This document shows, in pieces, positions 1-64,000 of a stretch of DNA of 64,000 nt. Every line of letters starts with the position of its first letter. Position 1 is the stretch's first letter. Under the pieces are notes generated by a model, which was not told the DNA's origin, made no database searches, and saw nothing but the letters and a program-made list of their open reading frames with translations. The translations under genes and the position numbers were made by a program. This stretch comes from Cycloclasticus sp. (GTDB taxonomy: Bacteria > Pseudomonadota > Gammaproteobacteria > Methylococcales > Cycloclasticaceae): positions 186,001-250,000 of the forward strand of contig PADC01000002.1 of the NCBI GenBank assembly GCA_002700385.1. Reading direction: 5' to 3'.

Positions 1-801
1 TTATCCAAACCCTCGGACATGGGGTTAACGATGGGCGTTTGGGCCTTATGGATGCCCGTTGGAAGCGTGCTGGCTTTTTTAATAGCGCCGCTGATTTTAG
101 AACAATTCGGCTGGCGATGGCTTTGGGGTTCTGCGGCTTTTCTAGCATTACCTTTGTTGGCTGCGTTGGCTTGGCTTAACGATCCAACGCGCGAAATCGT
201 CAATACAGTTCGTGAGAAATTGTCTCGCCTTGTCATTTATAAGGCGATCATCATGGGCCTTATTTTCACCTGTTTCACCGGCTCTTTTTTTAGCATCATC
301 ACGTATTTACCGACCTACCTTATTGAAAACTATCAACTTAGTTTAAGCGAGGCCTTATTAATCACGACCATTTTGCCGGCCTTCATTATTCCGGGGAACC
401 TACTCAGCGGCTTTTTTATTCATCGAGGTGCGCCGTGGTTTCGAATGATGATCTACCCTGCTCTCTCTCTGGCCATCATCATAACGCTCTTACTGCAAAC
501 AAATTACCCTGCTGAAATAGGGCTTCTGTTGCTCGCCTTAATGGGGTTGTTTTTAGGCATGATACCAACGGCGATTTTTGCCCAAAGTCCTCGGCTGGCC
601 GATAAGCCGATTGATACAGGGCGCATTATTGGGATCGTAATTACCGGTCAAGGGCCTGGGATTTTACTCAGCCCGCCACTCGCCGGTTTTCTTATTGGCG
701 AACAACATAACTGGCAAAACTTATACCCGCTTTATCTTCTTTTAACCCTCGGTATCATCGCCTTGACGCAACTTTTAAAATCGCTTCAAACCGATCGTTA
801 A
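1..801 (+). CDS. MFS transporter, C-terminal part (5' end outside window)
   Basis: The reading frame is open to the first base of the window, so the N-terminal half is missing. What remains is about 266 residues of very hydrophobic sequence with roughly seven membrane helices and short charged loops, ending in a basic tail. An Arg-rich loop follows helix-like segment LIAPLILEQFGWRWLWG, as in MFS proteins after helix 5. The fold fits the major facilitator superfamily, perhaps the CynX/NarK side, but the substrate cannot be read from this part. It ends one base before the convergent ABC permease gene. Confidence 0.75.
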   Translation, partial: LSKPSDMGLTMGVWALWMPVGSVLAFLIAPLILEQFGWRWLWGSAAFLALPLLAALAWLNDPTREIVNTVREKLSRLVIYKAIIMGLIFTCFTGSFFSIITYLPTYLIENYQLSLSEALLITTILPAFIIPGNLLSGFFIHRGAPWFRMMIYPALSLAIIITLLLQTNYPAEIGLLLLALMGLFLGMIPTAIFAQSPRLADKPIDTGRIIGIVITGQGPGILLSPPLAGFLIGEQHNWQNLYPLYLLLTLGIIALTQLLKSLQTDR

Positions 802-1995
802 TTACTCTTCGTGCAGCGCCTTAATGGGGTCCAGATTTGCGGCTTGGCCTGCTGGGAAAACACCTGCAATTAGACCAATGAGTGCTGAAACGAACAAGGC
901 CAAACCTAAAAAAAACACATTAAAGGTGACGGGAAGACCGGGCAAAGCCATATGCAATACCCCTGTCAGCATAAACAATAATAACAGACCAAGCGCACCC
1001 CCCATGAGCGCTAATACGATGGCCTCACCCAAAAACAGGTGAAGCACTGTTTTTTTATCGGCACCAAGGGCTCGAAGCAATCCAACTTCAGCTGTTCGTT
1101 CTTTCACTGTTGTCGTCATAATAGCCAATATACCCACCGCTCCAACGAGTAAGGAGATACTGCCTAACGCGCCGACTGACAACTTTAAAATTGACAATAT
1201 TTTATCCATGGATTCCAACATGTCATTTTGAGTGGTTAGGGTCACATCTTCTCGACCATGGCGGTCAATCATTAATTGCATGATGCTTTTTTCTAGGTGC
1301 TGTAGCGAGGTGTTAGCAGAAAAAACCACGTTAATTTCCATCAACGATTCTCGGTTAAACATTTGAAGGCCATTTTGGGCAGGAATATAAATCGTATCAT
1401 CCAAATCCATACCCAACATTTGCCCTTTTTCTTCTATCGTACCGATAACACGAAACCGCTGACCACCCACACGAATATATTGACCTAAAGGACTCGTTTC
1501 ACCAAATAACTCTTTCTTCATGGTATAGCCCAACACAGCTGTTGGTCTGGCGTCTTCTAAATCACCTGAAAAAAAACGCCCTTGCGCCACCTTGAAGTTC
1601 CATGCCTCACTCATATCAGGCCCTACCCCTAAAATAACGCCATTGCGTTGCCTGTGATTAAACTCAACGGTGCCAGAGCCTTGAACAACCGGGACAACTT
1701 TTTCAACCCCTGCCAACTGTTTTAATGCCTGTGCATCTCTTAAGGTTAATGGCCGCACGGTGGACAACAAACCACCCGAACCATGCGTTTCCTTTAAGCC
1801 TGGATTAATGGCAATAATTCGAGCGCCAAATTGAGAGAAACTATCCAACACATAATGTTGAACACCTTCCCCAATGGCTGTTAATAACGTTACCGAGGCA
1901 ATACCAACGGCCATGCCCAATGCCGTTAACAGACTTCTAAATCGATGACTGAACACCGAACTGATAACCCAACGGCCTGCATCAACCCAGTTCAA
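802..1995 (-). CDS. ABC transporter permease, MacB/FtsX type (second permease)
   Basis: A 397-residue inner-membrane permease of the MacB/FtsX family: one N-terminal membrane helix near residues 20-42, a large periplasmic domain, and three C-terminal helices after about residue 270. The chosen start is a TTG that overlaps the TGA stop of the upstream permease (TTGA), with an AAGGA Shine-Dalgarno six to seven bases before it, so the two are translationally coupled. With its partner permease, ATPase and membrane-fusion protein it should form a MacAB-like exporter or lipoprotein/peptide extrusion pump. The substrate is unknown. Two separate, similar permeases replace the usual MacB homodimer. 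Confidence 0.88.
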   Translation of the reverse strand: MNWVDAGRWVISSVFSHRFRSLLTALGMAVGIASVTLLTAIGEGVQHYVLDSFSQFGARIIAINPGLKETHGSGGLLSTVRPLTLRDAQALKQLAGVEKVVPVVQGSGTVEFNHRQRNGVILGVGPDMSEAWNFKVAQGRFFSGDLEDARPTAVLGYTMKKELFGETSPLGQYIRVGGQRFRVIGTIEEKGQMLGMDLDDTIYIPAQNGLQMFNRESLMEINVVFSANTSLQHLEKSIMQLMIDRHGREDVTLTTQNDMLESMDKILSILKLSVGALGSISLLVGAVGILAIMTTTVKERTAEVGLLRALGADKKTVLHLFLGEAIVLALMGGALGLLLLFMLTGVLHMALPGLPVTFNVFFLGLALFVSALIGLIAGVFPAGQAANLDPIKALHEE

Positions 1996-3215
1996 GTGGT
2001 TTCCTTTTGTTGTTTACCTTGTAAGGCTTCAACCGGCGAAAGTGTTGAAGCCCTTTGTGCTGGCAACCAAGAGAACAATAAGGCAAACACCACCGCTAGC
2101 ACGATAGAGCCCACCTGTGCCCACCAAGGTGGGTAAAATTGGAGGTCAGTAAAATAAAGATTCGCTATCGACGTAATCACATGACTCAATAATAAGCCCG
2201 ATAACGATGACACAATGGCAATCAGTCCGGCTTCGCATAAGAACAAAGTGCGTACTGTTGATGAAGTAGCCCCCATGGCTTTGAGTAAACCGATTTCCTT
2301 AACCCGCTGAGAAACTGTAATCATCATCATGTTCATAATCAAAATGCCGGCCACTAACATACTGATCGCCGCTATCCCCGCGACCGCTATGGTTAATATA
2401 TCGAGTATCTCTTGCACCGAGGAGAGCATGGCATCTTGAGAAATCACCGTTACATCCTCCTCACCCTCATGCCGTTCTGTCAGCAAATCAACGATCGCCC
2501 GTTTAACAGTATCGAGTTGTTGATATACCCTCACTTCTGCAAATAAACGAAATAAACCGTCCACATTAAACAACGACTGGGCATTCGCAACGGGAACAAT
2601 AATCACATCGTCCATATCGAAACCAAAACTTGTTCCACCTTTTTTTAACACGCCGATCACGCGGAATCGGGTATCACCTATTCTGATTCGCTGACCCAAT
2701 GATGACTGCTGACCAAATAGCTCTTTTTGTAGCTGATTTCCAATAACGCATACTGCCTCACCTTTATCTAAATCCAGCTCGGGCAATATGTTGCCTTGAG
2801 CCACACTTAATTGGCGGATAATAAAAAAATCGCGACTACTCCCAATGGTTAATGCCTCTCGTATTTTACCGGCATAAGAGGCCTCAAGGTTACCGACTAC
2901 GATAGGCGCCACTGATTTTACGCCTGATAAACGAGAAACAAACTGCGCATCTTCCAGCGTGAGGGGTCGAGGCGACTCGCCTGTTAGAGGCGGCATACCC
3001 CCCGTCGTTTCTTTTTTCCCTGGTAAGATAATAAGGGTATTGCGCCCCAGCACATTAAACTCTTCAAGCACGAATGACTTTGCGCCTTCCCCCAAGGCTG
3101 TCAGTAAATTTACCGCGACGACTCCTATCGCAATAGCAACCCACAACACAATGGTACGAAATCGGTGTCGACTCAAAACCTGTGTAATAAAGCTCACAAT
3201 GTCCGACCACAGCAT
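1992..3215 (-). CDS. ABC transporter permease, MacB/FtsX type (first permease)
   Basis: A 407-residue paralogue of the next permease in the operon, with the same plan: a single N-terminal helix, an extracytoplasmic MacB_PCD-like domain and three C-terminal FtsX helices. The conserved segment LLTALGEGAK after helix 1 is shared with the neighbour (LLTAIGEGVQ), which points to tandem duplication. The start is an ATG two bases after the ATPase stop. It likely pairs with the second permease as a heterodimer over one type of ATPase. The cargo is not evident. Confidence 0.88.
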   Translation of the reverse strand: MLWSDIVSFITQVLSRHRFRTIVLWVAIAIGVVAVNLLTALGEGAKSFVLEEFNVLGRNTLIILPGKKETTGGMPPLTGESPRPLTLEDAQFVSRLSGVKSVAPIVVGNLEASYAGKIREALTIGSSRDFFIIRQLSVAQGNILPELDLDKGEAVCVIGNQLQKELFGQQSSLGQRIRIGDTRFRVIGVLKKGGTSFGFDMDDVIIVPVANAQSLFNVDGLFRLFAEVRVYQQLDTVKRAIVDLLTERHEGEEDVTVISQDAMLSSVQEILDILTIAVAGIAAISMLVAGILIMNMMMITVSQRVKEIGLLKAMGATSSTVRTLFLCEAGLIAIVSSLSGLLLSHVITSIANLYFTDLQFYPPWWAQVGSIVLAVVFALLFSWLPAQRASTLSPVEALQGKQQKETT

Positions 3216-3217
3216 GG

Positions 3218-3877
3218 CTAAACTATGCGCCCATCTAACATGTTGAGTTGTCGGCGGGCTCGTGCGCCCAATGTTGGATCATGGGTCACAATCATTAACG
3301 TAATCCCTTCATCGTTCAGCGATTCGAGTAATTTTGTAACCTCCTCGCCCGATTTGGAATCTAGATTACCGGTCGGCTCATCGGCTAATAAGATACTGGG
3401 CTTCATAACAATCGCCCGACCTATGGCAACACGCTGACGCTGCCCACCCGATAATTGGTTAGGGCTATGGTGCGCTCGATCCATTAAGTTGAGCTTATCG
3501 AGTACATCATCCACCGCTTTTTTACGCTGTTTAACAGGGATGCCCGACAGCATCATGGGTAATTCCACATTCTCCCGAGCCGTCAATCGAGGTACCAAAT
3601 GGTACGACTGAAATACAAAACCAATTTTGTCACTTCTTAACCGCGTACGTTCCGCCTCGCCCAGCGCAGATGCGTTAATACCATCCAATAGGTAATCGCC
3701 CGAATTCGCCCGATCTAGTAGCCCCAAAATATTCATTAAAGTAGACTTACCTGAACCAGAAGGCCCCATCACTGCTATATATTCACCCTGCTCAATCCGC
3801 AACGACACATCGTCCAAGGCATGGACAACTTGATCGCCTATATGAAACTTTTTTTCTAAATGCTTTAGCTCAATCAT
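3218..3877 (-). CDS. ABC transporter ATP-binding protein, MacB/LolD type
   Basis: A complete 219-residue nucleotide-binding protein of the LolD/MacB class. Walker A GPSGSGKST lies at residues 38-46, the signature LSGGQRQR near 142-149, Walker B with the catalytic Glu in ILLADEPTG near 162-170, and the H-loop His at 199. It overlaps the upstream membrane-fusion gene by four bases (ATGA) and is followed two bases later by the first permease, so one transcript encodes the whole exporter. It powers mechanotransmission-type export by the FtsX-like permeases. Confidence 0.93.
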   Translation of the reverse strand: MIELKHLEKKFHIGDQVVHALDDVSLRIEQGEYIAVMGPSGSGKSTLMNILGLLDRANSGDYLLDGINASALGEAERTRLRSDKIGFVFQSYHLVPRLTARENVELPMMLSGIPVKQRKKAVDDVLDKLNLMDRAHHSPNQLSGGQRQRVAIGRAIVMKPSILLADEPTGNLDSKSGEEVTKLLESLNDEGITLMIVTHDPTLGARARRQLNMLDGRIV

Positions 3878-5010
3878 TGTTTGATTGTCACCAAAGCCCC
3901 TTCCACAGCCCCATCTTCATCAAGCGACAACAACACACGGTCGCCATCGTCTAGACCCGATTCAATCTCTGTATAACGCCAATTGCTCAGCCCCGGGGTA
4001 AATTCTTTTAGCGCCAACCGCTTTGTCGATTCGTCGTATAAAAGCACCTTATTACCGTCAATAATCGTTTCGGTCGGCAACCTTAAGGCCTGCTCCTTCT
4101 GTTGAATAATCACATCCACATCTGCGCTGTACCCAATCAATAGTTTCGGGTACTGCGTTTTATCAACCAGATTAACGTCGATATCGACCGTTCTCGCTTG
4201 CTTTTCAAGTTCCTTTACATACGGCGCAATCCGTGAGACTAGCCCCTGAAACTGCTCCCCACGAAAAGCATCGAGGGTAATATGTACAGCCATTCCTTTT
4301 TTTATCTGTGAGGCATCCACCTCATCAACAGGTGCTCTAACATAGAGGCAACCATCGGCGATTAAATCCACGGCTGGTGGCGTTGCCACTCCCGAAGGAG
4401 ACGGGGTTATATATTCACCCACTTCACCATTGATTTCAGCAATCACACCGCTAAAAGGCGCGGTCAATTCCGTTTTTTCAAGCACGGCTTTTTGTAACAA
4501 CATACTCGCCATACTGCTTTTTGTGCTGGCCTTGGCTTTGCTGCAACTGGCCACAGAAATACGTGCCTTTGTCGCAGCCGAATCTAATTGCTCAACAGAC
4601 ACTAATTTTTTTTCCGCTAACCCAGCCAAACGTTTATGTTCTCGCTGATTCAACTCTGCTAAACGGCAGCTCTCTATCACTGTTAATTTTGCCACTTCCA
4701 CTCTGGCTTCCGCTTCTTTAAACCGAGCCTGCTGATCTTTATTCCATAATCGAATCAGCACCTGATCTTTTTTAACGTAGTCCCCTTCGGTGACAAAAAG
4801 CTCTGCAATCTGGCCACCAATCGGTAATGATAAACGTGATCGATGGCAGGCTTTTATCGTACCTGCTCTGGTATTGGACACTGTTAAATCGACCGTCCCT
4901 TTGCTAACCGAAACGAGACGAACAGATATTGGTTTTTCTTCATCAAAATAAAACCACACTAACGTCGCCAACAAAAGCAGTGCCAAACCCGTTATAACTT
5001 TTTTATTCAC
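3874..5010 (-). CDS. HlyD/MacA-type membrane fusion (periplasmic adaptor) protein
   Basis: First gene of the exporter operon. The frame opens at 5049, but a GTG at 5010 is preferred: AAGGGG lies ten bases before it, and the protein then begins with Lys residues followed by a single membrane anchor (ITGLALLLLATLVWFYF), as usual for this family. The 378-residue product has a lipoyl/barrel-sandwich half-motif, a coiled-coil alpha-hairpin (about residues 95-180), the second lipoyl half (TAPFSGVIAEING) and a beta-barrel. Such adaptors join inner-membrane ABC permeases to an outer-membrane TolC-type duct, and no TolC gene is seen here. Confidence 0.88.
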   Translation of the reverse strand: MNKKVITGLALLLLATLVWFYFDEEKPISVRLVSVSKGTVDLTVSNTRAGTIKACHRSRLSLPIGGQIAELFVTEGDYVKKDQVLIRLWNKDQQARFKEAEARVEVAKLTVIESCRLAELNQREHKRLAGLAEKKLVSVEQLDSAATKARISVASCSKAKASTKSSMASMLLQKAVLEKTELTAPFSGVIAEINGEVGEYITPSPSGVATPPAVDLIADGCLYVRAPVDEVDASQIKKGMAVHITLDAFRGEQFQGLVSRIAPYVKELEKQARTVDIDVNLVDKTQYPKLLIGYSADVDVIIQQKEQALRLPTETIIDGNKVLLYDESTKRLALKEFTPGLSNWRYTEIESGLDDGDRVLLSLDEDGAVEGALVTIKQ

Positions 5011-5103
5011 GATGCGATATCCCCTTGATGTCCAATAAAACCATACCACATCAAGCCTATTAAGCCAGTGACCACCGTCTTTAATTCGCTATAATTCATT
5101 CGC

Positions 5104-5748
5104 TCAATGTTGCGCTAGTCCAGGGAAATACTGAGGCATGGCTTTCTTAAAAGATGGTCGATCAGCACACCTTGCATACCACTTTTTTAAGTTTTGAAAT
5201 TGTTCAGCAATCGGCAAGCCATGAGTCACTGCCAAACAAAACCGTGGAAGTAACGCACACTCTGCAACAGAAAATTCATCAGCAAAAAAGTCTCTCTCGC
5301 CCAACTTTTCAGACAGCATCGATTGCGCTTCATACCACGCGTGTTTTGTGGATTCCTTTAGCTCATCACGGACGGTGCAATTCTCGCTATCGCGTTTTTC
5401 TTTAATGTACGGAAACAATATTTTTCCTAATTGATGGTCGCTGTAATGATGCAATTGCCTGATTGTGGCTCTTATCTTAGCGGGCCCCGGCATTAATTCC
5501 ATGTGAGGCGCCTGATCAATTAAATACTCAATTATTTCTGATGATTCATTAATAACAAGGTGATCGTCTAGCAACACCGGTACCGTCTCGTTAGGGTTTA
5601 AGCGCACGACATCGGGGTGTTTTTTATCTAATTGAACCTCAATCTCACTGACATTCACCCCACTCTCAAAGGCGGCTAACCGTACCTTCCAACAAAAAGG
5701 ACAATCTGGACGCTGGTAAAGCGTTATTGAATTTACATCTGCTGGCAT
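5104..5748 (-). CDS. Glutathione S-transferase family protein with CPFC motif
   Basis: A 214-residue protein with an N-terminal thioredoxin fold carrying CPFC at residues 16-19, a glutaredoxin-like active site, followed by the cis-Pro segment TVPVLL and an ES pair (NESSEIIEYL) that bind glutathione, then an all-helical C-terminal domain. The paired cysteines suggest a thiol-transferase or Grx2/omega-like role more than classical conjugation. Its start overlaps the stop of the upstream HCCA isomerase by one base, so they are co-translated. The context suggests handling of reactive aromatic intermediates. Confidence 0.85.
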   Translation of the reverse strand: MPADVNSITLYQRPDCPFCWKVRLAAFESGVNVSEIEVQLDKKHPDVVRLNPNETVPVLLDDHLVINESSEIIEYLIDQAPHMELMPGPAKIRATIRQLHHYSDHQLGKILFPYIKEKRDSENCTVRDELKESTKHAWYEAQSMLSEKLGERDFFADEFSVAECALLPRFCLAVTHGLPIAEQFQNLKKWYARCADRPSFKKAMPQYFPGLAQH

Positions 5749-6365
5749 TAGATTTTTCTCAACCTCAATTCGTGCAAATGATCTTTTAATGAATCAATTC
5801 GATCATTCCCCCAGAACACTTGCCCTTCTACTGTAAAAGAAGGAACCCCAATGACTCCTTTCGATTGCGCTTCTTGCCAATTTTCATCCATTTGTGTGAG
5901 GTAAAGCTCGTTGCTACTCACTTCTTCTACCATTCCACGCGATAGGCCTATTATATCCGCCACTTCAAATAACACGTCTATTTCACCAATATTGTGGCCT
6001 TCTGCCCACTCTTTTCTCATCACCTCAATAATATACGGCTTTAAAAGCCCCTCTTTTTCAGCCGCAAACGAAATGGCGCCTGCCAATGTCGGATCAGTTT
6101 CAACGGGTGGTGGAGAAAAAGGAATACCCATTTTTCTGCAGCTACGCGCTACATCTTGGCGCACTAAATGTATTTTTGTCTTTACTCGTTCAGGAGATGA
6201 ACGCCCCGACCACCCTCCAAAGGGTTTCCATAAGAAATTTACATCGTACTCATCAAAAATAGAAAACATATTCTTAGACGCCAAATAACAGTATGGGCTC
6301 CTAAAATTGAAATAAACATCGATATCTATCTTAGCCACTGATTTAGCCACCTTGTTATCATTCAT
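5748..6365 (-). CDS. 2-hydroxychromene-2-carboxylate isomerase (DsbA-like, NahD family)
   Basis: A 205-residue DsbA/kappa-GST fold protein. It has the family signature FNFRSPYCYLA near residues 19-29, where Ser23 takes the place of the first DsbA cysteine and binds glutathione, and a late cis-Pro segment GVIGVPSFTVEGQVFWGNDR. Members convert 2-hydroxychromene-2-carboxylate to trans-o-hydroxybenzylidenepyruvate in naphthalene and related PAH pathways, using glutathione. It sits between two glutathione transferases with little or no spacing, which supports a glutathione-dependent aromatic pathway. No ring-hydroxylating dioxygenase lies in the window, so the true substrate is open. Confidence 0.85.
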   Translation of the reverse strand: MNDNKVAKSVAKIDIDVYFNFRSPYCYLASKNMFSIFDEYDVNFLWKPFGGWSGRSSPERVKTKIHLVRQDVARSCRKMGIPFSPPPVETDPTLAGAISFAAEKEGLLKPYIIEVMRKEWAEGHNIGEIDVLFEVADIIGLSRGMVEEVSSNELYLTQMDENWQEAQSKGVIGVPSFTVEGQVFWGNDRIDSLKDHLHELRLRKI

Positions 6366-6413
6366 TTCACTGCTCCTTTCATTCTTGCCCTATGTGAAAA
6401 CAGGCGATCAACT

Positions 6414-7205
6414 TTATAGGTTATTGAGATGACGCTCAATCACTGGCCATGCATCTGCACCAATGCGTTTCAACTGGTTTAATAATGTAGGTGAGAAATC
6501 TGCGGCAACAGCATGCTGGAATGACTCGCGAGACCTCACCCGAACAAACCAGTCATCGACAGAGGGATAATCATTTAAAATTTCAAGCCAGCCAAATTGA
6601 TCCAAGGTTTGAAAATACGGCGACATTGCACAGTCTGCCAACCCAAATTGATCACCCGTCAACCAACTCTGTTTAAGTAGCGCTTCTTCCATTTTCTGAA
6701 TCGTATCACGATAAACTTTCACCGAACCTACCACATCTGGCGCCTCTAAACCCAAAGCCAACAAACGACGCTGGCGTTCTCGGCGGGGTTCTTCAGGAAT
6801 TTGATCAATTAAACGTTGCTGCTCTTCCTCTGTTTTTTTCAATAATGTTGGTCGCATCACCAAAGGCCATTGCAGCGCACCACACGATGGGTGTAGCTTA
6901 ATATCAATGTGCTTTAACCAAAAGCGCATCCTCGCTGTAGCTAGAGGAGAAACTGGGCGCAATGAGGGTTGTGGAAATGAGTCCTCTAGGTATTCACAAA
7001 TAATTGAGGATTCAATAATGGGTCTATCCTCATGCACCAATGTTGGCACCACCCCAAGCGGGTTGAGTGCTAGATACCAAGGCTCTAAATTTTCCTTGTT
7101 TTGTAAATCAATAGAATGGGCCTCCCAACCTAGCGACTTTTCTGCCAACACAATACGTACCTTCTGTGCACATGGGGACATCGTATGGGTATATAACGTA
7201 ATCAC
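6414..7205 (-). CDS. Glutathione S-transferase family protein
   Basis: The frame is open from 7298, but the GTG at 7205 is preferred: GAGGAG lies six bases upstream, and the product then begins directly with the first beta-strand of the thioredoxin fold (ITLYTHTMSPCAQKVR). The active-site SPCAQ is at residues 10-14, the cis-Pro in GVVPTLVHED and the glutathione-binding ES in IIESSIICEYL. About 263 residues in all, with a helical C-terminal domain. First gene of a three-gene unit with the isomerase and the CPFC transferase. It faces the divergent LysR gene across a 74-base gap, the usual position for a LysR-controlled promoter. Confidence 0.85.
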   Translation of the reverse strand: MITLYTHTMSPCAQKVRIVLAEKSLGWEAHSIDLQNKENLEPWYLALNPLGVVPTLVHEDRPIIESSIICEYLEDSFPQPSLRPVSPLATARMRFWLKHIDIKLHPSCGALQWPLVMRPTLLKKTEEEQQRLIDQIPEEPRRERQRRLLALGLEAPDVVGSVKVYRDTIQKMEEALLKQSWLTGDQFGLADCAMSPYFQTLDQFGWLEILNDYPSVDDWFVRVRSRESFQHAVAADFSPTLLNQLKRIGADAWPVIERHLNNL

Positions 7206-7279
7206 AATAAACTCCTCTTCAATATTACTTTCCGTTGCACTAGTATAAGTGGGTAAATTTGCCGTTAGAATACCCAAAT

Positions 7280-8182
7280 ATGCCGAATAGAAATGCAAAA
7301 TTGCAGATTAATTGGAATGACATAAAATATCTCGTCTCATTAGCGCGTCATGGACGCATGAACGACGTCGCGAAGGAGTCTGGAGTTGATGTAACCACGG
7401 CATCTCGGCGACTTAAAGCACTTGAATCTGCACTAGGAACAAAGCTTTTTGTTCGCATTGATAACCGTTACTCACCAACAGAGCCCTTACAGCGCGCGCT
7501 AGCAAGGGCTGTGTCAGCAGAACGGGAAATTGGTTATTTTCAACACCAACTGATGGAAAAAGATACCGCGTTAAGTGGGCGCTTAACAATCACTTCTGTT
7601 CATACCTTCATTAATAGCTACTTATTACCCAAACTGTCATCATTTTACAGTCGCTACCCCCGTATTGAATTAGAACTAATAGCCGATAGCGAACAATTAG
7701 ACCTGAATCGTCATGAAGCCGATTTAGCGATCCGCATGGGACGACCCGTACAACAAAATATCGTGACTCGTCGGTTAAGTAAACTTTATTATTCTATTTA
7801 TGCACACCGAGATTTGCTGGAAAAGGAACAGACTATCAATGAAATACCATGGGTTCTGTTTGAGAAAAGCTTTGATCACTTACCAGAGGCGAAATGGCAA
7901 CAACAACACTATCCTAATGTAAAAGCGAATTTGTACTGCAATGTGGGGCCGGCTATGCTTTCCGCCGTACAAAATAAATTAGGTGTAGCCTGCTTGCCCT
8001 GCTATATGGCACAGGCCGACACGAATCTTGTTGCTCTTCAAGAACCGACAGCGCTGCGCGAATTGTGGAGTTTAGTCCATCCAGAAAAACGTCACCTTGC
8101 TAAGATAAGGGCTTTCTTAGAGTGGCTAGCCTTAGAAATTCAGTCCGATGAGCGCTTATTCCATGGTCAACTCGCTAAGTAG
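7280..8182 (+). CDS. LysR-family transcriptional regulator
   Basis: A LysR-type regulator of about 300 residues: an N-terminal winged helix-turn-helix (NDIKYLVSLARHGRMNDVAK followed by TTASRRLKALES) and a substrate-binding effector domain starting near residue 90. The ATG at 7280 is preferred over an in-frame TTG at 7259 because the HTH then starts at the usual distance. No strong ribosome site is seen for either. It is transcribed away from the GST/isomerase operon and most likely senses an intermediate of that pathway and controls the shared intergenic region at 7206-7279. Confidence 0.88.
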   Translation: MPNRNAKLQINWNDIKYLVSLARHGRMNDVAKESGVDVTTASRRLKALESALGTKLFVRIDNRYSPTEPLQRALARAVSAEREIGYFQHQLMEKDTALSGRLTITSVHTFINSYLLPKLSSFYSRYPRIELELIADSEQLDLNRHEADLAIRMGRPVQQNIVTRRLSKLYYSIYAHRDLLEKEQTINEIPWVLFEKSFDHLPEAKWQQQHYPNVKANLYCNVGPAMLSAVQNKLGVACLPCYMAQADTNLVALQEPTALRELWSLVHPEKRHLAKIRAFLEWLALEIQSDERLFHGQLAK

Positions 8183-8246
8183 TTTGTAACAAACTCGGTC
8201 CCCTTAAGTGCCTGTTTATAGCCAGCCAACTCTTTATACATCGTGT

Positions 8247-9644
8247 TTAGAGCTCAAAAGACTCATGCAGACTTGGAATGTTAACCTCTGTATTATGCAG
8301 CTTTTTTCCGAAAGACCGCATGCTTTCTTCCTCACCATGAACAAGAAATGTAGATTTTGGTTTGCCCGTTTTTGCATGCCATGCAAGCAACCCGGCTTGA
8401 TCTGTATGGGCTGAAAAACCGCCAATCGTATGAATACTGGCTTCAACAGGCATGTCTTCACCAAAAATTTTTACGGTTTTTGCTCCATCAATAATGTTTC
8501 GCGCCAAGGTACCGTGGGCAGCAAAACCAACAAAGACAATACTGTTTCGTTTATTCCATATATTATGTTTCAGGTGATGGCGTATTCGTCCACCAGTACA
8601 CATACCTGAACCCGCCATGATAACGGCACCACCTGTGATTTGATTGATTCCCATCGACTCTGTTGTCTCACGTGTGAAGTGCAAGCCTGGAAAACCAAAA
8701 GGGTCTTTCCCACCGTCAAACAAGGCCAGTGTTTTCTCGTCGTAACATTCTGGGTGACGTGCAAAAATATGGGTGGCAGAAATCGCCATCGGCGAATCGA
8801 GAAAAACATTTATGAAATGTTTTATGCTTTTGCTGTGAACCCCCTCTCGTAAAAAATAAAGCAGTTCCTGAGCACGCTCCATTGCAAAGGTCGGGATAAT
8901 AACATTTCCGCCCTGCCCAATGGTTGTGTTAATCACTTCATACAACTCTTCAATAGACGGTTGAAGTTGCTTATGTAAACGGTCACCATACGTCGTTTCC
9001 ATAATCACGGTATCAACCCTCGGTGGTTTGGCAGGGTTATTTAAAATTGCCCTGCCGCCGTATCCCAGATCACCGGAGAACAACAACCGATGCTGCCGCC
9101 GACCTTCCTCAAGTTCTAACAAAATAGAGGCCGAACCCAAGATATGGCCAGCATCGAGGAAAGTGGCCTTTATCCCAGGCGCCAGTTGCTCGGCCTGCCC
9201 ATATTCAGCCTGTCGACCAAAAAACTCCAGGCTATTCAATGCATCGAGGAGGGTATAAAGAGGCTCTATCTCCTTAGCATCACTGTTACCTCGTCGCCGC
9301 TTTGCTTTCCGTTGCTGATAACGCGCCTCTTCTTCTTGCAGACCAGCCGAATCCAGCATGACCAATCTTGCCAGTTCAAGTGTTGCGCTCGTCGTGATGA
9401 CAGCGCCTTTAAAACCCCGTTTAACCAATAAAGGAATCCGACCGCAATGATCTAAGTGCGCATGGGTCAATAACAAAAAGTCGATGGATGAAGGATCAAA
9501 GCCAAAAGGTCCCCCATTCTCCTCAACCAATTCCTTACCGCCTTGATAAAGCCCGCAATCTATTAAAATTCGCTTTCCGGCACACTCAACGAGGTGACAT
9601 GAGCCGGTCACACCTTTTGCTGCACCGTGGAATGAAATCTTCAT
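8247..9644 (-). CDS. MBL-fold/beta-CASP ribonuclease-like hydrolase
   Basis: A full-length 465-residue metallo-beta-lactamase protein of the beta-CASP (CPSF/YSH1-like) class. The zinc motif THAHLDHCGRIP gives His61, His63, Asp65 and His66. A second ligand region is in FSGDLGYGGR, the beta-CASP block follows, and the C-terminal RMMBL part ends with GGFSAHTDQ and LVHGE. The ATG follows AAGGAG by six bases. Members act on RNA in archaea and eukaryotes; in bacteria the role is less clear. It diverges from hemN, with an FNR-type site in the gap. Confidence 0.88.
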   Translation of the reverse strand: MKISFHGAAKGVTGSCHLVECAGKRILIDCGLYQGGKELVEENGGPFGFDPSSIDFLLLTHAHLDHCGRIPLLVKRGFKGAVITTSATLELARLVMLDSAGLQEEEARYQQRKAKRRRGNSDAKEIEPLYTLLDALNSLEFFGRQAEYGQAEQLAPGIKATFLDAGHILGSASILLELEEGRRQHRLLFSGDLGYGGRAILNNPAKPPRVDTVIMETTYGDRLHKQLQPSIEELYEVINTTIGQGGNVIIPTFAMERAQELLYFLREGVHSKSIKHFINVFLDSPMAISATHIFARHPECYDEKTLALFDGGKDPFGFPGLHFTRETTESMGINQITGGAVIMAGSGMCTGGRIRHHLKHNIWNKRNSIVFVGFAAHGTLARNIIDGAKTVKIFGEDMPVEASIHTIGGFSAHTDQAGLLAWHAKTGKPKSTFLVHGEEESMRSFGKKLHNTEVNIPSLHESFEL

Positions 9645-9815
9645 TTGATCTCCTTAGGCTGAATAATGCTGGCGATTTCATCATCCTCTTTAATCTAGGT
9701 TAAACCGGCAGGGTTATCAATAATGGACGGGTTAATAACAGACTTTTCAAGAAAGCACCAAATCATCGCCCACCAAACATGGAGACCAGTTTACCTGAGT
9801 TCACTTTCTCTTTAT

Positions 9816-9829
9816 TTGATCAACATCAG
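9816..9829 (+). promoter_or_regulatory. FNR/Anr-type binding site upstream of hemN
   Basis: The sequence TTGAT-CAAC-ATCAG matches nine of ten fixed positions of the FNR/Anr consensus TTGAT-N4-ATCAA. Its centre (9822.5) lies 41.5 bases before the start point expected from the -10 hexamer TATGCT at 9852-9857, which is the class II activator spacing. hemN is a classic FNR/Anr target, so anaerobic or low-oxygen induction is likely. Confidence 0.75.
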
Positions 9830-9851
9830 ATACAACATCTTTTGTTAACGT

Positions 9852-9857
9852 TATGCT
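9852..9857 (+). promoter_or_regulatory. Putative -10 element of the hemN promoter
   Basis: TATGCT, four of six matches to TATAAT, is placed so that transcription would start near 9864. This sets the FNR-type box at -41.5 and leaves about 40 bases of leader before the TTG start of hemN. No separate -35 is expected at a class II FNR promoter. Confidence 0.5.
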
Positions 9858-9903
9858 TATTAACCGATCAAGTCGCTCAGGCACACTAAGGAAACATTCA
9901 ATC

Positions 9904-11289
9904 TTGCAACAGACCATCACGTTTGATCTCAACCTCATTCAACGCTACAACCAGTCTGGGCCTCGTTATACCTCTTACCCAACAGCCGTTGAATTTCACG
10001 AGCGCTATACAACAGAGAGTTATCGCCATCAGGCTGACTTATCAAACCGGCGCGGCGGGCCACTGTCTCTGTATTTACACTTGCCGTTTTGCGATACCGT
10101 TTGTTTTTACTGCGCCTGTAACAAAATAATTACCAAAAACCGCAAGCATGCGGTGCCTTACCTGCATCATTTGCATAAAGAAATTGCCTTGCAATCTGCC
10201 CTATTTGATTCAACGCGTGTCGTCGAGCAATTGCATTGGGGAGGCGGCACACCCACCTTTATCAATCACGATCAAATGCGCGAACTAATGCGCGTTACAC
10301 GCCAACATTTCAATTTGGCAGATGATGACAAGGCAGAGTTTTCTATTGAAATAGACCCACGAGAAGCCGATGAAAAAACCATCGCTCTATTGCGTGAAAT
10401 TGGCTTTAACCGCCTTAGTCTGGGCGTTCAAGATTTCAATCCTGTTGTCCAAAAAGCCGTTAATCGAATTCAAAGCGAAAGCGAAACGTTTGCTGTTATT
10501 GATGCGGCTCGCGCTCACCAATTCCGTTCAATTAGCCTCGATTTGATCTACGGCTTACCACACCAAACGCCCCAAAGCTTCTCTGAAACACTTGATAAAG
10601 TCATCAACGACGCCAGCCCCGATCGACTGTCTGTGTTTAATTACGCGCATCTGCCAAGCCAATTCAAAGTACAACGTCAAATGAATGAAGACGACATGCC
10701 TGCGCCAGAAATCAAGCTTGAAATATTGCATCGTTCCATTGATCAATTAACCGCCGCAGGGTATGTCTACATTGGCATGGATCATTTTGCCAAACCAGAC
10801 GATGAACTGGCTGTCGCTCAGCGCAACAATCAACTCCACCGAAACTTTCAAGGCTATTCTACCCGCTCAGAATGTGACCTGATTGGTCTGGGTGTTTCGG
10901 CTATTGGGCGCATTGGCGACTCGTACTCTCAAAACCATCGGACGCTGGAAGATTACGCAAACAGCCTTGATAAGAACACCTTGCCCATTTTTAGAGGAAT
11001 GGCTTTAAACGATGACGACAAGATTCGCCGCGTGGTTATCAGTACGCTTATTTGTCACTTCTTCTTGGATATTCAAGCAATAGAAACAGAATTTTCTATT
11101 GATTTTACTGAGTACTTTAGCGATGCCTACAAACAATTAGAGCAGTTTGCTAAAGACGGTTTAATGCAATATGACGCCCAGAAAATAGTCATTTTGCCTG
11201 CAGGCCATTTACTCATCAGAAATATTTGTATGGCTTTTGATCGTTATATGCAAGCAAAAACCAAACAACGTTTTTCAAAGGTTATCTAG
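9904..11289 (+). CDS. hemN: Oxygen-independent coproporphyrinogen III oxidase
   Basis: Radical-SAM enzyme that decarboxylates coproporphyrinogen III to protoporphyrinogen IX without oxygen in heme synthesis. The cluster motif is CDTVCFYCAC, with the SAM-binding GGGTP following (HWGGGTPTF). The N-terminal GPRYTSYPTAVEF is typical of true HemN rather than HemW. I prefer the TTG at 9904, which has AAGGA eleven bases before it and gives about 461 residues. The frame is open from an ATG at 9853, but the predicted transcript starts near 9864, after that codon. It converges closely with the MMPL exporter gene. Confidence 0.92.
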   Translation: MQQTITFDLNLIQRYNQSGPRYTSYPTAVEFHERYTTESYRHQADLSNRRGGPLSLYLHLPFCDTVCFYCACNKIITKNRKHAVPYLHHLHKEIALQSALFDSTRVVEQLHWGGGTPTFINHDQMRELMRVTRQHFNLADDDKAEFSIEIDPREADEKTIALLREIGFNRLSLGVQDFNPVVQKAVNRIQSESETFAVIDAARAHQFRSISLDLIYGLPHQTPQSFSETLDKVINDASPDRLSVFNYAHLPSQFKVQRQMNEDDMPAPEIKLEILHRSIDQLTAAGYVYIGMDHFAKPDDELAVAQRNNQLHRNFQGYSTRSECDLIGLGVSAIGRIGDSYSQNHRTLEDYANSLDKNTLPIFRGMALNDDDKIRRVVISTLICHFFLDIQAIETEFSIDFTEYFSDAYKQLEQFAKDGLMQYDAQKIVILPAGHLLIRNICMAFDRYMQAKTKQRFSKVI

Positions 11290-11294
11290 CCTGC

Positions 11295-13787
11295 TTAGCC
11301 TTCATGAAGCGGCTTAAACCGAATAATGAGCAAAGGTAACAGCGTCAGATTTGCTAACAGTGCTGCCATCATAGAAAAACCGGTTAACAAACCAAAATAT
11401 ATCGTAGGAATAAAGTTGGAAAAAATTAAAATAGAAAACCCGATGGTAATCGTGATGGAGGTGTAATACATCGCTCTACCAATCGTGCTGTGGCTTTGCC
11501 GCGCGGCCAGCCAGTAATCTTGGTGTCTATTATATTCATCGGTAAACCGGTGTACGTAATGGATGGTGTCATCGACGGCTATCCCTATGCAAATTGCGGC
11601 TATGGTGATGGTCATCATATCCAACGGAATATTTAACCAGCCCATAAGACCCAACACCATGCTTGCCGCCATCATATTCGGCACAATAGCAATTAAAGCT
11701 AAACGAGCATTTCTAAACAATATTGACAACATAAAAACAATCGCAACAAAAACAACCCCCAACGTTAAGATTTGCGACTTAAAAAGGCTTTGCAACATGT
11801 TGTTATAAAGTACAACCATGCCGGTAATATTAATCTGCTCATCATCTAACCCTAGCTCTTGGACTAAGCCTCGACGAATATTGCCCAACAATTCTTCGCG
11901 TTTCAGATCAGGGTCGGACTCAAAAACACGGATGCTAAAACGTAGTTGATTCCCATCCTCGGACATATATGGGGCAATCAACGATTGCTTGATCACGGCC
12001 GGTAATTTTTTGTACAGAATGGCCAGCTCAAAGTCATTATGCAGAATATCTTCATTCAAACTTTTTAATAAACTGATTGTTGTTGCGATAGAAACCACTT
12101 TGCCTGTTTCTGCAAAACGCTCGAGGTAACGGTGAATCGCTTCAATCTGCCCCAGCATGTCACTGTTGAACCAGTAACTCGACCCCGTTATGCCCACCCC
12201 TTCATCAGCAAACTCATCATCAAAATATTCATCGTCTTCATCAAACGCCTCATCATCTTCAACCAGAAAAAAAGAAGCGGGGGCGTCTATCACCACATCC
12301 AACGGGGTTGTGCCGCCCAATTGACGGTCAATAAGCTCCATTCCCTGATAGATTTCAGTGGATTTTTTGTAATAGTCAATAAACCGATTCTCTACCGTCA
12401 ATCGCGCTACGCCCACTACGCTGAGCACGGCTATAACAATAAACAACAACAAAATTCCACCGCCATTATGTTCATTTTTTCGTGCTAAAAACTGAGTCAA
12501 TGTTTCGGTAAAATCACGCTCATTCACTGCTTTCTCCTTATCAAAAAGCACTAAAGCAGCAGGAAACAACGTAAAGGCTATCAGTTGCGCAACCGTTATT
12601 CCAATAACCATCATCCAACCAAAATCAATCACTGGACGAATACCGCTCACTAACAACGAACCAAAGGCCACCATGGTTGTTATAGAGGTATATAAACAGG
12701 GAATAAACTTGCTGCCCACTGTTTGAAGAACTAAATCTCGTTGATGATCGTCAGGCTTTAAAGCCAACAGTTCTCTGTATCGTACAATCAAATGCACCAA
12801 TAACGACAGCGTAAGAATAAGCAACAAAGAAATAAAGTTTGATGATACAACCGTTACTGGCCAATTAAGCAAGCCCAAAATGCCGATCATACTGACACCA
12901 GAGGCGGCACACGTCACCATCGCAAGAACAACCCACCTTGGCCGCCTAAATATAATGATGAGTATCACAATCAGAATAATAAAAACACCCACCCCGAAGG
13001 TCATCAGATCATGGCGAACAAAATCAATCGAATCACTCGTAATCATTGGTACACCACCAAGGTACAGGCTCGCTACCTCTCGATGCTCATTCATAATTTG
13101 ACGCACGGTTCGGATATTTCTACTTTGTTGCGCTTGCAGTGAAGCGTTATAAACATCAAACGCGTTAGTAACCTGCTGGAGTTGCTGCTGCTCTTCTAAG
13201 GTGAGTGCAGCATCAAGTTGTTTTTTACGCAATGCATCGCGCTGTTTTAACAATCGCTCCCAGGTTTGATCATATTCAAAAAAAACCTGTAAAGTGGTCG
13301 TCGTTCCATCCTTACTGACTAATAAGTCACGGTACAGCGGACTCGATAAGATTTCTTGTTGGGCCAATTCTGGATCAGCTGTCGTACTTTCCAGAGTGAT
13401 GACTTCCTGGCTTAACTCAAATAACGTTACTGGTGGGCTTTTGATTAAGGGCACATCAAGCAATGTTGTCACTGATTCCACTCGAGACACTTTTTTAAGC
13501 TTTGAGCGCAGTTGTCTTATATCCTCTAAAACTTCGTCAGAAAATAGTTCCGCTTTCGGCGTATAGGTAATAATTAAACTATCATCTGAGCCATAACGGG
13601 CTTTAACGGCACGGTAATAATCCAAAGACTCATCTTGTTCAAGCACGAGGGAATCAGCTGAGGCATCCAACCTAAAATTGGAGGCATTGGTTGCCAAACC
13701 GGCGACAATACAAGCGATCAACAACAGCGTCAGCAAAGGGTGAACGAGTATCGTTCGATCGTAGGCGGCTAACAATACGGAGGACAT
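11295..13787 (-). CDS. MMPL/RND-family exporter (HpnN-like)
   Basis: A large inner-membrane protein of about 830 residues with two repeats of one helix, a big periplasmic loop and a cluster of five helices, the layout of MMPL/hydrophobe RND exporters. The second repeat contains GIAVDDTIHYVHRF, the conserved proton-relay helix. The frame opens at a TTG (13832), but the ATG at 13787 has GGAG in the right place. Before the second periplasmic domain there is an unusually acidic stretch rich in Asp and Glu (roughly 30 residues near 515). Substrates of this class are lipids, hopanoids or small hydrophobes; which one applies here is unknown. Confidence 0.85.
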   Translation of the reverse strand: MSSVLLAAYDRTILVHPLLTLLLIACIVAGLATNASNFRLDASADSLVLEQDESLDYYRAVKARYGSDDSLIITYTPKAELFSDEVLEDIRQLRSKLKKVSRVESVTTLLDVPLIKSPPVTLFELSQEVITLESTTADPELAQQEILSSPLYRDLLVSKDGTTTTLQVFFEYDQTWERLLKQRDALRKKQLDAALTLEEQQQLQQVTNAFDVYNASLQAQQSRNIRTVRQIMNEHREVASLYLGGVPMITSDSIDFVRHDLMTFGVGVFIILIVILIIIFRRPRWVVLAMVTCAASGVSMIGILGLLNWPVTVVSSNFISLLLILTLSLLVHLIVRYRELLALKPDDHQRDLVLQTVGSKFIPCLYTSITTMVAFGSLLVSGIRPVIDFGWMMVIGITVAQLIAFTLFPAALVLFDKEKAVNERDFTETLTQFLARKNEHNGGGILLLFIVIAVLSVVGVARLTVENRFIDYYKKSTEIYQGMELIDRQLGGTTPLDVVIDAPASFFLVEDDEAFDEDDEYFDDEFADEGVGITGSSYWFNSDMLGQIEAIHRYLERFAETGKVVSIATTISLLKSLNEDILHNDFELAILYKKLPAVIKQSLIAPYMSEDGNQLRFSIRVFESDPDLKREELLGNIRRGLVQELGLDDEQINITGMVVLYNNMLQSLFKSQILTLGVVFVAIVFMLSILFRNARLALIAIVPNMMAASMVLGLMGWLNIPLDMMTITIAAICIGIAVDDTIHYVHRFTDEYNRHQDYWLAARQSHSTIGRAMYYTSITITIGFSILIFSNFIPTIYFGLLTGFSMMAALLANLTLLPLLIIRFKPLHEG

Positions 13788-14092
13788 CTCATTAAAGCTC
13801 CAATTCAAGTAAAATTTTAAATTTGCAAACAACGCCGTCTATACGCAAATTCTTCTGAAATACTGCCCCTTAATTTACCACTTATTTACGCACTCTATTA
13901 AGTTATCCATCCAAAACCACAGCACGATTTATTGGAGTCTTTGTTTAAAAAAACATCAAAAAACAGTATCCACCTTATACAGCATATAAAGGCCGTTAGA
14001 AAACATCGCTCTCTTGCTGTAAAACCGCATTTTTAACGCCCTACTAACAAATCTCCGCGTCCGCACAGTTTTATTACAAAAAAATGGTCGAA
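13788..14092. other. Intergenic region without a supported gene
   Basis: This stretch precedes the nitrate regulatory region. I see AT-rich sequence and no convincing gene, RNA or repeat. A minus-strand frame running from 14192 to 13956 is not credible because it overlaps a consensus sigma-54 promoter and has no recognisable content. Confidence 0.5.
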
Positions 14093-14108
14093 TGCACCAA
14101 TATTGAGC
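14093..14108 (+). promoter_or_regulatory. NtrC-like binding site
   Basis: TGCACCAATATTGAGC is a partial dyad. It keeps the whole left half (TGCACC) and about 13 of 16 positions of the E. coli glnA NtrC site as I remember it; the right half is weak. It is centred about 97 bases before the start point of the sigma-54 promoter at 14172, a normal distance for an enhancer. The support comes mainly from its position. Confidence 0.45.
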
Positions 14109-14171
14109 GTTTGCTTTTTTGATGTTCTGGGTCAAACACTCCGTTCCCCGATTAACAAGCATAATCTCAAT

Positions 14172-14187
14172 TGGCACGCTAGTTGCT
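14172..14187 (+). promoter_or_regulatory. Sigma-54 (RpoN) promoter for the nasT-nrt unit
   Basis: TGGCACGCTAGTTGCT matches every defined base of the RpoN consensus TGGCACG-N4-TTGCW, with the GG and GC pairs at the correct distance. Transcription would start near 14198 toward nasT, leaving a leader of about 224 bases. With the NtrC-like site upstream this implies induction under nitrogen limitation. Confidence 0.85.
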
Positions 14188-14199
14188 TTCACGGAATTT

Positions 14200-14235
14200 G
14201 AATCTTTAGAGATTCTAACTGCAATGGCGCAGTTA
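14200..14235 (+). promoter_or_regulatory. Tandem hairpins at the 5' end of the nasT transcript
   Basis: Two stem-loops abut each other right after the predicted start point. The first has GAATCT/AGATTC arms (14200-14215) and a TTAG loop. The second has TAACTGC/GCAGTTA arms (14216-14235) and the six-base loop AATGGC, with A at position 1 and G at position 4, as in RNA hairpins bound by ANTAR proteins. No strong intrinsic terminator follows in this leader, so the effect is unclear. Autoregulation by NasT is possible. Confidence 0.5.
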
Positions 14236-14421
14236 ATAAATGTATCACTATAAATAAGCGAAGAAGCTTGAGTAAAACGATTTAAGCCTCTGTCTCAATT
14301 TATAGCTTTTAAATCATCCAATGAGAGTTAACGTAACTATGTACTTTGATATTAAACGTCTAAAAAAACCCCTTTCCAAGTCTAAGCACGGTAAAAGCCT
14401 TACTTTTTAGGCTACGATTGG

Positions 14422-15000
14422 ATGAAAACTAAAGCCATCATTTTTAATACAACGGCCGATAGTCTCGTTGATGTTAAAGAGGCATTAGGTCACTCTCAGT
14501 ATCAAGTGATTGCCGACAGCTCTTGCTTAAGCGATGTCACCCGTGCCGTCTTCAACGGTTCTGTTGAACTGGTTATCGCTGTCACTGATAAAAGGTTTGA
14601 CCCCTTATTCGCTGCCGTTGGACAAATAGTAAAACAACATGCAGTACCCATAGTGGTTTTCACCTATGACGACAGTCGAGACGTTATTCAACTGGCTATT
14701 AAAACCGGCGTTGCTGCCTATATCGTTGATGGCCTTCAAGCTAATCGCGTCGTTTCCATATTAGATACGGCTTGTTTACGTTTTAATGAGCAACAGCGTC
14801 TTTTGAGCGAACTTAACAAAACAAAAGAAAGCCTGTTAGAGCGCAAACTGATTGAAAAAGCTAAAGGCATCTTGATGAAACGATCAGCTCAAGATGAAAA
14901 CAGCGTGTATCAATCCATGCGAAGAGCGGCAATGAATAAAAACATAAAGTTGGCTGACTTAGCCAAAAGCATTATCGATAGCCATGAGCTAATGGCTTAA
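14422..15000 (+). CDS. nasT: ANTAR-domain response regulator, nitrate antiterminator
   Basis: A 192-residue NasT-like protein: an N-terminal receiver-like domain and a C-terminal ANTAR RNA-binding domain from about residue 130 (LIEKAKGILMKRSAQDENSV, then a three-helix bundle). The receiver lacks the acidic pair near its start and the usual phospho-accepting Asp, and has VDG where a conserved Lys is expected, so phosphorylation is unlikely. NasT proteins of this kind are instead held by the nitrate sensor NasS. No NasS gene lies nearby; the only nitrate-binding-type protein in the unit carries a signal peptide. It is transcribed from the sigma-54 promoter and followed by an antitermination leader. 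Confidence 0.85.
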   Translation: MKTKAIIFNTTADSLVDVKEALGHSQYQVIADSSCLSDVTRAVFNGSVELVIAVTDKRFDPLFAAVGQIVKQHAVPIVVFTYDDSRDVIQLAIKTGVAAYIVDGLQANRVVSILDTACLRFNEQQRLLSELNKTKESLLERKLIEKAKGILMKRSAQDENSVYQSMRRAAMNKNIKLADLAKSIIDSHELMA

Positions 15001-15004
15001 ACCC

Positions 15005-15062
15005 CCTCAAAACAGAGGCAAATAAAACTTAACGACCTTTTGGTCATTGGACAACGGCGTCC
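15005..15062 (+). promoter_or_regulatory. ANTAR-type antitermination leader hairpins (P1/P2 candidates)
   Basis: Between nasT and nrtA are two candidate hexaloop hairpins. P2 is GGAC-AACGGC-GTCC (15049-15062), with A at loop position 1 and G at position 4, the ANTAR recognition pattern. A candidate P1 is CCTC-AAAACA-GAGG (15005-15018), with A1 but A instead of G4. The 3' arm of P2 (15059-15062) is also part of the 5' arm of the terminator that follows, so the two structures exclude each other. Confidence 0.7.
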
Positions 15063-15107
15063 GTCACCTAATTTTTTCAACGTCATTAGGTGGTGGGCGT
15101 TTTTTTT
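15057..15107 (+). terminator. Regulated intrinsic terminator before nrtA
   Basis: A long stem with the perfect core CACCTAAT/ATTAGGTG (15065-15072 and 15085-15092), extended outward by eight more pairs including wobbles, with a 12-base loop and a run of eight T (15100-15107). It lies 28 bases before the nrtA start and overlaps the P2 hairpin. Bound NasT should stabilise P2 and allow read-through. Confidence 0.85.
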
Positions 15108-15134
15108 GATTTTTTAACTGATGGAGAGTAAGAC

Positions 15135-16511
15135 ATGAAAAGTAATACCCAACCAGCAAGACAACGCCTGAAGCGTTCACTTGCCGCTTTAACGCTCACA
15201 CTTCTAGGGGGGTTGACGTCTGTTCAAGCCGTAGAAGATTTAGAGAAGGATGAGCTTAAATTTGGTTTTATCAAATTAACGGATATGGCACCGCTGGCCA
15301 TTGCTTATGAAAAAGGTTATTTTGAAGATGAAGGTCTCTATGTCACCATCGAACCACAAGCCAACTGGAAAGTCCTGCTAGACCGCGTGATTGATGGCGA
15401 ATTAGATGGCGCCCATATGCTCGCAGGGCAACCTTTGGGAGCAACCATTGGCTTCGGCACCAAGGCCGACATTATTACCGCGTTTAGCATGGACTTAAAT
15501 GGTAATGCGATCACGGTTTCAAATGATGTATGGGCAGAAATGAAACCCAATATCCCAAAACAAGCCGATGGCAAACCCATGCATCCGATTAAGGCAGATG
15601 CACTGAAGCCAGTTGTTGAGAAATACAAAAAAGAAGGAAAGCCTTTTAATATGGGCATGGTTTTCCCCGTTTCCACACATAACTATGAGCTACGTTATTG
15701 GTTAGCGGCGGGAGATATTCATCCGGGCTATTATTCTAAAACAGACATTACCGGCCAAGTTGACGCAGATGCTTTATTGTCTGTAACACCACCACCACAA
15801 ATGCCAGCAACGCTCGAAGCAGGCACCATTTATGGTTACTGCGTCGGCGAACCTTGGAACCAGCAAGCCGTTATGAAGGGTATTGGCGTGGCAGTTGTTA
15901 CCGATTATGAAATTTGGAAAAACAACCCAGAAAAAGTCTTTGGTGTCAGTGCTGCTTGGGCTAAAGAAAACCCTAATACTCATAAAGCCGTCATTAAAGC
16001 CCTGATTAGAGCTGCTAAATGGTTGGATGAAAATGATGACGCAAACCGCCCGGAAGCTGTAAAAATTCTATCTCAATCGGAGTATGTCGGCGCTGATTAC
16101 GATGTGATTGCGAACAGCATGACAGGCACCTTTGAATATGAAAAAGGAGACAAAAGGGAGTTGCCTGATTTCAACGTATTCTACCGTTACTACGCAACGT
16201 ACCCATACTATTCAGATGCCATTTGGTACTTAACTCAAATGCGTCGTTGGGGCCAAATTCCCGACTCAAAACCAGATAGCTGGTTCCATGAGATGGCTAA
16301 GAAAGTTTATCGCCCTGATATCTATTTAGCGGCTGCCAAGGAATTATTAGCCGAAGGCAAAATAGATGAGAAAGATATACCTTGGGATACCGATGGCTAT
16401 CGTGCTCCTCAAACTCACTTTATCGACGACATCGCTTTTGATGGACGTGAACCAAATGCCTATTTGGAGAAATTCAAAATTGGTCTAAAAGGTGACGACA
16501 CCGTGAAATAA
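15135..16511 (+). CDS. nrtA: Nitrate/nitrite ABC transporter substrate-binding protein
   Basis: A 458-residue NrtA/CmpA-family periplasmic binding protein. The first 32 or so residues form a signal peptide (basic start, hydrophobic core, SVQA cleavage region) with no lipobox. The mature start [20 protein letters not shown] and the later [11 protein letters not shown] are family hallmarks around the ligand pocket. GGAGAG precedes the ATG. It is the first transporter gene after the regulated terminator, with a second terminator after it that should leave it more abundant than the membrane parts. No nitrate reductase is encoded nearby. Confidence 0.9.
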
Positions 16512-16517
16512 AGCATC

Positions 16518-16549
16518 AGCACGCCCTCATTTTGTGGGCGTGCTTTTTT
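16518..16549 (+). terminator. Intrinsic terminator between nrtA and nrtB
   Basis: AGCACGCCC and GGGCGTGCT (16518-16526 and 16536-16544) form a perfect nine-pair stem with a nine-base loop, followed by T's to 16549. It would end most transcripts after nrtA and let a fraction into nrtB-nrtC/D, a usual way to obtain excess binding protein. Confidence 0.88.
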
Positions 16550-16645
16550 ATTGCCCCGCTCATTTATTTAATAAAAAAACGTTTCAAATAATGGATCAAC
16601 GTTTGATCCGAACTGTTTTAAACAAACTTTAACAAAGAGGTTAAC

Positions 16646-17662
16646 ATGTTATTAAAAATCACTCGTTTTCTAGAATTGATTGGTTTTACCTGGTTTATTC
16701 CAATCGTTAGGCTTCTAGCGGGTGAAAATCCTGCAGAACAATTTAAAGAGATGCTTAAAGTTATTGGCGTCCCGGTGATTGCTGTACTGGTTTTTCTTGG
16801 GCTATGGAGTGTAGGTGCCTCTAGCATACAGACGAGCCTGGGGGCCATCCCTGGTCCCTCTGCGGTTTGGGCAGAAGCTAAGAATTTAGCCTCCGATCAT
16901 TACAAAGAGAAAGCTAAAGAAGACGCTTTTTATAAAAGACAAGAAGCAAGAAACGCAAAAAAACTGGAAAAGAATCCCGATGCCGTTATCAAGATAAGGA
17001 ATTACACCGGCAAAGCCACTTATCCACAACAAATTTTAACCAGCTTATGGACGGTTTTTGTTGGCTTCATTATAGCCACCATCGTTGCCGTACCATTGGG
17101 GATCGTTTGCGGATTAAGCCCTGCCTTTAATGCAGCGCTGAACCCAATGATTCAGATCTTTAAACCGGTCTCCCCGTTGGCTTGGCTCCCCATCGTAACG
17201 TTAGTCGTCAGTGCTGTTTACGTTACTGATGGTGACGCCAGCTTTTCTAAATCATTCTTGGTATCCGCTATCACGGTGACACTCTGCTCTTTATGGCCAA
17301 CCCTCATTAATACCGCTGTTGGTGTTGCCTCTATTGATAAAGACCTGATGAATGTGTCCAAAGTCCTTCAATTAGGCTGGTGGAAGACCATTATCAAAAT
17401 TGTCTTACCCAGTTCTTTACCGTTAATTTTTACCGGTTTACGCTTATCACTCGGCGTAGGCTGGATGGTTTTAATTGCGGCAGAAATGCTGGCGCAAAAC
17501 CCAGGGCTTGGCAAATTTGTTTGGGATGAATTCCAAAATGGCAGCTCCCAATCGCTAGGTAAAATTATGGTTGCTGTGTTCACGATTGGGATTATTGGCT
17601 TCATGCTAGATCGTATTATGTTGACGCTGCAAAAATATTTTTCATATGGCGAAGCCATGTAA
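16646..17662 (+). CDS. nrtB: Nitrate ABC transporter permease
   Basis: A 338-residue permease of the NrtB/SsuC/TauC family. It has an N-terminal membrane segment, a charged cytoplasmic stretch near residues 80-120, and a core with about six helices containing the EAA-type loop around SIDKDLMNVSKVLQLGWWK that docks the ATPase. AAAGAGG precedes the ATG. It is longer at the N-terminus than small members of the family. It is separated from nrtA by a terminator and followed 12 bases later by the ATPase. Confidence 0.9.
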   Translation: MLLKITRFLELIGFTWFIPIVRLLAGENPAEQFKEMLKVIGVPVIAVLVFLGLWSVGASSIQTSLGAIPGPSAVWAEAKNLASDHYKEKAKEDAFYKRQEARNAKKLEKNPDAVIKIRNYTGKATYPQQILTSLWTVFVGFIIATIVAVPLGIVCGLSPAFNAALNPMIQIFKPVSPLAWLPIVTLVVSAVYVTDGDASFSKSFLVSAITVTLCSLWPTLINTAVGVASIDKDLMNVSKVLQLGWWKTIIKIVLPSSLPLIFTGLRLSLGVGWMVLIAAEMLAQNPGLGKFVWDEFQNGSSQSLGKIMVAVFTIGIIGFMLDRIMLTLQKYFSYGEAM

Positions 17663-17674
17663 GGGGAGTTAACA

Positions 17675-19354
17675 ATGTCATTTTTAACACTGAATAAAAT
17701 CTCCAAATCGTACGGCAGTGGCTCCTCAAAAACCGACGTACTCCATGATATTAACCTCGATATCAAGGAAGGTGAATTCGTTGCCATCGTTGGTTTTTCA
17801 GGCACCGGTAAAACAACCTTGATTTCAACCATCGCCGGACTCATACAACCCGACAGCGGTGAAGTGAAGCTTGAAAATAAACACGTTGACGGGCCAAGCG
17901 CCGAACGAGGCGTTGTTTTTCAAAGCTACTCGTTAATGCCTTGGTTAACAGTCAGCGGCAACGTTGCTCTCGCCGTTGATTCTGTTTTTTCCCATTTGTC
18001 CTCAGATGAACGTCAGCAGCGTATTGAGAAGTACATTGAGATGGTAGGGCTATCGCATGCAACAAACCGCTACCCGTCTGAGCTATCTGGCGGCATGCGT
18101 CAACGCGTTAATGTCGCTCGTGCGCTGGCGGCTAGCCCGCGGGTCTTATTGCTTGATGAACCCCTGAGTGCACTGGATGCATTAACAAGGGCTAATTTAC
18201 AAGATGAAATTGTTCGAATTTGGCAGCAGGAAAAGAAAACGGTCGTTTTGATTACCAATGATGTCGATGAAGGATTGATCATGGCAGATCGTATCATTCC
18301 TTTAAACCCAGGCCCTAAGGCCACCTTTGGCCCCGAGTTTATCGTAGACTTGCCTCGTCCTAGAGACAGAGCAGCCATGAACCACGATGAAAAATTTAAG
18401 TCCCTACGTGGTGAAATCACGCAGTACCTCATGCAAGTTGGCCAGCTAAATACGGATACCGGCTCTGATAATGTTATTGAGCTGCCAAACGTAAAACCAA
18501 ATACCAGTAATGATTTTACTGACAGCGGCGTCGAAGAACCTAATGCACTCAAGCCATTCAAAGACAACATCGGTGAAAAAAAGTATCTCGAATACTTCAA
18601 CTTGAAAAAAGTTTACCCAACACCTAAAGGCCCTTTAACGGTTGTAGAAGATTTTAATCTTAATATCCAAAAGGGTGAATTTATCTCCATTATTGGGCAT
18701 TCTGGCTGTGGGAAATCGACCGTACTTTCAATGACAGCGGGGCTCACCGATATCAGTGATGGCGGTGTTGTGCTAGACAAAAAAGAAGTGGATTCTGCTG
18801 GCCCTGATCGCGCCGTTGTCTTCCAGGCACCCAGTTTATTCCCATGGCTAAGCGCCAGAGAAAATGTCGCTTTAGGGGTTGAACGTGTGTACCCTCATGG
18901 AACGGCAGCTGAGAGAAAAGACATTGTAGATTACTACCTGAGTAAAGTCGGCTTAAGCGGGGCTTTAGATAAAAAAGCAGCCGAATTATCCAATGGCATG
19001 CGTCAACGTGTTGGCATTGCTCGAGCCTTTGCCCTTTCACCCAAGTTATTACTACTGGATGAACCTTTTGGCATGCTAGACTCCTTAACTCGCTGGGAGT
19101 TACAAGAAGTGCTTATGGAGGTTTGGACACGCACAAAAGTCACCGCCATTATGATTACGCATGATGTGGATGAAGCCATTTTACTGGCCGATCGCGTGGT
19201 GATGATGACCAATGGCCCCAACGCAAAAGTCGGCAAAGTCATGCAAGTCGATTTACCTCGACCACGGAGTCGTAAAGAGCTGGTAGCACACCCTGATTAC
19301 TATAAATACCGGGAAGAATTACTAAACTTCCTAGCCGAGTGTGATAACCACTAA
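17675..19354 (+). CDS. Nitrate ABC transporter ATPase with two fused nucleotide-binding domains (NrtC/NrtD-like)
   Basis: One 559-residue chain carries two ABC ATPase domains joined by a linker of about 65 residues (roughly 255-320). Domain 1 has Walker A GFSGTGKTT (40-48), signature LSGGMRQR and Walker B LLLDEPLSALD, but the H-loop His is replaced by Asn195 (ITNDVDEG). Domain 2 has Walker A GHSGCGKST (341-349), signature LSNGMRQR, LLLDEPFGMLD and an intact His496. It resembles a fusion of cyanobacterial NrtC and NrtD ATPases without the NrtC binding-protein domain. AGGGGAG precedes the ATG. One ATP site is probably degenerate. Confidence 0.88.
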   Translation: MSFLTLNKISKSYGSGSSKTDVLHDINLDIKEGEFVAIVGFSGTGKTTLISTIAGLIQPDSGEVKLENKHVDGPSAERGVVFQSYSLMPWLTVSGNVALAVDSVFSHLSSDERQQRIEKYIEMVGLSHATNRYPSELSGGMRQRVNVARALAASPRVLLLDEPLSALDALTRANLQDEIVRIWQQEKKTVVLITNDVDEGLIMADRIIPLNPGPKATFGPEFIVDLPRPRDRAAMNHDEKFKSLRGEITQYLMQVGQLNTDTGSDNVIELPNVKPNTSNDFTDSGVEEPNALKPFKDNIGEKKYLEYFNLKKVYPTPKGPLTVVEDFNLNIQKGEFISIIGHSGCGKSTVLSMTAGLTDISDGGVVLDKKEVDSAGPDRAVVFQAPSLFPWLSARENVALGVERVYPHGTAAERKDIVDYYLSKVGLSGALDKKAAELSNGMRQRVGIARAFALSPKLLLLDEPFGMLDSLTRWELQEVLMEVWTRTKVTAIMITHDVDEAILLADRVVMMTNGPNAKVGKVMQVDLPRPRSRKELVAHPDYYKYREELLNFLAECDNH

Positions 19355-19368
19355 TGAGATACTTACAC

Positions 19369-19400
19369 AGGTACGTTGGCGCGAAAACGTCAACGTACCT
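19369..19400 (+). terminator. Stem-loop after the nitrate transporter genes
   Basis: AGGTACGTTG and CAACGTACCT (19369-19378, 19391-19400) form a perfect ten-pair stem with a 12-base loop. There is no clear T-run after it, so it may stabilise the mRNA end; the T-rich bidirectional terminator at 19501-19532 lies further on. Confidence 0.5.
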
Positions 19401-19500
19401 GAATTATTTAACCAACCTCAAATCTATCTCAGTTAATTTATAGTACTTTCTTGAGAGTAATCCCTCTCTAGTTTTGACTATTGAATTAAAACAAGCATAA

Positions 19501-19532
19501 AAAAAGACCTACGGAAATTCATAGGTCTTTTT
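19501..19532 (-). terminator. Bidirectional terminator between the nrt unit and tRNA-Ile2/rpoD
   Basis: AAAAAGACCTA and TAGGTCTTTTT (19501-19511, 19522-19532) form a stem with a ten-base loop, A-rich on one side and T-rich on the other. It works in both directions, ending the minus-strand tRNA/rpoD transcript and any plus-strand read-through from the transporter genes. Confidence 0.85.
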
Positions 19533-19536
19533 TATT

Positions 19537-19613
19537 TGGTGGGCCTTGAAGGACTTGAACCTTCGACCAATGGATTATGAGTCCACTGCTCTAACCAACT
19601 GAGCTAAAGGCCC
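19537..19613 (-). tRNA. ileX: tRNA-Ile2, anticodon CAU (lysidine-modified)
   Basis: A 77-base tRNA including an encoded CCA. The acceptor stem is GGGCCTT/AAGGCCC, the anticodon loop reads CTCATAA and the T arm has GGTTCAAGTCC. CAU could mean Met, but the C4-G69 and C5-G68 acceptor pairs recognised by TilS, and the TTGGTCG variable region, match tRNA-Ile2 rather than elongator Met. It lies just downstream of rpoD on the same strand. Confidence 0.85.
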
Positions 19614-19620
19614 TTAGTTT

Positions 19621-21423
19621 TTATTCAGATGTATCGATAAAACTACGTAAATGTTCTGTTCTTGATGGATGTCTCAACTTACGAAGCGCCTTTGCTTCAA
19701 TTTGGCGAATTCGTTCACGCGTGACATCAAATTGCTTGCCCACTTCTTCCAGCGTATGGTCTGTGTTCATATTAATGCCAAAACGCATTCTGATCACTTT
19801 TGCTTCACGAGCCGTTAAACCGGCAAGAACCTCCTGCGTTGACTCTCTCAAACTCTCAATCGTAGCCGAATCAACCGGTGATACCGCATTGGCATCTTCA
19901 ATAAAATCACCTAGACTTGAGTCTTCATCATCACCTATTGGCGTGCCCATAGAAATAGGCTCTTTAGCTATTTTAAGTACTTTACGCACTTTATCTTCCG
20001 GCATTTCCATTTCTACCGCCAACTCCTCTGGCAATGCTTCGCGGCCTTTTTCTTGTAGAATTTGGCGTGAGATACGGTTCAGTTTGTTGATGGTTTCAAT
20101 CATATGAACGGGAATACGAATCGTTCTTGCCTGATCGGCAATTGAACGTGTAATCGCTTGGCGAATCCACCATGTGGCATAGGTAGAAAATTTATAACCC
20201 CGACGATATTCAAACTTATCAACAGCCTTCATCAAGCCGATATTACCTTCTTGAATAAGATCCAGGAACTGCAATCCTCGGTTTGTATATTTTTTAGCAA
20301 TGGAAATAACCAACCGCAAGTTTGCCTCAACCATTTCTTTTTTAGCCCGGCGCATTTTCGCCTCGCCAATGGATAAGCGACGGTTGATATCTTTAATTTC
20401 TGAAGTGACTAATTTGCTTTCATTCTCAACGTTAGAAAGCCTGACTTGTGCTTTTTGAATTTCGTTAAAATTCTCTTTTATACATGCAACATAAGGCTCA
20501 TCCGTTTTAAGGTGCTCCTCAAGCCAGGTCAGGTCACTTTCATTTTTCACAAAACCCGCAATAAATAACTTACGCGGCATTTTTGCTTGTTTTACACAAA
20601 TATCAATGATTGTTTTTTCTTGTGCTCTCACCAAATCGACACTCTGCTTCAACACATCACTGAGCATGGCAAAAAATCGAGGTGTAAATTTAAGCGCCAT
20701 GAACAAGAGCGCTAAATCATCAAACGCTTTTTGAGTTTTATCAGACGCATAACCTGCCTTATTGATAATTTTTTTGCAGCCCTCATACTTAGCGCTAATT
20801 TCATCAATACGAACTTGAACATCTGCAACGGTTATTGCTGGAACATCTGGCACCGCATCGTCTTTTGCAGCAGCAGGTTGCGTATAATCATAATCATCTT
20901 CGAGATCAACAAAATCTGGCAGATAATCGGCTAACCTCAGCTCTTTATTTTTAACTTTATCGAACACGTCAAAAAAGCATTCAACAACGGCCGGATAACG
21001 GACCAGTGCGGCCAGCATTTCATTTTGACCTTCTTCGATCCGCTTAGCGATATCAAGTTCACCTTCACGCGTTAGCAGGCCGACTGTTCCCATTTCGCGC
21101 ATGTACATGCGGACAGGGTCTGTCGTTCTACCTAATTCTTTATCAACGGTTGCCAAGGCAACAGCAGCCAGCTCTGCGGCAGCTGATTCATCTACAGATT
21201 CGCCCGCCGCGCCATCGGATACGGTATCTTCTTCCGGTGCTGTTTCGTGCACACCGATACCCATATCAGAAATCATCGTGATAATTTCTTCAATACGCTC
21301 TGGCTCCACATCTTGAGGCAGATGATCATTCACTTCAGCGTACGTTAGGTAGCCTTGTTCGTGCCCCATGCTGATAAGCGCTTTAATTTTTGAAGCCTGC
21401 TTTTTTTGCTGTTCTTTATCCAT
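19621..21423 (-). CDS. rpoD: RNA polymerase primary sigma factor (sigma-70)
   Basis: A full-length 600-residue RpoD. It begins with region 1.1, then region 1.2 with [20 protein letters not shown], a long non-conserved insert, region 2 ([20 protein letters not shown] and [10 protein letters not shown]), region 3 and region 4 ([19 protein letters not shown]) for the -35 element. An acidic Ala-rich stretch lies near residues 60-90. It is the last gene of the rpsU-yqeY-dnaG-rpoD block, 88 bases after dnaG, and is followed by tRNA-Ile2. Confidence 0.97.
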
Positions 21424-21510
21424 TACGTTCCCGTAAATTTTAAGTACAAATTTTCATCGACTGAACCGAATATTGTAGCAGATATTTGTAATTTATCTAC
21501 GCATCATAAT

Positions 21511-23235
21511 CTATTTTACTAATTCTCTAAGTTCATTTCTTTCTTCATCAGTCAAATGTTCTGATTTTGCCAATAACTGCTCATAACGGCTATGTTTTGC
21601 CTGTTCTTTAAGCCGCGAAATGGCTCCTAAAAACTCATGCTCTAACGACTCGCCAACTATCAGTCTCTCTTCAGCAAATAGTGCTCTCATTGTTTTTTCG
21701 AACTCACGTCCACGAAAGCGCTCTAATAACATCGCTGGAGACAGATCGTTTTGACTATTCATGGCCGATATTAGTTCCTTTAAAACCGACATACCGGGCA
21801 CTTCCAACTCGAGCCAATTTTCTTCCGTATTAATTTTTAGTGCCAACGCTGGCTCGTGAAGAATCAGCGTGATCAAATGCCGCATTGCCGACAAGGGGGC
21901 GACCCCCGTTTTGCGAACGGGTTGGCGTGTTCCAAATCGCGGCTTCGATAAGCTGGCAGCCTGCTCACGTTCTGTCTTCGTCAATCGTGCCAGTTGTTTT
22001 TTCATTAATTCTGCGAAAGCGCCTGCCGGCAAGGTATTAATCAGCGGCTTCGCCTGCTCCATGAAAGCGGCACGGCCTTCGATCGTCGTTAATGAATGCA
22101 GTGTCGCCAAATAATCAAAAAAATAAGTGGATAGCGGCACGGCGTGCTCAATTAATTGCTCAAAATGTGCTGCCCCTTTCTTGCGGATTAGACTATCTGG
22201 ATCATCACCCTCATCGAGTAACAGTACTTTTATCTGTCGACTGCTGCGTAATGCCGGTAACGCATTGGTAACCGCTCTCCAAGCCGCTTTTCGCCCTGCT
22301 GAGTCGCCATCCATGCAAATCACCAGCTCGGATACCGAACGAAATAACAGATCAATATGTTCTCGTGTTATTGCTGTGCCTAAAGCCGCAACGGCGTTCT
22401 TGATACCCTGCTGATAAAGTGAAATGACATCCAGGTATCCTTCGACAAGGATAATTCGTTGGATTTTATTCGACGACTTCAGCACTTCAAACAAGCCATA
22501 CACTTCTCGCCCTTTGTGATACAGCGGCGTCTCTGGAGAATTTAAATACTTCGGCTCACCGTTATCTACAACACGTCCACCAAAACCCACTGTTTGCCCA
22601 CGCTTATTGCGGATCGGGAAAATAATGCGCTCTCGAAACCGGTCATATGTTCTATTATTATCATTTGTCGTAACCAGTCCTAATTCACGTAATTGACCCA
22701 AAAGAGTCTCATTTGCACCCATTGACGAGAGCAGGTTATCCCAACCCGGTGGCGCAAAGCCCAATTGAAACGCTTTAGCAACTTCACCCGTCAACCCTCT
22801 GTTTCTTAGATAACCGGTTGCTCGTTCAGCAGCACTGTGCTGGCGTAATTGCTGCTGATAAAACTCACTGACCTTTTCATTCATGGCGAACAAAGGGGTT
22901 AAGTCTCGTTTTGGTTGCTCTGGCTCAAAACCTTGCTCTCGAACGACCTCTATTCCACATCGGTTTGCCAGCTCCTCTACCGCCTCGACAAAACTCAGGT
23001 GACTATATTCCATCAAAAAACCAATGGCCGAACCGCTCTCACCGCAACCAAAACAGTGATAAAACTGCTTATCCTGACTTACTGTGAAACTCGGGGTTTT
23101 TTCATCATGAAAAGGACAGCATGCGGAATAATTCGCACCTTTCTTTTTTAATGGCACCAGGCTATCAATCACATCAACGATATCGGTACGTGCCAATAGA
23201 TCATCAATAAAATGTTGAGGGATTCGGCCAGCCAT
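21511..23235 (-). CDS. dnaG: DNA primase
   Basis: A 574-residue DnaG that makes RNA primers at the replication fork. The N-terminal zinc finger (CPFHDEKTPSF with HCFGCG, residues 39-65) is followed by the RNA polymerase core with the TOPRIM segment VEGYLDVISLYQQG and CMDGDSAGR, and a C-terminal helicase-binding domain that binds DnaB. It lies between yqeY and rpoD in the classical macromolecular synthesis order. Confidence 0.96.
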   Translation of the reverse strand: MAGRIPQHFIDDLLARTDIVDVIDSLVPLKKKGANYSACCPFHDEKTPSFTVSQDKQFYHCFGCGESGSAIGFLMEYSHLSFVEAVEELANRCGIEVVREQGFEPEQPKRDLTPLFAMNEKVSEFYQQQLRQHSAAERATGYLRNRGLTGEVAKAFQLGFAPPGWDNLLSSMGANETLLGQLRELGLVTTNDNNRTYDRFRERIIFPIRNKRGQTVGFGGRVVDNGEPKYLNSPETPLYHKGREVYGLFEVLKSSNKIQRIILVEGYLDVISLYQQGIKNAVAALGTAITREHIDLLFRSVSELVICMDGDSAGRKAAWRAVTNALPALRSSRQIKVLLLDEGDDPDSLIRKKGAAHFEQLIEHAVPLSTYFFDYLATLHSLTTIEGRAAFMEQAKPLINTLPAGAFAELMKKQLARLTKTEREQAASLSKPRFGTRQPVRKTGVAPLSAMRHLITLILHEPALALKINTEENWLELEVPGMSVLKELISAMNSQNDLSPAMLLERFRGREFEKTMRALFAEERLIVGESLEHEFLGAISRLKEQAKHSRYEQLLAKSEHLTDEERNELRELVK

Positions 23236-23379
23236 GTTTACGGTGATTTGTGTACCCTATGTTTCTCATTTGAAAGCATAGACTAGATTAACAAGCTTTA
23301 AGGCTTTTTTATAGGTTGGTGTATTGTCAGCAACTGATGATCCTGGCTTTGTAGAGCGAGGAGCTCTATAGGCTTAACG

Positions 23380-23838
23380 TTAGGAGAGTTTTGCTTTTAT
23401 TTTTCCGCTTGCGGCACCAACATCAGCTCGACCTTGCAACTGTGGCCGAAGAATACCCATGACTTTACCCATGTCTTTCATGCCTTCAGCACCGGAATCG
23501 CTGATCGCCTGATCAATCAACTGATCAATCTCCGATTCTGTTAATTGCTGAGGCAGGTATTGCTGAATGATCAGCGTTTCTTTTTGCTCTATTACGGACA
23601 GATCATCACGACCGGCCTTATCATACGCCTCTATCGAGTCACGGCGCTGCTTGACCATTTTATCTAATAACTGAAGGACTTGCGCATCATCCAGCTCTGT
23701 GCGCTCATCCACTTCTTTTTGTTTGATTGCGGCGAGTATTAACCGAATAACACTCAGCTTTTCTTTTTCTTTTGCTTTCATCGCCTGCTTCATATCCTCA
23801 CGAATACGAAGCGATAAAGCGTTTACAGGGTCGCTCAT
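23380..23838 (-). CDS. GatB/YqeY domain protein
   Basis: A 152-residue stand-alone YqeY protein, related to the C-terminal tail domain of GatB, the tRNA amidotransferase subunit. Typical features are the N-terminal helices RIREDMKQAMKAKEKEKLSV and the C-terminal segment MGKVMGILRPQLQGRADVG, which contacts tRNA in GatB. Its role as a free protein is not settled. It lies 26 bases after rpsU and before dnaG, a common arrangement in gammaproteobacteria. Confidence 0.9.
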   Translation of the reverse strand: MSDPVNALSLRIREDMKQAMKAKEKEKLSVIRLILAAIKQKEVDERTELDDAQVLQLLDKMVKQRRDSIEAYDKAGRDDLSVIEQKETLIIQQYLPQQLTESEIDQLIDQAISDSGAEGMKDMGKVMGILRPQLQGRADVGAASGKIKAKLS

Positions 23839-23864
23839 GATATTAGCGATACAAAAAGTAAAAT

Positions 23865-24092
23865 TTAGCTGCGACCGCGACGAAGGTTGTTTAACGCACG
23901 ACGAGTACGAGATAACCCTTTGAGATGGCGTTTTACAGCGGCCGCTGCTTTACGCTTGCGTTCTGCTGTTGGCTTTTCATAAAACTCACGCTTACGTGAC
24001 TCAGCCAAAACACCGGCTCTTTCGCATGTGCGCTTAAAACGGCGCAATGCAAAATCAAATGGTTCGTTATCTTTAACGCGAACTGAAGGCAT
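23865..24092 (-). CDS. rpsU: 30S ribosomal protein S21
   Basis: A 75-residue basic protein matching S21 through its length: [20 protein letters not shown], the [18 protein letters not shown] region and an Arg/Lys-rich tail. The frame is open further upstream, but the ATG at 24092 gives the canonical S21 start. It heads the rpsU-yqeY-dnaG-rpoD block and diverges from tsaD, as in many gammaproteobacteria. Confidence 0.96.
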
Positions 24093-24310
24093 GTATTTCT
24101 CTCTTCTTAAATTAAAGTTAGGTGTAAAAGGATGGCGGATTATACACGTAGCGCTATCCCATGCCAACACTTATAGGCCAACAATATAGACCGAGGTATA
24201 AAAACCACGTGCATATCAAACCTGACCTTCAAGTGTCAGATCATTAAAGCGAAACCAATAACCTATGCGTATAATACGAATTTTTGCGACGCGTTAAGCG
24301 ACCAACATTA

Positions 24311-25345
24311 ATGACGAATCAACCCCAACTGATACTTGGCATTGAAACATCCTGCGACGAAACGGGCGTTGCACTCTATGGCGACAAGGGCTTACTGGCC
24401 GATGCACTGTATAGCCAGATCGAGATGCATGCAGAATACGGCGGCGTGGTACCTGAACTGGCTTCGCGGGATCACGTGCGCAAATTAATCCCGTTGATTG
24501 AACAATGCGTTACCAAAGCTCACGTAACTCGCGAAGACTTAACCGGTATCGCATACACTACCGGACCGGGGCTCATAGGCGCTTTATTTGCGGGCGTTAG
24601 TGTAGCGCGGAGTTTAGCTTATGCATTGAACATTCCTTCCATCGGCGTGCATCATATGGAAGGACACCTGTTAGCCCCTATGCTCGAAAATAACCCGCCC
24701 TCGTTCCCTTTTGTAGCCCTGTTGGTCTCAGGTGGTCACACTCAACTCATTAAGGTAGGTCAAGTTGGTGAGTACGAATTATTAGGAGAGTCTTTGGATG
24801 ATGCGGCCGGTGAAGCCTTTGATAAAACGGCCAAACTGCTCAAATTAGGCTACCCAGGTGGCCCTGCTTTAGCTGCTTGCGCTGAAAAGGGGAACCCCAA
24901 ACGATTTAATTTTCCTCGCCCAATGACCAATCGCCCCGGTCTTGATTTTAGCTTTAGCGGGCTAAAAACATTTGCTCTTACAACCAGTCAACAAAATACC
25001 CTCGACGAACAAACCTGTGCCGACATTGCCAGAGCCTTTGAAGAGGCGGTTGCAGAGACCTTGGCCATCAAGTGCAAGCGCGCTTTAATGCAAACTGGGC
25101 TGTCTACTTTAGTGGTAGCCGGTGGCGTTAGTGCAAATAAACGTTTACGATCAACACTCAACCAAATGGGAAAGGAAACTGGCGCTGAGATTTTTTACCC
25201 TCGCCATGAATTTTGTACCGACAATGGCGCCATGATCGCTTTCGCTGGTTATCAACGCTTATTAGCTGGTGAACACGACGCCCTTCATATTAAAGCGCGA
25301 CCCCGCTGGCCTTTATCAGAACTCAACCTGCCTCAAAAAAAATAA
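24311..25345 (+). CDS. tsaD: tRNA N6-adenosine threonylcarbamoyltransferase
   Basis: A 344-residue TsaD/Gcp of the ASKHA fold, which forms t6A37 in tRNAs reading ANN codons together with TsaB, TsaC and TsaE. It starts [17 protein letters not shown], has the metal-binding HHMEGH, the SGGHTQL nucleotide loop and the late [10 protein letters not shown]. The ATG at 24311 gives the family start; an upstream in-frame TTG is unlikely. It diverges from rpsU and is followed 11 bases later by folB. Confidence 0.95.
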
Positions 25346-25356
25346 ACAAGGAACGC

Positions 25357-25716
25357 ATGGACATTATTTTCTTACGAAATCTTCGCATAGAAACCGTTAT
25401 CGGTATTTTTGATTGGGAGCGAACAATAAAGCAAACTGTTTTTTTTGATATTGAAATGGCCACCGATATAAAAAAAGCCGCTGCCAGTGATCATATCAAT
25501 GATACTTTAGATTATAAATCCCTATCGAAAGCTGTGATTGCTTTTGTCGAGAAAAGTCATTTTCAGCTCGTTGAAACCCTGGCAGAAAGAGTGGCTGAAC
25601 TCATTATCAATGACTTCAATGTCCCGTGGTTAAGGCTAACGTTAAACAAAAAAGGCGCTTTACGTCACGCCGATGACGTTGGCATCATAATTGAGCGTGG
25701 AACAAAACCCCAGTGA
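25357..25716 (+). CDS. folB: Dihydroneopterin aldolase
   Basis: A 119-residue FolB that cleaves 7,8-dihydroneopterin to 6-hydroxymethyl-dihydropterin in folate synthesis. It has the family core IGIFDWERTIKQ, the LDYKSLSKAV helix and the active-site segment VETLAERVAELI with the conserved Glu. Its stop overlaps the GTG of folK by one codon, so the two are translationally coupled. Confidence 0.94.
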   Translation: MDIIFLRNLRIETVIGIFDWERTIKQTVFFDIEMATDIKKAAASDHINDTLDYKSLSKAVIAFVEKSHFQLVETLAERVAELIINDFNVPWLRLTLNKKGALRHADDVGIIIERGTKPQ

Positions 25717-26204
25717 CAACTGTTTACCTCAGCATTGGTAGCAATATTGAACGCGAAAAACATATTCGTGCGGGCATTCTGGCCTTAAAAGAACAATTTG
25801 GTCACATCACCTTGTCCAGTGTTTACGAATCGGACGCTGTTGGTTTTGATGGTCACCCTTTTTTAAATTTAATAGCCGCTTTTGAAACCGATTTGACGCC
25901 CACGCAAGTCGACACGATATTAGACACCATTGAAAAGGATAATGGCCGCACCCATGATCAGAAAAAGTTCAACCCACGTACCTTAGATTTAGACTTAGTG
26001 TTATACGGCGACTATATCAGCTCAAACCCCAAGCTCGAAATTCCACGAAGCGAAATTACCCGTTATGCTTTTGTTTTAGAGCCCCTGGCTGAAATTGCAG
26101 CCCACCTGAAGCACCCGATCCTGTCTAAGTCTTACGAACAGCTTTGGCAAGACTTTGATAAAACAAATATCGTACAAAAACGCATTCAATTTAAGTGGGA
26201 TTAA
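25713..26204 (+). CDS. folK: HPPK: 2-amino-4-hydroxy-6-hydroxymethyldihydropteridine pyrophosphokinase
   Basis: A 163-residue FolK that transfers pyrophosphate from ATP to the product of FolB. It starts at a GTG within the folB stop region. Hallmarks are YLSIGSNIEREKHI, the substrate loop SVYESDAVGF, and the magnesium-binding FNPRTLDLDLVLYGD. It converges with the pteridine reductase gene with a four-base overlap of 3' ends. Confidence 0.94.
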   Translation: MTTVYLSIGSNIEREKHIRAGILALKEQFGHITLSSVYESDAVGFDGHPFLNLIAAFETDLTPTQVDTILDTIEKDNGRTHDQKKFNPRTLDLDLVLYGDYISSNPKLEIPRSEITRYAFVLEPLAEIAAHLKHPILSKSYEQLWQDFDKTNIVQKRIQFKWD

Positions 26205-26935
26205 ATTAAACTTTTCCCGCCATCAACCGCAATCACCTGCCCTGTAATATACCGGCCTTTTTCAGCTAAGAACAAGACCGTTTCTGCAATATCTTGGGGG
26301 GAGCCTTGCCGCTGTAGCGGGATACGGGCCATCAATTCTTCTCTTAGTTCATTCGACGCATTTTCTGGCCATAAAATAACCCCCGGCGATACCCCATTCA
26401 CACGAATATCTGGCGCCAGTTCTTTTGCCAACGACTTGGTCAGTGCAGATAAACCGGCCTTTGCCGTACTATAAATTGGGTAGTCTGATAGCGAACGTTC
26501 GGCATAAATATCAACCACATTGACCACGCAACCCTGCGTTTTTTTTAACGCGTCAACACTCGACTTAGTGATAAAAAACGGGGCTTTCAAATTACTCCCC
26601 ATCAAATCATTCCATTGATCTTCGCTAGCTTCCTCTATCGGCGTTTGATAGAAAGTAGACGCGTTATTAATTAAAACATCTATCCGCCCAACTTTGCCAA
26701 TAACCTCTTGTACCAACAACTCAATTTGCCTCACCGATTGCAAATCCGCCTGTAACGCCCAAGCCGAGCCTTTTCGCTCACGATTGAACAAAGCGGCAAG
26801 GTTGTTCGCTTCATCAGCTGAATGTTGATAGTGGATAACCACCCCATAGCCTGCGTGATGGAATGTTGTTGCGATTTGCGCGCCTATTCGTCGCGCCGCC
26901 CCCGTAATCAAGACTATTTTCTGTAAATCGGACAC
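26201..26935 (-). CDS. Pteridine reductase-like short-chain dehydrogenase (FolM/PTR1 type)
   Basis: A 244-residue SDR with the cofactor motif TGAARRIGAQIA, the Arg following the Gly motif favouring NADPH as in FolM/PTR1, the NNAS strand (INNASTFYQTP), and the active site D-x-Y-Y-K in DVYAERSLSDYPIYSTAKAG. It reduces dihydro- and other pterins in known relatives. Its place next to folB-folK supports a pterin/folate role. The late VDGGKSLI is the usual SDR end. Confidence 0.85.
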   Translation of the reverse strand: MSDLQKIVLITGAARRIGAQIATTFHHAGYGVVIHYQHSADEANNLAALFNRERKGSAWALQADLQSVRQIELLVQEVIGKVGRIDVLINNASTFYQTPIEEASEDQWNDLMGSNLKAPFFITKSSVDALKKTQGCVVNVVDIYAERSLSDYPIYSTAKAGLSALTKSLAKELAPDIRVNGVSPGVILWPENASNELREELMARIPLQRQGSPQDIAETVLFLAEKGRYITGQVIAVDGGKSLI

Positions 26936-26988
26936 ACCGTCTCCAAAATAAACTAAAATTTCAACAAGAACATGTTACTGAATACCGA

Positions 26989-27681
26989 ATGCAAAACCGA
27001 CTTTTATCTTTGCTTTTTTTTCCTATTTTATTAGCCTCTTGCGCTCAAGTACCTAATCAAAAAGGCCACCATTATGAGTACTTTAATCTGAGTGCGATAG
27101 GGAAAACCGATATTGATATGGTCGCTGACACCCACGTGAAGCTCACCATAAATCAGTTGAAACTGTTAGCAGTAAAGTTATACAAACGTAACCCGCGCGA
27201 ATGGAAAAAAGCCAAGCTAAAATCCAGAGAAGCCGCTGTCGCACGTATTTTTAGCCAACCCTTTCCAGTCGTTAACGGCAAACATAGCGTCGACAGTATA
27301 CGACTCGCTTTTGATGAGCAGTATCAAGGTGATCGAGTATTGGCTTTCATATCAGGCTTAGGCAGCATGCTAACCCTTTCATATAATGGCAAAAGAGAGT
27401 TCTACCTGTTTGACAGTTTGGATGCTCAACGCCTCTACAATGGTGCACGCAACATTGAGGTTGCTTCATGGTTACTGCAAACTAAAAAAAAACGTAATGG
27501 AGACTTCTTTTTACTCAGCTCTGGGCAGGGAATAACCACTACTAACCGCAGTTACGATCGTTTGTTCGGAAAACTCATAGGCCAACAAGACTTATTAGCG
27601 CAAATTATTGCCACGAAAAATCACCGCACAATAAAAAACGTTATTCAATCGGCGGCCCGTTTCGTTTTTCTACCTGTTTAG
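26989..27681 (+). CDS. Predicted lipoprotein of unknown function
   Basis: A 230-residue protein with a clear lipoprotein signal: basic start, hydrophobic core and lipobox LLASC around residues 14-18, so Cys18 should be lipidated. The mature part is basic and mixed alpha/beta, with FISGLGSMLTLSYNGKREFY in the middle. I do not recognise a family. It stands alone between the divergent pteridine reductase and convergent cca genes. Confidence 0.75.
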   Translation: MQNRLLSLLFFPILLASCAQVPNQKGHHYEYFNLSAIGKTDIDMVADTHVKLTINQLKLLAVKLYKRNPREWKKAKLKSREAAVARIFSQPFPVVNGKHSVDSIRLAFDEQYQGDRVLAFISGLGSMLTLSYNGKREFYLFDSLDAQRLYNGARNIEVASWLLQTKKKRNGDFFLLSSGQGITTTNRSYDRLFGKLIGQQDLLAQIIATKNHRTIKNVIQSAARFVFLPV

Positions 27682-27730
27682 CTTTTAAAAAGCACCTTTT
27701 TGAAACAGATCACCGTGAAAAAAGCACCCA

Positions 27731-28963
27731 TTATTTGTGTTGCGCTTCACTGCGTGTTAACTGTTGAATCGCCTCAAGACGCTTTTTACGTAGCGCCTCG
27801 CCAATGTCTTTCCCCGCTAAACCTTGAGCAATAAACGCCTTAACGTCAACCTGATTCGCCGCATAAAAAGCCTGTTTAAGCCATTGTGCTTGTGGGTAGT
27901 CTTTATCCTCGAAACCTAACCGGCCTTTTGAATCAGCCTCGCAGGCCAACAAAAATAAAGTCAGTTTTTCTGGCTGACGAAAAAAACCCAATGCTTCAAA
28001 CATGTTTAACAAGGTACTGGCTTTTAATTCAAATGCTCGATGACAGTGCGTGTGGTATGCCATCACCTTTTCGGCAAGGTCTGCATAATCATTCGGCACA
28101 CGTAAACGATTGACCAATTCCTTCAGCGCTACTAGCCCCTTGGTTTCATGCCCATAGTGGGAGGGCCAGTTTTCTTTCGCCGTTAACCCCTTGCCCAAAT
28201 CATGCATCAGGGCTGCGAAACGAACGATTTTACTGTCAGACAACGCTACCGCTTGGCGTAAAACCATCATCGTATGCACGCCGGTATCAATTTCAGGGTG
28301 GCGCTTTTCAGGTTGAGGAACACCATACAATGCATCAATTTCCGGCAAAATAGCCGCCAATGCGCCACATTGCCTTAACGTTTCAAAAAAAACATCTGGC
28401 GACTTTTCCCCAAGCGAGCGACTTATTTCTTGCCACACCCGTTCTGGTATTAAGGCACTTACCTCTCCAGTACTCACCATTTCTTTCATTAATGCCATTG
28501 TCTCTGGCGCGATCCTAAACCCTAAATGGGCATACCGTGCAGCAAATCGTGCAACCCTCAATACACGCAGAGGGTCTTCTTTAAAATGAGGAGAAACGTG
28601 ACGTAACATTTTTGCCTTCAAATCAGCTTGGCCGCCATAAGGGTCCACCACACCTTCTGCATTTTTTGCCATGGCGTTAATGGTTAAATCACGCCGTTGC
28701 AGATCTTGCTCAAGCGTCACTTCTGGCGAGGCATAAATGTCAAACCCTTTGTAACCAGTCCCTGTCTTTCGTTCTGTCCTCGCCAATGCATATTCTTCTT
28801 TCGTATCTGGGTGCAGAAAAACCGGAAAATCTTTCCCCACAGGGCGGTAATTCTGCTGCAACATTTGTTCGGCCGTAGAGCCAACCACAACATAATCTTT
28901 ATCCGTATATGGATACCCTAATAACTCATCCCTGACAGCCCCACCGACAAGATATATTTCCAT
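27731..28963 (-). CDS. cca: Multifunctional CCA tRNA nucleotidyltransferase
   Basis: A 410-residue class II enzyme that adds or repairs CCA ends. The catalytic head has VGGAVRDELLG and the DKDYVVVGST pair of carboxylates (residues 21 and 23 region), then RRDLTINAMA and the RVARFAARYA helices. The C-terminal half has the HD phosphohydrolase motif ALMHDLGKG, typical of gammaproteobacterial enzymes with phosphatase and 2',3'-cyclic phosphodiesterase activity. Confidence 0.95.
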   Translation of the reverse strand: MEIYLVGGAVRDELLGYPYTDKDYVVVGSTAEQMLQQNYRPVGKDFPVFLHPDTKEEYALARTERKTGTGYKGFDIYASPEVTLEQDLQRRDLTINAMAKNAEGVVDPYGGQADLKAKMLRHVSPHFKEDPLRVLRVARFAARYAHLGFRIAPETMALMKEMVSTGEVSALIPERVWQEISRSLGEKSPDVFFETLRQCGALAAILPEIDALYGVPQPEKRHPEIDTGVHTMMVLRQAVALSDSKIVRFAALMHDLGKGLTAKENWPSHYGHETKGLVALKELVNRLRVPNDYADLAEKVMAYHTHCHRAFELKASTLLNMFEALGFFRQPEKLTLFLLACEADSKGRLGFEDKDYPQAQWLKQAFYAANQVDVKAFIAQGLAGKDIGEALRKKRLEAIQQLTRSEAQHK

Positions 28964-29020
28964 CAGTAAACTCTTATATACGTTATCATTGCGCTTTTAA
29001 TTAAGGGCTTTAAATTTACC

Positions 29021-29812
29021 ATGCTGGAGATTCTTTTATATTGTGCGGCCTTTGGGGTCATTTCAGGTATCTTATCGGGTTTGTTAGGTATCGGCGGCGG
29101 CATTATCATCGTGCCCTTCATCGCTTGGCTTTTGACTCATCATGGTATGCCAGCTGAATCCATCATGCAAACAGCCGTTGCCACCTCGTTAGCGACCATC
29201 ATTACGACTTCCATTTCTGCCGTGTGGGCTCAACACCGACGCGGTGCAATTAATTGGCCCGTTTTTATAACACTGACGCCCGGCATTGCTATTGGCGCAT
29301 GGTTTGGTGCTGACTTGGCTCACATGATGACCAGTGAAGTATTAGCCATGGTTTTTGGCTCATTCCTGGTATTAAATGGTGCACGCATGTTCATTAATCT
29401 AAAAACGAAGCCTCATCGCCAGCTCCCTGGCACCCTCCCTTTAGGCTTAGCCGGTACAGTCATAGGCACCTTATCAACCTTGGTTGGAATTGGCGGTGGT
29501 ACGCTGACCGTGCCCTATATGACGTGGCATAATGTACCCATTAAAAAAGCTATCGCTTTAGGTAGCGCCTGCGGCTTACCGATAGCAATATTTGGTGCTG
29601 TTAGTTTTGCTATTATCGGTATGCAAGCTGCAAATCTGCCCGACAACAATATTGGCTACATTAATATTCCAGCTTTTTTAGGCATCAGCAGCACCAGCCT
29701 TTTTACCGCGGTCTTAGGTGTACATCTTTCTCACACTGTTCCAACCGAATCATTAAAAAAAGTTTTTGCCGTTCTCCTGATGCTGGCCGGCCTTAAAATG
29801 CTGGCCGGTTAA
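29021..29812 (+). CDS. TauE/SafE-family sulfite/anion exporter
   Basis: A 263-residue integral membrane protein with about seven to eight helices and two copies of the Gly-rich repeat typical of the family (LSGLLGIGGGIIIVP and LSTLVGIGGGTLTVP). Members move sulfite, sulfoacetate or related organosulfur anions. Its nearness to two YeeE/YedE genes, convergent with it, points to sulfur metabolism. No ribosome site stands out. Confidence 0.88.
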   Translation: MLEILLYCAAFGVISGILSGLLGIGGGIIIVPFIAWLLTHHGMPAESIMQTAVATSLATIITTSISAVWAQHRRGAINWPVFITLTPGIAIGAWFGADLAHMMTSEVLAMVFGSFLVLNGARMFINLKTKPHRQLPGTLPLGLAGTVIGTLSTLVGIGGGTLTVPYMTWHNVPIKKAIALGSACGLPIAIFGAVSFAIIGMQAANLPDNNIGYINIPAFLGISSTSLFTAVLGVHLSHTVPTESLKKVFAVLLMLAGLKMLAG

Positions 29813-29907
29813 CAACCCGGCAAAAACATTGTGCTGATCTTTTCAACACACTAAGGGTAAAGGGAGCTTCTATTTAATTCCCAACAAAACTTCTTTTGCC
29901 TCTAGAG

Positions 29908-30321
29908 TTATACTTTAGAGGTAACTTTGTATAACAACAGACCTGCTAACATAGAAACTACCACAATTAACGGCTCTTCCAATCTAAAGCCAAGGCTTGC
30001 TACCACCGGGCCTGGGCAATAACCAATTAAGCCCCACCCAATACCAAATAGCGCCGAACCAATTAACAACCGAGCATCTATTTTCAACACCGTTGGCAAA
30101 TGAAAGTCTTCATCAAATATTGGTTTACCGCGTGCAAATACAAAACGGTACATCACCGTCGTGGTTATGACCGCACCCCCTAAAACGAACATTAAACTCG
30201 GATCCCAGTTTCCGGTAATATCTAAAAAATTAACCACTTTATTGGGGTCAACCATTCCTGATAAGGTAATGCCTACGCCAAAAATGCCCCCTGCTAACAA
30301 CGCGCTCAGTATTTTATTCAT
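29908..30321 (-). CDS. YeeE/YedE-family (DUF6691) membrane protein, second half-transporter
   Basis: A 137-residue membrane protein with four helices and the motif GIGWGLIGYCPGPVVASLG, whose Cys is the conserved thiosulfate-relay Cys of YeeE/YedE proteins. The frame opens at 30414, but the ATG at 30321 gives the standard short protein starting MNKILSALLAGGIFG and lies just after the stop of the first half. The two halves together equal one full-length YeeE-like thiosulfate transporter. Confidence 0.87.
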   Translation of the reverse strand: MNKILSALLAGGIFGVGITLSGMVDPNKVVNFLDITGNWDPSLMFVLGGAVITTTVMYRFVFARGKPIFDEDFHLPTVLKIDARLLIGSALFGIGWGLIGYCPGPVVASLGFRLEEPLIVVVSMLAGLLLYKVTSKV

Positions 30322-30323
30322 CG

Positions 30324-30752
30324 TTAGGCTCCTAACACCAATTTTGCAATGTAAACGGTAACAATACCGGCTATAAGAAAGACCATCGTTGCCGTTATTG
30401 ACCTCAATGAGCATCTAGAAATTCCACATATCCCATGGCCACTGGTACAGCCACTGCCCATTGCCGTTCCGAAACCAACAAATAGACCACCCAAAACCAG
30501 CAGGGCTGTTGTTGTATGCTCACGGGGCTCTATAACAACTGGAAAAAAGTAGGCATAGATAGCCGCACCACCAATGACACCGATGACAAAAGCGGCGCGC
30601 CAGGCTTTTTCAGTGACCGATACGTTGTTTAAAAGACCACTGACAATGCCGCTAATGCCCGCCACTCGACCATTCAAATACATCAATAGGCTGGCACTGA
30701 TGCCAAGCAATATGCCGCCTGCCAAAGAAGTGTAAGGGGTAAAATTCTCCAT
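30324..30752 (-). CDS. YeeE/YedE-family membrane protein, first half-transporter
   Basis: A 142-residue membrane protein with four helices and the motif FGTAMGSGCTSGHGICG, which holds the conserved Cys of the YeeE/YedE thiosulfate permeation path. AGGAG lies eight bases before the ATG. It precedes the second half by two bases. In other bacteria such pairs occur with persulfide dioxygenases and ArsR-type sulfide sensors; neither is present here. Confidence 0.87.
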   Translation of the reverse strand: MENFTPYTSLAGGILLGISASLLMYLNGRVAGISGIVSGLLNNVSVTEKAWRAAFVIGVIGGAAIYAYFFPVVIEPREHTTTALLVLGGLFVGFGTAMGSGCTSGHGICGISRCSLRSITATMVFLIAGIVTVYIAKLVLGA

Positions 30753-30845
30753 CCTATTATCTCCTAATTATTTATATGCTTATTATGTTACATTATAAGG
30801 AAATGGGCTGCATCAAATGTTGAAAAATCCATGTAAAATAGCTCC

Positions 30846-31139
30846 ATGGAGAATAAATCTAAACAATGGCATGCCTTACACGCCGAAACAGCCAAAATTG
30901 AGTGGAAGGATTTAGAGCGTTTTTTTGCACGCGGTCATTTATTGCGTGTATCTAGCGATTTAGATCTCGTCGATACGGCTGTTGAAATGGCAAACGATAA
31001 TAAGGCGGTCATTGAGCAATGGGTCGCTGAAAATCGTTTGTCGGGTGTCTCGAATGAAGAGGCCCAACGTTGGTCACAAGGGGAAAGCACCCTTTGGTCT
31101 GTGGTGGTACTCCCCTGGATTTTAGTCCAGCAACGATAA
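30846..31139 (+). CDS. DUF2288 family protein
   Basis: A 97-residue acidic soluble protein matching the DUF2288 pattern: an early KIEWKDLERFFARGHLLRV, the LDLVDTAVEMANDN helix, and the C-terminal VVVLPWILVQ. The function is unknown in the family as far as I know. It diverges from the YeeE/YedE pair and stands alone. Confidence 0.8.
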   Translation: MENKSKQWHALHAETAKIEWKDLERFFARGHLLRVSSDLDLVDTAVEMANDNKAVIEQWVAENRLSGVSNEEAQRWSQGESTLWSVVVLPWILVQQR

Positions 31140-31215
31140 CCCACTTTAATATAACGCCTTGAGCTCTAAAACAGCTGACTCCCTCTTATGTGAACGAATC
31201 GCTATCGCTTTGATG

Positions 31216-32637
31216 CTAATTAAAGCGAGCAGCCCAAGCCTTTTCCAACCGCTTTTCAGAAATGGGTTGTCGCGTCTTAATCTGTTGCGCGAATAACGAA
31301 ATTCTAAATTCTTCAAGCAGCCATCGGAATGAGTCATCTTCGGGGGCTGTATCAGTTGATGCGATAAACTGCCAAAACTTTTTTTCAAAAAATTGCGCCT
31401 GTTTTGCTTTCACGGCATCTTTTTCCAACTGCCCTGCTGCTTTTTCTAACCTGATTAAAATGGCTTTCAAATACCGCGTATAAAACTCAAGTTGATCGGC
31501 CGGCACATGACGGATAAACCCTTCAAAACACAGGCAAGAAAGTTGCTGAGAGATGTCGGTATAGAGTGCTTTTTCATTGCGCCATTTATTTAAAGCCTCC
31601 ATGACTCGTTGATGTTGTGCCAGCAGCGATGAAATCGTTTCAGACAATTCATAGCCCTTTGCATACAATGAAACATCATTTTTTTGAACCGCTTGATCAA
31701 ACTTCTTTTCCGTTCGAATATCTTGATCTGCAAAATAACTTGCGATCAACTGATGCGCCAGATCATCAAAAATATCTTCGCCCACGCTTCGTTGGCAATG
31801 GGGGTGTGGGTTCAAATGCTGATAACTGAACGCTTGTGATGTGGTAATCGCCGATTGTCGGCTCAATTTCTTTAATTCTTTAGCAAATTTCAAACGAAAT
31901 AGTCGTATCAAACCGTCTTTATGCGTTTTTTGTGCCTCTTCTGCCGAATCCATTAACCTGAGGCCAACACTGGTTTTCTCATCCACTAACGCAGGAAACC
32001 CTTTTAGTTCCTGGCCTTGATGCTGGATTGTCTGCTGTTCGGGAATCTCATCAAACTGCCACTTTTTTGAGCCGGTTGATGACAAGGCATCACTCAAAGC
32101 CGTTTGAAATTGTGCGCCAGCCTTTTCAGCATATTGACGCTTAAGGGCATTAAAGTCCTTTGAGACGGCTAAGACATTTGATTTATCTCTTAAAATACAA
32201 AAGCTCATACTCAAATGAGGCGGTAACTTCTCTAACTCAAAGTCAGACGCCCTCAGGTTTGACCCAGTCAGCTTATTTAGAAAGCCAGCCAACTTTTCCA
32301 ACAGTCGGCCACTCGAATATTCCATGCCGTCGATACATGCCTCAACATAATTGGGCACAGGAACAAATTGCTTGCGTAAATTCTTCGGCAGGCCTTTGAT
32401 CAAAGCCTGCAATTTCTCTGCATACAAACCAGGTACTAACCATTCAAAGCCCTCTTCAGTGAGTTGATTTAATTGCGCCAAGGGAATCTCGGCTGTAACA
32501 CCATCGTCTTGATGACCGGGTTCAAAACGATAATTGAGGTTGATTGGCACGCCGTTAATCAAACGTACATCAGGAAATTTCTGCGCATCTACCGTCGACT
32601 CCTCTTTTGATGACACATCCTCGGTAGTTAATTCCAA
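31216..32637 (-). CDS. hrpA: HrpA C-terminal part (DUF3418), separated by an in-frame amber codon
   Basis: This 473-residue frame is the C-terminal DUF3418 region of the RNA helicase HrpA: LNYRFEPGHQDDGVTAEIPL, GFEWLVPGLYAEK and NYVEACIDG are recognisable. It is in the same frame as the helicase half upstream, parted by one TAG and nine sense codons. The first possible start is a TTG at 32637 without a ribosome site, so independent translation looks poor. It is most likely the tail of a broken gene, unless the stop is read through. Confidence 0.8.
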   Translation of the reverse strand: MELTTEDVSSKEESTVDAQKFPDVRLINGVPINLNYRFEPGHQDDGVTAEIPLAQLNQLTEEGFEWLVPGLYAEKLQALIKGLPKNLRKQFVPVPNYVEACIDGMEYSSGRLLEKLAGFLNKLTGSNLRASDFELEKLPPHLSMSFCILRDKSNVLAVSKDFNALKRQYAEKAGAQFQTALSDALSSTGSKKWQFDEIPEQQTIQHQGQELKGFPALVDEKTSVGLRLMDSAEEAQKTHKDGLIRLFRLKFAKELKKLSRQSAITTSQAFSYQHLNPHPHCQRSVGEDIFDDLAHQLIASYFADQDIRTEKKFDQAVQKNDVSLYAKGYELSETISSLLAQHQRVMEALNKWRNEKALYTDISQQLSCLCFEGFIRHVPADQLEFYTRYLKAILIRLEKAAGQLEKDAVKAKQAQFFEKKFWQFIASTDTAPEDDSFRWLLEEFRISLFAQQIKTRQPISEKRLEKAWAARFN

Positions 32638-32664
32638 GGACGTTTGGTTCTTATCATTTTTTAT

Positions 32665-32667
32665 CTA
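32665..32667 (-). other. In-frame TAG interrupting hrpA
   Basis: The codon lies after the OB-fold region and before DUF3418. Reading on in the same frame gives nine sense codons and then the second half, for about 1286 codons in total, close to the roughly 1300 residues of E. coli HrpA. By my recollection of that protein the stop falls at one of two adjacent Trp, so a single G-to-A change (TGG to TAG) would explain it. Confidence 0.8.
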
Positions 32668-35076
32668 TTTATTGAGCAGCGCTAAACTCGTGATATTGTC
32701 GGGTAATTTATCATCATAAAATTCAAATAAGGCTTGCTCATCCACCAACAAATCAACACGCCGGCCTTTTTGCTGCTCATATTCAATGCCTTCTAACAAT
32801 TTTTCATTTTTTCTAAAAAAAGCCGCATGACACACCATCTCACGATCAACTAAACCTCGGCGTATAAACATTTCACGTGCCTGCGCGGGTTCTGTTCTTG
32901 CCATTGGTACAGCTCGACCTTTACTCACCGTTAAACCAAAGAGCAGTTGTTGCTCGTAGAACATGCCTTGTGCTGATTTTTTTGACCAATGGGGCTCGTA
33001 ATAATGCCGCTTTATCAGATGAGCTGCTGCTTTTTCAATCCATTCCGGTTTAATGCTGGCCATAGTTCGAGCATAAACCCGCGTCGTTTCAACCTGCTCG
33101 GCAGCCATGACCCATTTAGGTTGCTTTTTAAATAAAGCAGACGAAGGGTGAAGGTAGAATTTTAAATTTCTCGCACCTAAATATTCCGCTTTGTCGTGCT
33201 TAAAACCAATGCGCGTTACCAAGCCTGTCAAAAGCGCTTGATGAATCGCATCGTCATTTGCTTCGGTGGAATTAATGGTTAATGATGCGTTTTTGCTAAC
33301 CAAATCTAACAGCTGCCGACGAATGTCCTCCCAATCTTTAACCCGCATATATGCCAAAAAATTTTCATGGCAATATTTCCGGAACTGATGATTAGATAAC
33401 GCTTTTTTTTGCTTCTGAATCTCTCGCCATAAATTTATAAACGATAAAAAGTCTGATGTTTCATTTTGGTACGCCTTGTGTTTTTCATCGGCATATTTTG
33501 CCTTGTCACTGGGCCGTTCTCTTGGGTCTTGAATCGACAAAGCCGACACAATCGTTAAGACTTCATCTAAACAACAAAGTGGCTCTGCGGCCAGTAACAT
33601 ACGCCCAAACTGTGGATCCAGTGGAAAATGAATTAATCGTTTTCCAATCTGCGTAAGCTTCTCGTTCTTATCTAACGCACCCAACTCATGCAAACTGCGG
33701 ACACCGCTTCGTATCATTTTATCGGCGGGTGGCTCTATAAATGGAAAATGGCTTATTTCAGCCAACCGCAATGATTTCATTTGCAAAATCACTGAGGCTA
33801 AATTGGTTCGTAAAATTTCTGGCTCAGTAAATTCAGCACGTTGATTAAAATCCGCTTCGCTAAACAAACGAATACAAACCCCTGGCGCTTCTCGACCACA
33901 ACGGCCACTGCGTTGATTGGCGCTGGCTTGGGATATCGGTTCTATGGGTAATTGTTGGATCTTGCTTCGTTGACTAAAACGACTGATTCTTGCCAAACCC
34001 GTATCGATAACACATCGAATGCCCGGCACCGTCAGCGATGTTTCAGCCACATTTGTCGCCAACACAATACGAGATTTCTTATGCGTTTTAAAAATGTTTG
34101 ATTGTTCTTTTGCGCTAAGCCGCGAATACAACGGCAAAATATCATAGTTCTCAGGGTGTTGCTTCCTAAGTGCCTGTGTGGCTTCGCGTATTTCACGTTC
34201 GCCGCTTAAAAACACCAAAATGTCGCCGAGTTTCTCCCGATGTAATTCATCGACCGCCGCCACAATCGCTTCGGTTCTATTTTGTTCGTTCGTTTCAAGA
34301 CCTGCCTCAATGGGTCGATATCGCATTTCAACAGGATATGTTCGCCCCGATACATTAATGATCGGAGCGTTATTAAAATGTTTAGAGAAACGTTCAGGGT
34401 CTATCGTTGCTGAAGTGACAATAAGCTTCAGATCTGGTCGCTTGGGGAGCAACCATTTCATATAACCCAAGAGAAAATCAATATTTAAGCTACGCTCATG
34501 CGCCTCATCTAAAATCAGCGTGTCGTATCGACTTAAAAAGGGATCGGATTTAATTTCTGCCAACAAAATACCATCCGTCATTAATTTAATGAGTGTTTGG
34601 TCTTTCTCCTTTCCCTGGAACCGAATTTTATAGCCTACCGCTTGCCCCACTTCAACCTTCAACTCATCGGCAATACGTTGCGCAACGCTAACAGCCGCTA
34701 ACCGACGCGGTTGCGTATGACCAATTTGGCCCTTAAGCCCGCGCCCTAACGCTAAGCAAATTTTAGGTAACTGTGTGGTCTTGCCAGAACCCGTTTCACC
34801 ACACAGGATAATGACTTGATGCTTTTTAATGAGCTCGGCGATCTCATCCCTTTTTTCACTGATCGGTAACGTTGGAAAATCAATGCTGGGGCAACATAAA
34901 CGGCGCTGATCAACCGCCTCACACGACTGTTTAACCTGACGTAACAAGTCATTTTTTTGTTGTAAGTTTTGACTCGATTGAAGTTTCTTTAGCTGCCTGC
35001 GGAATCGGTGCTGATCCTTACTTAAACTATCATTAATTAACGAACGAATATCGTTAATAGTTGAAATGTCGGGCAT
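32668..35076 (-). CDS. hrpA: ATP-dependent RNA helicase HrpA, helicase part (C-terminus cut by amber codon)
   Basis: An 803-residue DEAH-box helicase. It has Walker A GETGSGKTTQLP, the DEAHERS box, SAT motif VTSATID, the QRSGRCGREAPG motif VI, then the HA2/winged-helix and OB domains. It ends at the TAG at 32665 (three bases before this feature), after the OB fold. E. coli HrpA rescues ribosomes stalled in collisions. The helicase core is complete, so some activity may remain without DUF3418. Confidence 0.88.
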
Positions 35077-35164
35077 TTTGAAAATGAGTTATTCCAGCAA
35101 AAAGCGCATTATACCGAAAGCACTCCATATTATCGGGTACAGTTGAAGCTATGAAGCGTAACCC

Positions 35165-35746
35165 TTATTCCGGCTTAAATACCAAGTTAAAAGAAACCGG
35201 CACCGCCGTTGAAATAGACGGCAGTTTAGCCACGTCCATTAGCTTTTCAATCCCTGCGTCTAGTTCAAAATCGGCCGCATTCAGCAGGATTGGTTTTACA
35301 CTGCTGACCCCCAGCGCCCCATTACTTAAACCCACTATTTGAACAATGGCTAGGAGCGTCTTCAGCTGCCCATGTAAATTTAGACTCAACTCCACTGTTT
35401 TAACAACACGCTCACCCATAGCAACCAAACCATTTTGGATACCAACTATTTGGGTTGTCACGACAGCCTCAGGAAAACGGTCCGTTTCAAACAACATGCT
35501 TTTCATTCGCTCATCGCGTATCTCAATATGGGTTTTAACACTGGCTAAATTAACCCTAATGCTTGCAAAACCTTTATCGTTAATTGAGCCGGCCAACTGG
35601 CTAAACGAATGCACCTCACCAATTTTGTTTTTCTTTATTGATACAAAATAAAGAGATGACTCACCCTCATCCAATTGATATTGCGCCTGTACGGTTAGCG
35701 AGAAAAAAATCAAAATAACCATCACGAAAGTTTTATTCAGCCGCAT
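35165..35746 (-). CDS. YceI-family periplasmic protein
   Basis: A 193-residue YceI-like lipocalin-fold protein. A signal peptide covers about the first 21 residues (basic start, ILIFFSLTVQA). The mature start YQLDEGESSLYFVSIKKN and the VNLASVKTHIEIRDERM, LFETDRFPEA block are family marks. YceI proteins bind polyisoprenoid-type lipids. The ATG is at 35746, with no close partner gene. Confidence 0.87.
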   Translation of the reverse strand: MRLNKTFVMVILIFFSLTVQAQYQLDEGESSLYFVSIKKNKIGEVHSFSQLAGSINDKGFASIRVNLASVKTHIEIRDERMKSMLFETDRFPEAVVTTQIVGIQNGLVAMGERVVKTVELSLNLHGQLKTLLAIVQIVGLSNGALGVSSVKPILLNAADFELDAGIEKLMDVAKLPSISTAVPVSFNLVFKPE

Positions 35747-35872
35747 TACAGTCCCCTAAAATAAACAGGCGTCCATAATAACAAGTTTAAATGCTGGCCG
35801 CACCTTCATTAAAACGCCAACGGACTAACTTATGCCTATCGCATAATGGGTGTATCACAATATAGAAAAGCA

Positions 35873-35963
35873 ACAAAAAAGCCCCAGCTCCAAAAAGAGC
35901 TGAGGCCTTGTTGTACATGGTGCCCAGAGACGGATTCGAACCATCGACACGAGGATTTTCAGT
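35873..35963 (-). repeat. attL: 91-bp direct repeat with 3' half of tRNA-Phe
   Basis: This copy matches 41529-41619 over 91 bases with two differences, both in the terminator stem. It contains the last 46 bases of tRNA-Phe including CCA (35918-35963) and the tRNA terminator (35875-35906), and the identity stops inside the anticodon arm. It is the remnant of the original chromosomal tRNA end, displaced by integration. Confidence 0.92.
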
Positions 35964-36093
35964 TATATTTTCCATGTTTTCCGCACCCCTTTAAAACAGT
36001 GATTTTCTATATCAACTTGTTGTTTTATAAATATTTTTTTAATTTCTGCACATTACCCTAGAAAGCTGATATATACTAGAAATTGAAGAAAAA

Positions 36094-36113
36094 CCTTACC
36101 CCCACCTTACCCC
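36094..36113 (+). repeat. Left arm-type repeat pair CCTTACCCC
   Basis: Two copies of CCTTACCCC (36094-36102 and 36105-36113) separated by CA lie directly before the integrase start. The identical 22-base block occurs at the other end of the element (41505-41526). This is how integrase arm-binding sites are arranged, and here they would also let integrase repress its own gene. Confidence 0.65.
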
Positions 36114-36122
36114 GGATTGAAT

Positions 36123-37334
36123 ATGGCTAAGAAAATAATCAATTTCACACAGGCTAGAATTCGTGACTTACCACTTCCAGATAAAGGACGAGATGAATAC
36201 TACGACAAAGAAAAGCCTAAGCTTATGTGCCGTGTTAGTAGCTCAGGACACAAAGCTTTTTATGTGGTCAAGTGGGCAAATGGAAAGACCCAACGTGTAA
36301 CGATAGGTTCGGCTGACGAGGTAACCGTCCATTATGCAAGAAAGCAAACAGATACTATTTTGACGTCATTAAGCTCAGGTATTGATCTAACAGCTCAGAA
36401 AAAGAAAGAGCAATTAGGCAAAACACCTTTAGGTAACGTATTAGAGCTATACCTTGCTGACCGCCAACTAAAACCGCTCACAATTAAAGATTATCGTTAC
36501 AAATTAAAACTGGGGTTTGGCGATTGGCTTAAGAAGCCGATTAATAGCATTAGTGAAAGCATGGTATTAGCTAGGCATAAAAAAATAAGCAAAACAGGTA
36601 AAACGACCGCAAACACAACGATGCGAGTTTTACGCCTAACCCTTAATTATGCTAACGCGGTAGGCATGATAGACAATAACCCAACAAAAATACTAAGCAA
36701 AGCTCGCTTATGGCATAAGAATGAACGAAGGGATCGAGTAATACCTAGCGATAAATTAAAAGAATGGCATGATGCCGTAACCGCCTTGAACAATGAAAAA
36801 GCTAAAGTGTACTTCCTAATGATTTTATACATGGGACTACGAAGCAAAGAAGCATTAACGCTCGAATGGGAGCATATAAACCTAAAGCATAAAAACATTA
36901 CCGTTTACGATACAAAAAATGGCACTGACCACAAGTTAGCAATTCCAACACCGCTTTTGCCTTATATAAAAAACCTTTACAGCATTACAGGGGAAAGCAA
37001 ATGGGCATTCAGCCAAAAACCTAAAGGCAAAAATGAACATGACAAACCAATGGTAGTGCCTACAAAGCCCATAAAATCCATCACTAAAGCTTGTGGTGTT
37101 GAGTTTAGTTCACACGATTGCAGACGTACTTTTGCAACAATAGCCGAAGCGGTAAACCTTCCATTAACAATGATTAAGCGATTAATGAACCACGTTACAA
37201 CTAACGACGTAACAGGCGGCTATATTGTGACAGAGGAAGAAACATTAAAAGAAGCCATTAATAAAATAGCCGCTTACATACAGGCCAAAGTCTCAACTAA
37301 AAGCAACGTTATACAACTAAGGGCAAAAAAATGA
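36123..37334 (+). CDS. int: Tyrosine recombinase/integrase (P4-like)
   Basis: A 403-residue tyrosine integrase with an N-terminal DUF4102-like arm-binding domain (MCRVSSSGHKAFYVVKW), a SAM-like core-binding domain near 110-200 and the catalytic domain. Active residues visible are Arg240 (GLRSKEA), His331 and Arg334 (HDCRR), a later His (MNHV) and the nucleophile Tyr367 (GGYI). I chose the ATG at 36123 over the in-frame TTG at 36117. The gene is next to attL and should recombine in the tRNA-Phe anticodon region. Confidence 0.93.
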   Translation: MAKKIINFTQARIRDLPLPDKGRDEYYDKEKPKLMCRVSSSGHKAFYVVKWANGKTQRVTIGSADEVTVHYARKQTDTILTSLSSGIDLTAQKKKEQLGKTPLGNVLELYLADRQLKPLTIKDYRYKLKLGFGDWLKKPINSISESMVLARHKKISKTGKTTANTTMRVLRLTLNYANAVGMIDNNPTKILSKARLWHKNERRDRVIPSDKLKEWHDAVTALNNEKAKVYFLMILYMGLRSKEALTLEWEHINLKHKNITVYDTKNGTDHKLAIPTPLLPYIKNLYSITGESKWAFSQKPKGKNEHDKPMVVPTKPIKSITKACGVEFSSHDCRRTFATIAEAVNLPLTMIKRLMNHVTTNDVTGGYIVTEEETLKEAINKIAAYIQAKVSTKSNVIQLRAKK

Positions 37335-37510
37335 TTATTCAAACTGGTTTTAAAACACCTGAAGAACGACAAGCCGAAGAAGAAAAAGAATTCATAACCA
37401 TGTGGCGCAAACTTACAACACAACAAAAAATCATAATGAAGCGGCTAATGATTAGGCTAATTAACAAGCAGGCAGCGCCGCCTACTGAAGCGAACATATA
37501 CAACTTGTAA
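37331..37510 (+). CDS. Small ORF overlapping the integrase stop (59 aa, unknown)
   Basis: The ATG overlaps the integrase TGA (ATGA), so it should be translationally coupled. The 59-residue product begins MIIQTGFKTPEERQAEEEKE, has an acidic first half and a basic, amphipathic second half with several Met and Ile, and looks like a short coiled or helical protein. No family is recognised. A structured region follows at 37520-37580. Confidence 0.5.
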   Translation: MIIQTGFKTPEERQAEEEKEFITMWRKLTTQQKIIMKRLMIRLINKQAAPPTEANIYNL

Positions 37511-37519
37511 GAATTAACC

Positions 37520-37580
37520 AAGCCTAGGGTAGCTCCTGAAAAACTGGTCACGTTCACCAGCCCGGCTTGATTTTTATTTG
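37520..37580 (+). terminator. Stem-loop with T-rich tail after int and the small ORF
   Basis: AAGCC-TA-GGG (37520-37529) can pair with CCCGGCTT (37561-37568), with an inner hairpin CTGGT-CACGTTC-ACCAG, followed by GATTTTTATTT. This is a plausible but imperfect intrinsic terminator separating the integrase unit from the next gene. Confidence 0.5.
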
Positions 37581-37602
37581 AACGATGCTAGGGAACGAGC
37601 AT

Positions 37603-38181
37603 ATGTACGAAGAGCCTTTTGAATATCGGTCAATGCCGAAAAGCAAAGATGATTGGATTGCCCAGAGACTTAAAGATAAGGAAAATGCATATAACGGGGG
37701 CTGCCTTGGCGCCCTTGCTGACGCAATTCAAATATGCAAAAAAAATGAGACCCCTCTTCCAAAATGGGTGGCTGATGAAGCAACTACGGCAGTATTCATA
37801 CTTTCGACTAATGACAAAGGACATCTAAAAAAATGGAGAAACTGGTTCACCCAATACGAAAAAGACATGGCTGATATTGACCTTTATTATTCAGTAAAAG
37901 AAGCCCGGGAACACGGCGCAGCATGGGCGGATATTTATGATATTGCTGCATCTTTGGTAAGCAATAGAATTGATGAAAATCGTACAGAAGCCGTCAAAAA
38001 AGCATACAAAAGGACAGTAAAAAGATTGAAAGCTGCCCCCTTCAGATATCATTATCTAACCTCATTTAAGAAACCCGATCGCTCAGCAGCTCCTACTGAA
38101 GAAAGCCATAAATTATGGCAATGGGTAGGGGATAACATAAAGACGGGAAAAGCCCGTAAAACAGGCAAATCAAAAATCTAG
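37603..38181 (+). CDS. Element protein of unknown function
   Basis: About 192 residues from the ATG at 37603, which has AGGGA eight bases upstream; an ATG at 37585 lacks a ribosome site. The N-terminal half has an ALADAIQICKKNETPLPKWV segment. The middle (roughly residues 95-150, VKEAREHGAAWADIYDIAAS then EAVKKAYKRTVKRLK) reads like a helix-turn-helix, and the tail is strongly basic. This suggests a DNA-binding regulator, but I do not recognise the family. Its place between int and the AlpA-like gene is where satellites often carry regulatory or anti-phage cargo. Confidence 0.7.
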   Translation: MYEEPFEYRSMPKSKDDWIAQRLKDKENAYNGGCLGALADAIQICKKNETPLPKWVADEATTAVFILSTNDKGHLKKWRNWFTQYEKDMADIDLYYSVKEAREHGAAWADIYDIAASLVSNRIDENRTEAVKKAYKRTVKRLKAAPFRYHYLTSFKKPDRSAAPTEESHKLWQWVGDNIKTGKARKTGKSKI

Positions 38182-38304
38182 GGTAACAACCCTTCTCTTT
38201 TAAGTACCCCATAGTTCAATTTAATTTTCGGCAATATACGCCTCAAGCTTAGCGCTGTGCTGAGCGTACTAGTCTATTCACTAGATAACCATTGAGGATA
38301 AAAC

Positions 38305-38535
38305 ATGACCACACATAAAACGAATTTAAAAAAAGCTATACGCCTTAAGTTAAACACACCTGAAGAAGAAGCCGCGCGAATTAAAATTCCCGTTACAACT
38401 CTAGCCAAAGCTCGATCAACAGGCCACCCCGCAATTCCCTTTATAAAAATAGGTAAAACCGTTCGTTATGACCCAGAGGCCGTTGACGCATGGCTGAAAA
38501 AAAATACCTTTAATAAAATTGAGACGGGGGCTTAA
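38305..38535 (+). CDS. AlpA-like/excisionase-type DNA-binding protein
   Basis: A 76-residue winged-helix MerR/AlpA-like protein. After a short basic tail come EEEAARIKIPVTTLAKARST and IPFIKIGKTVRYDPEAVDAW, the pattern of excisionase-type helix_turn_helix_17 domains. GAGG precedes the ATG. In P4-like elements and satellites AlpA-type proteins activate or assist excision. The 123-base gap before it holds an ACTAG direct repeat and a small inverted repeat that may be its operator or promoter. Confidence 0.85.
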   Translation: MTTHKTNLKKAIRLKLNTPEEEAARIKIPVTTLAKARSTGHPAIPFIKIGKTVRYDPEAVDAWLKKNTFNKIETGA

Positions 38536-38537
38536 TA

Positions 38538-38786
38538 ATGAATACCCCAAAAATAAAGCCCTTGGTGCGCCAACACCAAGAGCTTAAGACAACATATTGC
38601 AAACCAGATTCTAACACAGCACTTCTCGACACCATATACTTTTGGGTTAGGCAAGCAAGAGCCGAGTGCTTTAGACTGCACAACACAAAAAACACAACCA
38701 CCAAAACTCGCATACACATCAACTTAATTATTAGTTTTTTGGATACAATTTTAATCCGGGGCACACATTGGGGGAGGGGTAGATAA
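38538..38786 (+). CDS. Small element ORF (82 aa, unknown)
   Basis: A frame of 82 residues placed two bases after the AlpA-like gene and abutting the primase start exactly, so it is probably translated as part of the same unit. The product is basic, with a central TIYFWVRQARAECFRLHN and a hydrophobic IHINLIISFLDTILI segment. It is not recognised. It could also be a leader to the primase; the ribosome site is weak. Confidence 0.5.
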   Translation: MNTPKIKPLVRQHQELKTTYCKPDSNTALLDTIYFWVRQARAECFRLHNTKNTTTKTRIHINLIISFLDTILIRGTHWGRGR

Positions 38787-41048
38787 ATGACTCTAACACC
38801 CAATAAAAACAGCAACCTAAACCATGCTCTAAAATACGCCTCAATAGGCTGGCAAGTATTCCCGCTTCACTATATAAACGCGGGAAAATGCAGTTGTGGC
38901 AAACAATGCAAATCACCCGGCAAGCACCCTATTTTGGGTGGTGGATTTAAAGCCGCAACGCTTAGGAAAGATATTATTAAAAAGTGGTGGAAGCAACACC
39001 CTAACGCCAATATAGGCGTAAGAACAGGCAAGGAAAGCGGAATTTTTGTTTTAGATATTGACCCTAAAAACGATGGTGAAGCCTCTTTTGATAAAATCCA
39101 AGAGGTGTACGGAAAAGTACCCGATGATGTTTTTGCCGTAACCGGATCAGGTGGGCGTCATTACATTTTTAAACACCCGGGCGATATTGGCCGAAGTACA
39201 ACTAACTTATGGCCGGGTATCGACACCCGAGGCGATGGCGGCTATATCGTTGTAGCACCATCTAACCATATAAGTGGTAAAGAGTATTTTTGGGATGCTG
39301 AGGCAGACCCGTTAAACGGCGCACACCCTAAAGCCGCACCCGATTGGTTGATTAAAAAACTAGGCCAAGGGAAAAACCTGGCAAAGCCACCCGAAAACAT
39401 CATTTTATTACCCGTTGATGAAGTTAAGCGCATTCGCCACGCTATTGCTTATATACCAACCGATGACCGCGACACGTGGTTACAAGTTGGTATGGCTTTG
39501 CATTCGACCGAATCAGGAGATCAAGCGTATGGCCTTTGGAATGAATGGGCGGGACAATCAGATAAATTTGATCTAGCAGACCAACGGCGCGTTTGGGATT
39601 CATTCAAGCCCGGCGGCGTGACATTAGGCAGCTTATTTGCGTTAGCTAAAAATAATGGATGGATTCCACCTACACAAAGCAACACGAATGAGCCACCTAT
39701 TGAGGCTTATATAACAGACCAAACCGCAAACAATCATTCACCTGCACTCACTGAGGTGGATAGCGAATTATTAAACCCGCCACCTGAGCTTGACCCAATA
39801 GCACTGCATGGCATTTTAAAAGAGGCTTGTGAGGTATCAACCCGTTTTAGTGAAGCGTCAAAGGTAGCCGTAGCCGCAAATATTCTTTCCACTTTTAGCG
39901 CAATCGTAGGTCGTACTGCTTACCAGCATATTGGCGATGGTATTTGTCATGCGCGGCCTTACTTTCTTTTGACAGGAAAAACAGGCAAGGCGCGAAAAGG
40001 CACCTCAGAATATACGCCTAAACGACTATTTGATGCAGTCGAAACCATGCTAGGCGATGACTACACGCCCGCAAAGCGTCATGAAGGCGGGTTAAGCACA
40101 GGCGAAGGACTAGGCTGGACAATTCGAGACGATACCTTAGACGAAGATGGCGAAGTGACAGAGGCAGGCGTAAAAGATAAGCGGCTGTATATCTCAGAAG
40201 CAGAATTTGCCGGGACGATGGCGGCTGCATCACGTGAAAAGAACAACCTAAGTGCAACCATTAGAACCGCATGGGATGGTAAAACCATCAGCCCATTAGT
40301 TAAAAATGCTAAGTGGTGTACGACTAACCCCCATATTGTCATTACCGGGCATATCACCTCAGCAGAGCTACTCGACCGCATGAGCGATGTAGACGCACAA
40401 TCAGGTTTTATGAATCGCTTTGTTATCTTGCACATTGTTAGGCCAAAGTTAGTACCGTTACCGAAGCGCACCCCAGATGCAGACGTGCAGCGCATAGCGG
40501 CGCATTTTGCAGAAGCGGTAATATTCGCAAGGGGTAACGATGAACAAGCAAAAAATGGGCTAGAGGTGAAGCTATCACCTGAGGCCATTAAATATTGGTG
40601 TGTTCGTTATAAAGCATTAACCAAAGAAGAAAACGGCCTTGCTGGAGTGTTATTAGTACGAACAGAAGTATATTGCAGAATGTTTGCAATGATATTCGCT
40701 CTACTCGACAAATCAGCAACGATTGAAGTCGCTCACATTAAAGCCGCCTTAGGATGGATTAAATATTGGCGTGACTCAGTGCGGTATATATTCCAAACAT
40801 TAGCGGCTAAAGCTGAGGCCAGCAAAATGAACGAGACAGCTAAAAGCGTTTATGAGTTCATTAGCTCAAACCCTAAATGCACTCGAACAGAATTAACCAG
40901 CCATTTTAAGAACAAGCTCAATAGTTCAGAAATAACTCAAGGGCTTAATTACTTAATGAATGCAGCACCACCACTAATAAAGCAGGAGATGAAACCAAGA
41001 GCGGATGGCAAACCGGGTAAAGGCACCATGATCTTTTGGAAGCCATAA
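38787..41048 (+). CDS. Primase-polymerase with PriCT and DUF3987 helicase-like domains
   Basis: A 753-residue replication protein. Residues about 10-190 form an archaeo-eukaryotic primase (Prim-Pol) domain with a Cys-rich segment (Cys34, Cys36, Cys41), catalytic LDIDP (Asp90, Asp92) and GGRHYIF (His125). Residues about 205-290 fit PriCT_2 (RDTWLQVGMALHST). From about 320 the DUF3987 part has a P-loop-like LLTGKTGKARKGTS and SEAEFAGTMA. It should start replication of the excised element, probably at the repeats just downstream. The 5' end abuts the small ORF. Confidence 0.9.
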   Translation: MTLTPNKNSNLNHALKYASIGWQVFPLHYINAGKCSCGKQCKSPGKHPILGGGFKAATLRKDIIKKWWKQHPNANIGVRTGKESGIFVLDIDPKNDGEASFDKIQEVYGKVPDDVFAVTGSGGRHYIFKHPGDIGRSTTNLWPGIDTRGDGGYIVVAPSNHISGKEYFWDAEADPLNGAHPKAAPDWLIKKLGQGKNLAKPPENIILLPVDEVKRIRHAIAYIPTDDRDTWLQVGMALHSTESGDQAYGLWNEWAGQSDKFDLADQRRVWDSFKPGGVTLGSLFALAKNNGWIPPTQSNTNEPPIEAYITDQTANNHSPALTEVDSELLNPPPELDPIALHGILKEACEVSTRFSEASKVAVAANILSTFSAIVGRTAYQHIGDGICHARPYFLLTGKTGKARKGTSEYTPKRLFDAVETMLGDDYTPAKRHEGGLSTGEGLGWTIRDDTLDEDGEVTEAGVKDKRLYISEAEFAGTMAAASREKNNLSATIRTAWDGKTISPLVKNAKWCTTNPHIVITGHITSAELLDRMSDVDAQSGFMNRFVILHIVRPKLVPLPKRTPDADVQRIAAHFAEAVIFARGNDEQAKNGLEVKLSPEAIKYWCVRYKALTKEENGLAGVLLVRTEVYCRMFAMIFALLDKSATIEVAHIKAALGWIKYWRDSVRYIFQTLAAKAEASKMNETAKSVYEFISSNPKCTRTELTSHFKNKLNSSEITQGLNYLMNAAPPLIKQEMKPRADGKPGKGTMIFWKP

Positions 41049-41068
41049 CTAACTAAACCTACGTAAAG

Positions 41069-41255
41069 AACTTAGGAATTTAGGTAAGTTAGAGTGTTTA
41101 CAGTACCTAGAGAGCAGAACTTAGGGGAAACTTTGCAGTAACTTAGCTTTATTATTTTAATGATTAAAACCTAAGTTCCTGCTAAGTGACCTAAGTTACT
41201 AGGCTCGAAAGCCCCGCTATTGCTCTATGTTCCCTAAGTTACCTAAGTTCTGCTC
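41069..41255. repeat. Iteron-like array AACTTAGG/CCTAAGTT
   Basis: Six exact copies of an octamer: AACTTAGG at 41069 and 41118, and its complement CCTAAGTT at 41170, 41190, 41233 and 41242. A seven-base partial copy (AACTTAG) lies at 41140. The copies at 41112-41125 and 41242-41255 extend to a perfect 14-base inverted repeat. There is no gene here. It sits right after the primase gene, as expected of a replication origin. Confidence 0.75.
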
Positions 41256-41272
41256 CTAAAGATAAAGAATAT

Positions 41273-41441
41273 GGGTAAGGGGGGCTAAATTTCTAGAAAC
41301 ATCAACACCAACGACCGACGCCCTAGTTTTTATTTCTTAATGGCAAAATACAGGTAGGGGGGGTATAAATCTCAATGAGGTGTTATTTAAACGACCGACG
41401 TACCCTATCCATATTCAGGTGCGGGAGTTTTGGAGGGGGGG
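41273..41441. repeat. Degenerate 78-80 bp repeat with G-runs and ACGACCGACG
   Basis: Runs of six or seven G start at 41279, 41357 and 41435, exactly 78 bases apart, each after a GGTA or GGA-like lead. ACGACCGACG occurs at 41311-41320 and 41391-41400, 80 bases apart. Between these anchors the units have diverged. No gene is supported. The region may be part of the origin or a packaging or recombination site. Confidence 0.6.
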
Positions 41442-41506
41442 CTAACCTAGAAGGAAATTCTAGAATTCTCTTGCTCAATGTTTAAAGTAAAGAAAAAGGA
41501 ATTCAA

Positions 41507-41526
41507 CCTTACCCCCACCTTACCCC
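41507..41526 (+). repeat. Right arm-type repeat pair CCTTACCCC
   Basis: The same doubled nonamer as at 36094-36113, in the same orientation, ending three bases before attR. The shared block is 22 bases without mismatch. An inverted copy of its core, GGGTAAGG, is at 41273-41280. Confidence 0.65.
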
Positions 41527-41528
41527 AG

Positions 41529-41619
41529 ACAAAAAAGCCCCAACTCCAAAAAGAGCCGAGGCCTTGTTGTACATGGTGCCCAGAGACGGATTCGAACCAT
41601 CGACACGAGGATTTTCAGT
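41529..41619 (-). repeat. attR: 91-bp direct repeat restoring the tRNA-Phe 3' half
   Basis: This copy carries the 3' half of the intact tRNA-Phe and its terminator. It differs from attL at two bases in the terminator stem, each keeping the pairing by wobble. The element therefore brought its own tRNA end and rebuilt a working gene. Confidence 0.92.
41531..41562 (-). terminator. Intrinsic terminator of tRNA-Phe
   Basis: On the minus strand a ten-pair stem (arms 41553-41562 and 41537-41546, with T-G wobbles) with a six-base loop is followed by six T's. The old chromosomal copy is at 35875-35906. Confidence 0.85.
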
Positions 41620-41649
41620 CCACTGCTCTACCGACTGAGCTATCTGGGC
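41574..41649 (-). tRNA. pheT: tRNA-Phe (GAA)
   Basis: A 76-base tRNA with encoded CCA, acceptor stem GCCCAGA/TCTGGGC, D arm AGCTCAGTCGGTAGAGC and anticodon loop CTGAAAATC reading GAA. It is the insertion site of the element: bases from 41620 to 41649 are chromosomal and the rest is shared with the attR repeat. Confidence 0.97.
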
Positions 41650-41717
41650 AACTAAAGTGTGGTCGCGTATTAAACAGCGGCTTACCCATTTAGTCAAGAA
41701 AGATGTTGAAAATCGCC

Positions 41718-41978
41718 CTATTTAGTGGGTGGCGTATAACCTTCAGGTGCTTGAGCATCATCGGTGAAAAGGAATTTTTCCATTTCTGTTTTTAGCAGCG
41801 CTCGCGCTTCCGGTTCAAACGGTGTTAGCCTGTTTTCATTAATGATCATTGTTTGTTGAGCCAGCCACATTTGCCAGGCTTCTTTCGAAATATTATCAAT
41901 TATTCGTTGACCCAATTCACCGGGGAACGGTGGCTTTTCTAACGGTTCTGCTTCGCGCTTTAGTTTTTGACAATACAT
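41718..41978 (-). CDS. yggX: Probable Fe(2+)-trafficking protein
   Basis: An 86-residue YggX protein that limits labile iron and protects Fe-S clusters. It has CQKLKREAE, PPFPGELGQRI, the WQMWLAQQTMIINE block and a late FLF. The start lacks the usual two to four residues before the Cys segment, so it begins directly MYC. It follows mutY by 16 bases, the conserved pairing with the Fe-S enzyme MutY. Confidence 0.93.
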   Translation of the reverse strand: MYCQKLKREAEPLEKPPFPGELGQRIIDNISKEAWQMWLAQQTMIINENRLTPFEPEARALLKTEMEKFLFTDDAQAPEGYTPPTK

Positions 41979-41994
41979 TGTTAGCTCTATTTAG

Positions 41995-42993
41995 TTAATT
42001 CGACAATTGGGAGATTAAGGCACTCACCGGCTTTGGAAGCCCTATTTTTACATGGCTATTTGTTTCATGCCACCTCGTTGTCTTGCTCTCTTCAATTTTA
42101 CTGTGTACATCTAACATTGAGCAGACAATGGGCGTGTAATCCAGGTGGTAATGTGAAAAAGTATGCCGTTTTTCATCTATTGTGAGCGCCTCCGTTAAAT
42201 CCACTCCCTCGTTTTGACACCATTTTTGAAGCTCTTGTAACGTTTCAAATTCTGGAAAGACCCACAAACCGCCCCATAGCCCAACGGGCGCACGCTGATT
42301 TAATAATATCTTCTGCTTGTTTTTTAAAATCAGCCAATACACTTTTTTAACGGGCAATTTTTCCCTTTTTTTTGGCGTTGGTAACTCTGCCACCAGATTG
42401 TGTTTTAACGCTGTGCAGTGTCCTTTCAAAGGACAGAGCGGGCAAGTTGGTTTTGAGCGCCTACAGACCGTTGCCCCAATATCCATCATGGCCTGATTAT
42501 AGTTCCGCGTTTTTTTCTCTGGTGTATATTGTTCAGACAAACGCCATAATTTCTTTAAAACCGCTGCGCTACCAGACCACCCTTGAATAGCAAAAAAACG
42601 GCACAAAACACGCTTCACATTGCCATCCAGAATTGGTTCCGCTTGCTGCATTGACAAACTGGCTATCGCACCGGCTGTAGAGCGCCCAATACCCGGTAAC
42701 TCAACAAGCTCCACGACGTTATCAGGAAACTTATTTTGATACTCGTTCACGATAATCGTTGCCGTTTTATGAAGGTTTCTTCCACGAGCGTAATACCCTA
42801 AACCCGACCAATAATGCAGCACATCATCTAAAGAGGCTTCCGCAAGAGCGGTAACCGTAGGAAATTGCTGAATAAAGCGCTCAAAATACGGAATGACCGT
42901 GGCGACCTGTGTTTGTTGCAACATAATTTCAGATAACCATACCCGATACGGCGTAGGCGATATTTGCCAAGGCAGATTTTTTCTACCATGCAA
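41995..42993 (-). CDS. mutY: A/G-specific adenine DNA glycosylase
   Basis: Removes A opposite 8-oxoG. It has the HhH-GPD fold with [13 protein letters not shown] (catalytic Glu), [13 protein letters not shown] and [12 protein letters not shown] with the catalytic Asp, the [4Fe-4S] loop C-x6-C-x2-C-x5-C ([17 protein letters not shown]) and a C-terminal NUDIX-like 8-oxoG reader. The first ordinary start codon is the TTG at 42993, used here. Homology, however, continues 15 codons upstream (LGWFEL next to HGRKNLPW) to an ATA at 43038 where E. coli MutY has its Met. The true start is uncertain. Confidence 0.88.
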
Positions 42994-43003
42994 TTCAAAC
43001 CAA

Positions 43004-43036
43004 CCTAAAACAAGGGCCTGAAACTGTTCAGGCCCT
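43004..43036 (-). terminator. Stem-loop after asmA, overlapping the 5' end of mutY
   Basis: AGGGCCTGA and TCAGGCCCT (43028-43036 and 43013-43021 read on the minus strand) form a perfect nine-pair stem with a six-base loop, then TTGTTTTA. It could end asmA transcripts. It lies in the sequence that encodes the expected MutY N-terminus, so it may also limit mutY expression. Confidence 0.65.
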
Positions 43037-43061
43037 ATAAATCGACTGAAAGCTTGATCAG

Positions 43062-44954
43062 TTAAAATAGGCTTTTTAATAAATCACCTGCGGGGCCTTT
43101 TAGCTTTTCACCAATTTTTTCATCTAACTTTTCTTTTAATTCTGCCTTTTTTTCATCAATTTTTTCTTTTTGCGTCGCAAGGACTATTTGCTTCACATCC
43201 AGCTGTATCCTAGGCTTCGCGAACGTACCGGCCACATTAACCGGGACAAGAACGTTTTTAAGATCTTTAGAATCTGCTTTTTCAGCCTCACTCAGTGCCT
43301 TTGTTCGTTGAAGCGTTAATCGATAATCCAGCGCCTCACTCACTAAATTCGCACTTCCTTCCCCCGTAATATTCACTAAAGGCGATGTCACTAAAAGGTC
43401 TCTATTTTTCGCCAGGCCATTAATAATTTGAGTGCTGCCCGACATATTTGCAAAGGCTGTTTCACCTTTACCTTGTTCTGCTAACGCACCAACATTTCCT
43501 TTTAATACGGCTTCGGCTTGTTTCATTAACGCGCCAACATCGATTCCTTTTATTGTACCGTCATCGAAGCTAAAGTTAGCCGTACCGTTTAAAGCCGACT
43601 TAAAGGCAGGAACGGTATTACCTCGTGTGGTTAAATCAGCTTTGATATTAGCCACACCAGATAGCTTGGATTCGCCCATCAAATCAACGAGTAACGGTTC
43701 AATATTGACCCCTGTTACTTTTTCTTTTACTGAAATACGCGGCGTATTTTGGCGCGCATCGATGGTTGTTTTGCCTTCGTATTGTCCGTTATAAAACGCC
43801 TCAACACGTTGCTCAGTATTCAACACGCCATTTTTTGCGCGTATTTTTACGCTGGCCGACTCAGCTGCAAGCCCATTAACAACCAATGATTGAACGTTTA
43901 ATAAACCATTAACATTTAAGTCGCGGATGGTTTGCACTGGGATCAATGCCACCGCAGCAGGCGGCGGAACGGCAACACCACTTGCTTGTTCTTTGTTAGC
44001 AACATCATCTGTTTTTGGCAAATAGCGATCCACATTTATTGTATCAATCACCAAGTCAAACCCAATTGCTGGCTTTTCAAACTGATTTACCGAGACATTA
44101 CCCGATAGAGTGGAATCATCGAATTTAATCGTGAGTGGTTTTAAACTCAAGCTACCCGCACCCACTAAATCTGCCGTCAAATGGCTCGATATATCAATTT
44201 TCATTGCACCATTCGGCACCGGCTCGCCTGCCGCATCGATGAGCAAGGCCAAATCTTGAATTTCAACCTTGTTCAACGCCGAATTGATAACCAGATCACC
44301 GTCAAGCTTTAAACGGACGGTTGCTTTAGGTTTTCGGCTATCTACTGTTAGTGCTAAATCGATGCCCATTGGCTTGTCTAACGAGAACGCATCTGTCGTT
44401 AAATCCAAGTCTTCGAGGTTATATTGCTCACCTTTACTCGCATCAATCCAAGACACATTTGCATCTTCTACCTGAATGCCACCAATTGCGATGGCGCCTA
44501 ACGCCTTAGCAGATGATGTGCCGTCTTCTGAATGGCTCGTTTCTTCATGACTTTCGCCAGATGCCCGAACCATATCGTCCCAATTAGTTTTACCGGCTTT
44601 ATTTTTAGCAAGATGTAAACTCATGCCCTTTAAAACCAGAGTACTTACTTCCACTTTTTCGCTCAACAACGGCAGTAATTTAACTTTAATATTGGCTTCT
44701 CGTATTTCCGCAAAATGCTCGGCTTTAAAACCGGCAGCATTGCTTAAGCTGACGTTATTGATGCCTATGCCTAACCAGGGAAAAACAGACAAGCTCAGGT
44801 CGCCGTTTATCGTCAGATCGCGACCGGTCTTTTCTTTTACAATCGCCTGAATGTCTTCACGGTAATCATTCGGGTCTATAACCAATGGCACAACAATAAT
44901 TGCCACCACCAATAATAAGACCAAACCCGCTAAAATTTTTAGCACTTTACCCAT
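43062..44954 (-). CDS. AsmA-family protein
   Basis: A 630-residue member of the AsmA/TamB-like (VPS13-type) group: a single N-terminal inner-membrane helix (residues 4-24), then [20 protein letters not shown] typical of AsmA, a long repetitive beta-rich periplasmic part and the C-terminal AsmA_2 segment. It is Lys/Glu-rich at the end. Such proteins are thought to bridge lipids between membranes. It precedes mutY. Confidence 0.88.
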
Positions 44955-44980
44955 AACGCTTCCTCCTGACTGTTCCTTAC

Positions 44981-45012
44981 CCTGATAAGATCAAATATTA
45001 TCAGGCTTTTTT
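44981..45012 (+). terminator. Terminator-like hairpin pointing away from asmA
   Basis: CCTGATAA and TTATCAGG (44981-44988, 44998-45005) with a nine-base loop, followed by CTTTTTTG. It is a good plus-strand terminator, but no plus-strand gene ends here. It might stop an antisense transcript of asmA. Confidence 0.6.
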
Positions 45013-45281
45013 GTTAACGTATGATGAATTAGTCATTTACCTTCATCCGTGCTTTTAATTAACACGCTTTACTGGAGAGCCTATTCAACCCCTCCATTTA
45101 TAACCCCTTTTTCTTTCAACATCGACTCTAAAACCGCTTGATATTAGAAGCGATAATAATGTTCAATTATTTTTAGACGTAGAAAACGCTTTATATCCCC
45201 TTTTTTTTGGCTATTTTTAGCAAAATAACAGGTAGAATCAATCTTTTATAGTATCATTCTCAACCATTTTAAATTTTTACC

Positions 45282-45297
45282 GTATCGATAACGATAC
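45282..45297. promoter_or_regulatory. Palindrome GTATCG-ATAA-CGATAC before aroG
   Basis: A perfect six-base dyad with a four-base centre, 18 bases before the ATG of aroG. A half-like GTATC lies at 45251. Possibly an operator for an aromatic amino-acid regulator, or a short mRNA hairpin near the ribosome site. The regulator is not identified. Confidence 0.4.
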
Positions 45298-45315
45298 TAA
45301 AAGTCAGGCCTTATC

Positions 45316-46395
45316 ATGAACACCATTCAAACAGACGACTTAAGAATTCTTGGCATGCAGGAGGTTATTTCACCTGAACAATTACTCAATGATTTGCCCA
45401 TTACAGAGACTGCTGCCAAAACAACCGCCGATGCCAGAACAGCTATCCATAATATTCTACATGACAAGGATGACCGCTTATTGGTTGTTATTGGCCCTTG
45501 CTCCATCCACGATACCAAAGCGGCCTTAGAATATGCTTCTCGCCTGAAGCCTTACATTGATCGTTTATCGGATGACCTGATTATCGTGATGCGTGTTTAT
45601 TTTGAAAAGCCTCGAACAACCGTTGGCTGGAAGGGACTGATAAACGACCCTGATCTCGATGACAGCTTTGATATTAATAAAGGCCTCCATACAGCGCGTG
45701 AATTATTATTAAACTTGAATACCCAAGGGGTCTCCGCCGCAACAGAGTACCTGGACCTCATCACGCCACAATATGTGTCTGACCTAATTGCCTGGGGCGC
45801 CATCGGCGCGCGAACGACAGAAAGCCAAACTCACCGTGAGTTATCATCGGGCTTATCGTGCCCGGTTGGCTTCAAAAACGGCACAGATGGCACCATTAAA
45901 GTGGCTATTGACGCGATTGGTGCAGCGGTTCGCCCCCATCACTTTTTATCCGTCACAAAACAAGGGCAATCTGCTATTTTTAAAACAGCCGGCAATGAAG
46001 ATTGTCACCTGATTTTACGTGGAGGCAAAACGCCTAATTATGATGCGAAAAGCGTTGACGCCGCTGCTAACGAATTAGGCAAAGCCGGTGTTAATCTCCA
46101 TATAATGATTGATTGCAGCCATGCAAACAGTAGCAAACAGCATGAACAGCAAATGATCGTTGGTGCCGATGTTGCTAAACAAATTGCGGGTGGCGACATG
46201 CGCATCAGTGGCGTCATGATCGAAAGCCATCTTGTTGCCGGACGCCAAGATGTTGTAGACGGCCAAGAGCTCACCTATGGCCAAAGCATCACAGATGCCT
46301 GTATTGATTGGGACAGCAGCGTGCAACTCTTAGAAGAATTAGCGAGTGCTGTGCGCAAACGGCGTGAGAGCAAAATAGATACAGCAAATGATTAA
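45316..46395 (+). CDS. aroG: 3-deoxy-7-phosphoheptulonate synthase (DAHP synthase, class I)
   Basis: A 359-residue class I DAHP synthase joining PEP and erythrose 4-phosphate in the first shikimate step. Hallmarks are [54 protein letters not shown] and a late [11 protein letters not shown]. Whether it is the Phe-, Tyr- or Trp-sensitive form cannot be told safely from the sequence, so the symbol is provisional. It is followed by thiS/thiG and trmB on the same strand. Confidence 0.9.
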
Positions 46396-46408
46396 CGGGT
46401 ACACGACA

Positions 46409-47383
46409 ATGGAGATTCAACTCAATGGCGAACCGTTTTCCTGTGATGACGATACAACGCTAGAACAGCTCACTCATCAAATGGGGTTATATGGCAAACG
46501 TATTGCCATTGAGCTGAATGAAGAGATAAAACCAGCTGATCAGTTCAGTAATATTCAACTTAAACCGGGAGATATTGTGGAAGTAGTACAAGCCATCGGC
46601 GGGGGGCAGCCCGATCGCCTAACAATTGCCGGACAAGACTTTTCTTCTCGATTGCTCGTTGGAACAGGCAAATATAAAGACATGGCACAAACGCAAGCCG
46701 CTATCGAGATGAGCGGCGCCGAAATTGTCACGGTTGCTATTCGCCGAACAAACATCGGTCAAAACCCAGATGAACCCAACTTATTGGATGTGATATCGCC
46801 TGACAAATATACGATTTTACCCAATACCGCAGGCTGCTTTACTGCTAAAGACGCTTTAAGAACCTGTCGTCTTGCCCGCGAGCTATTAGGCGGCCATAAA
46901 CTCGTTAAGCTGGAAGTTTTAGGTGACGAAAAAACTCTTTTCCCTGATATCACAGCCACTTTAGAATCAGCCGAAATTCTTATCAACGAGGGTTTTGACG
47001 TGATGGTTTACACTAATGATGACCCTATTATTGCTAAACGCTTAGAAGAAATGGGTTGTGTTGCTGTGATGCCATTGGCCGCGCCTATCGGTTCTGGCTT
47101 AGGTATTCGAAACCCCTATAATATTTTAACCATTATCGAAAATGCTAACGTTCCTATCATTGTGGATGCGGGCGTTGGCACGGCATCTGATGCCGCTATT
47201 GGCATGGAATTGGGCTGTGATGGAATTCTGATGAATACCGCCATTGCTCACGCAAATGACCCTGTTCTTATGGCCTCGTCGATGAAAAAAGCGGTACAAG
47301 CAGGTCGTGAAGCTTATTTGGCTGGGCGCATGCCGCGTCGCCGTTATGCCTCGGCTTCATCACCACTTGATGGCCTTATTTAA
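46409..47383 (+). CDS. thiG: ThiS-ThiG fusion: sulfur carrier and thiazole synthase
   Basis: About 324 residues. Residues 1-66 are a ThiS ubiquitin-like domain ending in AIGGG at 62-66; the ThiG TIM barrel follows without a break ([10 protein letters not shown], Schiff-base Lys167 in [34 protein letters not shown]). ThiS normally needs a free C-terminal Gly-Gly for adenylation and thiocarboxylate formation, so the fusion implies cleavage or another route. I chose the ATG at 46409; one at 46388 overlaps the aroG stop. Such bifunctional proteins are known in proteobacteria. Confidence 0.92.
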
Positions 47384-47400
47384 CTTAGCAGCTACGTGAT

Positions 47401-48099
47401 ATGGCCCAGCTTGATGATAAACCTCCCTTTCGGCGTATTCGTAGCTTTGTTAAACGTGAGGGGCGCTTAACGCCAGGGCAAGAAACTGCTTTAAAGACCG
47501 GCTGGCCATTATTTGGTTTGGATTCAACAACACTGATTCAACCAAGCCAACTGTTTGCTAACGACCACCCCATTACCCTTGAAATTGGCTTTGGCAATGG
47601 CGAAAGTCTGGTCGCAATGGCTGAAAATAATCCTGATAAGAATTTTATTGGCATTGAAGTCCACCGTCCGGGTATTGGGCATTTATTGCGCCTCGTTTTA
47701 GAAAAAAAAATAACCAATCTTCGCGTCTTTGATACGGATGCCATTGAAGTCTTACGGCATGCTATCCCACCCCATAGCTTAGATTGTATCCAATTATTTT
47801 TTCCTGACCCTTGGCATAAAAAAAGACACCATAAGCGCCGTATTGTTCAAACTGAGTTTTTGGATCTCATCCATTCGAAACTAAAAAAAGGCGGACGTTT
47901 CCATGCCGCCACTGACTGGGAAAATTATGCAGAACACATGATGGAGGTTCTTAACGCCCATGCTGGGTTTATTAATAATAGTAAAGGCGACTATGCTGAA
48001 CGCCCACCGCAAAGGCCGTTAACTAAATTTGAAAATCGAGGATTATGCTTAGGGCACGGTGTTTGGGATATTATCTTTATAACAAACGGGGTACGCTAA
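47401..48099 (+). CDS. trmB: tRNA (guanine-N7-)-methyltransferase
   Basis: A 232-residue TrmB that makes m7G46 in tRNA. It has the SAM motif [28 protein letters not shown], the catalytic-region [14 protein letters not shown] and the ending [16 protein letters not shown]. It is 17 bases after thiS/thiG, in a likely operon with aroG. Its stop overlaps the end of the convergent dynamin gene by four bases. Confidence 0.95.
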
Positions 48100-50039
48100 C
48101 TGGCTGCTGTTTGACAAGCCGCAGTCTCTACTGATTCTATTTCTGGCGATTTAATCCCTTTGAAAATCTTTTGAAGGCTCTCTAGCTGCTCCGTCAACTC
48201 TTTTTCAAGGATTTTATTTTCAGAAATTTTCTTCTCTAATTCTTCACGGCTCGCAGAAACATTGCGCAGACTTTCTAATTTACTTTCCACAAAAGCTTTC
48301 TGTTCGTTTACTTCTCTAATTAAATTACTTAATGCCGTTGATTTCCAGCGTTTAACATCAGCTTCGGCTTGCTGAAAAATAGACACTGCCCGCCCGCCAA
48401 TCATATAAACAAAGCGCTTAGCCAACAAATTTTGCTCCGTTAACGCAGCAGAGGAGCTGGTACTAAACTCTAACCCTTCTTTAAGTAATCGAGCCAGTTG
48501 GTTTTGGTAAACCGCTATATCAAACCCTCTCGTCTGTTCAACATCAATATGATATTCATCTTTAAAACGTTTATAAATTGAATTCAACAACTTAACGCTG
48601 GCCTCTGTTGTGCTTAAGGCTTCATCCAACAATGAATAAAGTTCTTCAAACGTGTCTTTCATACCCTGCCGAATCCCAACGCTTGTCCAACTGGCAGTCA
48701 CATGATCTCGCCCTTGAACAACAATTTTCGACACCTTCTCTGGGTTAATAACATCGAGTAACTCCATGATTTGTGTATGAAAAATATGCTGAGAGGTCTT
48801 CAAATGAGTCAAGTTGTTATTATAGACCGTTTGTTTTTGCCTCGTTTCTAACAATAATTCACCAGTCGCCTCTTCATTTTTATTACAAAGGCTGCTTAAT
48901 TCATCGGTATGATTTTTTACTTTTTGCAAGCGGTTATTGACTGTGTTACTCGCCAACTCCATGCTCTCAACCACTTCATCAACCACTTTATGCTGAAGAA
49001 TGTCTTTTTGAGCATGCAAAATTCTATCTGATAAAAAGTCCTCAAGACCAGATAAACGACTATTTGACAACCCAGTCGCATCATTTTTAATTTTAGCAAT
49101 CAGTGCTTGTTTAGCTGATAAAGAAAAGATGTTCTGTTCATCCAGTTCTAATAACCGTGCTGTTTCCAGCGTTTGTTTATGAATAGACTCTGCCCACTCA
49201 TCATTCGTCATCAACTCATCATTGAGCGTGTCAATTTTATTAAGTACCACGGCTAAGCCATGAGGATGCCTGTTTCTATAAAGCTGAATGTGTTGCTCCC
49301 ACATCGCCATATCGCTTTGAGTAACACCGGTATCTGCAGCTAAAACAAAAATCATGGCTTGAGAATTAGGTAACATATTCAACGTCAGTTCAGGCTCACT
49401 GCCCAAAGCATTTAAACCGGGCGTGTCGAGTACCGTTAGTCCTTTTTCTAATAATGGATGTGGAAAACTGATTAAGGCATGTCGCCATGCTGGAATATCA
49501 ACCTCTGCTTCAGCCTCTTCATCGACTTCCTTACCAATCAGCCCCAGCTCTTTTGCTTGCTCAATGCTTACTCGTTTCGTTTTTAATAACTCCAAAAAAC
49601 TTTCTTGCATCTCTTCTGGTGAATCATAATTTAACTCAATGTGGGTCCAATGATTAGGGTCTTTTTTAAAGTCTTCTATCGCCTTATCAGTTGAACGTGT
49701 TTCTATAGCTAACAAGCGGAGATAAGGCTTTTCTTTCGCATCATAAAAAATTTCTGTGGGGCACATCGTTGTACGGCCAGGGCTAGAAGGCAACAAACGA
49801 ATACCTGACGATGCAAAAAACAACGCATTTATTAACTCTGTCTTACCACGTGAAAATTCTGCAGCAAACGCTATCGTTATATTATCTTTCTCAAGCAGGC
49901 GTAGGTTCTGAATTAACATCAACTCTGTCTCATTGTCGCCGAGACTCCCCTCGTCCAACCAATGCTGATAAGCATGAATACATTTAGACATTGATTGCTT
50001 CCACAGATCATAGCTGCGAAGTTGCGTATCAAGATTCAT
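48096..50039 (-). CDS. Bacterial dynamin-like GTPase
   Basis: About 647 residues from the ATG at 50039 (AGGTG nine bases upstream). The GTPase domain has P-loop AEFSRGKTE (60-68), switch-1 [10 protein letters not shown]3 [10 protein letters not shown] and G4 VLNKIDTL. A long helical part follows, with strong coiled-coil character near the C-terminus (about 560-630). Bacterial dynamins remodel membranes, and some take part in phage resistance or nucleoid functions. It stands alone, convergent with trmB, so its role here is open. Confidence 0.88.
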
Positions 50040-50222
50040 AATATTAATCACCTAGTGTTATGTAAGACGTTTATTCCTTAAACGTTTTCTTTCTAAGTAT
50101 AGATGAATAATAATAAAAAACTGAAATGAAATTAAACAACTAGCACAATTAAGAGGGAACATCACACAAAACCAATAGAATTGGTCACTCAATTTGCTTA
50201 GGCTTTCAAGACAAAAAAATTT

Positions 50223-50777
50223 TCAAATTAAAGCAAAAAGAGGGGGGATCAATAACATTTTCAACACCTGTAACGCCAGTAAGGCGGCGATCGGACTCAA
50301 ATCCATCCCGCTGACGGGAGGAATCAATCGCCGAAACGGCTTCAAAACCGGTTCCGTTATTTTGTGCAACACCTCTACAGCCGGATTATATGAGCCCGGG
50401 TTTATCCAACTGATAATGACCACTGCAAAAATACTGTAAATGAACACATTAATGAGACTGTCAATCAGCTCCGCCAAGCTCCAGATGAAAACAACCCAGA
50501 TATTCGGCGCGCCCCCCATGGCAAGAAAACCCAAAACCATTTGCAACATTAAGGCTAAAGCAACCGCCGCTAAACTAATATTTTTAACGGTTGGAAAAAT
50601 GGGTTTCAAGGCTTTTAAAGGCACCCGTGTTAGCTTATTAATAAAACTAGACACCGGGTTACGCGAATCTGCCCTTGTATATTGCAGCAACACCCTAACG
50701 ATCAATACAAAAATATAGGCACCCACAAGGGTGTTAAGAATAAGCATCAAAGGGTTAGATAGATATCCCGCAGGCAT
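50223..50777 (-). CDS. YggT-family membrane protein
   Basis: A 184-residue protein with two YggT repeats, each of two helices (LNTLVGAYIFVLIVRVLLQY and the FIYSIFAVVIISWINPG segment, each followed by a P-x-L-x-P-x-R-type stretch). Its start overlaps the proC stop by one base. The yggS-proC-yggT order is conserved in gammaproteobacteria. The function is unclear; osmotic tolerance has been suggested in relatives. Confidence 0.9.
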   Translation of the reverse strand: MPAGYLSNPLMLILNTLVGAYIFVLIVRVLLQYTRADSRNPVSSFINKLTRVPLKALKPIFPTVKNISLAAVALALMLQMVLGFLAMGGAPNIWVVFIWSLAELIDSLINVFIYSIFAVVIISWINPGSYNPAVEVLHKITEPVLKPFRRLIPPVSGMDLSPIAALLALQVLKMLLIPPLFALI

Positions 50778-51604
50778 TAGCTGCCTCCTAACTCATCTGA
50801 TAATTCTACAGAACGCTCTTTAGCCGCTAACACGGCCTTACGAAAAACTTCTCTCAACTGGTGTTTTTCCATAACCCCAATCGCACGCTCAGTTGTGCCA
50901 CCCGGTGAAGTCACTCTTTGGCGCAAAACACCGGCCGACTCACTGGATTCCAGAGCCATTTTGGCGGCACCCAAAGCTGTTTCCTGTGTTAACAACTGCG
51001 CAGTCTTTTGAGTTAATCCAGCCTCTATTCCAGCGGCTTCTAGTGCTTCCATCATCATAAAAAAGTAAGCAGGGCCACTGCCAGATAAAGCCGTCACCGC
51101 ATCAAGTTCATTTTCCTCATCAACCCAAACCGTTAGCCCTACAGCTCGTAACAATGACTCCACTTGATCCTTTTGGTCGCTACTCACTTGAGCATTTGCA
51201 AAAAGCCCCGTCGCCCCTGTTTTAACGAGTGCTGGCGTATTCGGCATACAGCGCACCACTGGCAACTGGTTCTCTAACCATTTTTCAAGTGCCTGCACGC
51301 GAATACCTGCTGCGATAGACACAATGAGCGGTGGCTTTTCTTTGATTAACGGCGCCATGCCTTCAGCCACTCGTTGCATATTTTGTGGCTTTACGGCTAA
51401 TACCAACACATCAACGGTGGTCGCTAAAGCACCCATGTCTTGAGTCACATTGACACCAAATGTTTCACCCAAATAAGCCAGTTTTTTGGCGTCTAAATCC
51501 AAAACGGTGATTTTATCAACCGGATAGCCATTACTCACAAGCCCGCCAATTAAACTGCTTGCCATATTCCCACCGCCAATAAACCCTATTTTTTGTCTCT
51601 TCAT
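50777..51604 (-). CDS. proC: Pyrroline-5-carboxylate reductase
   Basis: A 275-residue ProC catalysing the last step of proline synthesis. The Rossmann start is IGFIGGGNMASSLIGGL, with VRCMPNTPALVKTGATGLFA and the dimerisation/active-site helix region TALSGSGPAYFF and SPGGTTERAI. It is 30 bases after yggS and overlaps yggT by one base. Confidence 0.95.
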   Translation of the reverse strand: MKRQKIGFIGGGNMASSLIGGLVSNGYPVDKITVLDLDAKKLAYLGETFGVNVTQDMGALATTVDVLVLAVKPQNMQRVAEGMAPLIKEKPPLIVSIAAGIRVQALEKWLENQLPVVRCMPNTPALVKTGATGLFANAQVSSDQKDQVESLLRAVGLTVWVDEENELDAVTALSGSGPAYFFMMMEALEAAGIEAGLTQKTAQLLTQETALGAAKMALESSESAGVLRQRVTSPGGTTERAIGVMEKHQLREVFRKAVLAAKERSVELSDELGGS

Positions 51605-51634
51605 AATCTCACTTAAAATTAAAACGTATGTCCC

Positions 51635-52327
51635 TCATAAAACCGCACTTTTTAACCGTTCGCCAAAAATGGCTGTACCAATGCGTACCATAGTCGAACC
51701 TTCAGCGATAGCAGATTCCAAGTCGGCGCTCATTCCCATGGATAACGTATCCAACTCCAAATTAAAACGCTGATTAATTTCAGCTTGAACGTCTGCCAGT
51801 CTTTTAAATGATGCCCGTTGCTCACTCACTGACTTTTCGGCTCTAGGAATAGCCATTAACCCTCGTAATTGTATATTGTCTAGCGCTAACATTGGCTCAA
51901 TAACACCAATCAACTCCTTTAAGCTAAACCCTGACTTGCTTTCTTCTTCGTCAATATTAACCTGCAAACAAATATTCAAAGGTGGCTGGTTAACCGGTCG
52001 CTGTTGATTGAGTCGCACTGCTATTTTTAAACGATCCACGCTATGCACCCAACTAAAGTATCGAGAAATATCCCGCGTTTTATTCGACTGGATAGGGCCA
52101 ATAAAGTGCCAAGTAATATCAAAATGGGGTAGCAAGTGCTGTTTTTTCAACCCATCCTGCAAATAATTTTCACCAAAATCACGTTGGCCGGCTTTGTATA
52201 AAGTCATCACCTCTGTCACAGGGCGTGTTTTACTCACTGCTAACAACTTAACTGGCGAATGATGTTGACTGGCCAAGTTTTCAATAAGCTCACGTTGTGC
52301 AAAATATCGCTGTAATAAAGGAAGCAT
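51635..52327 (-). CDS. yggS: YggS-family PLP homeostasis protein
   Basis: A 230-residue fold-type III PLP protein: LLAVSKTRP with the PLP-binding Lys, FGENYLQDGLKK, WHFIGPIQSNK, LSMGMSADLESAI and VRIGTAIFG. It keeps free PLP in balance. It diverges from pilT and heads yggS-proC-yggT, a conserved arrangement. Confidence 0.94.
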   Translation of the reverse strand: MLPLLQRYFAQRELIENLASQHHSPVKLLAVSKTRPVTEVMTLYKAGQRDFGENYLQDGLKKQHLLPHFDITWHFIGPIQSNKTRDISRYFSWVHSVDRLKIAVRLNQQRPVNQPPLNICLQVNIDEEESKSGFSLKELIGVIEPMLALDNIQLRGLMAIPRAEKSVSEQRASFKRLADVQAEINQRFNLELDTLSMGMSADLESAIAEGSTMVRIGTAIFGERLKSAVL

Positions 52328-52451
52328 TATTTAAAATCCTGTCTATACTTTAAAGTGATGGCTGGATTTACAAGTACCAACGATGGTGTTACTTTCTAGC
52401 TGGCTTCATTATACAAACAACTTAGCTCTGTAGGGCAAACGGATTTCAAAC

Positions 52452-53489
52452 ATGGATATTTCAGATTTATTAGCCTTTAGCACAAAAAACAACGCCTCTG
52501 ATTTACACCTTTCAGCGGGATTACCACCCATGATTCGAGTCGATGGTGATATTCGTCGTATCAACATGCCGGAACTTGAACATAAAGAAGTGCATGCGAT
52601 GATTTACGACATCATGAATGACAAACAACGCCGTGATTTTGAAGAATTCCTGGAAGTTGACTTCTCATTTGAACTGCCTGGCACCGCACGATTTCGAGTG
52701 AATGCGTTCAATCAGGACCGTGGTGCAGCGGCTGTTTTTAGAACCATCCCTGTCGATATCCTGACACTGGAAGACCTAAACTGCCCTCAATCATTTAAAG
52801 AAATTATTAATGTCCCACGGGGCATTGTGTTGGTCACAGGGCCTACCGGCTCAGGAAAATCCACCACGCTTGCCGCCTTAATGGATTATAAAAATGACAA
52901 TGTTTATGAGCACATTCTGACCATTGAAGACCCAATCGAATTTGTGCACAAAAGCAAAAAATGCCTCATCAACCAACGTGAAGTTCACAAACACACCCAC
53001 GGTTTTAGTGAGGCATTACGTGTTGCCCTGCGTGAAGACCCTGACATCATTCTAGTCGGTGAGATGCGTGATTTAGAAACTATTCGCCTAGCCTTAACAG
53101 CCGCCGAAACGGGTCACTTAGTGTTTGGTACGTTACATACCAGCTCAGCGGCCAAAACGATCGACCGTATTATTGACGTGTTTCCAGAAGGTGAGAAAGG
53201 CATGGTACGCTCTATGCTCTCAGAATCATTACGCGCTGTTATCGCACAAACACTCATGAAAAAGATAGGCGGTGGACGAGTGGCTGCATGGGAAATCATG
53301 ACCGGCACCCCGGCTATCCGGAATCTCATTCGAGAAGATAAAATTGCCCAAATGTACTCCACTATACAAACCAGTCGTAAAGACGGCATGCAAACACTCG
53401 ACCAACATTTAACCGAGCTTGTTCAAGCTGGTATTGTTACACGGCAAGACGCTAGAATGAAAGCCGCAGACAAAAACGCATTTAGTTAA
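52452..53489 (+). CDS. pilT: Type IV pilus retraction ATPase PilT
   Basis: A 345-residue PilT: N-terminal PAS-like domain (NNASDLHLSAGLPPMIRVDG), Walker A GPTGSGKSTTLA, the Asp box, Walker B RDLETIRLALTAAETGH with HTSSAAKT, and the C-terminal AIRNLIREDK motif needed for retraction. The hexamer drives pilus retraction and twitching. It is followed 12 bases later by pilU and diverges from yggS. Confidence 0.96.
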   Translation: MDISDLLAFSTKNNASDLHLSAGLPPMIRVDGDIRRINMPELEHKEVHAMIYDIMNDKQRRDFEEFLEVDFSFELPGTARFRVNAFNQDRGAAAVFRTIPVDILTLEDLNCPQSFKEIINVPRGIVLVTGPTGSGKSTTLAALMDYKNDNVYEHILTIEDPIEFVHKSKKCLINQREVHKHTHGFSEALRVALREDPDIILVGEMRDLETIRLALTAAETGHLVFGTLHTSSAAKTIDRIIDVFPEGEKGMVRSMLSESLRAVIAQTLMKKIGGGRVAAWEIMTGTPAIRNLIREDKIAQMYSTIQTSRKDGMQTLDQHLTELVQAGIVTRQDARMKAADKNAFS

Positions 53490-53501
53490 CAGGAGAATAA
53501 A

Positions 53502-54611
53502 ATGGATTTTGATGCGCTTTTACAATTAGCCGTCCAAAAAAAAGCTTCCGATGTATTTATTACCTCTGGCTGGGCTCCAACAATAAAGGTTAATGGTTCG
53601 CTGCAAGCTGTCTCCAAAACTCGATTAAGTAACAACCAGTCACTCGAGATGGTTCTTGCCACAATGACGCCCGAACAAAAAGATGAATTTCATGCATCAA
53701 ACGAATGCCAGTTTGCTATCCAGCGTCATGACATTGGGCGGTTCCGTGTCAGCGCATTCATACAAAGGGGCAGCGCAGGCATGGTACTTCGCCGTATAGA
53801 AAGCAAAATACCCACCGTTGAGGAGCTCTGCCTACCGCCTATTTTGAACGAATTAGCCATGACCAAACGTGGCCTCATTTTATTTGTAGGAGCAACCGGG
53901 ACGGGTAAATCAACCTCCTTAGCTGCAATGGTTGGACACCGGAATAATGAGGGGACGGGGCACATTATTACCATTGAGGACCCCATAGAGTATTTACACA
54001 ATCACGCAGGCTGTATAGTCAGTCAACGCGAAGTTGGCATTGATACGGAATCCTATGACATCGCTTTGAAAAACACGCTGCGTCAGGCACCTGATGTTAT
54101 CTTAATTGGCGAAATTCGAACACGAGAAACCATGAATCAGGCTATCGCTTTTGCTGAAACAGGCCACTTATGTTTATCCACCATACACGCCAATAATGCC
54201 AATCAGGCTCTTGACCGCATCATTCATTTTTTCCCCGAAGAAGCGCATAGCCAATTGTTCATGGATCTCTCTCTCAACTTAAAAGCCTTAATTGCCCAAC
54301 AGTTGGTCCCCACTGTAAATAATAAAGGCCGTAGCCCTGTAGTTGAAATTCTCATTAACACACCCCTCGCATCAGACTTTATTAGAAAAGGTGAGGTTCA
54401 TAAGCTAAAGGATTTGATGAAAAATTCTACCGAACACGGCATGATTACCTTTGATCAAGCGTTATACGATCTATACAAAAAAGGTGAAATCAGTTATGAA
54501 GACGCTTTACTTTATGCCGATTCTAAAAACGAAGTGAGGCTAATGATTAAGCTTGGCAAAATACAGCCAAAGAACCTTGACGATGACCTCTTATTGATTG
54601 ATAACGACTAA
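53502..54611 (+). CDS. pilU: PilT-dependent retraction ATPase PilU
   Basis: A 369-residue PilT paralogue with Walker A GATGTGKSTSLA, the Walker B region IGEIRTRETMNQAIAFAETGH and HANNANQALDR. The C-terminal extension beyond the PilT length, ending in acidic residues (DDDLLLIDND), is typical of PilU. It works with PilT for retraction under load. An AGGAG site precedes the ATG. Confidence 0.94.
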   Translation: MDFDALLQLAVQKKASDVFITSGWAPTIKVNGSLQAVSKTRLSNNQSLEMVLATMTPEQKDEFHASNECQFAIQRHDIGRFRVSAFIQRGSAGMVLRRIESKIPTVEELCLPPILNELAMTKRGLILFVGATGTGKSTSLAAMVGHRNNEGTGHIITIEDPIEYLHNHAGCIVSQREVGIDTESYDIALKNTLRQAPDVILIGEIRTRETMNQAIAFAETGHLCLSTIHANNANQALDRIIHFFPEEAHSQLFMDLSLNLKALIAQQLVPTVNNKGRSPVVEILINTPLASDFIRKGEVHKLKDLMKNSTEHGMITFDQALYDLYKKGEISYEDALLYADSKNEVRLMIKLGKIQPKNLDDDLLLIDND

Positions 54612-54693
54612 TAACTACCGTTTATCTGGGTAGAAAGGCCTTTCGTCACGTATATCTAACCTTTAAGAATACAAACTGCTAGTCTAATTAACT

Positions 54694-55269
54694 ATGAATA
54701 GTCGGCAACAACATACCTTTTTAACTAAACAACAAGGCTTTACACTTATTGAGCTTGTAGTCATTGTCGTCATAGCGAGCATTCTACTCACTATTGCCGT
54801 ACCAAGTTATCAAGAATTTGTGAGGAAAAATCAGGTAACAACTAATTCAAATAATTTAATTTCAGCCCTCAATTTTGCACGAAGTGAAGCCATTAAAAGA
54901 AGCGTCCAAGTAACTATCAGACGCAAAGGAACAGCCGCCCAAGAATGGGATGGCGGATGGGATATCTTTAGTGACCTTGATGGCCTCGGTACGTTTACTG
55001 ATGATGGGGATGCCAACCTGTGCGAAGTTGGTGAAGATTGTTTGCTTCGAACGTTTCCCGCTATCCCTAAGGGTTACACCTTACGCACAGGAGCCAATTA
55101 TGCTACTTGGTTAAGCTATTTGCCTAATGGCTCGTCAAAAAGCCCTAGCCTAGCGAATGATACTTTTAGACTCTGCTCTCCTGCTGCGGATACTTCTAAA
55201 TCGCGATCCATCATAATCAGCACATCCGGTCGACCTAGAACACAAACAGGGACAGTCTCATGCCCATAA
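54694..55269 (+). CDS. fimT: GspH/FimT-family minor pilin
   Basis: A 191-residue prepilin with a 15-residue leader ending in Gly before FTLIELVVIVVIA, cleaved by PilD, and the GspH/FimT-like pattern NNLISALNFARSEAIKR. The C-terminal part has four Cys, likely one or two disulfides. It starts the minor pilin operon; its end overlaps the pilV start by ten bases. Confidence 0.88.
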   Translation: MNSRQQHTFLTKQQGFTLIELVVIVVIASILLTIAVPSYQEFVRKNQVTTNSNNLISALNFARSEAIKRSVQVTIRRKGTAAQEWDGGWDIFSDLDGLGTFTDDGDANLCEVGEDCLLRTFPAIPKGYTLRTGANYATWLSYLPNGSSKSPSLANDTFRLCSPAADTSKSRSIIISTSGRPRTQTGTVSCP

Positions 55270-55706
55270 CAAAAAAAAATCATGGTTTTACGCTGATAGA
55301 AATTATGGTGGCGATTTTTGTTCTAGCCATTGGTCTTCTCGGCCTTGCTGGATTGCAAACAACCAGTTTGAAAAACAACCATAGCGCACAACAACGGACA
55401 GAAGCCATTATCCAGATATACAACATTATTGATAGAATGCGAATTAATAAAAATGTAGCAAAAGCAGGGGGTTATGACCTTGCTCTAGGAGCAGCAACCC
55501 CAACACCTGCCGTTCCTCCTGCCCCCACTCCTTTGGAAGATTTAGACAGAAAAGCTTGGAGAGACACCTTAGCTGCCGCCTTGCCAGGTGGTACTGGGTC
55601 TATCTCAACAACAACAGGCATTACGACAATTACTGTTCAGTGGGACGATTCTCGCGGATCTCAAGGAAGCAATGTTCAACAATTTGTTATCAGCACGGAA
55701 TTATGA
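55260..55706 (+). CDS. pilV: Minor pilin PilV
   Basis: A 148-residue prepilin with leader ending in HG before FTLIEIMVAIFVLAIGLLGLAG, the PilV signature, followed by QQRTEAIIQIYNIIDRMR. A Pro/Ala-rich loop lies near residue 85. It overlaps fimT at the start and pilW at the stop (ATGA), so the three are coupled. Confidence 0.88.
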   Translation: MPITKKNHGFTLIEIMVAIFVLAIGLLGLAGLQTTSLKNNHSAQQRTEAIIQIYNIIDRMRINKNVAKAGGYDLALGAATPTPAVPPAPTPLEDLDRKAWRDTLAAALPGGTGSISTTTGITTITVQWDDSRGSQGSNVQQFVISTEL

Positions 55707-56794
55707 AAATCTTCACTAAAAAACCATACCAAGCTGGCATGACCCTCATAGAAATCATGATTGCCTTGGTTCTTGGCTTGATATTGTTGATTGGAGTGTC
55801 TCAAATTTTTGTCACTTCCAAAAATACATATCGCTTAAATGAAGGGCAAGCTCGATTACAAGAAAACGCCCGAATTGCTTTTGAATACTTAACACGAGAT
55901 ATTCGTGAAGCCGGCTACAGCGGTTGTCGATCACTGACACAAATGAACGTTCAATCAGTTGCCAGCGCTCCTATACCGACCTTTAGTGAAGCCACTGCAA
56001 TAACTGGCCATGAGGCAACAGGCGTAAGTACTTGGTCTCCCGCCTTATCGTTACCCGCCGCAGTTGCCAGTACGGTTATTTCAGGCACTGATGTCGTCAC
56101 CATCCAAAAAGGAACCCATTGTGGTGGAACACTTACCGGTAACTTAGGCTCCTCAAATGCCAACGTTCAAATTTTTGCTCCCAATAGTTGCAACATCTCC
56201 GCCGGTGATGCACTAATGGTTTCAGATTGCGAAGATGCACATATTTTTAGAGCAACGAACGCTCCACCATCAGGCGGCTCATCTCAAACTGTTGCTCATT
56301 CAACCAGTGAGAACACAAGCAACCATTTTTGTATAAATCAGACTTTTGGTTCCCCAGGCTCATGTGGCTCAGGTAATGCCAAACTTTATGATTCAAATGC
56401 AGAAATACTTCAATTTAAGTCGTTAACGTACTTTATTCGCCTCGGTGCTGGTGGACGCAATGCACTTTGGGTTTATGATAATGCGCAACCGGCGGGTACT
56501 AATAACCCCATTGAGCTTATTGAAAGCGTCGCCGATCTACAAGTTCAATACGGTGTTGACACCAGTGCAAATCAAATCATCGATTCATACGAAACGGCTG
56601 ATACGGTCGATACTGCAGGCGATTGGGACAAGGTAATTAGTTCAGAAGTCAATTTATTACTCGAGACGCAGGAAGATCACTTAACAACAGTTAATCAAAC
56701 ATACATCTTTAATGGCGCAACAGTTACAGCAGTAGATAACCGTTTACGCAGGGCTTACACAACCATCATTGGTCTGAGAAATCGAGTTCAATAG
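55703..56794 (+). CDS. pilW: Minor pilin PilW
   Basis: A 363-residue prepilin from the ATG at 55703, which overlaps the pilV stop; an earlier in-frame start lies inside pilV and is not credible. The leader ends in AG before MTLIEIMIALVLGLILLIG, then NEGQARLQENARIAFEYLTRDIREAGYSGC, split here as a PilW-like core followed by a large globular part. It primes pilus assembly with the other minor pilins and PilY1. Confidence 0.88.
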   Translation: MKIFTKKPYQAGMTLIEIMIALVLGLILLIGVSQIFVTSKNTYRLNEGQARLQENARIAFEYLTRDIREAGYSGCRSLTQMNVQSVASAPIPTFSEATAITGHEATGVSTWSPALSLPAAVASTVISGTDVVTIQKGTHCGGTLTGNLGSSNANVQIFAPNSCNISAGDALMVSDCEDAHIFRATNAPPSGGSSQTVAHSTSENTSNHFCINQTFGSPGSCGSGNAKLYDSNAEILQFKSLTYFIRLGAGGRNALWVYDNAQPAGTNNPIELIESVADLQVQYGVDTSANQIIDSYETADTVDTAGDWDKVISSEVNLLLETQEDHLTTVNQTYIFNGATVTAVDNRLRRAYTTIIGLRNRVQ

Positions 56795-56796
56795 TT

Positions 56797-57312
56797 ATGA
56801 TAATTAATACCGCAAAACAACAAGGGGCCGCCCTTTTCGTTAGCTTAATTATGTTGTTGCTAATGACTTTGATTGGTGTCACAGGAATGCAATCGACAAT
56901 ACTAGAAGAAAAGATGGCGGGAAACTTTAAGGACAGAAGCATGTCCCTGCAGGCCGGAGAATCTGCTTTACGTTTTGCAGAAAATTACCTCAAAACTACG
57001 GTTGTACTTCCATCTTTTACAGGTACAACATTAGGTCATTATCTGCCAACAAGTTCTGGCGCTCCTCGTTGGGATGCAAGTGTAACGAATTGGTCTGATA
57101 CAACCAATGATGTCATTGCGTATAACGGATCGCTTACCGACATAAGCAGTCCTCCCGTTTACATTATCGAAGAAATGCCGCCTATTCCTGAATCTGGAGG
57201 CAGCTTGGAAACGGGCGTCGCTTTAGAAAGTAATTATTACAGAATATCCGTTCAATCTGTTGGTGGAACAGATACTGCAGTAACCTTATTGCAAAGCATA
57301 TACAAGCGCTAA
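56797..57312 (+). CDS. pilX: Minor pilin-like PilX
   Basis: A 171-residue PilX: N-terminal QQGAALFVSLIMLLLMTLIG, which is the PilX_N helix, then EKMAGNFKDRSMSLQAGESAL, conserved in the family. There is no classical prepilin Phe+1, as usual in PilX. It lies two bases after pilW and 18 before the chosen pilY1 start. Confidence 0.88.
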   Translation: MIINTAKQQGAALFVSLIMLLLMTLIGVTGMQSTILEEKMAGNFKDRSMSLQAGESALRFAENYLKTTVVLPSFTGTTLGHYLPTSSGAPRWDASVTNWSDTTNDVIAYNGSLTDISSPPVYIIEEMPPIPESGGSLETGVALESNYYRISVQSVGGTDTAVTLLQSIYKR

Positions 57313-57330
57313 AAGGACTTGGAGTTTACA

Positions 57331-60300
57331 ATGAATACATTTGTCAAAAAACTTATCACTTTTCTCATATTCAATTTATATACTTCAGGCGCAGCATTTG
57401 CTACTGTTGCTCAGACACCCTTGTTTCTAACGACGTCTGTTGACCCAAACGTATTATTCAATATGTCCGTTGAAACACCCATGGGCGGGGCAGCCTATAC
57501 TGACCAACCCGACCCTAATACTGGATGCGCCGGCCGTACAAATGATGGCGGCACTGTCGGTATTTGCTATTTCCCTAATCAAGAGTACCTGGGATATTTT
57601 GACCCTAAAAAGTGCTACGACTACAGCGCAGCAAATACTCGTTTTGAGCCGTCCAATAACTTGACAAACGCTAATCACGAATGTTCCTCGCAATTTAGCG
57701 GCAACTTTCTAAATTGGGCTAGTATGACGGCAATGGATATGTTTGTTTGGACGATGACCGGTGGAAACCGAGTCGTTGATGGCGCTGATAATGTGACAGT
57801 CATTCGGAGAACTCGCAAACAAAACGTTAACTCTTGGTTTCCTCATAAGTTAATAAGCGCAACGCATAACGTAGCCCCTTCAACAGTCACTCCTTGGTCT
57901 GATAGTAAAATTTATATTTACAATACTGATTTTGGTATACAGTTTGGGACCTCTTTTAACGGCTCGCAAAAAGGCACCTACGAAGCCATGGTTCGTGTCT
58001 GCGATAAAAATCGCCAGCTAGAAGCAAACTGTGTCCCTTATAACAATAATTCGTATTATAAACCAGAAGGGCTTGTACAAGAAAATGCAAACTCTATGCG
58101 CTTTGGGGTGACAAGTTATTCAAATACTAGCGCTCACAGTGTTGATGGCGGTGTCTTACGCTCAAACATGAAATATACTGGTCCAACAATGCCCGATGGC
58201 TCCGGCGGAACAATGACAAACCCGCTAGCGGAAACACGCCCTGATGGGACGATCAATACGAATGCAAACCCCGCCGATGCACTTGCCAGTGGTGTCTCTC
58301 TTTCCGGTGTTATAACTTATTTAAATAAATTTTCTGACTCAGGTTATAAGGGTTTCGACCCTGCTTCTGAGCTATTTTACGAATCAATCCGTTATTTTAA
58401 AAACTTAGGCCCTACCTCAGAATATTTGTCTGGGGCGAATGGTGGCTTCCCAATTTTAGCTTCAAACCGCTGGGAAGACCCGATACAGTACCATTGCCAG
58501 TCTAATTTTATTGTAGGCATTAACGATGCAAACCCGTGGGCTGACAAAAGACTTCCTGGAACACACTTCACCTCAAGTGCAAGCTGGCCCAATGCAAAAA
58601 TAACTAACGATTTTGGACAGCCTAGCACGCCCGATGCTGCTATCAATGTCACTTCTTTAACCAACACCGTGGGAGACCTAGAAGGGTTAACTGGAACGAG
58701 CCAAATCGTTGGCTGCACTGCCCTAAATTGTGATTTTGCAAACACCCCGAAAATAATCCCCGGTTTGGGGGAAGTAATGGGAACATACCCTTACACACCA
58801 AAGGAAAACTCATATTATATCGCTGGATTAGCTTATTATGCGAACACCCACGACATCCGGACGGGAGCAAGTGGAACACAAAACTTTCCTGGAAAGCAAA
58901 CAATTTCAACCTTTATGGTCGACTCCCAGGAATACAGTGCCACACCTCTCCTAGGGCAAATGAACATGCTTTGGTTGGCAGGAAAATACGGTGGGTTTAC
59001 AGACGTAAATGGCGATAACAATCCAAACGTTACTGAAGTCAACGGTGTCACTGTTACCTCTGATGCTGAATGGGACGCCAACGGTGACGGTGAGCCAGAT
59101 AATTATGTGCTGGCCACAGAGCCTGCTAAATTAGTTAACGGTTTATCTCAAGCCTTTGCTACAATTCAGCAAGCCACCTCATCAGCTGCTTCAGCTGCTA
59201 CAAACTCATCCCGACTTAATACTAACAGCATGGTCTACCAAGCTCGCTTTAATAACCCTGATTGGACAGGTGAATTGCTGGCTTATTCTATTGACCCAGT
59301 AGATGGCAGTATTGCAGCTACCCCAAGTTGGGATGCGGCCAACCTCATTCCATCTGAAAATAGCCGGAATATTTTCTCTTATGACCCTCAGGCAAGTCTA
59401 ACCAAAGGTATTATTTTTGAATACGCAAACTTAGGAGCAAACCAAATAGCGCTGATCAACGCCGATTCATTAGGCTCATTGCGTGTAGACTATATAAGAG
59501 GTGATGTATCAACTGAACAAAGAAACGGAGGTGCTTTTAGAGACAGAACATCTCTAATGGGCGACATTGTCAATTCTGACCCATGGTTTTCCGGTAACAC
59601 AGAAGACTTCGGCTATTCAGGCTTAAGCGGTACAGAAGGAATAACATACAGCGCATTTAAGAACACAAAACTTGGCCGCACTCCCGCTTTATATTTTGCA
59701 GCCAATGATGCAATGCTGCATGCAATAAATGCCACAAGTGGTGCAGAATTATTTACTTATATACCGAATGAAACCATCGGTTCACTTAGTATTTTGTCTG
59801 ACCCCTTATATGGTTGTAATGGGGCAAGCTGCATACAACACAAATATTTCGTTGATGGTTCGCCACGTGTCTCAGATGCTTATTTCGACAGCACATGGCA
59901 CTCGGTTCTAGTAGGCACTTTGGCGGCTGGCGGCAAGGGCTTATTTGCATTAGATGTCACAACACCTTCTAGTTTTTCTGCCGCCGATGTTTTGTGGGAA
60001 ATTTCAACAACTCAGGCTCCCGGCCCAAGTGCTGATTTATCAGATTTTGCCAGCAACTTAGGCTATACGCTACCTCAAGCGTCAATTGTTCGTATGCAGG
60101 ATGGAAGCTGGGCTGCGATTGTTGCAAACGGTTATGAAAGTGCGAATAATAAGGCCGTTCTGTATATAATTGACATAAAAACGGGGCACATCTTAAAAAG
60201 CATTGATACTGGCGCGGGATCTGCGGCATCGCCAAATGGACTATCCACTCCCATTGCGGTGGATGAAGATGGCGACCACATTACTGATAGCATTTTTGCG

Positions 60301-61194
60301 GGTGATCTATTAGGTAATATGTGGAAATTCGATGTTTCTTCATCAAACCCAAATAGCTGGGATGTTGCTCATAAAGTCAGCGGAACCCCTACACCCCATT
60401 ATATCGCTCTAGACTCTTCCGGAGTTAGGCAACCCATCACCTCTAAACCCCAAGTAGGAAGACACCCTAATGGAGGCCTGATGATTTATTTTGGGACGGG
60501 TAAGTACTATGCAAATAATGATCAAATCATTGGCCCCTCCCCCCAAGTTCAGACATTTTATGGCATTCGGGACGCAGGTAGTATTGTCGCAGATAGGTCT
60601 GTTCTTCAAAAGCAAACCATCCTTGCGGAATCTACGTTAACCATCCCTGCCACTGTTACACCTCCTGCCCCAGCATTTGACATTGATGTACGAGTAACAA
60701 CAGACACTCTTGTCCCTTATCCTACGAAAGAAGGCTGGTATATGGATCTCATATCCCCTGTTAATGGCGCTGAAGGAGAGCGCGTCGTCAGTAACCCTTT
60801 ACTGAGAAATGGGCGAATTATTTTCTCAACAATGACGCCTAACCCCGATCCTTGCGATTGGGGTGGCTCTAGTTGGCTGATGGAATTGGACGCTGTCAAT
60901 GGGAAGAGACTTGATGGATCACCCTTTGATGTAAACAATGATGGAAATATTGACTTAGCTGATCTTGTTCATATCTATGATACCAATGGTGATGGAATTA
61001 TTGACGCCAGTGATGATATAGCGGTCAGTGGCATCAGAAAGAAAAACTTAGGCATTATCAAAACACCAAGTGTAGTAACATGTGAAGACGGCACAGAATG
61101 CAAATACTTAAGCGGATCAAGTGGTCAGCTCGATATGGTCAAGGAATCATCCGGCGCACCGACAGGCCGCCAATCATGGCGACAGCTAAGGTAA
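57331..61194 (+). CDS. pilY1: Pilus tip adhesin/assembly protein PilY1
   Basis: About 1287 residues from the ATG at 57331 (GGAG seven bases upstream). A signal peptide ends near residue 25. The C-terminal half carries the PilY1 beta-propeller (PALYFAANDAMLHAINATSG, LVGTLAAGGKGLFALDV). Calcium-loop-like segments are seen: DVNGDNNPNVTEV near 556, DANGDGEPD near 585, and a dockerin-like pair DVNNDGNIDLADL and DTNGDGIIDASDD near 1200-1235. A complete von Willebrand domain is not obvious. PilY1 promotes extension, adhesion and surface sensing. Confidence 0.9.
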   Translation: MNTFVKKLITFLIFNLYTSGAAFATVAQTPLFLTTSVDPNVLFNMSVETPMGGAAYTDQPDPNTGCAGRTNDGGTVGICYFPNQEYLGYFDPKKCYDYSAANTRFEPSNNLTNANHECSSQFSGNFLNWASMTAMDMFVWTMTGGNRVVDGADNVTVIRRTRKQNVNSWFPHKLISATHNVAPSTVTPWSDSKIYIYNTDFGIQFGTSFNGSQKGTYEAMVRVCDKNRQLEANCVPYNNNSYYKPEGLVQENANSMRFGVTSYSNTSAHSVDGGVLRSNMKYTGPTMPDGSGGTMTNPLAETRPDGTINTNANPADALASGVSLSGVITYLNKFSDSGYKGFDPASELFYESIRYFKNLGPTSEYLSGANGGFPILASNRWEDPIQYHCQSNFIVGINDANPWADKRLPGTHFTSSASWPNAKITNDFGQPSTPDAAINVTSLTNTVGDLEGLTGTSQIVGCTALNCDFANTPKIIPGLGEVMGTYPYTPKENSYYIAGLAYYANTHDIRTGASGTQNFPGKQTISTFMVDSQEYSATPLLGQMNMLWLAGKYGGFTDVNGDNNPNVTEVNGVTVTSDAEWDANGDGEPDNYVLATEPAKLVNGLSQAFATIQQATSSAASAATNSSRLNTNSMVYQARFNNPDWTGELLAYSIDPVDGSIAATPSWDAANLIPSENSRNIFSYDPQASLTKGIIFEYANLGANQIALINADSLGSLRVDYIRGDVSTEQRNGGAFRDRTSLMGDIVNSDPWFSGNTEDFGYSGLSGTEGITYSAFKNTKLGRTPALYFAANDAMLHAINATSGAELFTYIPNETIGSLSILSDPLYGCNGASCIQHKYFVDGSPRVSDAYFDSTWHSVLVGTLAAGGKGLFALDVTTPSSFSAADVLWEISTTQAPGPSADLSDFASNLGYTLPQASIVRMQDGSWAAIVANGYESANNKAVLYIIDIKTGHILKSIDTGAGSAASPNGLSTPIAVDEDGDHITDSIFAGDLLGNMWKFDVSSSNPNSWDVAHKVSGTPTPHYIALDSSGVRQPITSKPQVGRHPNGGLMIYFGTGKYYANNDQIIGPSPQVQTFYGIRDAGSIVADRSVLQKQTILAESTLTIPATVTPPAPAFDIDVRVTTDTLVPYPTKEGWYMDLISPVNGAEGERVVSNPLLRNGRIIFSTMTPNPDPCDWGGSSWLMELDAVNGKRLDGSPFDVNNDGNIDLADLVHIYDTNGDGIIDASDDIAVSGIRKKNLGIIKTPSVVTCEDGTECKYLSGSSGQLDMVKESSGAPTGRQSWRQLR

Positions 61195-61200
61195 CGCGAC

Positions 61201-61638
61201 ATGACAAAACAACATGGATTTACGCTTATCGAGCTATTAATTGCTGTAGTGATAATCGGCATATTGGCCTCTATTGCCTATCCCTCGTATGTAAACAATA
61301 CGAGGATCACTAAACGCACCACAGCTCAAGCCGATTTAGTTGAACTCGCTAGTTTTTTAGAACGTCGATTTACGGAAAACAACTCATACTTAATATTAAA
61401 TGGGAGTACTGATCCCATATCTGGAACTGCCTGTGCTACACCCGCAGGGTGCACCCCATCTTTAGCTAATGGTATTACTCATAAAGATTACCTTTACTCC
61501 TTTTCTGGAACACCGACATCTACAGCATTCACTGTCCAAGCCATCCCTCAAGGCAGCCAAACAAGCGATACCTGCGGAACGTTATCTCTATCTGACACAG
61601 GCGTGAAAACCCCGACAACAAATAAATGTTGGCGCTAG
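61201..61638 (+). CDS. pilE: Minor pilin PilE (type IV pilin protein)
   Basis: A 145-residue prepilin with leader MTKQHG before FTLIELLIAVVIIGILASIA, then the pilin-specific YPSYVNNTRITKRTTAQADL. A Cys pair (CATPAGC) lies mid-protein and another pair (TCGTL, KCWR) ends it, typical of the PilE/ComP-like minor pilins. Last gene of the operon, six bases after pilY1. Confidence 0.9.
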   Translation: MTKQHGFTLIELLIAVVIIGILASIAYPSYVNNTRITKRTTAQADLVELASFLERRFTENNSYLILNGSTDPISGTACATPAGCTPSLANGITHKDYLYSFSGTPTSTAFTVQAIPQGSQTSDTCGTLSLSDTGVKTPTTNKCWR

Positions 61639-61809
61639 ATGATAATTTTTATCAATATGCAAGACATGTTCATCACTCTATTTCCATTTCAAGGCCACTC
61701 CATTAACCCTTTATCGCCCGACAAACGATTTTAAACAGAATAACCATGCAATAATTATCGGTAACTGCCCGTTAACTGAAGGAGAACCCTTATACCCTTA
61801 AAGCTCTTA

Positions 61810-61828
61810 AAAACGGAGGCGCCGTTTT
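61810..61828. terminator. Bidirectional terminator between pilE and the SelW-like gene
   Basis: AAAACGG and CCGTTTT (61810-61816, 61822-61828) form a seven-pair stem with the loop AGGCG. The A- and T-rich ends suit both the plus-strand pilin transcript and the minus-strand SelW-like transcript. Confidence 0.7.
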
Positions 61829-61848
61829 ATAGATTAAGCCTTCTTATA

Positions 61849-62148
61849 TTATTTATTATCGGAATGGCCCAATGGTTTTTCAGGACACAATACATCGCGA
61901 ACACGTTGCTTTACCTCTTTTGCTTCAGGAAACCGACCTTCTTTTTTACGCGACCAAATCGCATGTGACCCTGATTCATCATGGAAGGTCATTTCAAATT
62001 TTCCACCCGTTGCAGGCGTCAGATTAACTCCACCGAGTTCTTCCTCAAATGTGGTTAGGAGCTCCTGCGCCAACCAAGTTGAACGCAATAACCAACGGCA
62101 TTGAGTGCAGTACTCAATCTCAACTCGCGGTTTGTTTTTTTCAATCAC
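61849..62148 (-). CDS. SelT/SelW/SelH-family (Rdx) protein, Cys form
   Basis: A 99-residue Rdx protein with a thioredoxin-like fold. The N-terminal redox motif is CTQC (residues 14-17), where selenoproteins have C-x-x-U, so this is the cysteine version. It has SRKKEGRFPEAKEVKQRVRD near the end, the usual family block. Probable thiol redox role. It lies 24 bases after hemE, on the same strand. Confidence 0.88.
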   Translation of the reverse strand: MIEKNKPRVEIEYCTQCRWLLRSTWLAQELLTTFEEELGGVNLTPATGGKFEMTFHDESGSHAIWSRKKEGRFPEAKEVKQRVRDVLCPEKPLGHSDNK

Positions 62149-62172
62149 GCTAAAACACGTCTTAAGGTCAAA

Positions 62173-63231
62173 TTATTGATGATAGACAGGACTACTTTGA
62201 TGCACTTCATCAATCATCGCTGCCACATGCTCAGGGTTAATATCCGGTAAAATACCATGACCTAAATTAAAAATATGCTGGTGTCCATGCCCATAATCGG
62301 CCAACACATCCCGTACTTTTTGGCGGATTGTTTCTGGGCTGGCATACAAACTGGTCGGGTCAAGATTACCTTGTAAAATAACTTTATCTTGCGTTAATTC
62401 GCGCGCTAGCGCTAAGTCTGTTGTCCAATCCACACCCAGCCCGTTGTAGCCCGCTTTTGCCATGGGCGCCAGCCAAACGCCCGCACCTTTTGTAAACAGC
62501 AATCTCGGAATGTCTGGGTGGCTTTCTGTTAGTGCTTTTGCAATTTTACGGCTGTAGGCTAAGGAAAATGTTTCATAATCTGTGGTTGATAAATTACCGC
62601 CCCACGTATCAAACACCATCACAATTTGCGCACCCGCCTCTATCTGTGCTTGCAAATAACGAATAACAGACTGGCTCACAATATCCAGCAGGCGATGCAT
62701 TAATTCAGGCGTGTCGTACATCATTCGTTTAATTTTTGCGAAGTTTTTACTGCCACTGCCTTCAACCATGTAACACGCTAGCGTCCACGGGCTACCCGAA
62801 AAGCCAATTAAAGGAACACGCCCACCCAACCCTTGTTTAATGGTTGAAACCGCGTTCATCACATATTGCAGTTCTTGATTTGGATCGGGAACAAATAATT
62901 TATCTATATCGGCGCTGGTTCTCACTGTTTTTTCAAATTTAGGCCCCTCGCCTTCCTCAAAATATAAACCTAAACCCATCGCATCGGGAATGGTTAAAAT
63001 ATCGGAAAATAAAATAGCCGCATCCAATGGGTAGCGCTCTAATGGCTGTAAAGTGACTTCACAGGCTAAGTCGGCATTTTTGCATAAGTCTAAAAAACTG
63101 CCGGCCTGAGCTCGTGTAGCACGGTATTCTGGTAGGTATCGGCCTGCTTGCCGCATCATCCAAACTGGCGTGCGTTCAGTTTTTTCACCGCGTAAGGTTC
63201 TGAGTATTAGGTCATTTTTTATCGTCGTCAT
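62173..63231 (-). CDS. hemE: Uroporphyrinogen decarboxylase
   Basis: A 352-residue HemE that decarboxylates uroporphyrinogen III to coproporphyrinogen III. It has [17 protein letters not shown] at residues 21-37, [14 protein letters not shown] with the catalytic Asp, [13 protein letters not shown], and [10 protein letters not shown]. It follows gltD by 39 bases, the usual gltB-gltD-hemE neighbourhood. Confidence 0.96.
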
Positions 63232-63270
63232 TACTTAATACTCTCTTTTGCTCTGTTAAAACGGTATGAG

Positions 63271-64000
<730 letters not shown>

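Follow-up and report, generated by a model that had tools for sequence, protein, structure and literature searches.

The window, our term for the whole 64,000-nucleotide stretch of Cycloclasticus sp. DNA analyzed here, contains on its minus strand a frame of 1286 codons followed by a final TAG stop (31216-31218) that matches the RNA helicase HrpA and carries one internal amber codon (31216..35076). Cycloclasticus is a marine oil-degrading bacterium, and the window is part of contig G000:C8 of a draft genome (G000) of 2,516,899 bases in 13 contigs.

Structure of the interrupted hrpA frame

The frame opens with an ATG at 35076 and proceeds through 803 sense codons to a premature TAG at 32665-32667, which is codon 804 of the 1286. 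The N-terminal piece, including this stop, spans 32665..35076 on the minus strand. Nine sense codons (ATA AAA AAT GAT AAG AAC CAA ACG TCC) separate the TAG from the first possible start, a TTG at 32637, beyond which the frame is open to the final TAG; altogether, the C-terminal remainder (31216..32664, minus strand) comprises 482 sense codons, open and undamaged. When the read-through protein was searched against its own genome, a single locus was returned with one TAG inside as the sole interruption. A preliminary description of this DNA had placed both halves in one frame with no frameshift, separated by only the TAG and nine sense codons, and had put their total length at that of a normal HrpA. 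Direct reading of the minus strand bears out the first two points, and the third is upheld by the NCBIfam family TIGR01967 (HrpA), which matched 5-1282 of 1284 across the break.

The TIGR01967 match is in register on both sides of the stop, with the N-terminal piece covering model positions 5-799 and the C-terminal piece, read from the TTG, covering 816-1282. Both the read-through product (1588.5 bits) and the N-terminal piece alone (1233.5 bits) exceed the curated equivalog cut-off of 722.75 bits, and the C-terminal piece scores below it (336.5 bits). Pfam domains on the product are DEAD (80-226), Helicase_C (275-395), HA2_N (460-486), HA2_C (487-545), OB_NTP_bind (611-686) and DUF3418 (700-1282). 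The N-terminal piece holds the first five of these and, because DUF3418 begins at residue 700, also about 104 residues of that domain. The clean cut between helicase core and DUF3418 proposed in the preliminary description is therefore not what we find: the stop sits inside DUF3418, and it is through this domain that the frame fails to run uninterrupted.

The closest described system is the HrpA of E. coli, a DEAH/RHA RNA helicase of family TIGR01967, with which the window gene shares a full-length match across the break, the same domains and a Trp at the stop site. Residue 804 of the query aligned with Trp816 of PDB chain 9ggr_A2, in agreement with the preliminary description. In contrast to the E. 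coli gene, the window gene is interrupted at codon 804 and its product would be without most of DUF3418. Matches to solved pieces of E. coli HrpA end at query residue 744 (6zwx, 8po6) or 767 (6zww, 7akp), and the full-length protein has also been solved (9gft, 9ggr). The extent of the solved pieces makes an 803-residue core plausibly stable here; such a core may be both stable and active, and the 803-residue product may still work.

Origin and age of the amber codon

HrpA matches were found in 57 of 61 genomes searched, own genome included. We aligned 30 loci, namely the window gene and, from the 56 other matching genomes, the 29 with the best scores, the remaining 27 genomes being left out of the alignment. 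At the site of codon 804 all 29 aligned relatives (12 congeneric, the other 17 from the same order) carry TGG, encoding Trp, and TAG occurs only in G000. A single G-to-A change, which is C-to-T at plus-strand base 32666, suffices to turn TGG into TAG, and the site combines a sense codon in relatives with a one-step change, as in a recent nonsense pseudogene. A stop inside the match was found in two of the 61 genomes, G000 and G030; in G030 it falls on residue 1284 of 1285, where the match comes to its end, and corresponds to the normal gene end. In a wider search TIGR01967 matched in 289 of 301 genomes of the order, and among the matches listed from these 301 genomes an internal stop (TAA) was present only in G299.

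Among named records, two uncultured Cycloclasticus assemblies come closest, at 81% identity. No further strain of the species turned up in the genome set, which contains one genome per species, or in a pattern scan of viral contigs and a megablast against plasmids, both of which came back empty. Elsewhere in the order, in a different genus, hrpA gives two matches that lie in different frames (G025:C52:26319-30259, with open frames of 400 and 1082 aa), possibly another broken copy or an assembly fault. Two genomes of the same genus contain a frame of 837 to 842 aa with about 35% identity to HrpA residues 68-499 (G001:C55:7610-8899 and G003:C198:646-1932), which resembles HrpB in length; in the window's genome the HrpA query gave no second match of this type.

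Amino-acid constraint was compared on the two sides of the stop. Most comparisons give a dS that is above 1 or undefined, a sign that synonymous sites are saturated between the species, and our conclusions are therefore drawn from amino-acid counts. Among columns invariant in the 29 other sequences, the window gene has changed 1 of 263 in the N-terminal part and none of 60 in the C-terminal part, and the 12 intact same-genus controls have 0-4 and 0-2 changes, respectively. Relaxed selection on the 3' half is thus not seen in these counts. The C-terminal dN separating the window gene from its four nearest relatives is 0.144-0.155, and within that group of four 0.138-0.149, apart from one closer pair (0.056). 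In the N-terminal part the window gene has a higher dN (0.116-0.128) than the four relatives have among themselves (0.057-0.094), as expected if it is the outlier of the five in this tree-free comparison. We also simulated neutral change of the C-terminal part with no constraint (2000 runs). The fraction of runs in which it stayed as intact as observed fell from 35% at 0.005 substitutions per site to 12% at 0.01 and 1.65% at 0.02, and at 0.05 none of the 2000 runs left it so. Taken with the intact C-terminal part, the simulation leaves three possibilities, namely a very young stop, an erroneous base or a 3' half still in use; if the 3' remainder is unconstrained, the first of these applies.

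A wrong base is the main rival explanation. In that case the real gene would be intact and the amber in the draft genome would stem from a fault of consensus or assembly, or from a minority allele; both the otherwise undamaged gene and the 13-contig state of the assembly are compatible with this. Against it, the change is a substitution and not an indel in a homopolymer, and single-base substitution errors are uncommon in consensus sequence. We regard such an error as unlikely, though a real contender, and infer that the base at 32666 is real.

Loss of hrpA within the genus

Among 17 other genomes of the same genus, 12 have a long stop-free HrpA match, four have none (G002, G006, G015 and G016) and one, G003, has a partial match of 35% identity over 69-499. 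Completeness is only 73-80% for G002, G006 and G003, and reaches 99% for G015 and 98% for G016. In G016 (L130) yceI (688-1275) is immediately followed by an ORF of 98 aa and then by a TauE gene. The window holds a relative of this small ORF at 69% identity (30846-31136), just past the 3' end of hrpA, and the yceI and TauE families were assigned by Pfam on the window's copies. Between yceI and the small ORF with the TauE gene, hrpA is cleanly missing (L130, 1-2618), and tblastn found no trace of it in the 6-kb G016 stretch. In G015, yceI is followed by other genes, mobile-looking by eye, and hrpA is not there. The clean deletion in G016, a member of the same genus, means that loss of the gene is tolerated, and hrpA is dispensable in the genus. 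G016 resembles the window genome in that the gene is non-functional or absent and the organism lives; the two differ in that G016 lacks the whole gene cleanly, whereas the window genome has a single stop.

PMC13159725 (citing Campbell et al.) describes E. coli HrpA as a helicase rescuing stalled ribosomes, and PMC11633108 (citing the same work) presents it as a ribosome splitter. Changes to hrpA are tolerated in E. coli as well: a Keio hrpA deletion mutant has been tested, with an inconclusive colistin phenotype (PMC9687012), and a truncated HrpA has arisen in evolved E. coli (PMC12758526). Our literature search returned no paper combining HrpA, helicase and DUF3418, and among titles on Cycloclasticus and pseudogenes none was about hrpA.

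Judging from sequence comparison, the amber is probably (a chance of roughly three in four) a recent nonsense substitution in a dispensable gene for a ribosome-rescue helicase, private among the genomes compared. A recent G-to-A transition would have turned an invariant Trp codon into an amber. Translation would stop at this codon, so that the product would be no more than a helicase core of 803 residues lacking most of the C-terminal region, and the 3' half would probably be untranslated to any useful extent; we infer that it is silent. The mutation would be tolerated because hrpA can be lost in the genus, and it may mark incipient gene loss or a polymorphism among strains. If real, this natural truncation, beside the whole-gene deletion of a sister species, adds to the evidence that HrpA is dispensable in Cycloclasticus, and provides a natural allele with the core kept and most of the C-terminal region dropped. 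It would not change views of translation or gene structure.

It is also conceivable that the truncation is beneficial, with most of the C-terminal region removed by selection and the core kept. All core domains lie upstream of the stop, and there is a laboratory parallel: in PMC12758526, a truncated HrpA (c.2684delA) is reported among growth-restored E. coli mutants with mutated serS. The two cases share a truncation of the C-terminal region with the core retained, and differ in that the E. coli allele, from a serS mutant background, has lost one base near codon 895, while ours is a nonsense codon at position 804 in a natural genome. Nothing ties the Cycloclasticus organism to a serS background, and with a single strain the spread of the allele is not visible. 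We consider selected truncation very unlikely.

Upstream of hrpA, a 91-nt direct repeat (35873-35963 and 41529-41619, 98%) includes the 3' part of tRNA-Phe (41574-41649). The 5.6-kb stretch that it bounds contains a phage-type integrase gene (36117-37334) and a Prim-Pol/PriCT_2 gene (38787-41048), and is a small element integrated at tRNA-Phe, adjoining yceI and hrpA.

Readthrough, suppression and restart

Perfect preservation of the 3' half, which we read as the mark of a young nonsense substitution, would also fit readthrough or reinitiation. The machinery for ordinary termination at TAG is in place: release factor RF1 is present and intact (555.5 bits against a cut-off of 423.25). The RF00005 search gave 32 tRNAs above cut-off in the genome, which were named by ARAGORN; one of them is Trp-CCA and none has a CTA anticodon. 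Three weaker matches (17.5 to 23.6 bits, below cut-off) are no tRNA according to ARAGORN. The list does not include tRNA-Ile-GAT, Ala-TGC or Arg-ACG, which are expected in such a genome, and is to that extent incomplete, perhaps owing to assembly gaps at the rRNA operon or to a limit of the search's first pass. Independently of this list, a pattern combining a CTA anticodon loop with a T-loop, based on one consensus and applied to the assembled contigs, had 28 matches against 17 in a backwards-read control; none was a tRNA with a CTA anticodon, the sole match inside a tRNA being in Arg-TCT. The search for an amber suppressor tRNA advised in the preliminary description thus came back empty, in the incomplete RF00005/ARAGORN list as in the pattern search.

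Stop usage was sampled over 417,674 bases, counting stop-to-stop frames of at least 250 codons on both strands, which are not proven genes. The 230 long frames end in TAA (136), TGA (60) or TAG (34), and hrpA itself ends in TAG. A change of genetic code is ruled out by this ordinary use of TAG as a terminator together with the intact RF1. Of the options listed in the preliminary description, recent loss and strain polymorphism gain from the TGG of the sister genomes, and suppression is disfavored by the RF1, tRNA and stop-usage results; nothing supports it.

Amber suppression or natural readthrough, for instance at a low level by near-cognate tRNAs, would yield the 803-residue core and a little full-length HrpA in a ratio set by termination efficiency, making the stop a regulatory switch and HrpA a helicase for ribosome rescue whose form is a readout of translation, and the open, undamaged frame past the stop would suit this; given the evidence above and the absence of the stop from all 29 aligned relatives, we hold it to be highly improbable. 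The amber looks like an ordinary mutation, not a new mode of gene reading.

Restart was assessed by anti-Shine-Dalgarno pairing. Five ATG, GTG or TTG codons lie within 66 codons past the stop, with a best pairing of -3.3 kcal/mol and a value of -1.5 for the first TTG. At -3.3, the native start of hrpA pairs no better than the best internal candidate, so restart remains compatible with this test.

The same sample of long frames contained 35 pairs of long adjacent frames in one frame across a single stop. In three of these the stop is TAG, namely hrpA, L075 at 11284 and L076 at 10519. The presence of one family on both sides of the stop is shown for hrpA only, and on visual inspection the other 34 pairs looked like separate genes or chance frames.
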